The notes below the pieces were generated by a model. The model ran no database searches and was not told the DNA's origin. It saw nothing but the letters and a program-made list of their open reading frames with translations. Position numbers and translations under genes: made by a program. A DNA stretch of 64,000 nucleotides from Mucilaginibacter galii (GTDB lineage Bacteria > Bacteroidota > Bacteroidia > Sphingobacteriales > Sphingobacteriaceae): assembly GCF_014635825.1 (NCBI RefSeq), contig NZ_BMDO01000001.1, positions 558,001-622,000 on the forward strand, read 5' to 3'. This document shows, one piece after another, positions 1 to 64,000 of the stretch (positions are counted from its first letter, which is position 1; each line of letters opens with the position of its first letter).

Positions 1-280
1 AAGTTACGGCTCTCTAAATCGGTCAATTCTTCCATAAAATTTGATTTAAGTAACTGGTGGTATGTATTATATAACTTATATCAAAGTATAATGTTTGCAG
101 AAAATCCCTTCTAATCAGGCTTAAGTTTATTCCTTGCTATGCACTATTTCCTACAGCTCATTACGCCAGCATATGTTAACATTGCATTCTTTCCACACCT
201 TATTATAGCGAAAAAGAAGCTTCTGATCATTGCTTTCTAATTCACTAAATCACTATTTCGCTCCTTCACTCATTAGCTAA

Positions 281-2332
<2,052 letters not shown>

Positions 2333-2554
2333 ATTTTCATATTTCCGAAATCTTAAAGGTGCTCACGCTATCTTTTTTAGCTCACTTGTGGGCGAACTAT
2401 GTCGCTAATTTAGCAATCTAATTAAATGAGGAAATATGAAGTTTTTTGAAGAGTACATGAGGTTAAATGAGGTATTAACATTATTTAACAAGTCATACTA
2501 ACGTCATATGCCATAAATATTTGCATCTTTAAGGCTCATCCTTTTATTGCAATT

Positions 2555-5005
2555 ATGAAGCGGTATCTACTATTGTTAGTTTGTTTAATACTCCAAACCG
2601 CTGCACAGGCGCAAACGTTCACTCTTAGCGGTACCATTACCAATAGTAACGGCGAGCCCGTTCCGTTTGCCACTATCCTGGTTAAAAATACCAGTAAAGG
2701 CTCATCAGCTAATAGTGATGGTCAATATACATTAAGCTTATCATCAGGTACTTATGATGTGCTTTTCAAAGCTATAGGCTTTAAACAAGAAACCCGAAAC
2801 GTTAACATTAAGGGTAACCAGGTCATCAATATTTCACTTTCTCCCGAGGCCTATCAACTTCAAAATGTGGTAGTTAAAGCCGGTGGTGAAGATCCTGCCT
2901 ATGAAATTGTCCGCAATGCCATCCGCAAGCGCAAGGGATATTTAGCTGAAGTAAGAAGCTATACCTGTGATACTTACATCAAAGGACTTCAAAAAATGCT
3001 GGCCGCCCCCAAAAAATTCTTAGGCCGCGACATTAACCAAATTGCCCGCGAACTAGGGCTTGATTCTAACCGCCGGGGCATCATTTACCTATCCGAGTCA
3101 GAATCGAAACTAAGCTTTATGCAGCCCGACCAGTACCATGAGGAAATGGTATCGTCGAAGGTATCGGGCAGCAACAGGGCGTTTAGCTTTAACCGGGCAT
3201 CAGACTTAGATGTAAACTTTTACCATAACCTGCAAAACTGGGAAGGTTTGAGTAACAGGCCATTGATATCACCTATTGCAGACAATGCTCTCTCCTACTA
3301 TAACTACAAATACATGGGCTTCACCGCAGAAAACGGCGAAACTATTAACCGCATCAAGGTAACTCCCAAACGTTTGTATGAGCCTACTTTTACCGGCTAC
3401 ATTTACATTATGGAAGATAGCTGGCGCATACACAGCGTCGACTTGATGCTCACCAAATCGGCCGGAATAAACTTCGTAGATACTATAACGGTGAAGCAGC
3501 AATACATTCCTGTAGAGCGCAAAACCTGGCTGCCTGCCTCGGTAAAATTTGAGTTTACCGGGGGGCTATTGGGCTTTAAAATAGGTGGTTACTTTGTGGC
3601 AATATTTAAAAACTATGAAATTAACCCCTCTTTAAGCCAAAAAAGCTTTGCCGAAGTAATGAGGGTTACGGCAGATGTCAATAAAAAAGATTCGGCTTAT
3701 TGGGTACAATCCCGCCCTATCCCATTAACCGACGAAGAGAAAATCGATTACGAAAAGAAAGCCGTGCTAGCCAAAAAACGCGAGTCGAAACCTTACCTGG
3801 ATTCGCTGGATAAGGCTAACAATAAGTTATCGCTTTCTAAGTTCCTGATGTCGGGCATTCACATACGTAACCGATATAAAAAATCATACTTTAATACAGA
3901 CGGTTTATTGCCCTCTTTTCTTTACAATACCGTTGAAGGTGTGGCCATTAACTATGGCGTATCGTATGTAAAGCAAATAGATAGTTTACAAAATAAATAC
4001 CTTGTTTTAGGGGGCCGCATACGTTACGGCTTTACCAACCAGTTACTGCACGGCAGCATTAACGGCCGAATACCGGTTAATGAGTATACCTTTAGCTTTA
4101 ATGCAGGCTCGGATGTGGTAGACCTTAATAATTTGCTCCCCATTACACCATTTTCTAATACAACGTCCAGCTTATTTTTCAGGCGTAACTTCCAAAAATT
4201 GTATGATAAGCATTTTGCAGCGGCATCGGTATCGCGCCGTATTGCCGGCAATTGGCAGGCTACCCTTACCGCCGAAATGGCCGACCGTCGCTGGCTCGAC
4301 AACACCTCTTACTTCAGTTTTTTCAATAAAGACCTGAAATACAGCGCTAATAACCCATTTACGCCAGATGTTAACACACCCTTATTCGAGCGCAATCAAT
4401 CTTTCAAGGTAAATGTGCGTACCAGCTATAACTTCAGTAACAAGTACGTCACTTACCCCTCGGGCCGGTATTATTTACCATCAAAGTATCCTACGCTTGC
4501 ACTGTCATATACCAAAGGAATAAAAAATGTATTTGGCTCTGATGTTGATTATGACCTGTTAAGCGCCAGCTTGTCTAAAGAAGAAATTGGCCTGGGCTTG
4601 TTAGGTAATATCTCCTTTTATGTAGGAGCAGGTAAGTTTTTAAATAACAACAAGGTTTACTTTACTGACTACAAGCACTTTTTAGGCAACGAGATTATCT
4701 TATACAAGAACGCCACAAATGCCTTCCTGATGCTTGATTACTATGATGGCAGCACATCTAAACAATACCTGGAAGGTCATCTTGAACAAAACTTTGGAGG
4801 CATCCTGTTAAGCAAGATACCCGTCATACGTAAGTTTAAACTACAGGAGCTGGTTGAATTAAATTACTTAACCACCCCCGATATTAAAAATTATACCGAG
4901 TTGGGCTTAGGTTTCAAATACCTTGCTTTCAGGGTATTGTATGGCTGGTCGTTCAATAGCAGCACTAATTCCAAATCGGCATTCAGGATAGATATCGGCT
5001 TCTAA
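2555..5005 (+). CDS. DUF5686 outer-membrane protein with carboxypeptidase-regulatory-like domain
   Basis: An 816-residue secreted protein. A signal peptide (about 1-19, ending AQA) is followed by a beta-sandwich of the CarboxypepD_reg-like type (about 23-110, containing GEPVPFATI) and a long DUF5686-type region whose C-terminus ends in phenylalanine, as outer-membrane beta-barrels do. Proteins of this architecture are common in Bacteroidota and have no settled function; they are related in their N-terminal domain to TonB-dependent transporters but lack the plug. Stand-alone, between ligA and dapA. Location in the outer membrane is inferred. Confidence 0.85.
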   Translation: MKRYLLLLVCLILQTAAQAQTFTLSGTITNSNGEPVPFATILVKNTSKGSSANSDGQYTLSLSSGTYDVLFKAIGFKQETRNVNIKGNQVINISLSPEAYQLQNVVVKAGGEDPAYEIVRNAIRKRKGYLAEVRSYTCDTYIKGLQKMLAAPKKFLGRDINQIARELGLDSNRRGIIYLSESESKLSFMQPDQYHEEMVSSKVSGSNRAFSFNRASDLDVNFYHNLQNWEGLSNRPLISPIADNALSYYNYKYMGFTAENGETINRIKVTPKRLYEPTFTGYIYIMEDSWRIHSVDLMLTKSAGINFVDTITVKQQYIPVERKTWLPASVKFEFTGGLLGFKIGGYFVAIFKNYEINPSLSQKSFAEVMRVTADVNKKDSAYWVQSRPIPLTDEEKIDYEKKAVLAKKRESKPYLDSLDKANNKLSLSKFLMSGIHIRNRYKKSYFNTDGLLPSFLYNTVEGVAINYGVSYVKQIDSLQNKYLVLGGRIRYGFTNQLLHGSINGRIPVNEYTFSFNAGSDVVDLNNLLPITPFSNTTSSLFFRRNFQKLYDKHFAAASVSRRIAGNWQATLTAEMADRRWLDNTSYFSFFNKDLKYSANNPFTPDVNTPLFERNQSFKVNVRTSYNFSNKYVTYPSGRYYLPSKYPTLALSYTKGIKNVFGSDVDYDLLSASLSKEEIGLGLLGNISFYVGAGKFLNNNKVYFTDYKHFLGNEIILYKNATNAFLMLDYYDGSTSKQYLEGHLEQNFGGILLSKIPVIRKFKLQELVELNYLTTPDIKNYTELGLGFKYLAFRVLYGWSFNSSTNSKSAFRIDIGF

Positions 5006-5016
5006 AACCGCTTTTG

Positions 5017-5024
5017 TAACTTTG
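5017..5024 (+). promoter_or_regulatory. Possible -7 promoter element for dapA
   Basis: TAACTTTG matches the Bacteroidota -7 consensus TAnnTTTG and lies 73 bases before the dapA start. No clear -33 TTG is present at the expected spacing. Confidence 0.4.
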
Positions 5025-5096
5025 GTGAACAGGCCTAAAATTATCCTGCAATTCAACAGCTAAAATCATATCTTAGCACCCTTTTAAGTATATAAA

Positions 5097-5981
5097 ATGG
5101 AAATGTTTCACGGAACCGGAGTAGCCATGGTGACTCCGTTTGATGCCCAGGGACAGGTAGATTATGCCGGCCTGGAAAACCTGATCAACTACCTTATCGA
5201 TGGTGGGGTAAATTATCTCGTATCATTAGGTACAACCGGCGAGAGCGCCACATTGAGTAAGGATGAGAAGAATAAGGTGTGGGCTTTTACTGCTGAAAAG
5301 GTAAATAAACGTGTAAACCTGGTAGCCGGTATTGGCGGCAACAACACCCTTGAGGTAGTTAAAGAGGTTAAAGAGTTTGACAATACTGGCTACGACGCCA
5401 TATTATCGGCCAGCCCGCATTATAACAAACCCATACAAGAAGGTATATATCAGCACTATAAAGCTATTGCCGAAGCTGCTCCACTACCCATTATTTTATA
5501 TAATGTACCCGGACGTACGGGCAGCAATATGAGTGCCGAAACTACGGTGCGTTTAGCTCATGATTTTAAGAACATTATTGCCATTAAAGAGGCTTCGGGC
5601 AATTTTGAGCAATTTAATCAGATTATGCGCGATAAGCCTGCTGATTTTCTGTTTATCTCGGGCGATGATCCGGTAACGCTGCCAATGATGGCCATGGGTG
5701 CTGTAGGTGTCATATCTGTTGTTGGCAATGCGCTCCCTAAACAGTTTTCGGGCATGATAAGCACCTGCATGACCGGTAATTTTAAAGCTGCACACAAGGC
5801 TCACTATCAACTAATTGAATTTACCCGCTTAATGTTTGTTGAAGGCAGCCCGGGTGGTGTAAAAACCGCCTTGAAACAGTTAGGTGTTTGCGGCGATACG
5901 CTGCGCCTACCGCTGGTGCAGGTGAGCGAAAGTACGGCTGCGAAAATTGGAGCCGAGCTAAAAATGATCACTTCAAATTAG
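5097..5981 (+). CDS. dapA: 4-hydroxy-tetrahydrodipicolinate synthase DapA
   Basis: Condenses pyruvate with aspartate semialdehyde, the first committed step of lysine and meso-diaminopimelate synthesis. The 294 residues show the family motifs: GTTGES with T46/T47, Y109, Y135 in LYNVPGRTG with R140, and the Schiff-base lysine K164 in IKEASG. The ATG at 5097 fits the normal N-terminus. It stands alone between the DUF5686 gene and a strong terminator. Its product feeds the DAP-type MurE encoded at 23.3-24.8 kb. Confidence 0.97.
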   Translation: MEMFHGTGVAMVTPFDAQGQVDYAGLENLINYLIDGGVNYLVSLGTTGESATLSKDEKNKVWAFTAEKVNKRVNLVAGIGGNNTLEVVKEVKEFDNTGYDAILSASPHYNKPIQEGIYQHYKAIAEAAPLPIILYNVPGRTGSNMSAETTVRLAHDFKNIIAIKEASGNFEQFNQIMRDKPADFLFISGDDPVTLPMMAMGAVGVISVVGNALPKQFSGMISTCMTGNFKAAHKAHYQLIEFTRLMFVEGSPGGVKTALKQLGVCGDTLRLPLVQVSESTAAKIGAELKMITSN

Positions 5982-6002
5982 TAGTTATAGCGATAGAATT
6001 AT

Positions 6003-6032
6003 AAAGGCCTGATGTTAAACCAGGCCTTTTTT
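6003..6032 (+). terminator. Rho-independent terminator after dapA
   Basis: AAAGGCCTG pairs with CAGGCCTTT across a 9-base loop and is followed by a T run. Confidence 0.85.
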
Positions 6033-6185
6033 GTGTTCCAAAAATTTCATGTAGTTGCGGGAAACCTCTTTATTTCTTCAAAAAACTTCATATTTCTTAA
6101 TATATCGAAATAGCTTATTGAGCCGGGAAAAGTTTGGCTGACTCGCTCTCAGAAGCATTAAATTTAAGCAAAAATCTACGAACAC

Positions 6186-6220
6186 AAAAAAAGCCGACTC
6201 GTGAAGAACCGGCTTTTTTT
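6186..6220 (-). terminator. Terminator after the H1-like gene
   Basis: AAAAAGCCG pairs with CGGCTTTTT, with A and T runs on both sides, so it could work in both directions. It lies 28 bases past the stop of the H1-like gene. Confidence 0.8.
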
Positions 6221-6247
6221 ATAGAAATACTAAGTAAAGATTACTAC

Positions 6248-6430
6248 CTATTTCTCAGTTTTGTTTTTAGAATCTTGAACTTCTAAACGAATAGCTTGAG
6301 CTAAGTTTTTTAAGTCCTGCATACCCTTACGTACGCGTGTACCAGCAGCGCTATTGCCTTTAGCGTAAAATTTGTCGGCATCGGCTTCTAATGATGCAAT
6401 AAGTTCTTTAACCTGGTTAAATTTTTCCAT
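6248..6430 (-). CDS. Histone H1-like protein
   Basis: A 60-residue basic helical protein of the short bacterial histone H1-like family widespread in Bacteroidota. Features are the N-terminal MEKFNQVKELI, the central GTRVRKGMQDLKNLAQ block and a lysine-containing tail. Such proteins are thought to bind nucleic acid non-specifically. The ATG at 6430 has a good upstream AAGGAG. Single-gene unit with its own terminator. The family call is from sequence pattern; nucleoid function is inferred. Confidence 0.85.
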   Translation of the reverse strand: MEKFNQVKELIASLEADADKFYAKGNSAAGTRVRKGMQDLKNLAQAIRLEVQDSKNKTEK

Positions 6431-6846
6431 TTTTAGTGCTCCTTTTAAAGATTGAGGTTTATTGTTTTAACTAAAGCTAATCTAAAGCGTTTTTCGAATA
6501 TAAAAAAATTTACGCCTTTAAAAATGCGGTTTAAACGTGTTTTAAGCACTTTTTCATCTAATTGAACCAATTTATTTAATTATACTATTTTTAATAGACT
6601 ATTAATTAAATATTGACAATAATAACAACCTTTAAATTGAATACTTTGAACACTTTGCAGCGAAAATACAATCGATTTCAACAGCATGATCACCTATAAA
6701 ATTCAAATTTCTGCTTAATGTTGCCAACAATACAGGCTTACCCTTGCGGCATATTGCTGTGTATTTAATAATACCGGCATGTGATACCATAAAAAAACCT
6801 CTTGCCTATCCTAGGTAAGAGGTTTCTTAAAAAGTTATATTACATA
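6431..6846. other. Intergenic stretch, AT-rich
   Basis: Holds the promoter side of the H1-like gene, with a TAGCTTTAG sequence on the minus strand that resembles a -7 element, and the terminator of the gene at 6847-8091. I see no further gene or RNA in it. Confidence 0.5.
6794..6826 (-). terminator. Terminator after the alpha-oxoamine synthase gene
   Basis: AAACCTCTTGCC and its complement form a stem around a short loop. On the minus strand the stem is followed by seven T residues. Confidence 0.8.
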
Positions 6847-8091
6847 TTAGGCCAGGGCCATATTGCTTTCCTTGTATACGCCGTCTTTAAGTTTTTGTGC
6901 TACCTCACTGTAGGCATCTAAAGTGCGTTGTACATCTTCTAACGAGTGTGTGGCAGTTGGTATCAGTCGCAGTACAATTAAACCTTTAGGAATAACCGGA
7001 TATACCACAATGGAACAAAATATACTATAGTTCTCGCGCAGGTCGCGGGTTAAGCTGGTGGCTTCGTAGAGGTCGCCTTTCAGGAAAACCGGGGTAACCA
7101 TGGTGTTGGTGTTACCAATGTCAAAGCCTCGTTCTTTTAAGCCCTGCTGTAAAGTACGGGCAACGGTCCAAAGCTTTTCGCGCAGTTCAGGTTTTGATTT
7201 AAGCAGTTCGAAGCGTTTATGTAAACCCATTACCATAGGCATAGGTAAAGCCTTGGCAAAGGTTTGCGAGCGCATATTGTAACGCAGGTAAGCTACAATA
7301 TCCGTTTTAGCGGCTACGAAAGCGCCTATACCTGCCATTGATTTGGCAAAGGTACCAAAGTATACATCCACACCTTCAATACAGTCTTGCTCTTCATGCG
7401 TACCGGCACCGGTAGAGCCCATAGTACCAAAACCATGCGCATCATCTATCAGTAAACGGAAGTTGTATTTATCTTTTAAGGCAACAATTTCTTTGAGTTT
7501 ACCCTGCGCACCCGACATGCCGAAAACGCCTTCGGTAATAACCAATATACCGCCACCCGTTTGATCGGTTAGCTTGGTGGCGCGCTCCAGTTGCTTTTCA
7601 AAGCTTTCCATATCATTATGCTGGTAAACATAGCGTTTACCCATGTGCAAACGCACCCCATCAATAATACAAGCATGCGATTCGGCATCGTAAACGATCA
7701 CATCGTTACGGTCAACCAGCGTATCAATAATGCTTACCATACCCTGGTAGCCATAGTTTAACAGGAAGCCTGCTTCCATGCCTACAAACTCGGCAAGGCC
7801 TTGCTCTAAGGATTCGTGGTATTTGGTGTTACCCGACATCATACGGGCACCCATGGGGTAAGCCATGCCATAATCGGCAGCGGCCTGTGCATCAGCTTTA
7901 CGCACTTCGGGATGGTTAGCCAAGCCCAGGTAGTTGTTCAGGCTCCAAACCAAGTGCTCTTTGCCATTGAACATCATATGAGCCGATATCTCCCCTTCCA
8001 ATTTAGGAAAAGAAAAATAACCGTGCGACCACTTTTGGTGCATCCCGATAGGACCACCTAAATTTTTCGATATCTTGTCAAATAAATCCAA
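6847..8091 (-). CDS. Alpha-oxoamine synthase family enzyme, probable serine palmitoyltransferase
   Basis: A 414-residue PLP enzyme of fold type I. H139 in ESHA would stack on the cofactor, D216-D217-A-H219 contacts it, and K250 in GTFAKSMAGIG forms the Schiff base. The family joins an amino acid to an acyl-CoA with decarboxylation (serine palmitoyltransferase, KBL, BioF, HemA). No bioF or tdh neighbour is present, and Bacteroidota commonly make sphingolipids with such an enzyme, so serine palmitoyltransferase is the best guess. 2-amino-3-ketobutyrate-CoA ligase or a lipid-forming paralogue are the alternatives. The acyltransferase gene lies divergently next to it. Confidence 0.75.
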   Translation of the reverse strand: MDLFDKISKNLGGPIGMHQKWSHGYFSFPKLEGEISAHMMFNGKEHLVWSLNNYLGLANHPEVRKADAQAAADYGMAYPMGARMMSGNTKYHESLEQGLAEFVGMEAGFLLNYGYQGMVSIIDTLVDRNDVIVYDAESHACIIDGVRLHMGKRYVYQHNDMESFEKQLERATKLTDQTGGGILVITEGVFGMSGAQGKLKEIVALKDKYNFRLLIDDAHGFGTMGSTGAGTHEEQDCIEGVDVYFGTFAKSMAGIGAFVAAKTDIVAYLRYNMRSQTFAKALPMPMVMGLHKRFELLKSKPELREKLWTVARTLQQGLKERGFDIGNTNTMVTPVFLKGDLYEATSLTRDLRENYSIFCSIVVYPVIPKGLIVLRLIPTATHSLEDVQRTLDAYSEVAQKLKDGVYKESNMALA

Positions 8092-8448
8092 TTGCTTTCT
8101 AATCTTTAATATCTACACAAATATAGTGCTAAAAGTGGTGCGGAGCAATCGTTATAACTTTTTATGATAGGTTATAACGTAATTTATGTGAATATTATTA
8201 GTAGAATTAATTAACCTAAACGTGCTATACTTGGGCTGCAGTATTATTACTCTTATTAGTTAATGATTGGGCATATCCCCGCAGATCGTCCGCTCATACT
8301 GCATTAGCTTTCGCCATGTGCTGTAATTGCTACTATTTTTTACGCACCACTAAATATACAATAAGGCATTGATTTCCTATTACTTAATTGCAATAAAGTT
8401 AACATCGGGCTGTTGTTGCATTTACATAGTGATGTTACATTTACCGCC
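8092..8448. other. Divergent intergenic region
   Basis: Separates two divergently transcribed genes and should hold both promoters. It is AT-rich. I see no RNA gene, repeat or convincing operator. Confidence 0.45.
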
Positions 8449-9249
8449 ATGACCGTTATATCATTAAATGATTTTTCGAAGGCCACAAAAACTGTAAAGC
8501 TGCCCGGCCTTGCTGCACTATTAATGAAGGTCATGAAAATTGATGCCTTTAACCATTTGATACAACAGGCCGGCAATTTAGAAGGCTTGGCCTTTACAAA
8601 ACATGTGTTAAACATTTTAGGTGTTACCTTAGATATAGACAACTCCGACCTCTCACACATCCCGGCAAATGGCGCCTTTATCGCTATTGCTAATCATCCG
8701 TATGGGGCTATTGAATCGCTCGCTTTACTTAACCTATTAGTTTCTTGCAGGCCCGAGGCCCTTTTTATGGGAAATTTTTTATTGAAAAAAATCCCTAACC
8801 TGGCCGACTATATTATTGCCGTAAATCCTTTTGAAAACGTCAGGGACAGCTCCAGCATTAGCGGGATCAAAACCACATTAAATAAGCTTAAAACAGGTAC
8901 ACCAGTAGCTATTTTCCCTGCGGGAGAAGTTGCTGCCTTTAATTTTAAAACCGGCACGATCACAGACCGCCAATGGCACCCTGTAGTGGGCAAGATTATT
9001 GAAAAGGCTAAAGTACCGGTAGTGCCTATCTATTTTCACGGCAACAATGGCCTTGGCTTCAGCCTGTTGCGCTACCTGCATCCATCCCTGCAAACAGCTA
9101 TGCTTCCGGCCGAACTGTTCAATAAAAATGGCAAGTACCTGCGTATTCGCATTGGTAAGCCTATTGATGCTGATGAAATTGCTATATTAAGCGAGCGTGG
9201 TGATTTGCTTGCCGGGTTACGACAACGCACCTATGAGTTAAGCAAGTAA
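8449..9249 (+). CDS. Lysophospholipid / aminolipid acyltransferase-like protein
   Basis: A 266-residue membrane-associated acyltransferase of the PlsC superfamily. The catalytic block is NHPYGAIES (H-x5-E), the variant seen in hemolysin-like and ornithine/glycine-lipid acyltransferases rather than classic H-x4-D PlsC. FPAGEVAAF and VPVVPIYFHG correspond to later blocks. The ATG at 8449 is preferred over a TTG at 8413, which would only add a poor N-terminal extension. A role in glycine-lipid or phospholipid acylation is inferred. Confidence 0.75.
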   Translation: MTVISLNDFSKATKTVKLPGLAALLMKVMKIDAFNHLIQQAGNLEGLAFTKHVLNILGVTLDIDNSDLSHIPANGAFIAIANHPYGAIESLALLNLLVSCRPEALFMGNFLLKKIPNLADYIIAVNPFENVRDSSSISGIKTTLNKLKTGTPVAIFPAGEVAAFNFKTGTITDRQWHPVVGKIIEKAKVPVVPIYFHGNNGLGFSLLRYLHPSLQTAMLPAELFNKNGKYLRIRIGKPIDADEIAILSERGDLLAGLRQRTYELSK

Positions 9250-9266
9250 TTTGCAGAAAGGAAACG

Positions 9267-9290
9267 CAGGGTCCTCTACGAGAGACCCTG
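9267..9290. other. Hairpin between convergent genes
   Basis: CAGGGTC pairs with GACCCTG across a 10-base loop. It has no T run, so terminator function is uncertain. Confidence 0.35.
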
Positions 9291-9341
9291 TTGGGACGTA
9301 ATCCTTAAACCGTTTGCCGTTACTCATTACTGTGTTCAAGT

Positions 9342-10745
9342 TCACTTCTTTATCCCCGTATTAGTTACTTTACCAGCATTTAATGCCTTGTTCACATCTT
9401 CAATCCCTTCCTTTGCATCAGTGCTGGTTGGATATAAGTAGGCTGTAAGTATAAATATCGCTTTTGCTTTTAGTGGTTTATTTAGTAACAGCAGTTCATA
9501 ATAACCCCAATTAATGAGGTCTTTTTCCGAAATATTATAATCTGTGTTCTTAACCTGTAAGGCGTGATAAGCTTTTAATGCATCTTCGTAGCCTTTTTGC
9601 TCAAGTATAGTGCGCAAAGGAGTTACGCTATCGGGGTAGTTACCGCCATTTGATGCTTTTAGCTGAGGATAATAAAAGCCTGCTACTTCAGAAGCAAGAT
9701 TCTCTGGTCCGTTACTTTTTAAATTGGTAAGTACAACAACAGCCAAATCATGGTCAGGGTATATATAAAACCATGATCTCGATCCGCCTATACCGGCAAC
9801 CGCCCGCGGTGGCAAATTCCTTTTTGCCACCCAGCCCATTGCCCAGCCGCCGTAACTCTTGTTATTAAGCTTTTGTGGCTGCCACATTTCGCTTAAACTA
9901 CTTTTCTTTTTTAATAATATGCCATTTTGCAGTGCAATAATCCATTTGGCCAATTCCTCTGCAGTCGCATTAATCCCCGCCCCTGCCCTTGATTCCGGAA
10001 ACTCCTCCCATGTACGTTCCAAGGTCTTACCTTTAACAAAGGCCCCTTTAGTACTTTTAGAATATGCATACGTGGGTGCTTTATCTTTGATAACATCTCT
10101 CGAATCTCCAAAATTAGCCAAATACATTTTAGCGGGAATGAATTGACGGTCATGAACAAATTGTTCAAACGTCATACCACTAAGGTGCTCTATTATTTGC
10201 CCCAACAGCACATAATTGGTTTGGTTGTAAGAGGTTTTTTCACCTGGAACAAACTCCATAGGTTCCTCGCGTATTTTGAGCCAAGCCCTATTAAAACTTA
10301 GTCCGTATACATACCCTCCATTTTTAACATCCAAAAAATCAGGAATACCAGAGGTATGATCCAACAATCTGCGTACAGGTATTTTTTGCCAGGCTAAAGG
10401 AAGGCTGTCTATATAGGTGGAAATTGGCTGCTCTAAATTAAGCTTGCCATCCTCTACCAGTTGCATAATTGCAACACCTGTAAAAGCTTTAGTGGCAGAA
10501 TTTATAGAAAACAATGTATTGGCATCAACCTTTACCCCATGCTCAATATTAGCCAAGCCATATGATTTGAGCATTACAATCTTTCCTGATTTTATGATTG
10601 CTATTTGCATACCCGGTATACCGCGGGATTGCATCTCCGACTTAACAAAATCATTAATAGAATTGAGTTTATTTTGTGCCTTTATAATGGTTATTTGTAA
10701 TACCAACACCAGGAAAGCTAACAAACCTATTTGAAAGAAGCGCAT
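9342..10745 (-). CDS. Serine hydrolase, beta-lactamase / class C PBP-like family
   Basis: A 467-residue secreted enzyme. A signal peptide covers about 1-23. The nucleophile motif is S83-A-T-K86, the LLDHTSGIPD block spans 127-136, and Y173 in SYNQTNY takes the place of the Tyr of the YxN motif, with Q at the third position. AGIGGSRSWFY replaces the usual third motif. The last 120 residues or so form a helical tail of the kind found in periplasmic esterase/DD-peptidase-like members. The substrate cannot be told from sequence; a beta-lactam resistance role is not implied. Confidence 0.85.
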   Translation of the reverse strand: MRFFQIGLLAFLVLVLQITIIKAQNKLNSINDFVKSEMQSRGIPGMQIAIIKSGKIVMLKSYGLANIEHGVKVDANTLFSINSATKAFTGVAIMQLVEDGKLNLEQPISTYIDSLPLAWQKIPVRRLLDHTSGIPDFLDVKNGGYVYGLSFNRAWLKIREEPMEFVPGEKTSYNQTNYVLLGQIIEHLSGMTFEQFVHDRQFIPAKMYLANFGDSRDVIKDKAPTYAYSKSTKGAFVKGKTLERTWEEFPESRAGAGINATAEELAKWIIALQNGILLKKKSSLSEMWQPQKLNNKSYGGWAMGWVAKRNLPPRAVAGIGGSRSWFYIYPDHDLAVVVLTNLKSNGPENLASEVAGFYYPQLKASNGGNYPDSVTPLRTILEQKGYEDALKAYHALQVKNTDYNISEKDLINWGYYELLLLNKPLKAKAIFILTAYLYPTSTDAKEGIEDVNKALNAGKVTNTGIKK

Positions 10746-10824
10746 GATAATTTTTGTGATTTACTTAACAGACGCAAAAATTTGAGCGTTGTTACACATT
10801 TTATAAATGCTTAATTACCTTACC

Positions 10825-10841
10825 ACAGGGCATAGCCCTGT
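10825..10841. other. Short perfect hairpin
   Basis: ACAGGGC-ATA-GCCCTGT lies between two minus-strand genes. It may end transcription of the upstream unknown gene, but has no T run. Confidence 0.3.
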
Positions 10842-10913
10842 AACAGTATGGCGCTTATTGAACAAAGCCTTAGTAAGCGTTGTACAAATAGTAAAAAATG
10901 CAAATATTTACTT

Positions 10914-11534
10914 TCAATCAATCGGCTTCCATTCTCCTTTGGTGAAGAATACATTGCCAAATCTCGGTGACTTAAAAACATAATAGAAAGAAAAAACATC
11001 TCGATAAAGCGTGGGCTCTACTTCCATAATGTGATGATGCGGCTCAGGTAGTTGGATAACAAGCCTTGGGTTTACATAATCCTCTTTAAAACTTACAAAA
11101 CCTTGATAGGTTTTAACTACCCGAGCTTTGTTAGTTATGTGAAAATTTAATTTACCATCTTTAGTTATTGCAAACCAATAGTGATTATACTGCCAGTCAG
11201 CTTGTTTACCCGGAAATTTGGATCGGTCGATCACGTAGGTTCCGTAGATATCATCACGCTCAAGCTGTTTCTTCTCCGTGAAAACTCTAACAACTATGTC
11301 CAAAATTACAAGTGCAATAACACAAGCCCAGCCAAACAGCAGTAGCCTGCCAATTTGTATATTTCTGGTGAAGATCCAAGCGATAAGCATAATCAAAGTG
11401 CCTGGAATCAGGATGAATACAAAAAACAAATTAGCACCAAAGCCCATAAATACGAATGAAGCTGGAAAGAGTATAGAGCAATGAAGGTAAGTATATTTTG
11501 TGATAGCAACTATCATAAACGACTTAAATAACAT
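10914..11534 (-). CDS. Unknown membrane protein with C-terminal soluble domain
   Basis: A 206-residue protein I do not recognise. Three hydrophobic segments (about 18-38, 40-56 and 62-84) anchor a soluble domain of about 115 residues. That domain starts ERDDIYGTYVIDRSKFPG and is rich in beta-strand-like alternation (GKLNFHITNK, YQGFVSF), reminiscent of lipocalin-like sheets. It lies between the serine hydrolase and another unknown gene, all on the minus strand but with separate gaps. No catalytic motif is visible. Confidence 0.6.
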   Translation of the reverse strand: MLFKSFMIVAITKYTYLHCSILFPASFVFMGFGANLFFVFILIPGTLIMLIAWIFTRNIQIGRLLLFGWACVIALVILDIVVRVFTEKKQLERDDIYGTYVIDRSKFPGKQADWQYNHYWFAITKDGKLNFHITNKARVVKTYQGFVSFKEDYVNPRLVIQLPEPHHHIMEVEPTLYRDVFSFYYVFKSPRFGNVFFTKGEWKPID

Positions 11535-11585
11535 CAGCTAATCACCATATGGTGCGGTAATAACACCAATCAAAGGTTGAATATA

Positions 11586-12080
11586 TTAGTGTTCTAAAAT
11601 ACTTTCCATAGGTATTCCACTATCAAGTGATTTTTGCAGGAATTCATTTTTAAAGACCTCTAATGCATAAGCCACTTGTTCCGGCTCATCAACGTAATAT
11701 TCATTATCATTCAAGCCCAAAGCGTCTAAAAAATTTTCTTCTGCTTCATACAGCTTGACAAAATTCTCCATTCCTCCATACTTTGCAAGCAGGTTAGTAG
11801 GCTCAGCATTCAGTGCAGGTATTAACTCATCCTCAATGAACTTAATTACATCTATTATGTCTTGCGGTTCATAATGAGCAGTATCATCAACGTCACTATA
11901 TCCCTCCGTATTCAAGTCGTTAAGTACCCTGTAGTAATATTCTCTAGTCGTTGCATAAAAAAGCTTTTTAGCTCTTGCTTCATTTAGTTGTTTTGCGTAG
12001 TACATAAGTAGAGCATACTCTCCAAATTGGTACCTCATCTTATTATCACCTAACACAAAAAGTTTAGATCTTATACCCAT
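11586..12080 (-). CDS. Hypothetical acidic protein
   Basis: A 164-residue, strongly acidic, largely helical soluble protein that I cannot place. It has no signal peptide or membrane segment. The ATG at 12080 is used; an ATG 14 codons later (MRYQFGEYALLMYY) is an alternative start with a more typical N-terminus. It lies downstream of ftsZ beyond the ftsZ terminator, so it is probably not part of the division cluster. Confidence 0.6.
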   Translation of the reverse strand: MGIRSKLFVLGDNKMRYQFGEYALLMYYAKQLNEARAKKLFYATTREYYYRVLNDLNTEGYSDVDDTAHYEPQDIIDVIKFIEDELIPALNAEPTNLLAKYGGMENFVKLYEAEENFLDALGLNDNEYYVDEPEQVAYALEVFKNEFLQKSLDSGIPMESILEH

Positions 12081-12119
12081 TATATATGAATTAATTAGCT
12101 TATGAACATTACTACTTCA

Positions 12120-12150
12120 CAAAAAAAGCCCCTACTCACGTAAGGGCTTC
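12120..12150 (-). terminator. Terminator after ftsZ, end of the dcw cluster
   Basis: AAGCCC pairs with GGGCTT around a 12-base loop. On the minus strand the stem is followed by a T run. Confidence 0.75.
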
Positions 12151-12168
12151 AATATAATTCTATTATAC

Positions 12169-13788
12169 TTAATCTACATTATCATGCAAGAACGAATTGT
12201 TCTTGCGAATCTCCGTAGTACCGTCATTTTCAGATAGCGAGAACTTAGAGATCGAACTTTCGTTGCTGGCCGGGGGTTGTTGCAGGGAAATTTCCTTGCG
12301 TTTGTAGGCCGGTACGTTTTCCAATTCCTGAATGTTGCCGTTACGCAGCTTCATGCTCAAGTCTTTCAAACGCATAATGCGCTCGCGCGATTTACGCAGT
12401 TGTTCTTCTATAGATTCGTTCGTTTTATTTTCGTCAGGGCTTACAACCGGCTCGGGTTGCTGCTGTACCTGGGCTTGTGGCTGCGGTGCTGGTGCAGGAG
12501 CAGGCTGTTGTAATGGTTGCTCAAAGCTCATTACAGTTTCTGTCACCTTGAACACCAAACCATCCGGTTCTTGTTCGGTTTCCGGCTCTGCTTCAGGCTC
12601 ATTCATCATTAAGCTGTGTCTTACCACATTGCTGTTGGTTTCTTCGTCGGCTTGGGCCAATATGTCGAACAGACCGTTTTGCTTTTGTGCCGAGGTAACT
12701 ACTTTTGAGGTTACATCTTCTTTAACCGATGGTTTTACAAACTCGTTAACGGGCTTTACCAAAGGCGCATTCTCCGGCATCAGCATCGAAACTACTTTCT
12801 TGGTGCTTTGCTCTTTTTCGCGTTCGTCTTTAGTTTGAAAACCGGTAGCAATAATAGTTACCGATATTTTATTGCCTAAGCTCTCGTCAATACAGTTACC
12901 CCAAATCAGGTCGGCCGCTAAACCGGCTTCTTCCTGTATGTAATCGGTAATAATGCTTACCTCATCCATAGTAACCTCTTGCTCGGTACCCGAGCTGATG
13001 TTTAACAGGATATAACGGGCACCTTCTATCTGGTTGTCTTTTAACAATGGAGATGACAAAGCACCTTCTACCGCTTTAGAAGCGCGGGTTTCGCCTTCGG
13101 CCGAAAAACTACCCATAATGGCTACACCGCTGTCTTTCATCACGGTACGCACATCCTTAAAATCCACGTTGATGTAACCCGGATGTGTAATGATCTCGGC
13201 AATACCTTTGGCGGCCGTGGTCAGTATATCATCGGCCTGGGCAAATGCCGAACCTAAGGTTAAGTTACCAAAGATCTGGCGCATTTTATCGTTAGAAATC
13301 ACCAGGAACGAATCCACATATTTCTTCAGTTCTTCTAAACCTTCTTCGGCCTGCATTTTACGACGCTTGCCCTCAAAAGAGAATGGCGTAGTGATGATGC
13401 CTACAGTAAGGATATCCATTTCGCGGGCCGCTTTGGCAATAATAGGGCTTGCACCGGTACCGGTACCACCACCCATACCTGCGGTTATGAACAGCATTTT
13501 AGTATTGCTGCCCAGCATTTGCTTCACATCCTCAATATTCTCTATAGCCGAGTTTTTACCTACCTCGGGGATAGAACCCGCACCCATACCTTCGGTTAAG
13601 CTTGCACCTAATTGCACCTTGTTAGGGATAGGGCTAAGCTCAAGCGCCTGCGCATCTGTGTTACAAATGATGAAGTCGACACCGGTAATACCTTGCTTGT
13701 ACATATGGTTTACCGCGTTGCCGCCGCCACCGCCAACACCAACTACCTTGATGATCGACGATTTTTCTTTTAACATCTCAAACTGCAT
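12169..13788 (-). CDS. ftsZ: Cell division protein FtsZ
   Basis: Tubulin-like GTPase that forms the division ring. The GTP-binding signature GGGTGTG is at 106-112, after the GVGGGGGNAV loop (17-25). At 539 residues it is long because of an extended, Gln/Pro/Glu-rich linker (about 390-470). It ends in FLHDNVD, the conserved tail that should dock FtsA. It is the last gene of the dcw cluster, separated from ftsA by a palindromic repeat doublet. The ATG at 13788 gives a 4-residue lead before MLKEKSS; the second Met is an alternative start. Confidence 0.98.
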   Translation of the reverse strand: MQFEMLKEKSSIIKVVGVGGGGGNAVNHMYKQGITGVDFIICNTDAQALELSPIPNKVQLGASLTEGMGAGSIPEVGKNSAIENIEDVKQMLGSNTKMLFITAGMGGGTGTGASPIIAKAAREMDILTVGIITTPFSFEGKRRKMQAEEGLEELKKYVDSFLVISNDKMRQIFGNLTLGSAFAQADDILTTAAKGIAEIITHPGYINVDFKDVRTVMKDSGVAIMGSFSAEGETRASKAVEGALSSPLLKDNQIEGARYILLNISSGTEQEVTMDEVSIITDYIQEEAGLAADLIWGNCIDESLGNKISVTIIATGFQTKDEREKEQSTKKVVSMLMPENAPLVKPVNEFVKPSVKEDVTSKVVTSAQKQNGLFDILAQADEETNSNVVRHSLMMNEPEAEPETEQEPDGLVFKVTETVMSFEQPLQQPAPAPAPQPQAQVQQQPEPVVSPDENKTNESIEEQLRKSRERIMRLKDLSMKLRNGNIQELENVPAYKRKEISLQQPPASNESSISKFSLSENDGTTEIRKNNSFLHDNVD

Positions 13789-13900
13789 GATACTTATTTT
13801 CAGGGGTATGTGTAATGATGGATATTTAATTTTACGCCATGTAATATTAAGACTTTTTTAGCTGATATTTTATCAATTTTTCGCAATTGTTAATAAAATA

Positions 13901-13989
13901 AAGCCCCTCCCAAACCCTCCCCGGTAGGGAGGGCTTTTTAATATTATTTGAAAGTCTCCCCCTCCCGGGGGGAGATTTAGAGGGGGCTT
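13901..13989. repeat. GC-rich palindromic doublet between ftsA and ftsZ (family 1)
   Basis: Two inverted half-elements (13901-13935 and 13951-13989). Each contains its own palindrome around CCCCGG and outer AAGCCCC / GGGGCTT ends. The spacer is about 15 bases and AT-rich. Confidence 0.9.
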
Positions 13990-15336
13990 CTATTTCAAAA
14001 AGTCTTCGTCTTTAATGTCGTCTTTAATGAATTTTTTACCGGTTTCTAAAATTTTGCCAAGCAGGCCAAATTTACGCTCGTCGGTGTATTTTGCTTTCTC
14101 GGTTTTGGCAGCAGGTTGTTGTGCTACGCCCAGGCTGTTGTATTCCATTTTCTGAATACCTTTTATCAATAAACCAATACCTGTAGCAAATGTTGGGCTT
14201 TGCAGCTCTTCGTAAGTACCTTTAGGTAACACCTCGTTTTTAGCCAGGTGCTCGTTAGGGTAACCAATGCGGCAGTCCAAACCGGTTACGTATTCTACCA
14301 GTTGCGATAAGTGCTTTAACTGTGCACCACCACCGGTAATCACGATGCCGGCAATCAGTTTCTTTTCGTAACCCGATGATTTAATTTCGTAGTATACATG
14401 CTCAATAATTTCTTCGATACGGGCCTGGATAATATACGCCAGGTTTTTTACCGAAATCTCTTTAGCATCGCGGCCACGCAAGCCGGGTACACATACAATT
14501 TCGTTCTCTTTGTTCTCATCTGCCAAGGCCGAACCAAATCTTACTTTCAGTTGCTCGGCAATATTGCGCATTACAGAACAGCCTTCGCGGATATCTTCGG
14601 TAATGCTGTTACCACCAAAAGGGATAACTGCCGTATGGCGGATAATACCTTCATGGAAAATGGCTACATCGGTAGTACCACCACCAATATCAACCAAAAC
14701 AACGCCGGCTTCTTTTTCTTCATCGCTCAATACGGATTCTGACGATGCCAGTGGCTCCAGGATTAGTTCCTGGCTTTCCAACTGTGCTTTGGTTACACAT
14801 TTAACAATGTTTTTAATAGCCGTTACCTGGCCCGATATGATATGGAAATTTGCCTCAAGCCTAACACCCGACATCCCGATCGGATCTTTAATGCCCGGCT
14901 CATTATCCACCGTAAACTCTTGCGGTAACACATGAATGATCTCCTCGCCCGGAGGCATCACCAGGTTATACATATCTTCTATGAGCTTATCAATATCCTT
15001 GCGGCCAATCTCGGTATTCAAATCACGACGGGTAATTAAGCCGCGGTGCTGTAAACTTTTTATATGCTGACCGGCAATGCCCACGTTCACAATACGTATT
15101 TCTACGTTAGATTGCGAACCGGCCACATCAACAGCCTGTAATATGCCTTGCACAGTTTTATCTATGTTTGATACCATCCCACGGGTAACACCAGCCGATT
15201 CGGCCTTACCAATTCCTAACACTTCTATCTTTCCGTTCTTGCTCCTGCGGCCAACAATAACACAAATTTTTGTGGTACCAATGTCCAATCCAACTACTAT
15301 TGGAGAGCTTTTTTCCTGCGGTATGCTTTTTTCCAT
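13990..15336 (-). CDS. ftsA: Cell division protein FtsA
   Basis: Actin-like ATPase that tethers FtsZ to the membrane. The 448 residues carry the phosphate-1 motif VGLDIGTTK (about 14-22) and the phosphate-2 motif VDIGGGTTD (about 215-223), then an adenosine motif near GIVITGGGAQL. The C-terminal end (KFIKDDIKDEDF) is amphipathic and could serve as the membrane anchor. It starts 6 bases after the ftsQ stop, which suggests coupled expression. Confidence 0.97.
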   Translation of the reverse strand: MEKSIPQEKSSPIVVGLDIGTTKICVIVGRRSKNGKIEVLGIGKAESAGVTRGMVSNIDKTVQGILQAVDVAGSQSNVEIRIVNVGIAGQHIKSLQHRGLITRRDLNTEIGRKDIDKLIEDMYNLVMPPGEEIIHVLPQEFTVDNEPGIKDPIGMSGVRLEANFHIISGQVTAIKNIVKCVTKAQLESQELILEPLASSESVLSDEEKEAGVVLVDIGGGTTDVAIFHEGIIRHTAVIPFGGNSITEDIREGCSVMRNIAEQLKVRFGSALADENKENEIVCVPGLRGRDAKEISVKNLAYIIQARIEEIIEHVYYEIKSSGYEKKLIAGIVITGGGAQLKHLSQLVEYVTGLDCRIGYPNEHLAKNEVLPKGTYEELQSPTFATGIGLLIKGIQKMEYNSLGVAQQPAAKTEKAKYTDERKFGLLGKILETGKKFIKDDIKDEDFLK

Positions 15337-15342
15337 AACTAT

Positions 15343-16215
15343 TTAAAATTGGGATGATGTATCTTTTAACGCTTGTTTCTTTATTGCTGTATCTATTTTT
15401 GCGGGCACGGGGCGCTTTATAGCGGCACTATCCACGTAGCCTTCTGCTTTAATGCCAATTACCTGGTTGGCATACTTAATATTAATGACCCTGTATTTAT
15501 CCCAGCCCACCTGTGGAATGGCCTGTTTATAAAATATCTGGAGGTTGTGAAACTTTGTTGATAGCGAGTCGGCGCGGCCCAAGAGAATTTTATGGTTGCC
15601 TACCCGTGGTATTAACTCAATTTCGCGTGCTTGGTTTACATAAATTTGTGCTATTTGTGCATTCCATAACGTGTCTTTCCTTATAAACTCCGCTGTGCGG
15701 TAAATATCTTTAGCCAAACCGGTATGCAGGGTGTCTATACGGTTGGTAAACATCTCATCAATGTTGCCGTTAGCCACCAGTACTTGCGCCGTAAAGTTGT
15801 TAGACAGCGGAATTTTTAACCCATGCTGGTCTACATAAAAATCCTGATCAAAACGGTTCAGTATGCGTAATACCGGATGGCGCTGACTAATCTCCACCTG
15901 TATGACCCCATCCATATCCATATACACCTTAGCCGACTCGATAAACGGATTGGCTTGCAACTTCTTTTCCAGATCCTGAATATTGATGTTTTCCATTTTG
16001 CGACCAACCAGCGTATGGCTGCTTACCTGCAAAATATTGTCAACTTCGGCCTGGTCAATAAAATACTCATTACCCGGTATGTAAACTTTTACCCCGGTAC
16101 AAACTACGCCTGCTTTTTTTGCACTAATGAAACTCATGAGCACAATTAATCCGGCTAAACTAACCAGCCAGCCAAACGCTATCCCAATTCGCTTCCACGC
16201 TATTTTATTCCACAT
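15343..16215 (-). CDS. ftsQ: Cell division protein FtsQ
   Basis: Bitopic divisome protein. A short cytoplasmic N-terminus is followed by one transmembrane helix (about 10-30) and a periplasmic POTRA-type domain starting near YIPGNEYF, then the FtsQ beta domain. The 290-residue length is normal for Bacteroidota. Its first 11 bases overlap the end of murC, and ftsA follows 6 bases after its stop. Assignment rests on topology, position and the POTRA-like pattern. Confidence 0.92.
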   Translation of the reverse strand: MWNKIAWKRIGIAFGWLVSLAGLIVLMSFISAKKAGVVCTGVKVYIPGNEYFIDQAEVDNILQVSSHTLVGRKMENINIQDLEKKLQANPFIESAKVYMDMDGVIQVEISQRHPVLRILNRFDQDFYVDQHGLKIPLSNNFTAQVLVANGNIDEMFTNRIDTLHTGLAKDIYRTAEFIRKDTLWNAQIAQIYVNQAREIELIPRVGNHKILLGRADSLSTKFHNLQIFYKQAIPQVGWDKYRVINIKYANQVIGIKAEGYVDSAAIKRPVPAKIDTAIKKQALKDTSSQF

Positions 16216-17572
16216 GGCTTAATGCTTGTTTTAAAGGGTTAACTAATTGGTCAATATCTCCGGCACCTACGGTAAGCAGCAACTCGGGCTGGTGCCTTTG
16301 TACGTGTTCTATTACGGCTTGTTTGCTTAACAGGTGTTTATCCTGCATTTTCATCCGGCTTAAAATGGTATGAGCATCAACACCAACAATAGGCAACTCG
16401 CGTGCGGGGTAAATATCCAGCATCAGCAACTCGTCGGTCATATCTAAAGCCTCGGCAAAACCATCGGCAAAATCGCGCGTGCGGGTAAACAGGTGCGGTT
16501 GAAACACGGTAGTCAACTTCCGGTTAGGGAACAGCTTTTTTACCGATGCAATGCAGGCTTTTAATTCTTCAGGGTGATGTGCGTAATCATCTATGTAGAT
16601 GTTTTTTTCGTTACGAACGATGTACTCGAAGCGACGCTTAACCCCTTTGAATGAGGCTAATGCTTGCTTGATAACCTCACCTTCAACTTGCATGAACAAA
16701 GCTACCTGTATAGCGGCTACGGCATTCTCTATATTGTGCATGCCGGGAATACCTATTTCAATATCATCAATAACGGTATCACCGCTTTCGAAATCGAAAT
16801 AGAAACTGCCGTTCTCAACACGGATATTATGTGCAATGGCATCGGCCGCTTCGGTCTTAATGGTATAGCTGGTGAAAGTGTGCGCTAAAGGCAAGCCTTG
16901 TTTAGCTATGAGCTTCCCTCCTGCTTTGATCTGCGAAGCAAACATTTGGAACGATTGGGTCAATTGCTCGTGACTGCCGTAGATATCCAAATGATCGGCA
17001 TCCATAGAGGTGATCACCGCAATATCGGGGTACAGTGTCAAAAAAGAACGATCATATTCATCAGCTTCCACCACTACGATATTCGATTTTCCGTAAAGCA
17101 CGTTGCTCTCATAATTGGTAGCAATGCCGCCTAAAAACGCCGTACAGTCTTTACCGGCTTCGGTTAAAATGTGCGCAATTAAGCTGGAGGTAGTGGTTTT
17201 ACCATGCGTACCCGCTACAGCTACCGTAAACATGCTTTGGCTAATTAAGCCCAAAACCTGCGAACGCTTAAACAACTCGAACCCGGCATTTTTAAAATGA
17301 TGCAGTATAGCCGAATCTTTAGGAATAGCAGGCGTGTAGATTATCAACGTATGCTCATCAGGTTGGGTAAACTCCGCCGGGATGAGGTTAACATTATCTT
17401 CAAAAACTATCTGCATACTTTCTGCTTGCAAGGCATCGGTTAATGGGGTTTCTGTTTTATCATAGCCGCATACCATACAGCCTAAATGACTAAAATATCG
17501 GGCCAGGCCACTCATGCCTATACCCCCGATACCAATCAAATAAACCCGCTGTATGTTGCGTAACTCCATCAT
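16205..17572 (-). CDS. murC: UDP-N-acetylmuramate--L-alanine ligase MurC
   Basis: Adds L-alanine to UDP-MurNAc in the cytoplasm. The 455 residues show the N-terminal nucleotide-binding loop GIGGIGMSGLA (about 14-24), the ATP loop GTHGKTT (121-127) and the DDYAHHPEE motif near residue 325. Two ATG codons (17572, 17569) are adjacent and either could be used. It follows murG across a palindromic doublet and overlaps ftsQ by 11 bases. Confidence 0.97.
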   Translation of the reverse strand: MMELRNIQRVYLIGIGGIGMSGLARYFSHLGCMVCGYDKTETPLTDALQAESMQIVFEDNVNLIPAEFTQPDEHTLIIYTPAIPKDSAILHHFKNAGFELFKRSQVLGLISQSMFTVAVAGTHGKTTTSSLIAHILTEAGKDCTAFLGGIATNYESNVLYGKSNIVVVEADEYDRSFLTLYPDIAVITSMDADHLDIYGSHEQLTQSFQMFASQIKAGGKLIAKQGLPLAHTFTSYTIKTEAADAIAHNIRVENGSFYFDFESGDTVIDDIEIGIPGMHNIENAVAAIQVALFMQVEGEVIKQALASFKGVKRRFEYIVRNEKNIYIDDYAHHPEELKACIASVKKLFPNRKLTTVFQPHLFTRTRDFADGFAEALDMTDELLMLDIYPARELPIVGVDAHTILSRMKMQDKHLLSKQAVIEHVQRHQPELLLTVGAGDIDQLVNPLKQALSHVE

Positions 17573-17585
17573 TTTCTATTTCTCT

Positions 17586-17668
17586 AAGCCCCTCCCCAGC
17601 CCTCCCCGGCAGGGAGGGAGCTTGTTAATTTTAAAGTCCTCCCTCCCGGGGAGGATTTAGGAGGGGCT
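17586..17668. repeat. GC-rich palindromic doublet between murG and murC (family 1)
   Basis: Half-elements at 17586-17621 and 17634-17668, inverted relative to each other, with outer AGCCCCTCC / GGAGGGGCT ends. Confidence 0.9.
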
Positions 17669-17676
17669 GCTTTTGT

Positions 17677-18816
17677 TTACTTTTTACTCTCTTTTATTAT
17701 ATCAATCACATGCTGTGCTATCACCTCATCGGCATTAGGCAGGGCCAGTTTTTTAATATTATTGCCCAGTGTTTCCTGTTCTTCTTTATTATTTAAAAGT
17801 TCAAGCGCCTTAGGCACTAATGTGGCGCCGGCCTCGGCATCGGTTACAAAAACTGCGGCATTGGTTTGCACCAGCGCCAGGGCGTTCTTGGTTTGGTGAT
17901 CTTCGGCCACATTGGGCGAAGGAACCAGGATAACCGGTTTGCCTACAATACACAACTCGGCAATGGTACCGGCACCGGCCCGCGATATAATGATATTGGC
18001 CGCTGCGTAAGCCAAATCCATGCGATTTAAAAATTCCACAATACGGATGTTTGGGTGATAGTTTTCGCCCAGCTTTTCCAAAATACCTGCATAGTATACT
18101 TTACCGGTTTGCCATATCAACTGCACATCTGCAGCAATCAATTTATCAAGCCCGGCCATCAAGCTTTGGTTCAGCGTACGTGCGCCCAAACTACCACCTG
18201 TTACCAGTATGACCTTTTTATTGGGCGAAAGCTTAAACTCTCGTAAAGCTTCTTCACGTTTACCCGCCGTATCTACCGATTGCTTGCGCACCGGGTTACC
18301 AGTTTTAACGATCTTATCGGCCGGGAAGAATTTATCCATTTCATCAAAGGCCACGCATATTTTTTTCGCCTTTTTGCTCAGCCATTTATTGGTGATGCCC
18401 GCGTAAGAGTTTTGCTCTTGTATAAGCGTTGGTATACCCTTGCCCGAAGCCGCGTACAATAACGGACCCGAGGCATAGCCACCTACACCCACTGCGGCAT
18501 CGGGTTTAAAATTCTTAATTACCCTGCCTGCCTGGTTTAAACTGGCCAGCAGTTTAATGGGAAATAACAGGTTTTTCCAAAGCGATTTACGCTGGATGCC
18601 CTGAATATCTAACCCTATGATTTTATAACCTGCCGCCGGAACCTTTTCCATTTCCATACGGCCATTAGCACCTACAAACAGGATCTCCGTAGCCGGATTC
18701 AGCTTTTTCAAAGCATTGGCAATAGCCACCGCCGGGAAAATATGCCCGCCCGTACCACCACCACTAATGATGATGCGCGGAGCAGCCTGCGTTGTATTTC
18801 CTTGTTGGTTTGGCAT
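17677..18816 (-). CDS. murG: UDP-GlcNAc--lipid I N-acetylglucosaminyltransferase MurG
   Basis: Makes lipid II at the inner face of the membrane. The 379 residues carry the GGGTGGHIFP loop (about 19-28), GVGGYASGP, and the donor-binding region TGGSLGARTLN and SRAGAGTIAEL. The length is normal with a slightly extended N-terminus (MPNQQGNTTQAAP). It lies downstream of ftsW (57-base gap) and upstream of murC. Confidence 0.97.
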   Translation of the reverse strand: MPNQQGNTTQAAPRIIISGGGTGGHIFPAVAIANALKKLNPATEILFVGANGRMEMEKVPAAGYKIIGLDIQGIQRKSLWKNLLFPIKLLASLNQAGRVIKNFKPDAAVGVGGYASGPLLYAASGKGIPTLIQEQNSYAGITNKWLSKKAKKICVAFDEMDKFFPADKIVKTGNPVRKQSVDTAGKREEALREFKLSPNKKVILVTGGSLGARTLNQSLMAGLDKLIAADVQLIWQTGKVYYAGILEKLGENYHPNIRIVEFLNRMDLAYAAANIIISRAGAGTIAELCIVGKPVILVPSPNVAEDHQTKNALALVQTNAAVFVTDAEAGATLVPKALELLNNKEEQETLGNNIKKLALPNADEVIAQHVIDIIKESKK

Positions 18817-18852
18817 TTAATTAATCTATATCTTGTCTACTATTCCTTCTGT

Positions 18853-18867
18853 ACTCTTGACTCTGTA
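18853..18867. repeat. Short dispersed repeat shared with the gap 3' end
   Basis: A 15-base sequence, ACTCTTGACTCTGTA, occurs here between ftsW and murG and again at 41861-41875, where it encodes the last residues of gap. Confidence 0.6.
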
Positions 18868-18873
18868 CTCTTA

Positions 18874-20040
18874 TTAAGCTACTTCCAATATTTCGCCCAC
18901 CACTATTTTCTTCTTGGCCACATTGGCTACCTCATTCTCATCAATATGGCGGCTTACCGACAGGATGATACCAAAAGCTACACTGGTAAACAGGATAGAC
19001 GTACCACCCATACTCACCAAGGGCATTGGCACACCCGTTACCGGGCCCAAACCTACTGCTACGGCCATATTGGCAAAAGCCTGTATGGTTAAGCTAAAGC
19101 TTAACCCTGCTGCCAGTAAAGCCCCAAACGCTTTGGGTGCTTTGGTTACAATTTTTATACACCGGTACAGCAAGAAAAGGTACATAAACATGATGAACAC
19201 ACCACCAAATAAGCCATACTCTTCTATAATAGTGGCATACACAAAATCAGAATATGGGTGAGGCAAAAAGTTACGCTCTGTACTGTTGCCGGGGCCTTTA
19301 CCAAAAATACCACCGGTAGCAATGGCAATTTTTGAATGGTCTGACTGAAATGATTTATCATTATCCACCTTTTCGGGGTGCATATATGTATTGATACGGG
19401 AAATATAAGTTTTACGACGCGGGCCTAAAAGCACTACACCAGTAAGTAACACCGCACCTGCCAAACACACCACGGCAATTTGCTTAACGCTTATACGGCC
19501 AATAATTAACAGCAAAATACTTACACCAAAAAGCATTAATGCCGTTGATAAGTTAGCCAGCGCAATTAAAATAAACACCACACACACCGAACCCATGATA
19601 GGAATGAACGACTGCTTTACATCTTTTATATGTTCTTGCTTGCGCGAAAGCGTGCGTGCCAGGTAGGTAATTAAAGCGAGTTTAGCCAAATCGGATGTTT
19701 GAAACGTAAGTCCGCCCGGGAGCGCAACCCAACGACTTGCACCGTTTACGTGATTACCAAAAAGCAAAGTGTATAACAGCAAGGGAATGGTTACTACCAT
19801 TAATAGTTTTGATATACCTGCGTAATAACGATAATCCAGCTTATGCGAAACGTACATCAAAACTCCACCACCAACCATCATGAAGAAGTGTTTCAACAAA
19901 ATAGATTCGTTGGCAACACCGCGCTTATAAGCTAATGTTCCGGTAGCGCTGTATACTGCTAATAACGATATTACCGACAGTAATATCACAATGAGCCATA
20001 TCCACCTGTCGCCCTTGGTTTTATCTAAAAGTCTGTACAT
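18874..20040 (-). CDS. ftsW: Lipid II polymerase / division protein FtsW
   Basis: SEDS-family peptidoglycan glycosyltransferase of the septum, partner of FtsI. A 388-residue polytopic protein with about ten hydrophobic segments. Conserved SEDS blocks are present: FQTSDLAKLAL, QSDHSKIAIATGG and a C-terminal GPVTGVPMPLVSMGGTS, typical of the family. It lies between murD and murG in the dcw order. Confidence 0.96.
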   Translation of the reverse strand: MYRLLDKTKGDRWIWLIVILLSVISLLAVYSATGTLAYKRGVANESILLKHFFMMVGGGVLMYVSHKLDYRYYAGISKLLMVVTIPLLLYTLLFGNHVNGASRWVALPGGLTFQTSDLAKLALITYLARTLSRKQEHIKDVKQSFIPIMGSVCVVFILIALANLSTALMLFGVSILLLIIGRISVKQIAVVCLAGAVLLTGVVLLGPRRKTYISRINTYMHPEKVDNDKSFQSDHSKIAIATGGIFGKGPGNSTERNFLPHPYSDFVYATIIEEYGLFGGVFIMFMYLFLLYRCIKIVTKAPKAFGALLAAGLSFSLTIQAFANMAVAVGLGPVTGVPMPLVSMGGTSILFTSVAFGIILSVSRHIDENEVANVAKKKIVVGEILEVA

Positions 20041-20119
20041 CGTACCGTTGATTTTTTTGATTAGGTGATTCCGTTGAGAAAATCACATTTCAGATACTAT
20101 TCCTGCTACACTTCTCATT

Positions 20120-20154
20120 TGCACATCTGCATATCCACTCATCTGCACATCTAC
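20120..20154. repeat. 'Cacatctgc' repeat after murD (family 5)
   Basis: Repeated CATCTGCA units abut the murD stop codon. The same unit flanks the S23 gene at 22.9 and 23.3 kb. Confidence 0.6.
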
Positions 20155-20155
20155 A

Positions 20156-21553
20156 TTACAGTTCCATTACCGCTTTCTTAAACTGCTCGCCGCGTTCTTC
20201 GTAGTTCTTGAACAGGTCGAAACTGGCGCAAGCCGGTGATAGCAATACGGTATCGCCTTTGGTGGCCAGTTTATAAGCTGCGTTAACGGCATCAAACGCC
20301 GAAGCAGTATCTACAATTTTAGCTACCTCGCCGTCAAAGGCAGCGTGAATGCGGCTGTTATCGGTACCCATGCAAACAATGGCTTTCACCTTCTTTTGCA
20401 CCAGGCCGGCTAATTCGTTGTAGTCGTTACCTTTATCAACACCACCTAAAATCAAAACCACCTTACCATCAGGCATACCTTCAAGCGCATACCAGGTAGA
20501 GTTTACGTTGGTGGCCTTAGAATCATTGATAAAGCGGATACCCGAAATATCGGCTACGTGCTCCAGGCGGTGTGCAACGTTTTTAAAGTCGCCCATGCTG
20601 TCGCGGATAGACTCGTTTCTCAATTCCAGTACTTTCGACACAATTCCAGAGGCCATTGAATTGTAGATGTTGTGTTTACCCTGTAAAGCCAGTTTGGTGA
20701 TAGTCATTATAAAATGATTGTTATTTGGTGTATTTATGGTTAGTTCTTCGCCGTTGAGATATGCTCCCAACAGTAATGCTTTTTGTATACTAAAAGGCAG
20801 CAATTGTGCTGCAATAGTGCGTTTGCCCACCCCTTTCAGGGTTTCGGCATCATCGGCACAGTAAATAAAATAATCTTCGGCCGTTTGATTTTGCACAATG
20901 CGGAACTTGCTGTCGGCATAATTCTCCAGTTTGTAATCGTACCGGTCCAAATGATCGGGCGTAATGTTGAGCAATACGGCAATATGCGCACGGAACTCAT
21001 ACATATCATCGAGCATGAAGCTGCTTAGCTCCAGGACATAGTACTCAAACTTTTCGGTAGCCACCTGGTAAGCAAAGCTATTGCCTATGTTACCGGCCAG
21101 GCCCACATTTAACCCTGCATTTTTAAGGATATGATAAGTTAAACCCGTAGTGGTAGTTTTACCGTTAGACCCTGTAATAGCAATAATTTTGGCATCAGTA
21201 TAACGCCCGGCAAATTCGATCTCCGAGATAACGGGGATGCCTTTTGCGCGTAAAACTTTCACTATAGGCGCTTTTTCAGGAATGCCCGGACTTTTTACCA
21301 CTTCCGTAGCATTCAATATCTCGCTTTCGGTATGCTGCTTTTCTTCAAAGCGGATATTCCAGCCTTGCAGTTGAGCCTTATACTTATCGGCAATGGCGCC
21401 AAAATCCGAAACAAACACTTCATACCCCTGCTGCTGGGCCAGGTAAGCCGCACCCACGCCGCTTTCGCCGGCGCCAAGTACCACTAACCTCTCCCCGGCC
21501 CTCTCCAAAGGAGAGGGAGCAGAAGTGGATGATATGTTATTAGTTTCGTTCAT
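20156..21553 (-). CDS. murD: UDP-N-acetylmuramoylalanine--D-glutamate ligase MurD, with a repeat-encoded N-terminus
   Basis: Adds D-glutamate to UDP-MurNAc-L-Ala. The 465 residues include the ATP loop TGSNGKTTTT (127-136) and the substrate lobe containing HRLEHVADISG. The normal N-terminal fold begins only at LVVLGAGESGVG (about 23). Residues 12-22 (APSPLERAGER) are encoded by a half-copy of the GC-rich palindromic element (21486-21520), and the start codon lies between the two halves of the doublet. This adds roughly 15-20 residues relative to ordinary MurD. The core looks intact, so the enzyme is expected to be active. Confidence 0.95.
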   Translation of the reverse strand: MNETNNISSTSAPSPLERAGERLVVLGAGESGVGAAYLAQQQGYEVFVSDFGAIADKYKAQLQGWNIRFEEKQHTESEILNATEVVKSPGIPEKAPIVKVLRAKGIPVISEIEFAGRYTDAKIIAITGSNGKTTTTGLTYHILKNAGLNVGLAGNIGNSFAYQVATEKFEYYVLELSSFMLDDMYEFRAHIAVLLNITPDHLDRYDYKLENYADSKFRIVQNQTAEDYFIYCADDAETLKGVGKRTIAAQLLPFSIQKALLLGAYLNGEELTINTPNNNHFIMTITKLALQGKHNIYNSMASGIVSKVLELRNESIRDSMGDFKNVAHRLEHVADISGIRFINDSKATNVNSTWYALEGMPDGKVVLILGGVDKGNDYNELAGLVQKKVKAIVCMGTDNSRIHAAFDGEVAKIVDTASAFDAVNAAYKLATKGDTVLLSPACASFDLFKNYEERGEQFKKAVMEL

Positions 21554-21610
21554 TTTTTTAGTCTCTATATATTCTCTTATCTCCTCCCCTTCGGGGAGGC
21601 CGGGAGGGGT
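21486..21610. repeat. Palindromic doublet straddling the murD start (family 1)
   Basis: One half (21581-21610) lies just past the mraY stop. The other (21486-21520) is inside murD and is translated. The murD ATG (21551-21553) is in the AT-rich loop. Confidence 0.85.
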
Positions 21611-21611
21611 A

Positions 21612-22853
21612 TTATCTTAATTTTAACGTTATCACCGTAATAATCGCCAGTAATATTCCAATGATCCAGAACCGGGTTACGATCTTGGCTTCGTGGAAAC
21701 CTTTCTTTTGGTAGTGGTGATGCAGCGGTGCCATCAGGAACACGCGGCGGCCTTCGCCAAAGCGTTGCTTGGTAAACTTAAACCAGCCTACCTGAATAAT
21801 TACCGATGCGTTCTCGAACACAAAGATGCCGCACAATAAGGGCAACAACAGTTCTTTACGAATCAATATGGCGAAAACGGCAATAATACCGCCTATGGCC
21901 AAACTACCCGTATCGCCCATAAATACCTGGGCCGGGAACGAGTTGTACCATAGAAAACCAACACAGGCCCCTACAAAGGCACCGGCAAAAATTACCAGTT
22001 CGCCCGAGTTGGGGATGTACATGATGTTCAGGTAATCTGCAATCACAATATTACCCGACACATAGGCCAACACTGCCAACGTTACCCCAATGATGGCGGA
22101 GGTACCCGTTGCTAATCCATCAATACCATCTGTAATGTTGGCACCGTTGGAAATGAAAGTGATGATCATGATCACAAAGAACATGAACACCATTAGCGCA
22201 AAGCGCTCGTAATTACCTCCTAAAAACTTTAATACCTTGCCGTAATCAAACTCATTGTTCTTATAAAAAGGCACGGTGGTTTTTGTTGACTTAACATCTT
22301 GTGTATATACCGGCGTACCATTTTTTAAATGATAGCTTACCGGGGCATCGTATTTAACCGGCAGCTTTACCTCCTGACGCATTTTTATGTCGGTATGGAA
22401 GTACATGGTCCAGCCCACAATAATGGCTAAACTTACCTGACCTGTAATTTTGAACTTGCCGGCCAAGCCCTCTTTGTTCTTTTTAAATACTTTAATATAA
22501 TCATCTAAAAAGCCAATAGCACCCAACCAAACCGTGGTCACCAGCATTAGTATAATGTATATATTATCCAAACGCGCAAACAACAAGGTTGGCACCAGGA
22601 TACCCAACAGGATAATTAAACCACCCATGGTAGGCGTACCTGCTTTTTGCATTTGTCCTTCTAACCCCAGGTTACGTACGGTTTCGCCTACCTGCTTAAA
22701 GCGCAAATAATCAATTAACCTGCGACCCCAAACGGTAGTAACCAGCAACGATACGATTACCGCCATAGCCATGCGGAACGTCAAATACTGGAACACCCCC
22801 GCGCCGGGGATATTATAGTTGCGATCCAGATAGCTAAATAGGTAGTAGAGCAT
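21612..22853 (-). CDS. mraY: Phospho-N-acetylmuramoyl-pentapeptide transferase MraY
   Basis: Transfers the MurNAc-pentapeptide to undecaprenyl phosphate, giving lipid I. A 413-residue polytopic protein containing the GTPTMGG motif (about 72-78), the Asp-rich [12 protein letters not shown] block, [10 protein letters not shown] and the MAPLHHHY histidine motif near residue 340. It is longer than proteobacterial MraY because of a cytoplasmic insertion (about 165-210), a feature I associate with Bacteroidota homologues. It lies between the S23 gene and murD. Confidence 0.97.
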
Positions 22854-22863
22854 GCTTTTTTAA

Positions 22864-22899
22864 ATGTGCAGATATGCTGATGTGCGAATGTGCAGATGA
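22864..22899. repeat. Left inverted copy of the 'catctgca' repeat (family 5)
   Basis: TGCAGAT and GATGTGC units between the S23 gene and mraY. They are the reverse complement of the units at 23283-23315 on the other side of the S23 gene. Confidence 0.65.
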
Positions 22900-22919
22900 G
22901 CTTACTTGCGGTTTATATT

Positions 22920-23264
22920 TTAATTTTTCGATGTTGTTATTATTCGTCCTAATATTTTAATGATGCTTTGCGCATCTGTTAGCAGATGTTCCTCAAATGG
23001 ATAACTTTCTGCGTTTTTACATAGTAGCAGCCAGTAATTAGTTTCTTCTGCTTCCTTATATGCTACTTTACATTTATGTATAAAATCGCCTTTGCTTTCT
23101 GCCCCTTGTGCCTCTCTAACATTAGCACCAATTGAAGTGCCGCTTCTAAAAAGCTGATTCGCCATATTATACTTCCTCTTTGCTTCAAGCAATTCTGTGA
23201 ATTGTATAATCTTTAACGAGAAATTAAATGTCAGATCAACGATCAAATTTGGCTTCTCATTCAT
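22920..23264 (-). CDS. Four-helix bundle protein, S23 / 23S rRNA intervening-sequence family
   Basis: A 114-residue all-helical protein of the family first noted inside 23S rRNA intervening sequences. Recognisable features are the LFRSGTSIGANVREAQGA block (about 38-55) and EAEETNYWLLLC (71-82). Members are small, stand alone and have no settled molecular function. Here it interrupts the dcw operon between murE and mraY, in the same direction, with copies of an inverted repeat on both sides. A cell-wall role is not suggested by the sequence; insertion as a passenger is more likely. Confidence 0.85.
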   Translation of the reverse strand: MNEKPNLIVDLTFNFSLKIIQFTELLEAKRKYNMANQLFRSGTSIGANVREAQGAESKGDFIHKCKVAYKEAEETNYWLLLCKNAESYPFEEHLLTDAQSIIKILGRIITTSKN

Positions 23265-23282
23265 TTTAAGTCTTCATCATTT

Positions 23283-23315
23283 ACACATCTGCACATCCTC
23301 ACATCTGCACATTCG
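23283..23315. repeat. Right inverted copy of the 'catctgca' repeat (family 5), overlapping the murE stop
   Basis: ACATCTGCACATC units. The murE stop (23299-23301) and the codons for its last residues (VQM) lie within the repeat. Confidence 0.65.
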
Positions 23316-24762
23316 CAAACGCGTTCAGTAATTCTTCTTTATCATCAAAGTGATTTTTCACACCATTTATATCCTGATACTTTTCATGGCCTTTACCGGC
23401 TAACACAATGATATCTCCCGGCTGAGCCAAATGCACTGCCGTTTTGATAGCTTCACGGCGATCTGTTATGCTGATGGTTTTGCGTTGGTTTGACGGGTCG
23501 ACACCAGCTTCCATATCACGGATAATTTGCGTCGGGTCTTCCGAACGTGGGTTATCTGAGGTCAGGATCACTTTATCACTCCAGTCGCAGGCCGTTTTGG
23601 CCATTACCGGGCGTTTGGTTTTGTCGCGGTCACCCCCACAGCCAATTACGGTGATCACTTTTTCGGTTCCCTTGCGGATGTCTTTCACCGTGCTCAGCAC
23701 ATTTTGAACAGCATCGGGCGTGTGGGCGTAATCAACAATACCAATTACCTTGTTAGGGGCAATAGTGTAATCGAAACGGCCTTCAGCACCGCTTAACTTA
23801 CTTAGGCTGGTTAACACGGCTTGTTTTTCCTGGCCTAATAATACGGCAGCCGCATATACAGCTAATAAATTGTAAGCATTAAAACTGCCTACCATTTTAA
23901 ACCACACCTCGTCGCCATCTACATTCAGCAGCAAGCCGCCAAATTGGTTTTCCAAGATCTTCACCTTAAAATCGGCCATATTTTTAAGGCCGTACGCTTT
24001 TTTGGTGGCTTTGGTATTTTGCAGCATTACGTTGCCGTTCTTATCGTCGGCATTGGTTAGTGCAAAGGCACCTTTAGGCAGCATATCGAAAAAGCCTTTT
24101 TTGGCTTTCAGGTACGCATCAAAAGTTTTATGGTAGTCTAAATGGTCGTGTGTTAAATTGGAAAATATGCCACCGGCAAACGTTAAGCCGTCAATACGAT
24201 GTTGTGACACCGCGTGCGAGCTAACTTCCATAAAGCAATAATCGCAGCCTTGCACTACCATCTCGTTCAATAACTCATTCAAGGCAACCGGATCGGGGGT
24301 GGTATGAGTAGAAGGCACAATCTTACCATTGATCTGATTTTCTACCGTTGAAAGTAACCCGCATTTGTAACCCAGGTCGCGGTATAACTGATATAATAAT
24401 GTAGCTGTCGTGGTTTTACCGTTGGTACCGGTTACGCCTACCAGCTTCAATTTTTGCGACGGATTATCGTAAAAATTAGTAGCGATGATACCCAAAGCGG
24501 CGGCCGAGTTTTGCACCATGATGAAATCTGTTTCACCAACGGTATGGCCGGGCAGGTCTTCACAAATAACGGCTACTGCACCATCTTTGGCGGCTTGCTC
24601 CATATAGTCATGCCCGTCTACCACGGTACCGCGTACTGCCACAAAAAGCGACCCCGGCACTACCTTGCGTGAGTCGAACACCACGCTGGTGATATCCACA
24701 TCGGCACTGCCCTGAAGCTCTGTAAAGGCCAAGCCTTCGAGTAAGTCGCTTAAGTATCTCAT
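23299..24762 (-). CDS. murE: UDP-MurNAc-tripeptide ligase MurE, meso-diaminopimelate type
   Basis: Adds the third residue to the peptidoglycan stem. The 487 residues carry the ATP loop TGTNGKTTT (111-119) and the substrate signature DNPR (403-406), which marks ligases that use meso-diaminopimelate rather than lysine. The ATG directly follows the ftsI TAA with no gap, pointing to translational coupling. The last residues (NVQM) are encoded by a short dispersed repeat. Confidence 0.97.
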   Translation of the reverse strand: MRYLSDLLEGLAFTELQGSADVDITSVVFDSRKVVPGSLFVAVRGTVVDGHDYMEQAAKDGAVAVICEDLPGHTVGETDFIMVQNSAAALGIIATNFYDNPSQKLKLVGVTGTNGKTTTATLLYQLYRDLGYKCGLLSTVENQINGKIVPSTHTTPDPVALNELLNEMVVQGCDYCFMEVSSHAVSQHRIDGLTFAGGIFSNLTHDHLDYHKTFDAYLKAKKGFFDMLPKGAFALTNADDKNGNVMLQNTKATKKAYGLKNMADFKVKILENQFGGLLLNVDGDEVWFKMVGSFNAYNLLAVYAAAVLLGQEKQAVLTSLSKLSGAEGRFDYTIAPNKVIGIVDYAHTPDAVQNVLSTVKDIRKGTEKVITVIGCGGDRDKTKRPVMAKTACDWSDKVILTSDNPRSEDPTQIIRDMEAGVDPSNQRKTISITDRREAIKTAVHLAQPGDIIVLAGKGHEKYQDINGVKNHFDDKEELLNAFANVQM

Positions 24763-26856
24763 TTATTCCAGTTCTAATGTTATGCGTGAACCTTTAGGGA
24801 TCATGCTGCCACCCGTTACCGACTGGCGCGCCACTAACCCGCTGCCGCGTACGGTTGTTTTGTAACCTGCATTGCCTAACACATACAATGCATCGCTAAG
24901 GCCCATACCCGTTACTGATGGCACAGTACCACGTTTGTATTTAATTTCCTGCGAAGGAATGCCATTGCTGGTATCAACTGCGCGCGGTGTGTTAGAAGCG
25001 TATAAAGGCTTTACCCCCAATTTGCTGTATACCTGTTGCACGGCCTTCATATTCCCGGTTTTTACCTTGGGCAATTGTGTGTTACCTACGTAGTGAGTTG
25101 GCACGTTTTGCTGCATTTCCAGGTCGCTGGAATATACCTTATCGGCAATTTCCCTGAAAACCGGACCTGCAACTGCGGCGCCGTAGTAACCGTTTTTAGG
25201 GTCGTTAATAACCACGATCAATGAATATTTAGGCTTATCTGCCGGGAAATAACCTGCAAACGACGCCTGGTATTGTCTTCTGGCTTTGTAACCCTTATTG
25301 GCATCAGCTACCTGGGCCGTGCCAGATTTACCTGCAATACGGTACAATGGATTATAGATGATATTTTTACCGGTACCTTCGGTAATTACACCTTCCATCA
25401 TTTCCTGCATTTTTTTCAGGCTAACGTCTGAGCATATTTTCTCGTTAACTACACGGGCTTTAAACTGCTCTACCGGGTTACCTAAACGCCTGATCTCGCG
25501 AACGAAAATTGGCGCTACGTATTTGCCATTATTAGCGATAGCGTTATAGAACGACAGCATTTTCAACGGCGTTAACTGCATTTCATACCCATAAGCCATT
25601 TGCGGCAAGGTCATATTTTTGTTCCAGCTGGTGTTTTTAGGGTTTTTTACCACCGGTTGCGCCTCGCCCGGAATCTGCAATTGCAGTTTTTCGTTCAAGT
25701 GCCAGTCATACAAATGATCGGTAAACTTGGATGGATTGTTCTTATAATTTTTATTTACTAAGTAGGCAACCGCGGCGTTTGATGACTCTTCAAACGCCTT
25801 TTTAACGGTTACCACTCCAATACTGCCGTGTGAATCTGTAATAGTATGCCCCGGAATAGGATAAGTACCGGTAGCTACCATGGTATTCGTGTCCACATAT
25901 TTATCTTCTAACAGAGCTAAATATGATGCGATTTTAAAGGTAGAACCCGGATCCTGGTTACCAGCTATAGCATAGTTGAATTTTTCCTGATACTCACCGG
26001 GTGCAACTTTACTGTAATTAGCTACCGCACGAATCTCGCCCGTAGATACTTCCATCAAAATGGCTGCGCCATGATCGGCATTGCTGATGATCAACTGCTT
26101 TTGCAAAGCGTTTTGCACTACATCCTGAAAGTTAACATCAATGGTAGATATGATATCGGCACCCTCTTTAGGCGCAATTTCTTCTTCCTGGTTTACGGGC
26201 ATCCAAACGCCGCCTGCAATACGTTGCATTAAACGTTTGCCGCTTTCGCCTTTAATATATTCGGCGTAAGCACCCTCTAATCCAACCGGATTTTTAACGT
26301 TGGCGTTATTATAACCAATAGTACGGGCAGCCAGCGTACGGAATGGCAAAATGCGCTTGTTTTGCTGAACGATAATTAGCCCGCCTTTATAACGACCCAA
26401 ATTGAATATCGGAAATTTGCGGATCTTCTTTAAGTCTTGGTAAGACACTCTGCGACGAATCAATTGGTAACGCAGACTATCTTTACGGGCATCTCGCAGT
26501 ATGCGCGAGTACTCGCCGGCCGGCCTGTCGGCAAAAAATGCTGACATTTTCATAGCCAATGAATCTACTTTGCTGTAAAACACCTTATCATCGGCAATAC
26601 CACCGGCCAGCATATCCATGTGGAGCTCATATTCAGGCACCGAGGTAGCCAGCAAACTGCCATCAACGGCAAAAATATTACCGCGGGCGGCATCAATATT
26701 TACGTAGCGGGTGCTCAGGCTATCGGCCATAGCTTTCCACTTTTTGCCTTGAGCGAACTGTAAATGGCAAAGCTTGAAAAAAACAGCAAAGGCCAGCATT
26801 ACAATGAGGCCAAAAGCAAGGTATACCCTTAATAATATGTTGGTCCTGATGTTCAT
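24763..26856 (-). CDS. ftsI: Division-specific penicillin-binding protein (FtsI/PBP3 type) with one PASTA domain
   Basis: Septal peptidoglycan transpeptidase and partner of FtsW. The 697 residues comprise an N-terminal transmembrane helix (about 9-29), a pedestal/dimerisation domain, and the transpeptidase domain with S305-T-F-K308, SSN near 365 and KSGTAQ near 513. A single C-terminal PASTA domain (about 640-697, starting VPSVTGMG) is usual in Bacteroidota. It overlaps ftsL by four bases (ATGA) and abuts murE. Confidence 0.96.
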   Translation of the reverse strand: MNIRTNILLRVYLAFGLIVMLAFAVFFKLCHLQFAQGKKWKAMADSLSTRYVNIDAARGNIFAVDGSLLATSVPEYELHMDMLAGGIADDKVFYSKVDSLAMKMSAFFADRPAGEYSRILRDARKDSLRYQLIRRRVSYQDLKKIRKFPIFNLGRYKGGLIIVQQNKRILPFRTLAARTIGYNNANVKNPVGLEGAYAEYIKGESGKRLMQRIAGGVWMPVNQEEEIAPKEGADIISTIDVNFQDVVQNALQKQLIISNADHGAAILMEVSTGEIRAVANYSKVAPGEYQEKFNYAIAGNQDPGSTFKIASYLALLEDKYVDTNTMVATGTYPIPGHTITDSHGSIGVVTVKKAFEESSNAAVAYLVNKNYKNNPSKFTDHLYDWHLNEKLQLQIPGEAQPVVKNPKNTSWNKNMTLPQMAYGYEMQLTPLKMLSFYNAIANNGKYVAPIFVREIRRLGNPVEQFKARVVNEKICSDVSLKKMQEMMEGVITEGTGKNIIYNPLYRIAGKSGTAQVADANKGYKARRQYQASFAGYFPADKPKYSLIVVINDPKNGYYGAAVAGPVFREIADKVYSSDLEMQQNVPTHYVGNTQLPKVKTGNMKAVQQVYSKLGVKPLYASNTPRAVDTSNGIPSQEIKYKRGTVPSVTGMGLSDALYVLGNAGYKTTVRGSGLVARQSVTGGSMIPKGSRITLELE

Positions 26857-27257
26857 TTGACTACCTCCGCATCTGTTAACTTTTGGGGCGGCTCTATCGG
26901 CGCTGTTATTCCCAAGGTATCTACACGTTTAGCCACTTCGGTTTGCGTGCTTTTGTAGGCCATATCGGCCTTGGTAGTTTTAAAATCCCAACTCAACTCT
27001 TTAACCTCTTTACTTACCTTATCTATATTGCGCAGGTTATTCTCGGCAACATGACGGTTAGCAATGTAAACCATGCCTAATAAAGCCAGATAAAATACAA
27101 AGGGCAAAGCACGGGTAACTGCATCTGTAGAGATCACACCCTTACTCAGCAAATTGGTTAAAAAGTTTTCCGGGTTTTCGGGCACCGGAATCTCTTTCAC
27201 CAAAATTTCCTTTTCAGCTTCTTCTTCCTGAATTTCTGTACGTAAACGGTTGCTCAT
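26853..27257 (-). CDS. ftsL: FtsL-like division protein
   Basis: A 134-residue bitopic protein. An acidic cytoplasmic N-terminus (EIQEEEAEKEIL) precedes one transmembrane helix (about 49-67), then a predicted coiled coil (VAENNLRNIDKVSKEVKEL). Sequence is poorly conserved across phyla, so the call rests on topology and the fixed position between rsmH and ftsI. It overlaps both neighbours by four bases. Confidence 0.88.
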   Translation of the reverse strand: MSNRLRTEIQEEEAEKEILVKEIPVPENPENFLTNLLSKGVISTDAVTRALPFVFYLALLGMVYIANRHVAENNLRNIDKVSKEVKELSWDFKTTKADMAYKSTQTEVAKRVDTLGITAPIEPPQKLTDAEVVK

Positions 27258-28156
27258 CTTTTTACAGCTATTCTTAGTTTAGCACTACGTGCCCTGTTGT
27301 TCTCTAATAGTTCATCTTCGGTAGCGGTAATTGCGCCGCGGCTAACAGCCGTCAGCGGTTTTTGATCGTTACCGTAAAAATCTTTTTCCACCTCGCCGCT
27401 AAATTTTCCTTTAGCAATGAAATTCTTTACCAGGCGGTCTTCTAACGAGTGGTACGACATTACCACCAACCGGCCTTCGGTACCCAGCACCTCAGCACAT
27501 TGAGTTAAAAACTCTTTCAATGCCTCCAGTTCCTGGTTTACCTCTATTCGCAGCGCCTGGAACACTTGCGCCAGGTATTTATTTTCTTTACCACGCGGTA
27601 TTAAACCGGCAATGGCATTTTTTAAATCAGCTATCGTACTCAGCGGACCGTTTAGTCTTGCCGTGGCAATGGTACGGGCCAGCGATTTGGCATTTTGTAT
27701 TTCGCCGTAAATGCCAAAAATGCGATGCAGATCGGCCTCGGCATATGTATTAACTACCTGCTTGGCGGTTAACTCTGATGCCTGATTCATGCGCATATCC
27801 AGCTCAGCATCAAACCTGATAGAGAACCCCCTGTCGGCTTCATCAAACTGGTGCGACGATACGCCCAAATCTGCCAGGATACCATCTACCGGAATGGCAC
27901 CATGTAAACGGCAAAAATTTTTGAGGTAACGAAAATTTTGGTCAACAAACACAAAACGATCATCCTCAATAGCATTACGCTGCGCATCAGCATCCTGATC
28001 AAAAGCAATTAATCGCCCGCCTTTGCCCAGGTGCTTCATAATTTCGCGCGAGTGGCCGCCACCGCCAAAAGTCACATCTACATAAGTACCATCGGGCTTT
28101 ATATCAAGCGCCTCAATACATTCCTGCAGCATAACCGGATTATGGTAATTACTCAT
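27254..28156 (-). CDS. rsmH: 16S rRNA m4C1402 methyltransferase RsmH (MraW)
   Basis: SAM-dependent methyltransferase acting on C1402 of 16S rRNA. The 300 residues begin with the family hallmark YHNPVMLQECIEAL, then the SAM loop VTFGGGGHSREI (about 28-39), ADLGVSSHQFD, and SYHSLEDRLVKNF near 255. It overlaps mraZ by 8 bases and ftsL by 4. Confidence 0.98.
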   Translation of the reverse strand: MSNYHNPVMLQECIEALDIKPDGTYVDVTFGGGGHSREIMKHLGKGGRLIAFDQDADAQRNAIEDDRFVFVDQNFRYLKNFCRLHGAIPVDGILADLGVSSHQFDEADRGFSIRFDAELDMRMNQASELTAKQVVNTYAEADLHRIFGIYGEIQNAKSLARTIATARLNGPLSTIADLKNAIAGLIPRGKENKYLAQVFQALRIEVNQELEALKEFLTQCAEVLGTEGRLVVMSYHSLEDRLVKNFIAKGKFSGEVEKDFYGNDQKPLTAVSRGAITATEDELLENNRARSAKLRIAVKR

Positions 28157-28613
28157 TACCTCCCCTTCCTAAACCACCCATTACCTCTTCGGCCAGGTTA
28201 GCAAAATTTTCGGGAGCACTATCCATCTGCGCATCATAAGCAGCCTGGTCCCAAACTTCTATCTTATTAAACTGACAGCTCAATACCACCTCGGTGTTTA
28301 TACCGGCATACTCCATCAGCGCCTTTGGCAACAACACCCGGTTACTGGCATCGAGCGTTAACTCACTGGCGCCGCGGGTAAAGTAGCGGATAAACTCGCG
28401 GGTACGCTTTTCGTACTGGTTTAGCTTACTCAGGTCGTCTACTATTTTATCCCACTCTTTCCGGGTATAGATCACTAAATGCTTTTCAAAGCCACGATTG
28501 ATCACAAGCCCCTCACGCTCAGCTTCGGGAAGCTGCTTCTTGAGGCCTGTAGGGATCATCATCCGCCCTTTAGCATCCAGTTTACAATCAAATTCTCCTA
28601 AAAAGTGGGACAT
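28149..28613 (-). CDS. mraZ: Transcriptional regulator MraZ
   Basis: AbrB-fold DNA-binding protein that forms oligomeric rings and represses its own dcw operon in other bacteria. Two repeats are visible: FDCKLDAKGRMMIP and LTLDASNRVLLP. The ATG at 28613 (MSHFLGEFDCK) is chosen over one 17 codons upstream because the family begins with this short lead. Length 154. First gene of the cluster, with a repeated GTGGRR operator about 45 bases upstream. Confidence 0.96.
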   Translation of the reverse strand: MSHFLGEFDCKLDAKGRMMIPTGLKKQLPEAEREGLVINRGFEKHLVIYTRKEWDKIVDDLSKLNQYEKRTREFIRYFTRGASELTLDASNRVLLPKALMEYAGINTEVVLSCQFNKIEVWDQAAYDAQMDSAPENFANLAEEVMGGLGRGGNE

Positions 28614-29151
28614 GCCGACAACTCTTCTAATATTTCTAATGTAAAAGTAGTACACAATTTCCACTTTCCTCCACTTTTCCCCACTAAAAAGTTATTAACA
28701 CCCACCGTGCATAACTTTACTCCCACCCACGCAAAACAATTATGTAAATACCTGATAGTGAATATTTTACTTTAAATTAATTTAGAGATATAAATTTTCT
28801 TAAAACTAAAATAACAGCCTGATTTTGAACCGAATGACGAGATAAGCCAGTGTTTAGCCAAGCATTAATTAGCCGTTCCTTAATTAATTTTATTTCCCTG
28901 AACCGGGTATTTTTATAAGTAAGTAATTAAGAATATTAACTTTTTAAAGAATTTGCCACTACGTTGAGATGCATGACGGGCATAATTTAGAGTGTTAAGC
29001 CATTGTTATATTGCTGTTTATGCTTAGTGAAGAACAGTAGTCCAGGCATATTTTGCCGATAACTCAAGGGTGGCCATTATTAAAGAGCAAAGCCCGGTTT
29101 GCTAAATCTATTTATGGGCAAGGCACAATATTTTCCTATCTTTCGTGCCTT
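28614..29151. other. Divergent intergenic region, dcw promoter side
   Basis: Holds the MraZ box and nearby TGGG motifs in the first 120 bases, then about 400 AT-rich bases up to purU in which I see no gene or RNA. Confidence 0.55.
28658..28686 (-). promoter_or_regulatory. Probable MraZ operator
   Basis: On the minus strand three direct repeats at 10-base spacing read GTGGGGAAAA, GTGGAGGAAA and GTGGAAATTG. MraZ of other bacteria binds direct GTGG/TGGG-containing repeats at about 10-base spacing upstream of mraZ. Further TGGG motifs lie at 28707-28733. Confidence 0.7.
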
Positions 29152-29976
29152 ATGATCGTAATTATTCAGTGCCGCGACCGGGTGGGTTTGGTGGCTGCTA
29201 TATCGGGCGAATTAACGCACGCCAAACTCAACATTATATCGATGGATGAGTTTGTGGACAAAGCCAACAACCGCTTCTTTGTTCGCCTTGATGTAGAGCA
29301 AACCATTAATAAACAACAACTGGAGTTTGAACTCAAACAACTACTGCCCGATGACGCTATAATTACCATAAACCCGGTGCCCGAAAAAAAGATAGTGGTG
29401 CTGGTCACTAAAGAATACCACTGCCTGGCAGATATACTGGTACGCAACTACTTTAAAACCCTGGGCGCCACCGTGCAATGTGTAATTGGCAATCATGATA
29501 CGCTGGCCGATGTTTGCCGCAGATTCGATATCCCATTTCACCACATTACGCACGAGCAGCCTAAGGAACAATTTGAGGATGCTATTGCACAAGCCATAGA
29601 GAACTATACACCCGACTATATAGTACTGGCTAAATTTATGCGGATACTATCCCCTGCGTTTGTGGCTCGTTTTGAAAAACGCCTCATTAATATACATCAT
29701 TCCTTTTTACCTGCCTTTGTAGGCGCCAGTCCGTACCGGCAGGCTTACGACCGCGGCGTTAAGCTTATTGGCGCCACTGCCCACTTTGTAACCAACGATT
29801 TGGATGAAGGGCCCATTATTGCCCAGCAAACCATCCCGGTGAACCATACCTATACCGCAGCCGATATGGTAAAGGCCGGGCGCGAAATTGAAACGGCCGT
29901 GCTGGCCAAAGCCTTGCAACTGGTATTTGAAGACAGGGTATTTGTTTATAAGAAAAAGACGGTAGTATTTGACTAA
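29152..29976 (+). CDS. purU: Formyltetrahydrofolate deformylase PurU
   Basis: Hydrolyses 10-formyl-tetrahydrofolate to formate and tetrahydrofolate, balancing one-carbon pools. The 274 residues have an N-terminal ACT domain (MIVIIQCRDRVGLVAAISG) and a formyltransferase-like catalytic domain with NIHHSFLPAF, GATAHFV and NDLDEGPII. The ATG at 29152 is preferred over one 33 codons upstream, since the ACT domain begins exactly there. A TATCTTTCG sequence just upstream resembles a -7 element but sits very close to the start. Confidence 0.95.
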   Translation: MIVIIQCRDRVGLVAAISGELTHAKLNIISMDEFVDKANNRFFVRLDVEQTINKQQLEFELKQLLPDDAIITINPVPEKKIVVLVTKEYHCLADILVRNYFKTLGATVQCVIGNHDTLADVCRRFDIPFHHITHEQPKEQFEDAIAQAIENYTPDYIVLAKFMRILSPAFVARFEKRLINIHHSFLPAFVGASPYRQAYDRGVKLIGATAHFVTNDLDEGPIIAQQTIPVNHTYTAADMVKAGREIETAVLAKALQLVFEDRVFVYKKKTVVFD

Positions 29977-29978
29977 AG

Positions 29979-30122
29979 AAGTCCCTCCCAACCCTCCTCG
30001 GGAGGGAGGGCTACATATAAAACATTCCAATTTATAGCAGACAAGAAACATTTAATATGAAAAAAATTAAAAAAACATCAATTTCAAAAACCCTCCCTCA
30101 CGGGGAGGGTTGGGTGGGGCTT
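29979..30122. repeat. Palindromic doublet straddling a lipoprotein start (family 1)
   Basis: Half-elements at 29979-30012 (just past purU) and 30086-30122 (inside the next gene), inverted relative to each other. The ATG at 30057 lies in the AT-rich spacer. Confidence 0.85.
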
Positions 30123-30497
30123 CTTTTATTACTATTTATAATTAGTGCCTTATTTACAGCCTGCAACAGCCAGAAAACGCAAACCGGTAAACCTACACTT
30201 GTTGGCAAATGGCAAATGACCGAAACCCTGGCCGATATTGGCGATGGCAAGGCTACCTGGACGCCTGTTTCTAAAGACAGCGTTCAGTATGTAGAGTTTA
30301 GTAAAGATGGCAAGGTAAGCGGCAATGCATTTTATAATACTACGGCCTACAAACTCGTTGACAGCAATCATGTCGAATTTTCTATCACCGGCAATACTTC
30401 GTTAATTACACACAGATATCAGGTAACTGCAACCACCTTGCTGCTTAACCCGCCTTGCCGCGAAGCCTGCGGTATGCGTTTTATACGAATGAAGTAA
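30057..30497 (+). CDS. Lipocalin-like lipoprotein with a repeat-encoded signal-peptide N-region
   Basis: A 146-residue lipoprotein. The hydrophobic core GLLLLLFIISALFTAC gives a lipobox with C36, followed by a lipocalin-like domain starting LVGKWQMTE. The basic N-region MKKIKKTSISK is followed by TLPHGEGWVG, encoded by a half-copy of the palindromic element, so the repeat supplies the stretch immediately before the hydrophobic core. The N-region is longer than normal (about 20 residues). Function unknown; a ligand-binding fold is inferred. Confidence 0.75.
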   Translation: MKKIKKTSISKTLPHGEGWVGLLLLLFIISALFTACNSQKTQTGKPTLVGKWQMTETLADIGDGKATWTPVSKDSVQYVEFSKDGKVSGNAFYNTTAYKLVDSNHVEFSITGNTSLITHRYQVTATTLLLNPPCREACGMRFIRMK

Positions 30498-30520
30498 GAT
30501 GAGTCTGAAATATTAAGATT

Positions 30521-31180
30521 ATGGATCAACCGCAAAACCTCCCCAAGCTTAACCCCGAAGAAATACGCGTGTTAGGCTCACTCATGGAAAAAAGCCGAAC
30601 CACGCCCGACTACTACCCCATGACACTGAATGGATTAACGGCCGCCTGCAACCAAAAATCGGCCCGCAGGCCGGTGGTGCAGTATGACGACGATACGGTG
30701 ATGCGTACGCTTGACTCTTTGAAAAAACGCGGACTTATTTCTACCGCCACCGGTGGCAGCAGCCGGGCTATCAAATACAAGCACAATTTTGCTATCGTAT
30801 TCCCGGTAGTGCCCGCCCAGGTAGCCGTAATTTGCCTCTTACTGCTTCGCGGACCGCAAACACCCGGCGAAATAAACACCAACTCGGGCCGGTTATACGA
30901 ATTTGAATCGCTTGACGATGTGCAGGAAGTGTTGGAGCAGTTAAGCAGCGGGGATGTGTCCTACCTTACTCAACTCCCCCGCCGCAGCGGGCAAAAGGAA
31001 GCGCGCTACATGCACCTCTTAGGCGAAAGCCTGGACATACCCGAAAATGATGAACCTGAAAGCACTACGACCGCTAACTCATCTGTAGCTGAGCTTGAAA
31101 CACGGGTAGCTAAACTCGAAGAAGAACTGGCTGCCATGCGTACAGAGTTTGATAAGTTGATGAAGGAATTGATGGGGTAA
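30521..31180 (+). CDS. yceH: YceH family (DUF480) protein
   Basis: A 219-residue soluble protein with the conserved N-terminus LNPEEIRVLGSLMEKSRTTPDYYPMT and the NQKSARRPVVQYDDDTV block. It has two winged-helix units and a C-terminal coiled coil (SVAELETRVAKLEEELAAM). The family is widespread and has no established function; DNA binding is inferred from the fold. It is 23 bases after the lipoprotein gene. Confidence 0.92.
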   Translation: MDQPQNLPKLNPEEIRVLGSLMEKSRTTPDYYPMTLNGLTAACNQKSARRPVVQYDDDTVMRTLDSLKKRGLISTATGGSSRAIKYKHNFAIVFPVVPAQVAVICLLLLRGPQTPGEINTNSGRLYEFESLDDVQEVLEQLSSGDVSYLTQLPRRSGQKEARYMHLLGESLDIPENDEPESTTTANSSVAELETRVAKLEEELAAMRTEFDKLMKELMG

Positions 31181-31276
31181 AGCTTTTTGGGTATTAGCTA
31201 AATTTACCCTTATTAACTGTATCGTTCTACTAATACTTTCCGTATGGGTAACATACCATTTAAGCCGGATACGACC

Positions 31277-31669
31277 ATGATAAAATATTGCTTCATAATT
31301 ATTGCACTACTTGCTGTAAGCTGCAAAAAAGAGAATAGTAACCCCAATAGTGATAATATTGTGGGCAGGTGGCAGCTTACATCTTACGGAGGTGGCTTTG
31401 ATGGCAAAACGTATTATCCCGCCGCTAATGAAGTAACCATCATCACTTTTAATGCTGATGAAACTTATCTTAAAACAGTTAACGGTAATACCACAGCCAA
31501 CGGTAAATATTCCTTAGGGCAGGTTTTAAGCATATATTCGGGCAAAAACGATAATGCTTTAAAATTTGACAACCAGTCGAACTGGAACGTTATCAGCATA
31601 AAGAATACTACACTTGAAATTAACAGTAATGCTTACGATGGCGGCGGTTCAACCTATGTTAGAAAATAA
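31277..31669 (+). CDS. Small lipocalin-like lipoprotein
   Basis: A 130-residue lipoprotein with signal peptide MIKYCFIIIALLAVSC (C16) and a domain starting IVGRWQLTSYGGG, of the lipocalin-like type common in Bacteroidota. The ATG at 31277 is chosen over one 11 codons upstream because it puts a normal signal peptide at the N-terminus. It resembles the lipoprotein at 30.1 kb in overall plan, but the pair is not close in sequence. Function unknown. Confidence 0.7.
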   Translation: MIKYCFIIIALLAVSCKKENSNPNSDNIVGRWQLTSYGGGFDGKTYYPAANEVTIITFNADETYLKTVNGNTTANGKYSLGQVLSIYSGKNDNALKFDNQSNWNVISIKNTTLEINSNAYDGGGSTYVRK

Positions 31670-31811
31670 CAAGTTTGATACCATGCATTATTTGCACAGT
31701 TAGTGAATTGATGTTTCATTAATACGATCACTACTTAAAACACTCTTTTTAGGATATCGAGTCGGCTCAAATCAAACTTATCTTAGAATATGATGTTGAG
31801 AATCGAGAGAT

Positions 31812-31994
31812 ATGAATAAGCCGCTACTATACTGTACTAAGTGCCATAAGCCTTTCCACTACCGCTTACCCAAACCCTTTATATTTCGCACACTGCTATT
31901 CTTCATCCCTGTTCAAAGCTTTTTTTGCGCTAATTGTGTAACCTCGCGTTACCACATCATGACTAAAAAAGAATCGATGAAGTACTATATCTAA
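31812..31994 (+). CDS. Small Cys4 protein, paralogue A
   Basis: A 60-residue protein I do not recognise. Two CxxC pairs (CTKC at 8-11, CANC at 39-42) flank a hydrophobic, aromatic middle (FIFRTLLFFIPVQSFF). A zinc-ribbon-like fold or a membrane hairpin with metal-binding ends is possible. A second copy at 35188-35370 has the same length and cysteine spacing, which supports this being a real gene. Its stop abuts the stop of the convergent permease gene. Confidence 0.7.
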   Translation: MNKPLLYCTKCHKPFHYRLPKPFIFRTLLFFIPVQSFFCANCVTSRYHIMTKKESMKYYI

Positions 31995-32879
31995 TTACAT
32001 ATCGGGCTCTAAAACATCCTGCGTTTTACGCTTAGAAATAACCAGGCCAACAATTACCATTATACCACCTAACACAGCGTATAAAGTAACCGCTTCGCCA
32101 AGCAGCCAGTACCCATACAGGTACCCCAGCACCGGCACCAGGTACAACCATGACGCTGCTGACACCGCATCTTTTTTAATCAGATACAACCAAAGCAAAT
32201 TAGCCACAAATGATAGCATAATGATAAGCCAGGTCAGCGATAAGAGAAGGTTAACATCGAAGTGCCTGACATGACTGGCCTTAAATAACCAGCAAAAAGG
32301 CAACAGGATCAATCCGCCGATGAAAACCTGCCATACATTGAAAACCATGTTATGTAAGGAAACCCTGGTTACCGATATGTACATGCTGCTTAAGGCGTAG
32401 GCCGTCATGTAAACAGCAAGTAAGATAATGCCGGTAACGGTGATGGTTGCCGTAGGTAAAGCGGATAGTGCGGCCAGCAATAAGCCCGAAAATGCCACCA
32501 GCATCCCCACAATTTCAAAACGGCTTAACTTACGCTTGAGGAATATGGACGACAGTAAAGCGATCAACAAGGGCGTTACCGCCGTAAATAACATACTGAT
32601 TCCTGCCGAAGCATATTTTTGCGCCGCAAAGAACGACCCGAGCGTTAACGTGGTATTCAACATTCCATAAATGACAATAGATTTCCACTCGTTGCGATAA
32701 GGTATAAAGCGGTGCTTTTTATGAAGCAGGAAGTAAGGTGCAAACACAATCCCCGTTATAAGGAAGCGTAAACTGGCCAGCATCAGCGCATCGGCCGAGC
32801 GTATGCCAAATTTAGCCGCAATAGCCCCGGTTGCCCATAAGACTGCAAATAACAAGCCGGGCAGGATGTTTTTGTACAT
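31995..32879 (-). CDS. EamA/DMT family permease
   Basis: A 294-residue inner-membrane protein with about ten transmembrane segments in two EamA repeats (about 1-140 and 150-285). The repeat pattern is seen in LRFLITGIVFAPYF and GGIMVIVGLVIS. Members export amino acids or other metabolites; the substrate cannot be told here. It is convergent with the small Cys4 gene with zero spacing. Confidence 0.9.
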   Translation of the reverse strand: MYKNILPGLLFAVLWATGAIAAKFGIRSADALMLASLRFLITGIVFAPYFLLHKKHRFIPYRNEWKSIVIYGMLNTTLTLGSFFAAQKYASAGISMLFTAVTPLLIALLSSIFLKRKLSRFEIVGMLVAFSGLLLAALSALPTATITVTGIILLAVYMTAYALSSMYISVTRVSLHNMVFNVWQVFIGGLILLPFCWLFKASHVRHFDVNLLLSLTWLIIMLSFVANLLWLYLIKKDAVSAASWLYLVPVLGYLYGYWLLGEAVTLYAVLGGIMVIVGLVISKRKTQDVLEPDM

Positions 32880-33195
32880 GGCAGCAAAGTTAATGGATGA
32901 AACATTTATATACCTCCCTTATTTTTAAAGGGGTGAACATATACACGCCAAATTGTGCGACAGCGCATAAAAAACGAGGAATACGGATAACGGAGGTTAC
33001 TTGCAGTATATTTTCTTAGTTAAAATTTTGATACATTTTTATCCCTTGGTTTGAGCATCATGCACTCGCACGGTGTGAGATAAGCACTTAATTATCAATG
33101 TACAAATCTGAACATTTGAGTAACAATTTTGATATAAACTACCATCGTTATAACTACTAAACCTGTTACTTTAGGTTAACCAAAAATTAATCTAT
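32880..33195. other. Divergent intergenic region upstream of the xylanase
   Basis: Should hold promoters for the permease and the GH11 gene. TTACTTTAG at 33066-33074 is a one-mismatch match to the -7 consensus, about 120 bases before the GH11 start. Nothing else is evident. Confidence 0.4.
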
Positions 33196-33954
33196 ATGAA
33201 CAAAAAACTATTACTAGCGAAAGCAACCCGGAAGGTTGCCTTTGGAGCTGCTGCCATTATTGTGCTGGCTGGTTCATCAATGTTAACAAGCTGCAAAAAA
33301 GGAGCCGAGGCAAAGCCGGAGGAAGTGCCTAACGAAAGCGCCCCAGCTAAAGCGGTACAATCCTACCAGTCGGGCACCAACAACGGCTACTTTTGGTCGC
33401 TTTGGAAAAGTGACGGGGCAACCGGAACTTGCACTTACACCAATGGTTCTAACGGAAATTATTCCATTTCGTGGAGTGGTTTTAACGGTAACTTTACTTG
33501 TGGTAAAGGCTGGAGCGCGGGTTCTAAGACCAGAACTGTAAATTACAATTGCGGATCTTTTAGCATGAATGGCGGCGGATCTTTTGCTTACTACGGCTGG
33601 ACAAGAAGCCCGCTTATTGAGTACTATGTGAACGAAAAATGGGGTGGTTCAAGACCTGCATCGTCAGATCGTCGCGGATCGGTTAGTACCGATGGTGGTA
33701 CGTATGATATATATACGGCTCTCCGCACCAACGCTCCTTCCATTGATGGCACGCAAACTTTTCGTCAGGTTTTTAGCACCCGCACATCTCAGGCACCAAC
33801 CGCGCAAAACAGAAGCATTACTTTTGCTAACCATGTGAACGCCTGGGCAAGTGCAGGATTACCCATTGGAAGTGACATTTCTCCCTCGGCCATACTGCTA
33901 ACAGAGTCTTACGGTACAGGTACCAGCGGATATGTTAACGCAAGTGTTTGGTAG
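33196..33954 (+). CDS. GH11 endo-1,4-beta-xylanase, lipoprotein
   Basis: A 252-residue lipoprotein with lipobox LTSC (C33) and a beta-jelly-roll xylanase domain of family GH11 (about 55-252). The nucleophile is E142 in SPLIEYYVNEKWG, the thumb has PSIDGTQTF (181-189), and the acid/base is E237 in TESYGTGTSGY. The N-terminal tail after the lipobox is rich in Lys/Glu/Pro. It should cut xylan backbones at the cell surface. No SusC/SusD pair, other glycosidase or sugar transporter lies nearby, so it is a stand-alone enzyme rather than part of a polysaccharide locus. Confidence 0.93.
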   Translation: MNKKLLLAKATRKVAFGAAAIIVLAGSSMLTSCKKGAEAKPEEVPNESAPAKAVQSYQSGTNNGYFWSLWKSDGATGTCTYTNGSNGNYSISWSGFNGNFTCGKGWSAGSKTRTVNYNCGSFSMNGGGSFAYYGWTRSPLIEYYVNEKWGGSRPASSDRRGSVSTDGGTYDIYTALRTNAPSIDGTQTFRQVFSTRTSQAPTAQNRSITFANHVNAWASAGLPIGSDISPSAILLTESYGTGTSGYVNASVW

Positions 33955-34005
33955 CAATAACACGCCAAGACGAAGCTAATTTCACTTATTTTTTTCGTTA
34001 AACAT

Positions 34006-34040
34006 GAAAGCCGTCGAGTGTTTACACCGGCGGCTTTCTT
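34006..34040 (+). terminator. Terminator after the GH11 gene
   Basis: GAAAGCCG pairs with CGGCTTTC, extended by partial inner pairing, and is followed by TTATA. Confidence 0.7.
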
Positions 34041-34116
34041 ATACTATACCGAAAGATCGGTGTTGGGCATAACCTATAAAAAGCCGTTTTGTAGATCAAC
34101 TTTTAGCTTAAGCATA

Positions 34117-34950
34117 ATGAAGATTTTTTTGATAATAATATCATTGGCAATCACTCTTTTGGTTGCTTGCAAACAAATAAACCACTCCGAAGATCCCAAT
34201 TTTGTGAGAGTGCAGGGGGGAGCATATACCAATACACAATCCAATCTTTATGGCAAAGGCTCCTTACCCGATTTTTTAATTGGCAAAAATGAAGTTACTC
34301 AAAAGGAATGGACAGCTATCATGGGAAATAACCCCTCCAAATTTAAAGGTGATAGCTTGCCAGTAGAAACGGTGAATTGGTACGATTGCGTGGATTACTG
34401 CAACAAAAGGAGTATAAAAGAGGGCCTAAAACCCTATTACACATTAAATAAAAACACGAAGGACCCCATCAATAAAAGTGAGTTTGATAGTTTAAAATTT
34501 ACGGTAACTGTAAACGCAGATGCTAACGGTTACCGCCTGCCAACTGAAGCTGAATGGGAATACGCAGCTGGCGGAGGGCAAAAAAGTAAAAGCTATAAAT
34601 ATAGCGGAAGTAATAATATAGAAGAGGTTGCATGGTATTGGAAAAACTCGGGAGATAAAAGTTTAACGGGAACATGGAATTGGTCGATATTGGAAAAAAA
34701 TCGTTGTCAAACCAAAGCAGTTGGCAGCAAAAAGCCTAATGAATTAGGCCTTTTTGATATGTCGGGAAATGTGAGGGAATGGTGTGAGGATTGGTACCAG
34801 GATGATGAAACTGCGGCAGGTATAAAACGCACTCAGCGGGGTGGTGGCTGGATAGGGGGTGAAAACCGCTGCGAATGTTCTAACCGGCACAGTTTTGAAG
34901 CAAGTGGCAAGGGAGCAGATCAAGGGCTTAGAGTTTGCAAAGGGATTTAA
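34117..34950 (+). CDS. SUMF1/FGE-fold lipoprotein
   Basis: A 277-residue lipoprotein with signal peptide ending LLVAC (C18). It has the formylglycine-generating-enzyme-like fold: GKNEVTQKEW, PVETVNWYDCVDYCN, GYRLPTEAEWEYAA, GLFDMSGNVREWCEDW and a final GLRVCKG. Aligned by eye with human FGE, ECSNR keeps one active-site cysteine, while the partner five residues earlier is not Cys. It is therefore probably not a classic sulfatase activator. No sulfatase gene is nearby. The ATG at 34117 is chosen over one 33 codons upstream, which would start inside the preceding terminator. Confidence 0.82.
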   Translation: MKIFLIIISLAITLLVACKQINHSEDPNFVRVQGGAYTNTQSNLYGKGSLPDFLIGKNEVTQKEWTAIMGNNPSKFKGDSLPVETVNWYDCVDYCNKRSIKEGLKPYYTLNKNTKDPINKSEFDSLKFTVTVNADANGYRLPTEAEWEYAAGGGQKSKSYKYSGSNNIEEVAWYWKNSGDKSLTGTWNWSILEKNRCQTKAVGSKKPNELGLFDMSGNVREWCEDWYQDDETAAGIKRTQRGGGWIGGENRCECSNRHSFEASGKGADQGLRVCKGI

Positions 34951-35187
34951 GCTTCAAATTAAGTTCGCAGGCCGTCTATGGCTGTATTGTTGCACGGCCC
35001 CCTTCGCAACCGCAAGAATCTCGTCGCAGACCACAAGGGAGACCCTTGCGGGAGCGGTGGTAATCATGAAGCAATTAAACCACAGAACCAAATTTATTAC
35101 AAATTTTCAATTACTTTATAATTAAATATCATTTCACTAAAACTTAAAAAAAAATCCCGCGTATAAAGACTTGCAATCGATTTAATT

Positions 35188-35370
35188 ATGAGCAAGCCAT
35201 TTTTACATTGCAAGAAATGCAAGAGGCCTTTCCATTATATGCTTCGAACTCCGTTGTTAATACGCTGGATGCTGTTTTTTGTCCCGGTTAAAAGGTTTTT
35301 TTGCGCCAAGTGCCTCGTTTCACATTATCAAATTATGAGCGATCATGAATTGACGAAGTATCATGTTTGA
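35188..35370 (+). CDS. Small Cys4 protein, paralogue B
   Basis: A 60-residue protein, paralogous to the one at 31812-31994. Shared pattern: KP(F/L)L-x-C-x-KC-x-(K/R)PFHY at the N-terminus, FF(V/I)PV-x-x-FFCA-x-C in the middle, and a C-terminal (S/Y)-x-IM motif. The pairs are CKKC (8-11) and CAKC (39-42). The middle segment has more Arg/Lys than paralogue A. Function unknown; metal binding is likely from the cysteine pattern. Confidence 0.7.
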   Translation: MSKPFLHCKKCKRPFHYMLRTPLLIRWMLFFVPVKRFFCAKCLVSHYQIMSDHELTKYHV

Positions 35371-35611
35371 GTTGCGCTTTATCCATGTGCATGTATACAC
35401 CTGCGGCGTGTGACCTTTTTAGTTACTAATCGAGTGATAATACTGGCTACCGGCATTCGCGAACATGGGGGGCAACTTGTACTTGTTCTTTAGGAAGGTT
35501 AAACTCTCCTATTATTTTACCATGAGTTACGCTACATTAATTCGAGGCAGAGCAAGAACTCTTACATTATCTTCGCAAGTTGTAAATAACTATAAATAAG
35601 TGTGTTGTTAT

Positions 35612-35950
35612 CTATTTGGTAATATAGAAATTGCCGTCCGAATCAGTAAGGTAATTTTGAAATGACTTCATCGGTCTAATTGAATGAATTTTATTGTCAA
35701 CAATAAATAGGTCGAACTCATCATAAGTGATGGCATTGCAATTTGGACAAATATTCATACTGGTTATCCCATAAACTATTACGTTCTTAATAGTTGAATT
35801 TCCTATATCATTTCCACCCCATCTCAGCTCATCTCCAATTTCAAAAATGTATTGCCATGTATCGCCATACTTAAATTGTATTTCCACCTTAAAAGTGCTA
35901 TTACAATCAGGGCAATTAATTTTTGTCTGTAAGATGTTAAAGGTTCCCAT
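35612..35950 (-). CDS. Hypothetical zinc-ribbon-like protein
   Basis: A 112-residue soluble protein with two CPxC pairs (CPDC near 13-16 and CPNC near 68-71). These suggest one zinc site that holds two beta-rich halves together. The ATG at 35950 is preferred over a TTG three codons upstream. I do not recognise the family. It stands alone between the second small Cys4 gene and the DUF2314 lipoprotein. Confidence 0.6.
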   Translation of the reverse strand: MGTFNILQTKINCPDCNSTFKVEIQFKYGDTWQYIFEIGDELRWGGNDIGNSTIKNVIVYGITSMNICPNCNAITYDEFDLFIVDNKIHSIRPMKSFQNYLTDSDGNFYITK

Positions 35951-36048
35951 TTCAAGCAATTATCTCCTATAAGTTAGGCAAACAGAAGTCTGTAGGCATA
36001 GTAGTTCATAGTTAAAAAACACGGGCAGCGTATAGAAGAATTAAAAAT

Positions 36049-36507
36049 TTACTGTTTACCCTCCAGGTATTTCTCAGAATATCCGCCAAGTTTTTGTTTG
36101 TGAACATTATCGTAAATGATCCAGTCTTCCACCTCTTTCAATTTGATCTCGACCTTATCGTACAATTTTATACGCTTTAAATTGAAGGCCGAATCAATGA
36201 GTTCGCCTTTCAATACATCGTTATCTATGGTATAAAGCCTTGACCACATATGCTCATGCGTACCGTTTTCTTCAAAGTCTGATTTTGCAATAAAGGTATA
36301 ATTAGCAGTATCGCTGCCGTGAAGCTTTAAGCTATTGGCAAATTCAGGGATGTACTTTTGAGCAGTGTCTTTTAATGCTAAAAACGTTTTATCGTCTTTT
36401 GCGAGGTTCACGATTGCAAAGTCACTTTCCTTTTTTGAAGCATTTTTACAGGCCTGAAACGCTACTATCAAGGCACCAAGCAATAAAATACAGTTTCTCG
36501 TTCTCAT
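36049..36507 (-). CDS. DUF2314 lipoprotein
   Basis: A 152-residue lipoprotein (signal peptide ending AFQAC, C20) with a DUF2314-type domain. The hallmark is FIAKSDFEENGTHEHMW, followed by LKRIKLYDKVEIKLKEVEDWIIYDN. The function of the domain is not known. The start codon overlaps the stop of the upstream hydrolase gene in a TAATG, so translation of the two is probably coupled. Confidence 0.78.
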   Translation of the reverse strand: MRTRNCILLLGALIVAFQACKNASKKESDFAIVNLAKDDKTFLALKDTAQKYIPEFANSLKLHGSDTANYTFIAKSDFEENGTHEHMWSRLYTIDNDVLKGELIDSAFNLKRIKLYDKVEIKLKEVEDWIIYDNVHKQKLGGYSEKYLEGKQ

Positions 36508-38366
36508 TACATTACCCTCACCTTTAAATAACTTGAATGCAGTTTTGAGGTATACACCCTATGCGTAGCTTTCTTAAAGTCGCCGTCCTTAGCTTTCATA
36601 ATATCCTGAAACTGCTGCGTATTACGATCAATTAGCGGGAACCAGGTGCTTTGAATTTGCACCATCATGCGGTGACCCTTTTTAAAGGTGTGCAATACAT
36701 CCTGCAATTCGAAGTTTACGGGGCTCACCTGGCCGGGGGTAAAGGCGGTAGGTTTGTCAAAGCCGGTGCGGTACTTGCCGCGCATGCTTTCGCTGCGTAC
36801 CATTTGCTGATAGCCGGCCATTTGCACATCTTTAGTGGTGAACTTATTGTTCGCGGCGGTATCAGGGTAAACGTCTATTACTTTTACTACCCAGTCGGCA
36901 TCGGTACCGGTGGTGGCTACTTTAAGGTTAGCCCAAATGTTGCCGGCCAGGGTAACATCGTCGGTAAGCACATCGGTTTGGTAACTTAACACATCGGGCA
37001 TTTTGGCGGCAAAGCGCTGGTCGGCGGTCATATAGTCGCGCTCCATGTCCATCGTTTTTTTGGCGTAGTAAGGTACCGGCTTGTTAGGGTCTGATACGAA
37101 CTCGGTATAGCTGTCTTTACCCGCAGCAGGTGCCGTGAACGACAATTTACCACCAGGCAAAAAGTACAGGTTCTTTTCTTTAGCCGGGGCTGGTGGCCAG
37201 GCGTTGTAAGTTTTCCATTGGTTTGCGCCGGTTTGAAAGGTAGATACTTTAGGTATATCCAGCGGTGTACCTTTTAAGTAGTGACTGAAAAAGGCGAACT
37301 CAATTTTTTCGCGGTAGAATGGTCCTGTTGGGCCGCCAAAATCTACATCGCCTAAATGATCGCCCGCGCCGCGTGCCCAGCCGCCGTGCACCCAGGGGCC
37401 CATGGCAAAGTATACGGGGGTGTTTGGGTTTTTGGCAGCCAGTGTTTTGTAGGTATTGATAGCACCGTATAAATCCTCGGCATCGTACCATCCCCCCGTT
37501 ACCAGGGTAGCGGTTTTAATATCGTGCAGGTGGGTTAACACGTTGCGGTCTTTCCAGTGCTGGTCATAATCGGGGTGGTCCATCATTTCGTTCCACAGGC
37601 GAATGGTATCTTTATAATACTTGTCGTTCGTATTTTTCATCGAACCCATTTTAAGGAAGAAATCGTAACCATCCTCCGTACCGGGATTGAATCCCTTACC
37701 TCGGCGCTGGGTAGGTTTATCGTCCTGGCGGTTGGTAAAGCCCGGGTAAAAGCCAAAGTTGGCCACCAGGAAAAACGCACCGTTGTGCCAGCCGTCATCG
37801 CGCCATAAATCGGCGATGGGCGCCTGAGGCGATGCAGCCACCAAAGCTGGGTGACGACTCAGCAAAGCAGTAGTGGTATAAAAGCCAGGATACGAAATAC
37901 CCCATACCCCTACCTTGCCATTATTATTGGCTACGTTTTTTAGCAGCCAGTCAATAGTGTCGTACGTATCGGTGCCTTCGTCTATATCTTTATTGGTTTT
38001 GTGTACTTCCAGTTCGGGGGTCATTTCCTCGTAGATGCCCTCGCTCATAAAGCGGCCGCGTACATCCTGGTAAACAAAAATGTAACCATCCTGCATAAAC
38101 TGCGGCGACGGACCCAGGCTGCCCTTATACGCTTCGGCACCGTAAGGCGCTACGCTGTAACAGGTGCGGTCCATCATGAAAGGGTATTTTTTAGATTGAT
38201 CTTTAGGCACGTAAACCGACGTGAACAGCTTTTTACCATCGCGCATGGGTATTTGGTACTCATACTTGGTGTAATTATTTTTCACAAAAGCCGGATCGGG
38301 TGCGCCTTGCTGCGCAAAAGCCGACAGGGCGAAAAGAACTAGGAGGAAGGACGACAGTATTTTCAT
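36507..38366 (-). CDS. CocE/NonD family hydrolase, secreted
   Basis: A 619-residue alpha/beta hydrolase of the X-Pro dipeptidyl-peptidase (S15) superfamily. A signal peptide (about 1-19, ending AFA) precedes the hydrolase domain, with the nucleophile S158 in GISYPG and the family motif DVRGRFMSEG (101-110). A C-terminal jelly-roll domain (about 410-619) is typical. The family contains cocaine esterase, glutaryl-7-ACA acylase and proline-specific peptidases, so the substrate is open. The ATG at 38366 is preferred over one 8 codons upstream because it gives a clean signal peptide. Confidence 0.9.
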   Translation of the reverse strand: MKILSSFLLVLFALSAFAQQGAPDPAFVKNNYTKYEYQIPMRDGKKLFTSVYVPKDQSKKYPFMMDRTCYSVAPYGAEAYKGSLGPSPQFMQDGYIFVYQDVRGRFMSEGIYEEMTPELEVHKTNKDIDEGTDTYDTIDWLLKNVANNNGKVGVWGISYPGFYTTTALLSRHPALVAASPQAPIADLWRDDGWHNGAFFLVANFGFYPGFTNRQDDKPTQRRGKGFNPGTEDGYDFFLKMGSMKNTNDKYYKDTIRLWNEMMDHPDYDQHWKDRNVLTHLHDIKTATLVTGGWYDAEDLYGAINTYKTLAAKNPNTPVYFAMGPWVHGGWARGAGDHLGDVDFGGPTGPFYREKIEFAFFSHYLKGTPLDIPKVSTFQTGANQWKTYNAWPPAPAKEKNLYFLPGGKLSFTAPAAGKDSYTEFVSDPNKPVPYYAKKTMDMERDYMTADQRFAAKMPDVLSYQTDVLTDDVTLAGNIWANLKVATTGTDADWVVKVIDVYPDTAANNKFTTKDVQMAGYQQMVRSESMRGKYRTGFDKPTAFTPGQVSPVNFELQDVLHTFKKGHRMMVQIQSTWFPLIDRNTQQFQDIMKAKDGDFKKATHRVYTSKLHSSYLKVRVM

Positions 38367-38393
38367 ATATTGATTTGGGTAGCTAAACATACA

Positions 38394-38424
38394 AAAAAGG
38401 CTGCTTAAAGTATAAGCAGCCTTT
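38394..38424 (-). terminator. Terminator after the YcxB-like gene
   Basis: AAAGGCTGCTT pairs with AAGCAGCCTTT around a short AAGTAT-like loop. On the minus strand the stem is followed by T residues. It separates this gene from the hydrolase gene. Confidence 0.75.
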
Positions 38425-38444
38425 GTAAATATCCGTTTATTTGG

Positions 38445-38987
38445 CTATTTCCATCGCCAGTTAAGCTCTTCGGTAACTGCTATACTATTGGCGGCGGCTA
38501 TATTGTTCAATTGCGCCGACAATAAGTTATAGTCAAAGCCGTGTTTGGGCAGGGTAATGGTATCTTGAGATTTTAGTTTAATAAAGAAATAACTGCCGGT
38601 TTCAGTTATGGATTCTATTTGCGATGTTTTGATCACAACATCGCCTATGCTGCTTTTGGTTGATATACTTTCATTAGTAATATCGTAATCAAATACAACA
38701 TCTTTGAGCGCTTTAAATCTATCCTCGGCATGCTTCTTATAATTTTGTTTGTAAATGACTTTTTGCAAAAACTGGTAAAATAACAAAAAGAGTATTCCGG
38801 CTATTATAAATCCCCACATTGTATAACTATCATGTGCAATGAACGAACCAGCGGCACCAATTAAACAACCTGCTACCAACAGCAACTTGACCTTAAGCCT
38901 CCTGCGTGTAGCCAAATCAGATTTTGAAGCAACGAATAAGTAATTATTTAACAGATCCTCAGCAGTGAACGTTACTCTCGCTTTCAT
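38445..38987 (-). CDS. YcxB-like membrane protein
   Basis: A 180-residue protein with two adjacent transmembrane segments (about 36-50 and 56-75) and a C-terminal beta-rich cytoplasmic domain (ISTKSSIGDVVIKTSQIESI), the layout of YcxB-like proteins. The ATG at 38987 (MKARVTFTAEDLL) is chosen over one 13 codons upstream. Function unknown. It lies between pgk and the hydrolase gene, with its own terminator. Confidence 0.7.
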   Translation of the reverse strand: MKARVTFTAEDLLNNYLFVASKSDLATRRRLKVKLLLVAGCLIGAAGSFIAHDSYTMWGFIIAGILFLLFYQFLQKVIYKQNYKKHAEDRFKALKDVVFDYDITNESISTKSSIGDVVIKTSQIESITETGSYFFIKLKSQDTITLPKHGFDYNLLSAQLNNIAAANSIAVTEELNWRWK

Positions 38988-39016
38988 GATTAATACTTTG
39001 AATTTTTTGTATAACA

Positions 39017-39044
39017 AAAAAGGCAAGCCGAAGCTTGCCTTTTA
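39017..39044 (-). terminator. Terminator after pgk
   Basis: AAAAGGCAAGC-CGAA-GCTTGCCTTTT, followed on the minus strand by a T run. Confidence 0.85.
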
Positions 39045-39059
39045 CGATCAAATAAAATT

Positions 39060-40253
39060 TTATAACTCGTTTATCGCCTTCACACCCGGCAATTCTTTAC
39101 CTTCCATATATTCAAGTAAAGCACCACCACCGGTTGATACGTAGCTTACATCATCGCTGAAACCAAATTTAGCTACAGCAGCAGCAGAGTCGCCACCACC
39201 AATTAAGGTGAACGCACCATTTTTAGTAGCTTCCACTACGGCTTCGGCTACGGCTTTGGTACCTTTTTCAAACGTCTCCATTTCAAAAACACCCATCGGG
39301 CCGTTCCATAAAACAGTTTTTGATTCGGCTACCACTTTGCTAAATAATTTAACCGATTCAGGGCCAATATCCAGTCCCATCCAACCATCCTGAATTTCGC
39401 CTTTTAAGGCAACACCAGTGTTGGCATTGTTAGCAAAAGCATCGGCAATAACCGAATCGAGCGGCAATAAAAGGTTTACGCCTTTTTGCTTAGCCTTTTC
39501 AATCAGCTCTAATGCTAGTTCCAACTTATCCATTTCTACCAATGAATTACCAATGGTGCCACCCTGAGCCTTGGCAAAAGTGTAGGCCATACCACCACCA
39601 ATAATGAGGTTATCTACTTTTGATAACATGCTTTCGATCAGCAATAGCTTATCACTCACCTTGGCACCACCCATAATAGCAGTAAAAGGTTTAGCAGCTC
39701 CGTTCAATACCTTTTCGGCATTTTCTAATTCAGCTGCCATTAAGTAACCAAAGTATTTGGCTTGTGGGAAGAACTGCGCTATTACCGCAGTTGAAGCGTG
39801 AGCACGGTGTGCGGTACCAAAGGCATCGTTCACATATATATCGCCTAATTTGGATAGCTTTTCGGCAAAATCTTTATCACCTTTCTCTTCTTGCTTATAA
39901 AAACGTAAATTTTCTAACAGCAATACGTCGCCATCTTTCAAGGCTCCTGCTTTTTCGGTAGCCTGTTCACCAATGCAATCATCGGCAAACTGCACTTCCT
40001 TACCCAAGAGCTCGCTTAAATGCGGAATAATGTGTTTGAGGGAAAATTCGTTGGTCGGGCCATCTTTCGGCCTGCCCAGGTGCGACATCAGGATAAGCGA
40101 ACCACCATCGGCCAATATCTTTTTCAAGGTTGGCAGCGCTGCAGTAATGCGGTTGTCGTCAGTTATGTTGTAATCTTTATCAAGCGGAACGTTAAAATCT
40201 ACCCTGATGAGGGCTTTTTTTCCGGCAAAGTTTAATTGGTCAATTGTTTTCAT
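39060..40253 (-). CDS. pgk: Phosphoglycerate kinase
   Basis: Glycolytic and gluconeogenic enzyme interconverting 1,3-bisphosphoglycerate and 3-phosphoglycerate with ADP/ATP. The 397 residues include RVDFNVPLD (17-25), [19 protein letters not shown], the hinge region GGAKVSDKL and the C-terminal nucleotide loop GGGDSAAAV with [10 protein letters not shown]. Monocistronic, with its own terminator. Confidence 0.98.
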
Positions 40254-40556
40254 GAAGTAAGCACGTCAAATGAGTTGCCAAATTCAGAAATTAAATTCAC
40301 ATAGCATAAGGTAAAATCAAAAAAGTGTGAGATATACACTAAGTAATACCTCAAGCAAGTAAACGGATGTTACACAACACTCGCCTATTCCATCTAAAAA
40401 TCAAATAAATAAGAGTGGCAGTAATGCGGCACATAGTTGTAATAGAAGGCATTAACTCCATGTTTTGAATTTTTGGCAACGAAATTGCTTATGTAGAATT
40501 GACTTTTGCAGTTTTCAGGAGTCATACATTCAACACACTACTTAAAAACAATTATT
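40254..40556. other. Divergent intergenic region
   Basis: Should hold the promoters of pgk and of the glycine-zipper lipoprotein. No repeat or RNA is evident. Confidence 0.4.
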
Positions 40557-41063
40557 ATGATACAGTCAATGCGTTTATTATTAGTCACGGGAATATCAGT
40601 AGGTATGGTAGCATGTCACTCCAACCCTAACCCGTCTACAGTAAAAACAACAGATACTACTCCAGTGGTTGCAAAAGCAGACACTGCAGGCCTTGCTGCT
40701 TTTAAAGCCGCAAAACAAGCACGTTATGAAGACAGCTTAAAAAATGTTGGTGCCGAGCGTGAAAAAAGCCGTACCAAAACAACTTATGCTGCAACGCGCC
40801 CAAGAGCATCTTACGCATCATCAGGTTCAAGATCATCTTCTGCTGCATCGGGCTACGGAAGTACTGCATACCCGGTGGCTAAAAAGAAAAGCCATGCTGC
40901 ACGTAACGGTGCATTGATAGGTGCCGGTGCTGGTGCATTAACAGGTGCTTTAGTTACCAAGAAAAACAGAGGTGTAGGTGCGCTGATTGGTGGTGTTGCC
41001 GGTGGTGCCGCTGGTTTTGGTGTTGGTAAGATTGTAGAAAAGAAAAAACAGAATAACCAATAA
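40557..41063 (+). CDS. Glycine-zipper lipoprotein
   Basis: A 168-residue lipoprotein (lipobox MVAC, Cys near 20). A Thr/Ala/Ser-rich linker (about 24-115) leads to a C-terminal glycine-zipper domain with repeated GxxxGxxxG pattern (GALIGAGAGALTGALV and GVGALIGGVAGGAAGFGVG). Such domains insert into or pack against membranes, often in envelope-stress or cell-envelope proteins. The ATG at 40557 is chosen over one 17 codons upstream, which has no signal-peptide character. Confidence 0.8.
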   Translation: MIQSMRLLLVTGISVGMVACHSNPNPSTVKTTDTTPVVAKADTAGLAAFKAAKQARYEDSLKNVGAEREKSRTKTTYAATRPRASYASSGSRSSSAASGYGSTAYPVAKKKSHAARNGALIGAGAGALTGALVTKKNRGVGALIGGVAGGAAGFGVGKIVEKKKQNNQ

Positions 41064-41079
41064 TCAGTATTTTGAATAT

Positions 41080-41114
41080 AAAAAAAGCAACCTCAAATGA
41101 GGTTGCTTTTTTTA
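41080..41114. terminator. Bidirectional terminator between convergent genes
   Basis: AAAAAAAGCAACCTC-AAAT-GAGGTTGCTTTTTTT is a perfect stem with A and T tails, suited to both the + and - gene. Confidence 0.9.
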
Positions 41115-41159
41115 TATATTTATGTTTTGGACGAGCATATTACATTTTTGAAATAACGC

Positions 41160-41594
41160 CTATTGTATCTTCAAATACATAGCATAATGCGGACCAATGC
41201 CAGGGATATCAAACTCCTTGGATACCACCTCGAAACCTACATTGCCATAAAAGTTCACGGCCACCTGGCGGGCGTTACACCATATATAGTTGGCTTTTTG
41301 TCCGCGCAGGTACACAACGGCAAAATTAATCAGTTGGGTACCTAAGCCCTTGCCCTGGTGTTCTTTTAACGTAGCCATACCGCGTAACTGGTACCCCCTA
41401 CCCGTAAACTCGGCGTAGCTTTGCGGATGAAATGAAGCCACGCAAACCAGTTGCTCGTTTACAAAATAACCGAGGTGAAAGCTATCCGGATTATCATCGC
41501 CGGTAAAGCGGCACTCATCGAGCGTAAGTTTACCCTCTCTGAGGATTTCGTTACGGATAGGGAGGATATCGTCTTGGGATATAAATTTTATCAT
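41160..41594 (-). CDS. GNAT family N-acetyltransferase
   Basis: A 144-residue GNAT protein. The acetyl-CoA binding loop is HQGKGLGTQLI (about 79-89), preceded by QLRGMATL. The substrate is unknown. Single gene, flanked downstream by a bidirectional terminator and upstream by a dispersed repeat. Confidence 0.88.
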   Translation of the reverse strand: MIKFISQDDILPIRNEILREGKLTLDECRFTGDDNPDSFHLGYFVNEQLVCVASFHPQSYAEFTGRGYQLRGMATLKEHQGKGLGTQLINFAVVYLRGQKANYIWCNARQVAVNFYGNVGFEVVSKEFDIPGIGPHYAMYLKIQ

Positions 41595-41640
41595 GTTATT
41601 ACTCGACCGTATAGTTTTAGTGCGTTTTAAACTTTGGTTA

Positions 41641-41791
41641 GTGTGGTTGAACTCACTTCGTCTCGCTCATTGCCGCGAGTGGCTACTACTTTTGTCTTAG
41701 CCACAAAAGTAGCAAAAAGGCCAAGCCAGCACAATCCCTGCTAACGCACAAGGCCAACTCCCGGCCGGGTGCGCTGGCGAGCCTACGCTTC
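41641..41791 (-). repeat. About 150-base dispersed repeat, copy 1 (family 3)
   Basis: Contains two internal inverted repeats: CCAGCGCACCCGGCCGGG with a matching GGGATTGTGCTGG, and GCTACTTTTGTGGCTAAGAC with matching AAAAGTAGTAGC. Near-identical copies are at 44668-44812 and 53719-53870. Confidence 0.85.
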
Positions 41792-41856
41792 TTTTTAACA
41801 GTGCGTTACTCTGCAATGCTGATGTTTTTCTAAATCGATTATCTTGATTCAAGACT

Positions 41857-42876
41857 CTAAACTCTTGACTCTGTATGCTGTAATCTCTCCACAGCTATCT
41901 TCTCCACCAAGTCCGCCAAACGGCTGCTGTAGCCCATTTCGTTGTCGTACCAGCCTACTACTTTCACCAGGTCGCCTACTATGGAAGTAAGCTGGGCATC
42001 AAAGATGCAGCTGTGCGGGTTATCTAATATATCGGTAGAAACAATGGGGTCTTCGGTGTATTCCAAAATGTCTTTTAGGGGCCCTTCGGCAGCTTGTTTA
42101 AATGCCGCATTAATAGATTCGACGGTAGCTGGCTTTTTAAGCAGGCAGGTAAAATCTGTTAAAGAGCCATTTAGCACAGGCACCCTGATACCGGCACCAC
42201 CCAGTTTGCTCTCTAAATGAGGAAATATACTCGTAATGGCCTTGGCAGCACCTGTAGTGGTTGGAATAATTGAGGCTGATGCTGCCCGTGCCCTACGCAG
42301 GTCTTTGTGGGGTGCATCGTGCAGGTTTTGGTCGCCGGTCATAGAGTGCACGGTGGTTATGTAACCCTCGGTAATGCCCCAGTTATCTTCTAACACTTTC
42401 ACCATAGCAGCCACGTTATTAGTAGTGCAAGAGGCGTTGCTCAATATGGGCGAACGCAGATCGACCTCGCCATCGTTCACACCCAAAACTACGGTAGGCA
42501 CGGCCTTGCCGCCCGCCGGGGCCGAAAGTAAAACCTGCTTTGCGCCGGCCGCCAAATGCTGTTGCCCGCCATCTAAAGAAGCAAACCTACCTGTCGATTC
42601 TATCACCAGGTCAATATCCAGCTCGGCCCAGGGCAGGTTAACGGGGATATGCTCTGCCAGCACTCTAATACTTTTACTGTTAATAAATAAGTGCTTATCA
42701 TCAAACGTAACCTCGCCCTTAAAACCGCGGTGAACGGTATCGTACTTAAATAAATGTGCCAGGGTATGGGTATTGGTAATATCGTTAATGGCTACCACCT
42801 CAATACCGGGGCGGTTTAAAATATTCCGTAAAAATATGCGGCCTATGCGGCCAAATCCGTTAATGGCAATCCTCAT
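41857..42876 (-). CDS. gap: Glyceraldehyde-3-phosphate dehydrogenase, type I
   Basis: Phosphorylating NAD-type GAPDH of glycolysis. The 339 residues have the Rossmann start INGFGRIGR (4-12), D32 in NDITN consistent with NAD preference, the active-site SNASCTTNN with C150, and HSMTGDQ near 177. The last residues (HTESRV) are encoded by a short dispersed repeat also found between ftsW and murG. Stand-alone. Confidence 0.95.
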   Translation of the reverse strand: MRIAINGFGRIGRIFLRNILNRPGIEVVAINDITNTHTLAHLFKYDTVHRGFKGEVTFDDKHLFINSKSIRVLAEHIPVNLPWAELDIDLVIESTGRFASLDGGQQHLAAGAKQVLLSAPAGGKAVPTVVLGVNDGEVDLRSPILSNASCTTNNVAAMVKVLEDNWGITEGYITTVHSMTGDQNLHDAPHKDLRRARAASASIIPTTTGAAKAITSIFPHLESKLGGAGIRVPVLNGSLTDFTCLLKKPATVESINAAFKQAAEGPLKDILEYTEDPIVSTDILDNPHSCIFDAQLTSIVGDLVKVVGWYDNEMGYSSRLADLVEKIAVERLQHTESRV

Positions 42877-43015
42877 GATCAGTACCTTAATTCAACAGCA
42901 AAGTTATTAAATATAGGAGTTGTATGTGCGCCCCAATTCCATGCCGCGGTCATAATTGTAGGCTATACCCTTTATATTAGTTATTTTAGCGGCCACAACA
43001 TCTGTATGCTAAGCT

Positions 43016-44587
43016 ATGAACAACAATAAATTAGCACATTTAATTTTAGGGATACCGCTGCTGGCAACGCTTATCATCGGCATATTCAGCTACATGGCTC
43101 CGCCTGCCATTTACCCCGACCCAAGCTGGGGTTTCCAGGTGATGCGATCTATGGAAATGGGCGGCGGCTTTAACCAACTCGTTAGCCCCGATCAGGCCAA
43201 TATTGCCAAGAACACTTCTTTGTTCTTGACCTGGTGGTCGCCCGGGCAATACTTAACACCCTACGTTTTCAAACAGATATTCGGCATAAATACTGGTCAG
43301 GCTTCGGTTATAACCATTGTTTTGTGCGAGATGATTGGACTGCTGGGCTTTTTTGCCTTCTTTAAAAAGATTGGCTTTAAACCTGTGCTGGCAGCGGCGA
43401 GCGTACTATTTATAAGTTGCCAGCAGTTTTACTATATTCCGTATATATTTTACAATGGTGGTGAGGTATTGATGTTTGCCTATGCCGGTTGGTTCTTATA
43501 CGGCTGCTTTTACTTTAAGAAGACAAGCATCCCTATGGTACTATTTGTGCTGATTGCAGGGTGGATAGGCTTCTATACTAAATCGACCATGTTACTGGTG
43601 TACGCGGCCGGTTTGCTTTGCTTGTGGATTAATATTTCGCCCCCGCGAAAAGATTACGCCGTTTGGCTAAAGAATGGCTTTGCCATTGGCATACCTGCGG
43701 TACTTTCGGTAGCCTGCATTTACCTGTTCTTTTTAAGCAAGGGCAGCAACCCGGCATCGGCAAGCGACCATAGCTGGCGGGTAATTTGGGAAACGTTCAG
43801 CTTCCCGCTGGCCTCACCCCTGCTGTCGGGTTTTTCGGTAGATGATCTTACCAATGGCTTGGTGTACTCGCCCGACGGACAGATGTTCAACCATTTTTGG
43901 ACGGTTGTGCTTTTGCTCACCATGGCTGCTTTAAGCCTTGTCTTGATCATTTGCATACTACGCTATGTACCTTACCGCCCATGCAAAATAGTGGTAGCCG
44001 TATTTTACAGCATATTTGTATTATTTTTTAGCTACGCCTTTTTCAGGCAACTGGCCATATCTTATGAGGGTCGGCATTTCCGCGTTGTTGGCTTGGTTGT
44101 AATTCCCGGCACGTTATACCTCATTAGCCAAACCCGTATGGTTTTTAAAACTGCTTTTGCATTGGTATGGCTGTTTATAACCTATACCAGCTATGCCCGG
44201 CTTTATCGCGAATACAATTACAATAAGACCGAAGGCATACACGGACACACCGGCATAACACAGCAGTTTATAGATCAGCCTACCATGAACTATGTAATGC
44301 AACAAGACCGCCAGCAGCACAATGCCATCTTTGCTTTTACCAGTGCCGATTTGGGTTTAGAGATACAACACAACCGCATGATCACCATTGAACCTATTGG
44401 TGCTGATGTGGGTATTGACCTGGAAGATTATTTGTATAAAGGACATGCAGGTCCCTTATATTTGGTGCTCCCCATAGATTATAATAAAAATGGACTCTCT
44501 AAATTTGTAATGAAGTGTTTCCCGGGTTATAAAGGGTTTACAGTACAGAAGATGACGGAGGAGTATGTGGTTTATAAGGCGGAGTAA
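43016..44587 (+). CDS. Polytopic membrane protein, GT-C-like
   Basis: A 523-residue inner-membrane protein with about ten to eleven hydrophobic segments and a C-terminal soluble tail of about 120 residues. The first long periplasmic loop has YPDPSWGFQVMRSMEMGG, an acidic-aromatic pattern seen in GT-C type glycosyltransferases, but no family can be assigned with confidence. Divergent from gap. Function unknown. Confidence 0.65.
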   Translation: MNNNKLAHLILGIPLLATLIIGIFSYMAPPAIYPDPSWGFQVMRSMEMGGGFNQLVSPDQANIAKNTSLFLTWWSPGQYLTPYVFKQIFGINTGQASVITIVLCEMIGLLGFFAFFKKIGFKPVLAAASVLFISCQQFYYIPYIFYNGGEVLMFAYAGWFLYGCFYFKKTSIPMVLFVLIAGWIGFYTKSTMLLVYAAGLLCLWINISPPRKDYAVWLKNGFAIGIPAVLSVACIYLFFLSKGSNPASASDHSWRVIWETFSFPLASPLLSGFSVDDLTNGLVYSPDGQMFNHFWTVVLLLTMAALSLVLIICILRYVPYRPCKIVVAVFYSIFVLFFSYAFFRQLAISYEGRHFRVVGLVVIPGTLYLISQTRMVFKTAFALVWLFITYTSYARLYREYNYNKTEGIHGHTGITQQFIDQPTMNYVMQQDRQQHNAIFAFTSADLGLEIQHNRMITIEPIGADVGIDLEDYLYKGHAGPLYLVLPIDYNKNGLSKFVMKCFPGYKGFTVQKMTEEYVVYKAE

Positions 44588-44616
44588 TGTGACGTTATTC
44601 TAACTTTATTGCGGTG

Positions 44617-44648
44617 AAACCCCTCCCTTGCCCTCCCCAAGGAGGGAA
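44617..44648. repeat. GC-rich palindromic half-element (family 1)
   Basis: A single copy with a CCCTCCC...GGAGGGA core, directly past the membrane protein gene. A family 3 copy follows at once. Confidence 0.75.
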
Positions 44649-44667
44649 CTAACACTACCGTTCACGA

Positions 44668-44812
44668 GAAGCGTGGGGCATCCAGCGTACCCGGCCGGGC
44701 GTATGGCCTGTGTGTTTGCAGGGATTACGCTGGATAGGCCTTTTGGTTACTTTGTGGCTATGACAAAGTAACAGCCTCTGCGGCGAATGAGCAGACGAAG
44801 TAAGTTCAACAG
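44668..44812 (+). repeat. About 150-base dispersed repeat, copy 2 (family 3)
   Basis: Same block order as copies 1 and 3 but more diverged, with matching changes on both sides of an internal stem: GGTTACTTTGTGGC pairs with a matching CAAAGTAAC. Confidence 0.85.
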
Positions 44813-44860
44813 TACTACGTCGAGTTCAGATCCACTAAACTCATTAAAACGGCACAAACT

Positions 44861-44897
44861 GTTCGAACAGGATTTCTCAGTATCGTTCGAAATGACA
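44861..44897. repeat. 'GTTCGAACAGGATTTCTCA' repeat (family 4)
   Basis: Half-copy of a repeat that also occurs at 45988-46080 and 53461-53504. Confidence 0.6.
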
Positions 44898-44901
44898 AAA
44901 T

Positions 44902-44946
44902 CAATAAATGAAAAGAGGCACTTAAAATGCCTCTTTTCATTTATTG
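44902..44946 (-). terminator. Strong hairpin overlapping the obgE stop
   Basis: A 19-bp perfect stem (44902-44920 with 44928-44946) and a 7-base loop. The obgE stop (44941-44943) lies in one arm. Likely terminator for obgE, and perhaps also for the membrane gene on the other strand. Confidence 0.75.
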
Positions 44947-45939
44947 ATTAATCTCTTTCCATAACAAATCCTTTAACGGATCTAAGCCTTGCTGGGCTAC
45001 GGCTGATATGAAAACGGAAGGAATACCTTCAGGTAGTTCGGCTTGCATTTCTTTTTGCAGTTCCTCGTCGAGCAAATCGCTTTTTGTGATAGCCAGTACG
45101 CGGGGTTTGTGAATTAACTCGGGATTATATTGTTCCAGCTCGTTGAGTAGGATGGCGTATTCTTCTTTAATGCTGCGGTTTGTATCCGCCGGAATCATGA
45201 ACAATAATACCGAGTTGCGCTCAATATGGCGTAAGAAACGGATACCCAAGCCTTTACCATTTGATGCACCTTCGATGATACCCGGAATATCGGCCATTAC
45301 AAAAGACTTGTTACCTCGGTAAGCTACAATGCCCAGGTTAGGTACCAGTGTGGTAAAAGCGTAATCGGCAATTTCGGGTTTAGCGGCAGATACTACCGAA
45401 AGCAGCGTGGACTTGCCCGCATTGGGGAAGCCTACCAAACCTACATCAGCCAGTAATTTTAATTCCAGTACGTTCCATTGTTCTTTGCCGGGTTCGCCGG
45501 GTTGCGCATAACGAGGGGTTTGCTGGGTGGGAGTTTTGAAATGCCAATTGCCCAAGCCACCGCGGCCGCCGTCTGTTAAGATCTTAGTTTCGCCGTCTTT
45601 GGTAATTTCGAACAATACCTCGCCAGTTTCCGCATCCTTGGCAATGGTGCCCATAGGTACTTCCAAAATCTCATCGCGACCAGTTTTGCCGGTGCTTAGT
45701 CCGCTGCTGCCGCTGTCGCCATCGCCTGCCATCACATGTTTACGGTATTTTAAGTGCAGCAAGGTCCACAACTGGGCATTACCTTTTACAATAACATGCC
45801 CACCACGGCCACCATCGCCACCATCGGGGCCACCCTTGGCGGTGTGTTTATCGCGGTGCAAATGGGTAGAACCCGCACCACCTTTGCCCGAGCGGCAGTT
45901 TATTTTTACGTAATCGACAAAGTTTGATCCCTGGCTCAT
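44941..45939 (-). CDS. obgE: GTPase ObgE/CgtA
   Basis: Essential GTPase of 50S ribosome assembly and stress control. The 332 residues have an Obg glycine-rich domain (about 1-157, with [10 protein letters not shown]), then the G domain with the P-loop GFPNAGKST (about 166-174), switch [15 protein letters not shown] and SAVAQQG. It lacks the variable C-terminal OCT domain, which many short Obg proteins also lack. adk lies upstream. Confidence 0.97.
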
Positions 45940-45987
45940 TTTATTTCGGATATCGAATGTTCAATTTCGGATTTGTTCCGAAACCTT

Positions 45988-46080
45988 GTCATTTCGAGTG
46001 ATAACGAGAAATCCTGTTCGATGCAGTATATAGCAAACTTAGTTGTTGAAACAAGATCTCTCACTACCGTTCGAGATGAC
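45988..46080. repeat. Inverted-repeat element between adk and obgE (family 4)
   Basis: GTCATTTCGAGTGATAACGAGAAATC at the left end is matched in inverted order by GATCTCTCACTACCGTTCGAGATGAC at the right end, about 93 bases overall, imperfect. Confidence 0.65.
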
Positions 46081-46194
46081 ATTTTATTATTAATAGAATT
46101 AGGCAACCGCCTAAAACAACAATTTCGGATTTAAACAATCCTGTTAAGGTTTTGCTTAAATCCGAAATGTAAAAAACAGATTCTTAACGAACCT

Positions 46195-46767
46195 TTAATA
46201 TTGATTAACAACCGAACTAAGCTCGGTAAAAATATCATCTACAGAACCTATACCGTTTATGCTGGTAAATTTGTCTTGCGCTTTGTAAAACTCGGCTACC
46301 GGGGTAGTTTTGTTATTATACTCGTTAATGCGTTTACGGATAATTTCCGGGTTGGCATCATCGGGGCGGCCCGAATCTTTACCACGAAGCAGCAAGCGGT
46401 TTTCCAGTTCCTGATCATCAACCACTAAAGCAATCATGCCCGAAATGCTGGTACTTTTTCCTTCTAATAAAGTATCTAAAGCTGCAGCCTGAGCTACCGT
46501 ACGCGGAAAACCATCGAAAATAAACCCTTTAGCTTCAGGATTAGCATCCAGCTTATTGCTGATCATGCCTATCACTACCTCATCGGGTACCAGTACACCT
46601 TTATCCATCAGCTTTTTAGCCTCAAGACCCAAAGTGGTTCCCTGCGAAATTTCGTTGCGTAAGATGTCTCCGGTTGAAAGATGGATTAAGCCGTATTTTT
46701 CAATCAGTTTTTGAGATTGTGTACCCTTCCCTGCGCCGGGCGGACCAAACAAAACTAAGTTCAGCAT
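46195..46767 (-). CDS. adk: Adenylate kinase
   Basis: Interconverts ATP + AMP and 2 ADP. The 190 residues carry the P-loop GPPGAGKGT (8-16), the AMP site STGDILRNE, FDGFPRTVAQA and a short lid (LRGKDSGRPDDAN), i.e. the short form without a zinc lid. It lies between the tRNA-Arg and obgE genes, all on the minus strand. Confidence 0.97.
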   Translation of the reverse strand: MLNLVLFGPPGAGKGTQSQKLIEKYGLIHLSTGDILRNEISQGTTLGLEAKKLMDKGVLVPDEVVIGMISNKLDANPEAKGFIFDGFPRTVAQAAALDTLLEGKSTSISGMIALVVDDQELENRLLLRGKDSGRPDDANPEIIRKRINEYNNKTTPVAEFYKAQDKFTSINGIGSVDDIFTELSSVVNQY

Positions 46768-46787
46768 CCTTTATTGTGATTTTAAAT

Positions 46788-46826
46788 TAAAAAGCCTTTC
46801 TGCAAATAATTACGGAAAGGCTTTTG
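46788..46826 (-). terminator. Terminator after tRNA-Arg
   Basis: AAAAGCCTTTC pairs with GGAAAGGCTTTT around a 13-base loop. It lies just past the tRNA on the minus strand and before adk. Confidence 0.75.
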
Positions 46827-46835
46827 GATAAAGAG

Positions 46836-46909
46836 TGCACTCGAAGGGAGTCGAACCCCTAACCTTCTGATCCGTAGTCAGATGCTCTATCCAATTGAGC
46901 TACGAGTGC
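46836..46909 (-). tRNA. tRNA-Arg, anticodon ACG
   Basis: A 74-base cloverleaf on the minus strand. The acceptor stem is GCACTCG with CGAGTGC and discriminator A. D-arm GCTC...GAGC, anticodon stem TCTGA/TCAGA with loop CTACGGA (anticodon ACG), and T-arm with GGTTCGACTCC-type loop. The CCA end is not encoded. The ACG anticodon is expected to be modified to inosine and to read CGN codons. Confidence 0.96.
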
Positions 46910-47017
46910 TTAACCTTGTATTCAGAAACGTATTATGTTTTGTAGTCATAATGTCGTCTCTGAAACGGAATGCAAAAGTAGCATAATTTTGCATTCCGCT
47001 CAAATATTTTTTAAAAT

Positions 47018-47479
47018 TTACTTTAACTTTTCTGCAATTGCATCAAAATCAGGCAAATCCCCTGCCGACTCCAGCACTTCGGCATAAATAATGTTCTGCT
47101 CTTCGTCAATTACAAAGGCTGCACGTTTAGAAACACCTTTCATTCCGAATACAAATTCTTGGTACAAGGCACCGTAAGCCGTAGAAACAGTTTTGTTAAA
47201 ATCGGATAGTAACGGAAACTGGTAATTGTTCTCTTCTTTAAATTTGGCCAGGGTAAAAGGCGAATCTACAGAGATACCGAATACCTGGGCATTAATGCCT
47301 TCGTAAAAGCCAAAATTATCGCGCAGGGTACACAATTGTGTGGTACATACGCCGGTGAATGCCATAGGAAAAAAGTGCAATACCACTTTTTGTCCTTTAA
47401 AATCGGCTAATGAAGTTTCTTTCAATTCGGAAGATACCAGCGTAAACTGTGGAGCGGGCTGGCCTGGTTGTAATGACAT
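47018..47479 (-). CDS. Peroxiredoxin (AhpC/TSA family)
   Basis: Thiol peroxidase of 153 residues. The peroxidatic cysteine is C45 in PMAFTGVC, and C50 follows in CTTQLC, a spacing seen in Bcp/AhpE-type atypical peroxiredoxins. The ATG at 47479 (MSLQPGQPAPQF) is preferred over one 7 codons upstream. Upstream of and co-directional with the tRNA, but separated from it by about 100 bases. Confidence 0.92.
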   Translation of the reverse strand: MSLQPGQPAPQFTLVSSELKETSLADFKGQKVVLHFFPMAFTGVCTTQLCTLRDNFGFYEGINAQVFGISVDSPFTLAKFKEENNYQFPLLSDFNKTVSTAYGALYQEFVFGMKGVSKRAAFVIDEEQNIIYAEVLESAGDLPDFDAIAEKLK

Positions 47480-47614
47480 AGCTATCTGTTTTTTCTTCAA
47501 ATTAAAGATTTAACTACGGTATTTGAAGTATAGCGAATGGTTTGCTATTAAATATGATGTTATTATAACCAAACTTAACCAACGCACTAAAGTTTATTAA
47601 ATAAAATATAGCCC

Positions 47615-48595
47615 ATGAAAGCAGTGGTGATCTCAAAGCCCGGTGCACCGGATGTCTTGCAATTAACAGATAGACCGCAACCGGTTCCTCTATCGCATGA
47701 GGTGTTAATTAAAGTTTCGGCAGCAGGCATCAACCGGCCTGATGTGTTTCAGCGTAAAGGCAATTATCCTCCTCCAAAAGGCGCACCGCAAGATATACCC
47801 GGACTGGAAGTAGCCGGCACTATTGAAGCCGTGGGCGATAATGTAACCCAATGGAAGCCCGGCGACCGCGTTTGTGCGCTGGTGATAGGCGGTGGCTATG
47901 CCGAATACTGCACCGCCCCGGAGGGCAGCTGCCTGCGCGTGCCAAAGAACCTAACGATGGTCGAAGCGGCATCAATACCCGAAACATTTTTTACCGTATG
48001 GAGCAATGTGTTTGACCGTGGGCATTTAAAGCCCGGCGAAAGTTTGCTGGTACACGGCGGCAGCAGCGGCATTGGCGTTACAGCCATACAAATGGCCAAA
48101 GCCTTAGGCAGCACTGTCTATGTAACCGCCGGAAGCGATGACAAATGCCGCTTTTGCGAACAACTTGGCGCCGCCAAAGCCATTAACTATAAGCAGCAAA
48201 ACTTTGCCGAAGCTATTCACCAAGTTACCGAAGGTAAAGGCGTAGATGTAATACTGGACATGATAGGCGGCGATTATACACCACTAAACTTGCAGGCGCT
48301 TGCCAACGAAGGCAGGCTGGTAATGATCAACAGCATGAACGGCAAAGATGTACAGGTAGACCTTTCGGTAGTAATGCGTAAGCGTTTAAACATTACCGGC
48401 TCTATGCTGCGCTCGCGCGATGTGGAATTTAAGGCGGCTATAGCAAAGCAGTTGAAAGAGCATATTTGGCCTTTGCTGGCCGATGGACAGATCAAGCCTG
48501 TTGTTCACCAGGTTTTCGCGGCCTCAGCAGCAGCACAAGCTCACGAACTCATGGAAAGCAGTGAGCATATTGGGAAGATAGTGCTGGAGTTTTGA
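47615..48595 (+). CDS. NAD(P)H quinone oxidoreductase, zinc-independent MDR family
   Basis: A 326-residue medium-chain dehydrogenase/reductase of the quinone-oxidoreductase (PIG3-like) type. The N-terminal catalytic lobe has GINRPDVFQRKG, and the cofactor loop is VHGGSSGIGVTAIQMA (about 146-161). The zinc-binding residues of true alcohol dehydrogenases are absent. The substrate is probably a quinone or an enone. Convergent with the SGNH gene. Confidence 0.9.
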   Translation: MKAVVISKPGAPDVLQLTDRPQPVPLSHEVLIKVSAAGINRPDVFQRKGNYPPPKGAPQDIPGLEVAGTIEAVGDNVTQWKPGDRVCALVIGGGYAEYCTAPEGSCLRVPKNLTMVEAASIPETFFTVWSNVFDRGHLKPGESLLVHGGSSGIGVTAIQMAKALGSTVYVTAGSDDKCRFCEQLGAAKAINYKQQNFAEAIHQVTEGKGVDVILDMIGGDYTPLNLQALANEGRLVMINSMNGKDVQVDLSVVMRKRLNITGSMLRSRDVEFKAAIAKQLKEHIWPLLADGQIKPVVHQVFAASAAAQAHELMESSEHIGKIVLEF

Positions 48596-48695
48596 GTCAG
48601 TTAGTTCGTTAGTGAAAAACAAAAAGCCCGTTAGTTGGCAGTAAAACTTTTACTTTCCAACTAACGGACTAACGGTCTCTATGGACTAACTGACT
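48596..48695. terminator. Nested hairpin between convergent genes
   Basis: CCGTTAGTTGG (48629-48639) pairs with CCAACTAACGG (48657-48667). Outer AGTCAGTTAGT pairs with ACTAACTGACT (ending about 48695). Both gene ends meet here. It may be a terminator or a repeat element. Confidence 0.5.
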
Positions 48696-48699
48696 CTAC

Positions 48700-50046
48700 T
48701 TACGGTATTTTAACACCCCTGTAAGCAGATACTTCGGCTTGCGGAATGGTAGAGCCATATTGAGCATTAATGGCTTTGATAAACTCATTAGCAACAATAG
48801 CATATCCACGAGGCGTTAAATGCACGCCGTCTAACGAAAATACGCCACCGCTAATGAAACTTGAGTTCAGGGACACACCATCAATAATAACACCTTTTTT
48901 AATGTTGTTCAAGACGGTATACATATCAACCAGCGCTAACCCTTTTGATGCGGCTGCAGCTTTAATGGTGGTGTTATAAGCATCAACATATCCCCTAACC
49001 AGGACAACTTCATTTGGATCTAAAATATATTGGTTTTCGATAGGAGTCAACGGAGTTAAGCCGTAAGGCAGCGGACCAGCAACGGTAGATACCAGGGTAC
49101 CAATTTTACTGGTTGGAAACGTTAAAGTAACCAAGTCGGCAGCTGTGGCAACACGTGCAGTGTAACTAATACCTGTTGCATCGTCGGCCGTGTTACGTGC
49201 ACTTACATATAATGCCGTTGCTGCGGGATTTACTTTTTGTACACCGGCTAAAATAGCGCCAATAGTTACCGTGCTAAAGTAAGGGATGGCCGTAACATCA
49301 GGAATGGTAGATACAACGCCTTTTTGTCCGCCAGCCGTTAGCTTTGTAATTACCTGATTGTATAAAGCGGTAAAAGTTGCTTTCGGTGTAAGCACATCGC
49401 CTGCACCACCCGAGGTAGCATAACCTAAAGCATCATTATTACCTAACCAGTTAGAAAAAAAAGTATAAGGCTTGGCAGTAACAAAGTCGAGGTAAGAGGT
49501 TGAGGTATTAGCCGGAGTTATACCTGGCAATAAGCGCTCAAAATATCCATTGTAGTTACCATATAAAGGGTTAGTGGCATCCGATAATCTGATGCCCGGA
49601 ACACCATAGTTATTAATATCGCCGGTGTATTTAGTGTAAACGGTTACGTTGGTAGTAGCTGTGGCGCTAATGGGTACAGCAATTACACCGCGAACAGCGT
49701 TATTAGTAGATTGATTTACAGTTACTGGTGTGCCATCCGCATTAAATTTATCTAAGCGTATATAGCCTGAACCATCTGCCTTATCTTCGCTAAACAATGG
49801 TTGTGCAAAGTTTCCACCACCTACGGCCTGCATTTGCTGCGCTACAATAGAAGGAAACGAATTTAACTGTCCTTCGCGGTAAAGGCCACCATCCGCAAAG
49901 CCGGAAGTTAAGGAGTTACCTACCGAAATAAAACGGCTAAAATCAGCTGAACCTTTGGTAAGCACCGGAGTTTCTACGCTGGGCTTACAGGCCGCTAAGG
50001 TTAGTAAACCAACCAGGAATATATTTTTGTAATTATTTAATTTCAT
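48700..50046 (-). CDS. SGNH/GDSL-type lipoprotein hydrolase
   Basis: A 448-residue lipoprotein (lipobox LAAC, C20) of the SGNH superfamily. Block I is VGNSLTSGF with nucleophile S45, and block V is LDGVHLTPRGY near 415 with the Asp-x-x-His pair. The block III Asn is likely NWLGNNDAL near 201. Long for the family because of insertions. The substrate (lipid, ester or carbohydrate acetate) is unknown. The FadL-type porin gene is 59 bases upstream, so the pair is likely co-transcribed. Confidence 0.85.
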   Translation of the reverse strand: MKLNNYKNIFLVGLLTLAACKPSVETPVLTKGSADFSRFISVGNSLTSGFADGGLYREGQLNSFPSIVAQQMQAVGGGNFAQPLFSEDKADGSGYIRLDKFNADGTPVTVNQSTNNAVRGVIAVPISATATTNVTVYTKYTGDINNYGVPGIRLSDATNPLYGNYNGYFERLLPGITPANTSTSYLDFVTAKPYTFFSNWLGNNDALGYATSGGAGDVLTPKATFTALYNQVITKLTAGGQKGVVSTIPDVTAIPYFSTVTIGAILAGVQKVNPAATALYVSARNTADDATGISYTARVATAADLVTLTFPTSKIGTLVSTVAGPLPYGLTPLTPIENQYILDPNEVVLVRGYVDAYNTTIKAAAASKGLALVDMYTVLNNIKKGVIIDGVSLNSSFISGGVFSLDGVHLTPRGYAIVANEFIKAINAQYGSTIPQAEVSAYRGVKIP

Positions 50047-50070
50047 CTTAAAATTGAGTTAGTTATAATA

Positions 50071-50106
50071 AAAGTCCTCCCTCCCGGGGAGGATTTAGGA
50101 TGAGCT
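50071..50106. repeat. Half-element abutting the porin stop (family 1)
   Basis: AGTCCTCCCTCCCGGGGAGG core with the GATTTAGGA tail; its last base coincides with the porin stop codon. Confidence 0.8.
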
Positions 50107-51329
50107 TACCAGTGATATACCAAGGCTACACCCGGTATATACACATTGCTTTTAAATGTACCCGATAGATTAGACTCGATATTGTTTTGCGTACGGCTGC
50201 CCAGGTGCTCATACTCGAACGAAACATCCAGATCGAAATGGCGGCTGGCTTTGTAAGTTAAACCAGCGGTGTAAAAGCCGCGGTTGGCATCAGGAACTTC
50301 GGGGGTTACGTAACCGTCTTTAACCGGGGTTGAGGCATAGCCACCACCCACGCGCAGGGTAAACTCATTGCTGGCTTTATATTGTGCACCTGCACGCAGG
50401 CTCACGGCATTTTTGTAGTTACGCGGCGAACGGGTGTCTTGCAGTGCAGCGGTGTTTTGGGCGTAATCGAAAGCCAATTCTTTGTAAACATCCCACTGTA
50501 CATAATTGGCATCTAAAGCTAACAACCATTTGGCCGATGATGTGTAACCAAAGCCAATAGAGGTAGTGGCCGCCAGCGGCAACTGGGCCTTGAAAGTGTT
50601 AGGGCTTGGGAAACTTCCTTTCAGGCTTCCCGGAACAGTAAACAAAGCATCACCATCATTTAGCTTGGTATCTACTTTAGAGCGGTAAGTAACACCAATG
50701 GTTAAACCCTTTTTGGTATCAATAAACACACCGGCATTGTAACCGTAACCTGTGCCGCCGCCTTTTAGTTCGGCTTCGCCAGATGGATTATTGGCATCGG
50801 CCAGCGGTATGGCGCGTTTAAGATTTACGCTGCCGTGATTGTACACGAAGCCCGCACCTATGCTAATCATATCTGATATTTTGTAGCTGAATGTTGGTTG
50901 AAAAAAGATGGTCTTTAAATCAAGCGATGTTAAGACGTACTTACCAGCCCAGGTATTTCCCCAGTCGGTTAAACCACCGTAAGGCGTATATACCCCCAAA
51001 CCTACTTTCCAGCGGGCAGCTTTTGGGCCCCAAACGCCGTACGCATTAAATGGTGTTGCCACCTTATTGGCCGTATTGTATTGTACGTTAGAGCCGGTTG
51101 GCACAAAGCCCGATTTAAACCACAGCGGACTGATACCACCCTGAATGTAATTTTCGGGCAGCATGGCTACCGCACCTGGGTTAAAAAACACCGACGAGCC
51201 ATCTAAAAGCAAACCGGTACCTGTATGGCCCATACCTATTTGCTTTTGCCCTTCGAGATTAACCTGGAAACCCTGCGCAAAAACAGCCGCCGGCAAGAAT
51301 GCCAGCATTAAAAGTAAAATTTTTCTCAT
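50106..51329 (-). CDS. OmpP1/FadL/TodX family outer-membrane protein
   Basis: A 407-residue beta-barrel of the FadL-like family that brings hydrophobic compounds across the outer membrane. A signal peptide (about 1-18, ending VFA) is followed by the family N-terminus GFQVNLEGQKQIGMGHTGTGLL and SSVFFNPGAVAML, the hatch region. The chain ends in YHW, as barrels do with an aromatic C-terminus. It is upstream of the SGNH lipoprotein gene in an apparent operon. Confidence 0.92.
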   Translation of the reverse strand: MRKILLLMLAFLPAAVFAQGFQVNLEGQKQIGMGHTGTGLLLDGSSVFFNPGAVAMLPENYIQGGISPLWFKSGFVPTGSNVQYNTANKVATPFNAYGVWGPKAARWKVGLGVYTPYGGLTDWGNTWAGKYVLTSLDLKTIFFQPTFSYKISDMISIGAGFVYNHGSVNLKRAIPLADANNPSGEAELKGGGTGYGYNAGVFIDTKKGLTIGVTYRSKVDTKLNDGDALFTVPGSLKGSFPSPNTFKAQLPLAATTSIGFGYTSSAKWLLALDANYVQWDVYKELAFDYAQNTAALQDTRSPRNYKNAVSLRAGAQYKASNEFTLRVGGGYASTPVKDGYVTPEVPDANRGFYTAGLTYKASRHFDLDVSFEYEHLGSRTQNNIESNLSGTFKSNVYIPGVALVYHW

Positions 51330-51464
51330 AGTTATAAATTGGTTTAATACAACGGATAGTTTGCAAAAAAGGTTGCTAAGATAGAAAAATTAATAATGTG
51401 CTGTTATTACCGTTTTTAGTTTAAAATTGTTGTAGATATGTAATTAAAAATTCATTATAAACCT

Positions 51465-51472
51465 TAACTTTG
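51465..51472 (+). promoter_or_regulatory. -7 promoter element for atpD-atpC
   Basis: TAACTTTG, exact match to the Bacteroidota -7 consensus TAnnTTTG, 76 bases before the atpD start. No good -33 TTG at standard spacing. Confidence 0.6.
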
Positions 51473-51529
51473 CGCTCCGAAATAGTGTCTTGTACCTCGT
51501 ACAGATTTGTTTCATTATCAATTTTTTAA

Positions 51530-53051
<1,522 letters not shown>

Positions 53052-53053
<2 letters not shown>

Positions 53054-53143
53054 ACCCCTCCCGACCTCCCCAAACGGGAGGAGTTGAGGAAGATAATAAA
53101 TTAAAATTAAAACCTCTCCCCTTTGGGGAGATTAGAGAGGGGT
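53052..53143. repeat. Palindromic doublet between atpD and atpC (family 1)
   Basis: Half-elements at 53052-53085 and 53109-53143, inverted. The second ends GAGAGGGGTTAT directly before the atpC ATG and provides a purine-rich stretch at a Shine-Dalgarno position. Confidence 0.85.
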
Positions 53144-53146
53144 TAT

Positions 53147-53404
53147 ATGACTTTAGAAATTCTTACTCCCGATAAAAAAGTGTTTGAGGGCGAGGTTACC
53201 TCGGTTACCCTGCCAGGCACTTTGGGATCATTTGAAATATTGAATAACCACGCCCCAATTATTTCTACACTTGAAGATGGCAAGCTCATTGTTAGAGGTA
53301 TTGATAAAAATGCGAAGGAAAGTGTTTTCTTGATTAAAGGTGGTGTGGTAGAAGCTAACAATAACCAGGTGATGGTTTTAGCCGAGGGTATTACCCAACG
53401 CTAA
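53147..53404 (+). CDS. atpC: F1-ATP synthase epsilon subunit
   Basis: Couples F1 to the rotor and inhibits ATP hydrolysis. An 85-residue form with only the N-terminal beta-sandwich (LEILTPDKKVFEGEVTSV to the end). It lacks the C-terminal helical hairpin, as many Bacteroidota epsilon subunits do. The ATG at 53147 is chosen over a TTG at 53123, which would read through the repeat. Confidence 0.93.
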   Translation: MTLEILTPDKKVFEGEVTSVTLPGTLGSFEILNNHAPIISTLEDGKLIVRGIDKNAKESVFLIKGGVVEANNNQVMVLAEGITQR

Positions 53405-53422
53405 TTTGCTCAATCTTATTTT

Positions 53423-53456
53423 AAACGCCCGGCTGATTCAGTCGGGCGTTTTTTTT
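53423..53456 (+). terminator. Terminator after atpC
   Basis: AACGCCCG...CGGGCGTT stem with inner CTG/CAG pairing, followed by eight T residues. Confidence 0.9.
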
Positions 53457-53460
53457 ATGG

Positions 53461-53504
53461 GATTTCTCATTCCGAACGATGGCAAGAAATCTCGTTCGAA
53501 CAAG
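53461..53504. repeat. 'GATTTCTCATTCCGAACGA' repeat (family 4)
   Basis: Inverted halves: GATTTCTC...CGAACGA and AAATCTCGTTCG. Same family as at 44861 and 45988. Confidence 0.6.
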
Positions 53505-53629
53505 TAAGCACCTTCCTTGGGGAAGGATTTGAAAGCTACATCGAAAATTTTCCTCCTTTGGGCGGGGGTGCGGCTGGTTGGTGTGATGGCAGGGAGGGTT
53601 TTGACACACATGGTTGGCGAACTCTTCAT

Positions 53630-53662
53630 TAAACCCCTCCCTACCCTCCCCGGGGAGGGAAT
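53630..53662. repeat. GC-rich palindromic half-element (family 1)
   Basis: AAACCCCTCCCTACC with CCCCGGGGAGGGA core. A related but rearranged stretch lies at 53545-53600. Confidence 0.8.
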
Positions 53663-53718
53663 TGATAAAGTATAATATCTGTCAAGGCAAATACGTGTCA
53701 AACCTTAAAGCAGTCAAA

Positions 53719-53870
53719 AAAGCGTAGGCCCGCCAGCGCACCCGGCCGGGAGTTGGCCTTGTGTGCAAAGACAGGGATTGCGCTGGCTTGGCCTTATTGC
53801 TACTTTTGTGGCTAAGACAAAAGTAGTAGCCACTCGCGGCAATGAGCGAGACGAAGAAGGTTCATCAGCA
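53719..53870 (+). repeat. About 150-base dispersed repeat, copy 3 (family 3)
   Basis: Nearly identical to the reverse complement of copy 1 (41641-41791) over most of its length. Confidence 0.88.
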
Positions 53871-54348
53871 CAATACGAAGTTCAAAACGCAGTAACCAGC
53901 AAACACAACCCGTCATCATCTTTGCAAAATAGCACTTTTCGAAATGAGTTACATTCAGTAATTATTAAACAATCTAAGCGCTTTATTATACAACTTCTCA
54001 CACCATCCCTACCCATTTTACGCCGAATACCGCCTCATTACTATGCATGCATAACATATATACCGAATACCAATTTCAACTTTGGTATAAGCACTTACAA
54101 ATATAATTTCAATAATTTTAATTTTAAAAGAATTATATTCTGCTTATTGAGATAATTCAGAATATAAAACTTATTAAAAATTTATTTTTCTGTTATTGCC
54201 AGATTTAGAGGTTCTCTCTACCTTACAAATATTGATTTACTAACCTAATAAATTAATAACAACTAAACTCTTACGGCAAAAGGTTCTGCTTTCGGGCAGC
54301 CCGAAAGCTGTAGAATTTACATACACTAATAACAGCGCTACTTATATA
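53871..54348. other. Leader region of the ilv-leu operon
   Basis: About 480 bases, AT-rich near the end. It should hold the ilvD promoter. I could not find a convincing leader peptide rich in Leu/Ile/Val codons, nor a T-box. A compact hairpin is at 54288-54308. Confidence 0.45.
54288..54308 (+). promoter_or_regulatory. Compact hairpin in the ilvD leader
   Basis: GCTTTCGGG-CAG-CCCGAAAGC: 9-bp perfect stem with a 3-base loop, 40 bases before the ilvD start. There is no T run, so it may act on RNA stability or translation rather than as a terminator. Confidence 0.45.
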
Positions 54349-56061
54349 ATGAGTTTCACTAACGATACTACCGAAGCAACAGAATTGAACAGGTACAGTA
54401 AAACCTTTACCCAAGACCCTACCCAGCCTGCGGCACAAGCCATGCTTTACGGCATTGGTTTAACTGACGATGACATGAAAAAAGCTCAGGTAGGTGTTGC
54501 CAGTATGGGTTATGATGGCAATACCTGCAATATGCACCTGAACGATTTAGCAAAAATGGTAAAGGAAGGTATTTGGTCCGAAAATTTGGTTGGCCTCATT
54601 TTTCATACTATAGGCGTAAGCGATGGCATGGGAAATGGAACCCCCGGTATGCGTTACTCGCTGATAAGCCGTGATGTAATTGCCGATTCGATTGAAGCAG
54701 TTACCGCTGCCCAGTATTACGATGGACTTATCACCCTGCCTGGTTGCGATAAAAATATGCCGGGTTCTATCATTGCTATGGGCCGTTTAAACCGCCCGTC
54801 AATTATGGTGTATGGTGGCACTATTCACCCGGGACACTGGAAGGGAGAAGACCTGAACATTGTATCGGCATTTGAAGCATTGGGTAAAAAAATTGCCGGC
54901 ACCATTAGTCCGGAAGATTATATAGGCGTTATTAAAAATGCTTGCCCAAGTGCAGGCGCATGCGGGGGTGTATATACTGCTAATACCATGGCAGCCGCTA
55001 TTGAGGCATTAGGCATGAGTTTGCCTTACTCATCAAGCAATCCGGCGTTGAGCGATGAAAAGAAAGCTGAATGCCTGGCAGCCGGTAAAGCCATAAAAAT
55101 ATTATTGGAAAAAGATATTAAGCCAAGTGATATCATGACCCGAAAAGCGTTTGAGAACGCTATGGTGATCATTATGGTGTTAGGCGGCAGTACTAACGCA
55201 GTATTGCACATGATAGCCATGGCAAAAAGTGTTGATATAAAAGTTACCCAAGATGATTTTCAGATCATTAGCGACCGTATTCCGGTATTGGCCGATATGA
55301 AACCAAGCGGTAAGTATATGATGACTGACCTGCATAACGTTGGTGGCGTACCCGCAGTAATGAAATACTGCCTGAGCCAGGGTTGGTTACATGGCGATTG
55401 TATGACAGTTACCGGTAAAACCGTAGCCGAAAACCTGGCTGATGTTCCTGAACTTGACTTTGACACTCAAAAAATTATATGGCCCCTTGAAGCGCCTGTA
55501 AAAGCTACCGGCCACCTGCAAATACTTTACGGAAACTTAGCCGAAGGTGGTAGCGTAGCCAAAATAAGCGGTAAAGAGGGTGAAAAATTTGAAGGCCCTG
55601 CCCGCGTTTTTGACGGGGAGTTTGATTTAATAGATGGCATACAAACCGGCCGGGTTAAAGCCGGCGATGTAGTAGTGATCCGTAATGTGGGTCCGGTAGG
55701 CGCACCAGGAATGCCGGAAATGTTGAAACCAACATCGGCCATATTTGGCGCAGGTTTAGGAAGTTCGGTAGCATTAATAACCGATGGCCGTTTTAGCGGT
55801 GGCACCCATGGTTTTGTGGTAGGCCATATCACTCCAGAATCCTATCGTGGCGGCACCATAGCCCTGGTAAAAGACGAAGATCGCATTGAAATTGACGCCA
55901 CTAAAAACAGTATCAACTTAATGATAAGCCCCGAAGAACTGGCCGCCCGTAAAGCAGCCTGGCAGCAGCCGGCGCTGCGTGTTACCAAAGGCTTATTATA
56001 CCGCTACGCCAAAACGGTAAGCACAGCAGCCGAAGGTTGCGTTACAGATGAAATGGAATAA
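54349..56061 (+). CDS. ilvD: Dihydroxy-acid dehydratase
   Basis: Dehydrates dihydroxy-acids to 2-oxo acids in valine and isoleucine synthesis; an iron-sulfur enzyme. The 570 residues show the ligand cysteines in [19 protein letters not shown] and [14 protein letters not shown]. The C-terminal [13 protein letters not shown] block is typical. First gene of the ilv-leu operon. Confidence 0.98.
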
Positions 56062-56150
56062 TTGAGTTGTAGGTTGTGAGTTAAAGGTTGTAAGTAATTA
56101 CACCTGAATTATAACAAATACTCACAACATTCAACTTACAACATATAACT
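56061..56150. repeat. AT-rich inverted repeats between ilvD and ilvB
   Basis: GTTGTGAGT (56073-56081) matches ACTCACAAC (56120-56128), and GTTGTAAGT (56087-56095) matches ACTTACAAC (56134-56142). The order of the arms allows alternative pairings. Confidence 0.55.
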
Positions 56151-56158
56151 TGAATACT

Positions 56159-57898
56159 ATGGAAGTTGCACAGCAAGACGTACTAACCGCACCTGAAGAA
56201 AAAGCAGGCATCGAACTTTCGGGTTCGGCAGCGCTTTTAGAAGCTCTTTTAGTGGAAGGCGTAGATACCATTTTCGGTTACCCGGGTGGCGCTATTATGC
56301 CTATTTATGATGCTTTGTATGATTACAAAGAGAAGTTAAACCACATCCTGGTGCGCCATGAGCAAGGAGGCATCCACGCCGGACAGGGCTATGCCCGTTC
56401 ATCAGGCAAGGTCGGCGTCGTTTTTGCAACCAGCGGTCCGGGTGCTACTAACTTAGTAACCGGCTTGGCCGATGCTCAAATTGACAGCACGCCGTTGGTT
56501 TGTATCACTGGTCAGGTATTTGCTCATTTGCTAGGTACCGATGCTTTTCAGGAAACTGATGTGATCAACATCACTACCCCGGTAACCAAATGGAACTACC
56601 AGGTAACCGATGCCGAAGAAATCCCCGAGGCTATTGCCAAGGCATTTTACATAGCTCGTACCGGCAGACCAGGACCTGTGTTAATTGACATTACCAAGAA
56701 CGCGCAAATCCAGAAGTTCAACTTCAAGGGTTATACTCCTTGTAACCATATCCGCAGCTATCGTCCAAAACCTATTGTTCGCCCGCAATTTATTGAGCAG
56801 GCGGCAAAAGTAATTAACGAAGCCAAAAAGCCATTCATTCTTTGGGGACAGGGCGTATTGCTGGGTAGTGCCGAGCAAGAATTTAAAGCCTTTGTTGAAA
56901 AAAGCGGTATCCCGGCGGCATGGACTATCTTGGGCGCAGGTGCTATCCCAACAGATCATCCCCTGAACGTAGGTATGTTAGGCATGCATGGCAACTACGG
57001 ACCTAACGTGTTGACCAACGAATGCGATGTGCTTATTGCCATTGGTATGCGCTTTGACGACCGCGTAACCGGCCGTTTAGATAAATATGCCAAACAAGCC
57101 AAGGTCATCCATCTGGATATTGACCCAGCCGAAATAGACAAGAATGTTAAAACACACGTGCCTGTTTGGGGCGATTGCAAAGAAACCCTTCCCCTGTTAA
57201 CCAATTTAGTAGAAGCTAAACAACATACCGAATGGCTGGCAAAATTTAATGAATTTACCCGCCAGGAAGTGGAAGCCGTTATAGATGCAGAACTGCACCC
57301 TACCAGTGGCGAAATGACCATGGGTGAGGTGGTAGACCAACTGAACAACCTAACCAACGGCGATGCCATTATTGTAACCGATGTTGGCCAGCACCAAATG
57401 GTGGGCTGCCGATATGCCAAGTTCAATAAAACCCGCAGCAATATAACCAGCGGTGGTTTAGGTACCATGGGCTTTGCCCTTCCAGCTGCCATAGGTGCTA
57501 AATTTGGTGCGCAAGAAAGTACCGTGGTTGCCATTATTGGTGATGGCGGCTTCCAGATGACCTTGCAGGAACTAGGTACCATTATGCAAAGCGGCGTGGA
57601 TGTAAAGATCATCATCTTAAATAACCGCTTCTTAGGCATGGTGCGCCAATGGCAGGAGTTGTTTAACGAGCGCCGGTATTCATTTGTAGATATTCAAAGC
57701 CCCGATTTTGTACAGGTAGCTAAAGGATACGGCATAGCCGGTAAATGCATCAAAGAACGCGAAGAACTGCAATCTTCGCTAAAAGAAATGTTAGACCATA
57801 AAGGCTCTTTCTTACTCGAAGTATTTGTAACCAAGGAAAACAACGTATTCCCGATGGTACCACAGGGATGCAGTGTAAGCGAAATCAGATTAAAATAG
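56159..57898 (+). CDS. ilvB: Acetolactate synthase large subunit
   Basis: Thiamine-diphosphate enzyme condensing two pyruvates, or pyruvate with 2-oxobutyrate. The 579 residues include the catalytic Glu in VRHEQGGIHAGQGYAR (about 61), the FAD-binding middle domain, and the ThDP motif GDGGFQMTLQELGT...NNRFLGMVRQWQ. The ATG at 56159 is preferred over a TTG at 56150. The stop codon TAG is shared with the first bases of a palindromic element. Confidence 0.97.
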   Translation: MEVAQQDVLTAPEEKAGIELSGSAALLEALLVEGVDTIFGYPGGAIMPIYDALYDYKEKLNHILVRHEQGGIHAGQGYARSSGKVGVVFATSGPGATNLVTGLADAQIDSTPLVCITGQVFAHLLGTDAFQETDVINITTPVTKWNYQVTDAEEIPEAIAKAFYIARTGRPGPVLIDITKNAQIQKFNFKGYTPCNHIRSYRPKPIVRPQFIEQAAKVINEAKKPFILWGQGVLLGSAEQEFKAFVEKSGIPAAWTILGAGAIPTDHPLNVGMLGMHGNYGPNVLTNECDVLIAIGMRFDDRVTGRLDKYAKQAKVIHLDIDPAEIDKNVKTHVPVWGDCKETLPLLTNLVEAKQHTEWLAKFNEFTRQEVEAVIDAELHPTSGEMTMGEVVDQLNNLTNGDAIIVTDVGQHQMVGCRYAKFNKTRSNITSGGLGTMGFALPAAIGAKFGAQESTVVAIIGDGGFQMTLQELGTIMQSGVDVKIIILNNRFLGMVRQWQELFNERRYSFVDIQSPDFVQVAKGYGIAGKCIKEREELQSSLKEMLDHKGSFLLEVFVTKENNVFPMVPQGCSVSEIRLK

Positions 57899-58023
57899 CC
57901 CCTCCCAAACCCTCCCCGGGAGGGAGGGCTTAACAAGCAAAGCAATATACCATGAGTACAGAATTAAATAAAAACGATATAAATTCAAAAGTCCTCCCTA
58001 CCGGGGAGGATTTAGGAGGGGCT
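57896..58023. repeat. Palindromic doublet straddling the ilvN start (family 1)
   Basis: Half-elements at 57896-57932 and 57988-58023, inverted. The first begins in the ilvB stop codon; the second is translated within ilvN. The ilvN ATG (57952) lies in the spacer. Confidence 0.9.
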
Positions 58024-58608
58024 CGACAGGAATTTAACATTACTGTTTACACCGAAAACCAAATTGGTTTATTAAACCGCATTGCCATCATCTTCACCCG
58101 TCGTAAAATTAATATCGACAGCCTGAACACCTCTCCATCAGAAATTGAGAGCATTCACCGCTTCAATATTGTAATTACCGAAACCGAAGAAGTGGTACGC
58201 AAGGTTTGCCGCCAAATAGAAAAGCAGGTAGAGGTTTTAAAAGTATACTACCATACCAACGCCGATATTATTTGGCAGGAAATGGCACTCTATAAAGTGC
58301 CGGCCGATGTTATTGCCGAGAAAGCTTCGGTTGAGCGTTTATTGCGCGAGAACGGTGCCCGTGCCGTAGTGATCCGTAAGGATTATATCGTGTTCGAAAC
58401 CACCGGTCACCGTGAAGAAACCGATAACCTGATCAGCGTACTCCAGCCTTTTGGCCTCATTGAATTTGTACGCAGTGCCCGCATTGCCATTATTAAAGAC
58501 AGCGATGGCTTTAACCGCAAACTGCGCGAATTTGAACAGGATCAACCCGGTGAAGATGTAAACGAAAACGAATACCTGAACCAGGGGCAGAAAGTATTTA
58601 CCATGTAA
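57952..58608 (+). CDS. ilvN: Acetolactate synthase small subunit with a repeat-encoded N-terminus
   Basis: Regulatory subunit that binds branched-chain amino acids and activates IlvB. The 218 residues contain an ACT domain starting at FNITVYTENQIGLLNRIAI (about 28-46) and a C-terminal ACT-like domain (about 105-185). The first 27 residues are not part of the fold: residues 13-24 (KVLPTGEDLGGA) come from a half-copy of the palindromic element. Residues 1-12 come from the spacer. The rest appears intact. Confidence 0.93.
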   Translation: MSTELNKNDINSKVLPTGEDLGGARQEFNITVYTENQIGLLNRIAIIFTRRKINIDSLNTSPSEIESIHRFNIVITETEEVVRKVCRQIEKQVEVLKVYYHTNADIIWQEMALYKVPADVIAEKASVERLLRENGARAVVIRKDYIVFETTGHREETDNLISVLQPFGLIEFVRSARIAIIKDSDGFNRKLREFEQDQPGEDVNENEYLNQGQKVFTM

Positions 58609-58610
58609 AG

Positions 58611-58705
58611 CAGTTATTAGGTTATTGAGTTATTAGTCACTGCCTTTAACTTACAACCTAATAACAAAATAACTTAATAACGAAATCATAACACAATAAC
58701 TTAAA
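58611..58705. repeat. AT-rich inverted repeats between ilvN and ilvC
   Basis: GGTTATTGAGTTATTAG (58620-58636) is matched by inverted CTAATAACAAAATAACTTAATAAC-type sequence (about 58658-58682). Confidence 0.5.
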
Positions 58706-58712
58706 TAAAGAA

Positions 58713-59771
58713 ATGGCACAATTAAATTTTGGCGGCAGCGTAGAAAACGTAGTAACCCGCGATGAATTTCCTTTATCAAAAGCACAGGATGTATTAAAGG
58801 ATGAAGTAGTAGCGGTAATTGGCTACGGTGTTCAAGGTCCGGGCCAGGCGCTAAACCAAAAAGACAATGGCATTAATGTAATTGTTGGTCAGCGTAAAAA
58901 CTCTAAAACCTGGGATAAAGCCGTAAGCGATGGTTTTGTTCCCGGCGAAACTTTGTTTGAAATTGAAGAAGCTCTTGAAAAAGGAACTGTAATTTGCTAC
59001 TTATTAAGCGATGCTGCCCAGATTGAACTTTGGCCAACGGTTAAAAAACACTTAACCCCGGGCAAGGCCTTATATTTCTCTCATGGTTTTGGTATCACCT
59101 TTAATGAGCAAACCGGCATTATTCCTCCTGCCGATGTAGATGTGTTTTTGGTTGCCCCTAAAGGTTCGGGTACGTCACTGCGTCGTATGTTCTTGCAAGG
59201 CCGTGGCTTAAACTCAAGCTACGCCATTTTCCAGGATGCTACAGGTAAAGCCTTTGAGCGCGTAATTGCCCTGGGTATTGCTGTGGGTAGCGGTTATTTA
59301 TTTGAAACCGACTTTAGAAAAGAAGTATACAGCGATTTAACCGGCGAGCGTGGCACGCTGATGGGTTGTATCCAGGGTATTTTTGCCGCACAATATGATG
59401 TGTTACGCAGCAGAGGCCATTTACCTTCTGAGGCCTTCAACGAAACTGTAGAAGAGTTAACCCAATCGCTAATGCCACTGGTTGCCGAAAACGGTATGGA
59501 CTGGATGTACGCCAATTGCTCTACCACCGCACAACGCGGCGCGTTAGACTGGTGGAAGAAATTCCGTGATGCTACTAAACCGGTATTTGAAGAACTCTAC
59601 GAAAGCGTAGCCACCGGTAAAGAATCACAACGCTCTATAGATAGCAACAGCCAGCCAGATTACCGCGAAAAACTGAACATTGAACTTGCCGAATTACGTG
59701 ATAGCGAAATGTGGCAAGCCGGTAAAACCGTACGCAGCCTGCGCCCTGAAAACCAAGAAGTAGAAGCCTAA
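58713..59771 (+). CDS. ilvC: Ketol-acid reductoisomerase
   Basis: Isomerises and reduces acetohydroxy acids with NAD(P)H and Mg2+. The 352 residues, close to the short class I length, include the cofactor loop GYGVQGPGQ (about 38-46) and SDLTGERGTL with its metal-binding acids. GQRKNSKTW follows the second strand, where coenzyme preference is set. Between ilvN and leuC. Confidence 0.96.
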   Translation: MAQLNFGGSVENVVTRDEFPLSKAQDVLKDEVVAVIGYGVQGPGQALNQKDNGINVIVGQRKNSKTWDKAVSDGFVPGETLFEIEEALEKGTVICYLLSDAAQIELWPTVKKHLTPGKALYFSHGFGITFNEQTGIIPPADVDVFLVAPKGSGTSLRRMFLQGRGLNSSYAIFQDATGKAFERVIALGIAVGSGYLFETDFRKEVYSDLTGERGTLMGCIQGIFAAQYDVLRSRGHLPSEAFNETVEELTQSLMPLVAENGMDWMYANCSTTAQRGALDWWKKFRDATKPVFEELYESVATGKESQRSIDSNSQPDYREKLNIELAELRDSEMWQAGKTVRSLRPENQEVEA

Positions 59772-59917
59772 GGCCCCTCCTAAATCCTCCCCGGAAGGGG
59801 AGGACTTTTAAATTACGATATTAGCGTAATTAAACTAACAGAAGAGAGAAGTAAATGTCAACTGAAAAGAATTTCAACAGCAGCTCCCTCCCTCCCGGGG
59901 AGGGCCGGGGAGGGGCT
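59770..59917. repeat. Palindromic doublet straddling the leuC start (family 1)
   Basis: Half-elements at 59770-59808 and 59882-59917, inverted. The first begins at the ilvC stop; the second is translated within leuC. The leuC ATG (59855) is in the spacer. Confidence 0.9.
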
Positions 59918-61336
59918 ACTTTATTTGATAAGATTTGGGATGCACACATTGTGAGCAGCAATGAGGGCTTCCCTGATGTATTGTACATCGATACACATTT
60001 TATACACGAGGTAACAAGTCCGCAGGCTTTTGATGGCTTACGCGACCGTGGCTTACCTGTTTTCAGGCCGAAACAAACCGTGGCCACAGCAGATCATAAC
60101 GTGCCTACCTGGGACCAGCACTTGCCTATTAAGGAAGAGCTTTCGCGTTACCAGGTAGATATGCTGACCAAAAACTGTGCAGAGTTTGGCATTGAACTTT
60201 ACGGCTTAGGCCACCCCTACCAAGGCATTGTACATGTAATTGGCCCCGAGCTGGGCATTACCCGTCCCGGTTGTACTTACGTTTGCGGCGATAGTCATAC
60301 CTCAACCCATGGTGCTTTTGGCGCTATTGCGTTTGGTATAGGTACCTCGCAGGTAGAGCAGGTAATGGCAACCCAATGCCTGTTGCAGCAACGCCCTAAA
60401 CGCATGAAAATTGAAGTAAACGGACAACTTCAAAAAGGCGTAGGCGCAAAAGATATTATCCTGTATATCATTTCCAAGATATCGGCTGCCGGCGGTACCG
60501 GTTATTTTGTGGAGTATGCTGGCGATGCCATCCGTTCACTGAGTATGGAAGGCCGCATGACAATCTGTAACATGAGCATTGAAATGGGCGCCCGCGGTGG
60601 TTTAATTGCACCCGATCAAACTACCATTGACTATGTTAACGGCCGCGAATTTGCCCCTAAAGGCGAAGAGTGGGATAAAGCGGCAGCCTACTGGCAAACC
60701 CTTTACTCTGATGAAGATGCCGTATTTGACAGCGAACTGTATTTTGATGCGGCCGATATTGAGCCGATGATCACCTACGGTACCAACCCGGGTATGGGCA
60801 TTGGCATTACGCAGCACGTGCCCGAAACCTCAAGTTTTGAAACCAAAGAGCAAGGCTCGTATGCCAATGCTTTAAAATATATGGGCCTGCACGATGATGA
60901 ATCGATGCTGGGCAAACCTATTGATTATGTATTCATTGGTAGCTGTACCAATTCGCGCATTGAAGATCTGCGTGAGGTAGCAGCTTTCATCAAAGGCAAG
61001 CAAAAGGCCGAAAATGTAACTGTTTGGGTAGTACCCGGCAGTAAGCAAGTACAGCTGCAAGCCATTGAAGAAGGCTTGGATAAAGTATTTGAAGCCGCAG
61101 GTTTCCCCTTGCGAGAACCAGGTTGCAGTGCCTGTTTAGGCATGAACGAGGATAAGATCCCCGCAGGTAAATACTGTGTATCTACCTCTAACCGCAACTT
61201 TGAAGGCAGACAAGGACCCAATTCACGCACATTCCTGGCCAGTCCGTTAACGGCAGCGGCGGCGGCGGTTACGGGTAAGATTACCGATATACGCGAGTTT
61301 TTGCTGTCTGAACCGGAATTTCAAGAATTAGTGTAA
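59855..61336 (+). CDS. leuC: 3-isopropylmalate dehydratase large subunit with a repeat-encoded N-terminus
   Basis: Iron-sulfur isomerase of leucine synthesis, acting with LeuD. The 493 residues carry the cluster ligands in [11 protein letters not shown] and GCSACLGMN, and [11 protein letters not shown]. The enzyme proper starts at [12 protein letters not shown] (about 22). Residues 10-21 ([12 protein letters not shown]) are read from the palindromic half-element, with no stop in frame, adding about 20 residues to the ordinary length. Confidence 0.95.
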
Positions 61337-61366
61337 TTAACAGAATTGATTTTCTAAATGACAAGT

Positions 61367-61795
61367 ATGGACAACAAAACACGGCAGGAATTTAATGATT
61401 GTACGAGTACAATTATTGGTTGTGCTATGCGTGTTCATACTACATTAGGTAACGGTTTTCAAGAAGTAATTTATCAACGCGCGTTAGAAATTGAGATGGG
61501 CTTAGCCGATTTGAAATTTGAGCGTGAAAAGTCAATGCCAATCATGTATCGTGAGGAGCATATAGGTACAAGACGAGTAGATTTCTTTGTTGAAGGAGAG
61601 ATTATGGTTGAGCTAAAAGCCCTTGTTCAGTTAGAAGAGATTCACTTAGCGCAAGCAATCAACTACTTGGAAGCATACCATGTAAGAACTGGTTTGCTTA
61701 TAAACTTCGGTAGCAACAGCTTACAATTTAAAAGATTATTTAACAAAAAGATTAACCCGAATTTAAAGAATTCTGTCAATTCAATAAATTTCTAA
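61367..61795 (+). CDS. GxxExxY family protein
   Basis: A 142-residue protein (145 if the ATG at 61358 is used) of the GxxExxY family, related in fold to PD-(D/E)XK nucleases. The hallmark [13 protein letters not shown] gives G-x-x-E-x-x-Y, and the later [16 protein letters not shown] matches the acidic/Lys core (D-x(n)-E-x-K). [13 protein letters not shown] follows. No function is established for the family. It is inserted between leuC and leuD, in the same direction and with short gaps. Confidence 0.9.
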
Positions 61796-61812
61796 AATTC
61801 CGGTTCAGACGT

Positions 61813-62400
61813 ATGGCAACCAAAATATTTAAACACTTACAAACCTCGGTAGTTCCGCTACCTATCGAAAATATAGATACCGATCAGATCATTCCGGCGC
61901 GGTTCCTAAAGGCTACTACACGTGATGGGTTTGGCAATAACCTTTTTCGCGACTGGCGTTTTGATAATGAGGGAAATCCAAAGCAGGATTTCGTACTCAA
62001 CCACCCCACCTACTCGGGTAAGATCCTGGTAGCGGGTAAAAACTTCGGTTGCGGCAGCAGTCGCGAACATGCGGCCTGGGCCATTGCCGATTATGGCTTT
62101 GATGTAGTAGTAAGCAGCTTTTTTGCCGATATTTTTAAAGGTAATGCTTTAAACAATGGCCTACTGCCCATCCAGGTGAGCGATGAATTTTTAAAGAAAT
62201 TATTCGAGGTAGTTTTTGAAGATGCTAACGCCGAGGTAGAGGTCGATCTGGAAAATCAGTATATCCGCATTGCCAAAACCGACGACCAGGAAAGCTTTGA
62301 GATCAATCCATACAAAAAAGCTTGTATGACCAATGGCTATGATGACATTGATTACATTTTAAGCAAGAAGGAGCTGATAACAGAGTTCGAAAATAAATAG
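61813..62400 (+). CDS. leuD: 3-isopropylmalate dehydratase small subunit
   Basis: Swivel-domain partner of LeuC. The 195 residues show [14 protein letters not shown] near the N-terminus and [14 protein letters not shown] (about 76-89), which contact the substrate. Follows the GxxExxY gene by 17 bases. Normal length; no repeat insertion. Confidence 0.97.
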
Positions 62401-62411
62401 ATAAAATTAAA

Positions 62412-62502
62412 TGTCATTGCGAGCGATAGCGTGGCAATCTCCTGCGATTCGGTAACCAAGCGCATGAAGATTGCCACGTCGCTATCGCTCCTCGCAATGA
62501 CA
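62412..62502. repeat. Hairpin element before leuB (family 2)
   Basis: ATGTCATTGCGAGCGATAGC at one end matches the reverse complement of the other end (GCTATCGCTCCTCGCAATGACAT), with one short insertion. GTGGCAATCT/AGATTGCCAC are also paired. About 91 bases. Confidence 0.85.
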
Positions 62503-62517
62503 TATTTTTAAATTGCA

Positions 62518-63600
62518 ATGGGTATTAAAAAACACATATTAGTCATCCCCGGCGATGGCATTGGTCCCGAGGTTACCACCTGGGGTAAGGCAGTTTTAGA
62601 GCATATTGCTCAAGCCTATGGTCATGAGTTTACTTATGACGAAGCTTTGATGGGTCATGCCGGCATCGAGGCTACAGGCAGTCCGCTGCCCGACGAAACA
62701 TTGGAAAAAGCCAAAGCCAGCGATGCTATTTTATTCGGAGCTATAGGCCATATTAAATACGACGACGACCCATCGGCAAAGGTTCGTCCGGAGCAAGGAT
62801 TGTTAAAGATCCGCAAGGAATTGGGCTTATATGCAAATCTACGCCCCATCATGCTTTTTGATGAACTACTGGATGCATCAAGCCTTAAGCCTGCCGTTTT
62901 GCAAGGTACCGATATCCTGTTTTTCCGCGAATTGACCGGCGACGTTTATTTTGGCGAGAAAAACCGCAGCGAAGACCGCAACACGGCATCCGACCTCATG
63001 ATCTATCACCGTTACGAGGTAGAGCGCATTGCTCATAAAGCTTTTGAAGCCGCCCGTTTACGTAGTAAACGTTTATGTTCGGTAGACAAGGCCAACGTTT
63101 TAGAATCATCACGCCTATGGCGCGAGGTAGTACAGGAACTGGCCAAACAATACCCCGATGTGGAAACCGAGCATATGTTTATAGACAATGCGGCCATGCA
63201 GCTGGTAAAGAACCCTAAAAAGTTTGATGTGGTTTTAACTGCTAATTTATTTGGCGATATATTAACTGATGAAGCCTCGCAAATTGCTGGCTCCATGGGT
63301 ATGCTGGCCTCAGCCTCTATTGGTGATGGTACAGGCTTTTTTGAACCTATCCACGGTTCGGCACATGATATTGCCGGGCAAAACAAAGCTAATCCGCTGG
63401 CTTCTATCCTATCGGTCGCCCTAATGCTGGAGATTAGCTTCGGCCTGAAAGAGGAAGCCAAAAGCATCACCACCGCTATTGACAAGGTATTGAAAGCAGG
63501 TTACCGCACCGGCGATATTGCCGATACACATACCGAAGCTGACAAGGTATTAGGTACCGAAGCAATGGGCAAAATGGTATTGCAGTTTTTAGCGACGTAA
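62518..63600 (+). CDS. leuB: 3-isopropylmalate dehydrogenase
   Basis: Oxidatively decarboxylates 3-isopropylmalate with NAD+. The 360 residues include GDGIGPEV (12-19), the substrate-binding ELTGDVYFGEK, YEVERIAHKAFE and the metal-binding NLFGDILTDEASQIAGS. Closely flanked on both sides by copies of the family 2 hairpin element. leuA is not seen; it may lie beyond the window. Confidence 0.97.
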   Translation: MGIKKHILVIPGDGIGPEVTTWGKAVLEHIAQAYGHEFTYDEALMGHAGIEATGSPLPDETLEKAKASDAILFGAIGHIKYDDDPSAKVRPEQGLLKIRKELGLYANLRPIMLFDELLDASSLKPAVLQGTDILFFRELTGDVYFGEKNRSEDRNTASDLMIYHRYEVERIAHKAFEAARLRSKRLCSVDKANVLESSRLWREVVQELAKQYPDVETEHMFIDNAAMQLVKNPKKFDVVLTANLFGDILTDEASQIAGSMGMLASASIGDGTGFFEPIHGSAHDIAGQNKANPLASILSVALMLEISFGLKEEAKSITTAIDKVLKAGYRTGDIADTHTEADKVLGTEAMGKMVLQFLAT

Positions 63601-63615
63601 CATTGAGAAATATTA

Positions 63616-63705
63616 TGTCATTGCGAGGAGCGATAGCGACGTGGCAATCTCTTAACGCTTAGTTACCTGCATGCAGGAGATTGCCACGCTGTCGCTCGCA
63701 ATGAC
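63616..63705. repeat. Hairpin element after leuB, inverted copy (family 2)
   Basis: Reverse-complement orientation of the element at 62412-62502, with matching 5' and 3' arms (TGTCATTGCGAGGAGCGATA and CGCTCGCAATGACG) and a different loop. Confidence 0.85.
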
Positions 63706-63740
63706 GTATTTACATTATAACACTAAACACTTTAATTAAA

Positions 63741-63774
63741 GTCCTCCCTACCGGGGAGGATTTAGGAGGGGCTT
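63741..63774. repeat. Half-element directly before the methyltransferase start (family 1)
   Basis: AGTCCTCCCTACCGGGGAGG core and a TTTAGGAGGGGCTT tail that ends one base before the ATG, giving an AGGAGG match at a usable spacing. Confidence 0.85.
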
Positions 63775-64000
63775 ATGAAATGGAACGCAGATTTATACGA
63801 TGACAAGCATAGTTTTGTATCACAGTTTGGCACCAGTGTGCTCGAACTGCTGGACGCAAAACCGGGCGAAACTATTTTAGATATAGGTTGCGGAACGGGA
63901 GACCTGACCAAAAAGATCAAGGATTTAGGCACCGAGGTTACCGGCAACGACTACTCGCCCGAAATGATAGCACAAGCTCGCTTCAAGTACCCCGATATAA
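63775..64000 (+). CDS. Class I SAM-dependent methyltransferase, partial at window end
   Basis: Only the first 75 residues are in the window. The SAM-binding loop is ILDIGCGTGDLT (about 34-45), followed by an acidic second strand (TGNDYSPEM), typical of class I methyltransferases. The N-terminus MKWNADLYDDKHSFVSQFG resembles small-molecule methyltransferases such as the trans-aconitate type. It continues past 64000. The substrate cannot be assigned. Confidence 0.85.
   Translation, partial: MKWNADLYDDKHSFVSQFGTSVLELLDAKPGETILDIGCGTGDLTKKIKDLGTEVTGNDYSPEMIAQARFKYPDI

Follow-up and report, generated by a model that had tools for sequence, protein, structure and literature searches.

The window, the whole stretch of 64,000 nucleotides analysed here (positions 558001-622000 of contig C1 in the 4.86-Mb, 26-contig genome of Mucilaginibacter galii), carries purU, lpp and a DUF480 gene in this order, as assigned by family models, with two inverted halves of a palindromic element at the purU-lpp junction (Table 1). 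Both halves match an element profile constructed from copies in this genome, with E-values of 2.2e-7 for the left and 7.3e-8 for the right half; these are optimistic because the profile was refined with the hits it had produced, both lpp halves among them. The left half folds into a local hairpin of -19.7 kcal/mol (z -2.93), and the right half contains a 10-bp inner hairpin whose first base lies at +33 relative to the A of the start codon; as a whole, the right half folds at -18.5 kcal/mol with a z-score of only -1.37, and 22 of 200 shuffles fold equally well. A search for known structured RNAs (Rfam) in 29700-30400 gave nine hits, all below the gathering score and mostly to long-hairpin miRNA models, which are attributed to the long inverted repeat and taken as chance. 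A 114-codon ORF on the minus strand (29707-30051), likely spurious, runs through the left half antisense to purU.

Table 1. Features at the purU-lpp junction and at the second and third element pairs (window coordinates)
Feature	Position	Strand	Remarks
purU (formyltetrahydrofolate deformylase)	29143..29976	+	TIGR00655 347.6 bits (cut-off 285.95); PF00551, PF01842
Left half (L)	29980..30012	+	begins 3 nt after the purU stop
Spacer, 73 nt	30013..30085	+	contains the lpp leader, the start codon and the greater part of codons 1-10
Proposed lpp start ATG	30057..30059	+	A at -3; sole in-frame ATG ahead of the lipobox
lpp	30057..30497	+	predicted 146-aa Lipocalin_4-type lipoprotein; PF13648 23.3 bits (cut-off 22.4, marginal)
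Right half (R)	30086..30122	-	inverted relative to L; read on the + strand as K11 to L22
lpp codons 12-21	30090..30119	+	T-L-P-H-G-E-G-W-V-G
Rival start GTG	30114..30116	+	in frame, inside R; base uncommon at this position (5/115 resolved halves)
Hydrophobic core and lipobox, LLLLLFIISALFTAC	30120..30164	+	15 residues (14-15 in orthologues)
Lipobox Cys36	30162..30164	+	
Second L-spacer-R pair	57897..58023	.	R (57988-58023) in frame in the IlvN N-terminus
IlvN gene	57952..58608		TIGR00119 95.1 bits, alignment from residue 30
Third L-spacer-R pair	59773..59917	.	R (59886-59917) in frame in the LeuC N-terminus
LeuC gene	59855..61336		TIGR00170 690.3 bits, alignment from residue 21 at model position 3

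The lpp product reads MKKIKKTSISK-TLPHGEGWVG-LLLLLFIISALFTAC-NSQ... in the ORF translation and has the sequence features of a Sec/SPII signal, namely a basic n-region with a net charge of +4, a hydrophobic core whose script-computed hydropathy of 3.46 compares with 3.01-3.63 in orthologues, and a lipobox ending in Cys. The canonical lipobox carries Leu at -3 to the Cys; Phe occupies this position in lpp, which counts against the explanation preferred below. The initial annotation had described a palindromic element encoding part of a lipoprotein signal peptide, with residues 12-21 read from one half-element and leading directly into the core. Its coordinates and residues are correct: TLPHGEGWVG is read in frame from the profile-matched right half and is followed by LLLLLFIISALFTAC, and the profile boundaries add Lys11 and Leu22. 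The further statement that a repeat has become part of an export signal applies to the extended n-region and at most to the first core residues; the hydrophobic core and the lipobox are not element-derived. As also annotated, no second in-frame ATG precedes the lipobox, the next one lying 93 nt beyond the element and past the lipobox; the in-frame GTG inside the right half is absent from that annotation. Downstream of the DUF480 gene, a second small lipoprotein-like gene (31274-31669) scores 21.0 bits against the Lipocalin_4 cut-off of 22.4 and is thus sub-threshold.

Some match to the lpp protein is present in 53 of 149 genus genomes (own genome included), and 30 loci were fetched, among which five others (L010-L014) keep the purU-lpp-DUF480 order at 42-52% identity. 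Orthologues with a normal signal peptide, the check proposed with the initial annotation, are found at these positions: none of the five syntenic loci contains the right half, and all carry ordinary 19-residue lipoprotein signals (MEKKIYYLLAFVVVIFVAC, MKKKIYYLLAFIAVFFAAC, MMKKQLLFLILLSIIYTAC, MKTKIYYLIAFVIVALAAC and MKTKIFVILFTSVLVITAC). The window copy has 15 residues up to the Cys, as in MKTK-IYYLIAFVIVALAAC, preceded by 21 codons versus 4; over the set, 21 versus 4-5 codons stand before a core of similar length, giving the window lpp about 17 extra codons. By eye, a hairpin-like sequence of another kind lies directly 3' of the purU stop in two of the five orthologue loci. Six further genomes yield a strong purU match in three; DUF480 adjoins purU without lpp in two of these, and the third has neither lpp nor DUF480 in the fetched stretch. 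A match of G033:C26 to lpp residues 9-34 was set aside as a further element copy in a short frame, probably spurious (by eye).

Copies of the element and their placement

Searched across the whole genome with at most one mismatch, the element core gives 106 forward and 93 reverse matches, many sites being counted on both strands because the core is nearly palindromic, and the backwards-read pattern gives 0 + 0. With E-values up to 1, the profile detects 155 halves across C1 and 34 further stretches (1,392,458 bases), including 75 in C1, which is the only unbiased sample because the further stretches were picked around core copies. Across the genus, a rough half pattern is present in 83 of 149 genomes (own included), the own genome having the highest count. 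The repeat had been called mobile-like; high copy number and presence/absence differences are in keeping with an element that may have moved.

Within C1 (1,168,093 bases), 88 non-overlapping profile matches occur at E below 3. These include 31 neighbour pairs within 130 nt, ordered + then - in 30 of the 31; setting aside two weak pairs at 1067520-1067679 leaves 29 pairs (58 halves) with spacers of 12-79 nt, so that about 30 of the 88 matches are unpaired at this threshold. Pair partners in C1 are often of unlike subtypes (by eye). The spacers seem unrelated to one another, with a mean local alignment score of 7.54 versus 7.05 after shuffling (20 spacers of at least 25 nt); spacer conservation was rejected, the single pair that scores 31 versus shuffled maxima of 12-17 being ascribed by eye to half-like sequence within two spacers. 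Two typed right-half forms lack a stop codon in all six frames and a third has a stop in three of the six, a freedom that is partly compositional, since shuffling the typed form gives stop-free sequences in 21.6% of cases.

Predicted coding sequence makes up about 89% of C1, yet just 11 of the 68 C1 halves with E below 0.01 overlap it, four of them N-terminally (one in a doubtful 47-codon ORF), five C-terminally and two internally. For the 57 noncoding C1 halves, the outer end faces a stop codon in 31, at a distance of no more than 10 nt in 30 of these, and a start in 26, within the same distance in nine; single gene starts are approximate because the C1 gene calls come from a hexamer-based script. 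A predicted minus-strand gene (G000:C1:189116-189979) encloses an L-R pair at roughly codons 123-154.

In-frame right halves in other genes

The right half is read in frame in a series of unrelated genes, predicted to encode lpp, IlvN, LeuC, MiaB, AlaS and two secreted enzymes; the names LeuC, IlvN, MiaB and AlaS are assigned by family models. Insert fractions, biased because the loci are the best-scoring ones, amount to 16 of the 29 parsed loci for IlvN (30 fetched from 145 genomes with a match) and to four of the 30 best loci for LeuC (own, G085, G038 and G142; 143 genomes with a match). The half is missing in 13 IlvN loci, which have short forms such as MEKQEFNITVY, and the other 26 LeuC loci begin MGQT, MGKT or MAKT (MGQ/MGK/MAK-TLFDKIW). 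Seven of the 16 IlvN inserts begin MEN and element-free forms begin MEKQ, so that in these seven the ATG resembles the original start, behind which the insert follows after a few codons. By eye, seven of the 13 insert-free IlvN sequences show an intermediate form with LPEG, MPEG or MPQG, which is perhaps an element remnant. The next ATG after the right half is 258 nt off in IlvN and 243 nt off in LeuC, with conserved sequence in between; there being no ATG near the junction after the element, such N-termini should not be trimmed as spurious by annotators. In the LeuC loci of G140 and G141, two of these 26, the element pair is present with an ATG directly 3' of the right half. The window LeuC (59855-61336) has 21 N-terminal residues ahead of the conserved TLFDKIW, and the upstream junction is highly variable among the 30 loci.

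Internal positions are also occupied. In the own genome, MiaB (L149 2307-3821, minus strand) contains a complete in-frame L-spacer-R pair within one loop; judged by eye, related inserts of varying subtype fill this loop in at least 20 of 30 loci, L181 and L182 have no insert, and L170, L189 and L197 look decayed. AlaS (L144 2108-4900) has one right half in frame within a loop. Among 13 AlaS loops parsed from 20 loci, the half is found in the own genome and in G020 and is missing in 11, the G020 half occupying roughly the position of the own copy and belonging to another subtype.

Two adjacent own-genome genes carry a right half between the start and the hydrophobic core of a predicted signal peptide. 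They match beta-galactosidase and alpha-rhamnosidase families, with Pfam scores above and NCBIfam scores below the curated cut-offs. The beta-galactosidase-like gene has the half in three of 15 loci, from three species (own MQRIITIKSIKPSLPGRVGRGFCVGLLFIMLPGSLFAQ, G123 MYTTIFRKYLKPSPPGRVWVGLLLLLPFHVFAQ and G012 MLEFIRDQNIRSSLPGRIWVGLLFCLVPSTLFAQ; an element-free example is MKKQIIYLITALLPGSVFAQ), and the rhamnosidase-like gene has it in one of 15. These genes do not all read the element in one and the same frame. Read in the lpp frame, the common half form places Glu beside the core, where lpp, G123 and G012 have Val instead (three of three). The Val-making base occurs in five of 115 resolved own-genome halves, the lpp half included (16 of 131 are not resolved), and other species also have the variant in their LeuC and IlvN halves. 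Adaptation by a Glu-to-Val change is suggested at most, three of three signals being set beside a base rate from the own genome alone.

Counted from the A of the start codon, the hairpin starts at +29 to +38 in all but one of the 23 N-terminal cases measured (lpp 1, IlvN 16, LeuC 3, beta-galactosidase 3) and at +20 in the remaining one, these cases not being independent events because many of the IlvN ones are related by descent. The LeuC copy of G085, having no stem of 6 bp, was left out of the count, and for the own and G012 beta-galactosidases the ATG nearest the element was chosen among upstream ATGs. The rhamnosidase-like gene, outside the 23, is an exception, with its ATG 106 nt before the half. 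Collectively, the genes form a natural set, across species and unrelated proteins, of how bacteria tolerate or use repeat DNA in coding sequence: the distance from start codon to hairpin is similar in most measured cases, predicted export signals seem to survive the n-region insert, and element-derived residues are present in AlaS, IlvN and LeuC.

Interpretation of the purU-lpp junction

That repeat DNA forms part of a predicted export signal at lpp, as one instance of a broader pattern, is well supported by these comparisons. The junction very probably consists of inverted REP-like halves, the right one of which is translated from the ATG at 30057 into an elongated lipoprotein signal. Under this explanation, the left half adjoins the purU stop and the right half, just inside lpp, would be translated; initiation would take place at ATG 30057 within the A-rich spacer, the right-half hairpin some 33 nt downstream would be translated and contribute to a basic n-region of roughly 20 residues, and reading would continue into the orthologue-like hydrophobic core and lipobox, yielding an elongated, otherwise ordinary lipoprotein signal for predicted export and lipidation. 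An insertion, the presumed direction of change, would have been tolerated because signal-peptide n-regions are permissive and the common half forms are stop-free in any frame. Passages of PMC6847099 describe A at -3 as a positive determinant in Flavobacterium johnsoniae and nucleotides -20 to +20 as generally less paired in three bacteria; with its start about 33 nt downstream, the right-half hairpin lies outside this region, and a hairpin near +30 should therefore not block initiation.

A cis-regulatory RNA is a rather unlikely alternative, in which the L-R pair would form a long hairpin with the lpp start in its loop and ribosomes at the purU stop would open L, coupling translation; the translated peptide would be a by-product, and the two accounts are compatible. 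The computed minimum free energies favour L-R pairing over separate hairpins at lpp (-67.7 vs -38.5 kcal/mol), ilvN (-62.0 vs -39.1 kcal/mol) and leuC (-65.2 vs -52.1 kcal/mol), with 26-32 L-R base pairs across the three, and in all three cases the distance between L and the upstream stop is no more than 3 nt; any inverted pair, however, folds into an L-R hairpin by construction. The local right-half stem is 96% paired in 15 of the 16 IlvN halves (L220 left out), a value that none of 2000 permutations reaches, and paired swaps occur mainly at two positions, yet these positions are adjacent and change jointly, probably in one subtype event, and the four LeuC halves show no compensating change in the stem. 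Native ilvB-ilvN partners have a mean duplex energy of -45.7 versus -44.3 for swapped ones, which is not significant over 16 loci (3019 of 20000 permutations equally good); L-R co-evolution was rejected on these grounds, and selection on L-R pairing is therefore not claimed.

Initiation at ATG 30057, as preferred here, has a rival in the GTG at 30114, which is very improbable as the start. In that case, the element would serve as a leader providing a Shine-Dalgarno-like GGGGAGGG together with the start codon, GGAGG ending 5 nt upstream, and the resulting signal, MGLLLLLFIISALFTAC, would have 17 residues, nearer the orthologues' 19; such a start also needs the base seen in just five of 115 resolved halves, this copy included. 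Against this, the signal would lack any Lys or Arg, whereas orthologues have a net charge of +1 to +3, and the GTG has T at -3 and lies directly after the inner hairpin. In IlvN and LeuC, conserved sequence likewise follows the right half, and the nearest downstream ATG is at 258 and 243 nt, respectively. The abstracts of PMC6847099 and PMC9976891 describe the Bacteroidetes as naturally without Shine-Dalgarno sequences and their ribosomes as failing to recognise them. It is hardly credible, finally, that lpp has been decayed or unexpressed since insertion and that its 'signal peptide' is an annotation accident: the lack of lpp between purU and DUF480 in two of the three additional genomes in which purU matches strongly indicates a gene dispensable in the genus, but the 146-codon frame is intact and preserved by the insert, similarity to orthologues runs through the last residue, the domain match is just above the cut-off, and core and Cys are intact.

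With translation from ATG 30057 retained as the preferred explanation, a wider proposal can be put forward tentatively. The untagged REP-like dimers of the genus might prefer operon junctions and repeatedly donate N-terminal leaders, including working n-regions, with selection then removing acidic residues near the core. One half would possibly come to lie at the upstream stop and the other roughly 30 nt into the following gene, immediately beyond the initiation region.

Relation to known repeat systems

The element resembles the GTAG/CGTC REPs as presented in sections of PMC3733652: palindromes of 20-40 bp in high copy number, arranged as inverted dimers whose halves are frequently dissimilar and whose spacers, usually 20-100 bp long, may differ in sequence, located near ORF 3' ends, and with some copies within ORFs, including those of tRNA synthetases, N-terminal cases being reported. 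Unlike REPs, it carries neither tag above background, GTAG occurring in 13 of 131 halves (9.9% vs 12.0% background) and CGTC in four of 131 (3.1% vs 4.2%), and the genome's own Y1-transposase genes are flanked by other repeats. None of the four PF01797 matches in the genome has an element core within 1.5 kb, and a RAYT transposase was rejected as driver, the four matches sitting amid other repeats (judged by eye). Lacking the tags and not lying beside Y1 transposases, the element is therefore termed REP-like rather than a REP member. The same sections suspect many N-terminal REP cases of being untranslated and report Rickettsia conorii proteins with N-terminal RPE-1 as expressed in vivo; unlike the suspected cases, LeuC and IlvN here offer no ATG shortly downstream of the element.

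Palindromic repeats in frame within unrelated protein genes are likewise known from the Rickettsia RPEs (excerpts of PMC10969869), which by description are set apart as repeats of about 150 bp with a conserved peptide, whereas single halves of about 37 nt are read here in different frames and the spacer is unconserved. The Coxiella QMITEs, a different element type, are similar in that short repeats extend or interrupt ORFs in frame, and the wording 'signal peptide' is absent from the main text of PMC5896051. A repeat located in a predicted signal peptide had already been published in 2007; RU-2 in the enterobacterial YPO1552 covers residues 1-30 of such a peptide, including the start, according to parts of PMC2759123. 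At variance with RU-2, the half-element here lies between start and core, in three own-genome genes, and for one of these genes in two other species as well. Open-access literature yielded no description of the present repeat family, a Bacteroidetes/Sphingobacteriales repeat query giving PMC3733652 alone. Excerpts of PMC3733652, PMC10969869 and PMC2759123 contain no half-element n-region insert in three genes of one genome, no three-species recurrence for one gene and no regular ATG-to-hairpin distance.

Other repeats of the genome were also recorded. Within the Y1-transposase loci L095-L098, L096 and L097 lie next to each other, share their repeats and are near-copies, one of them truncated. 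A second palindromic family (like AAACCCCTCCCT..CCTCCCCAAGGAGGGAATT) has several repeats at C1 1167441-1167851, near the contig end, and occurs in the window at 44617-44647 and 53631-53660.
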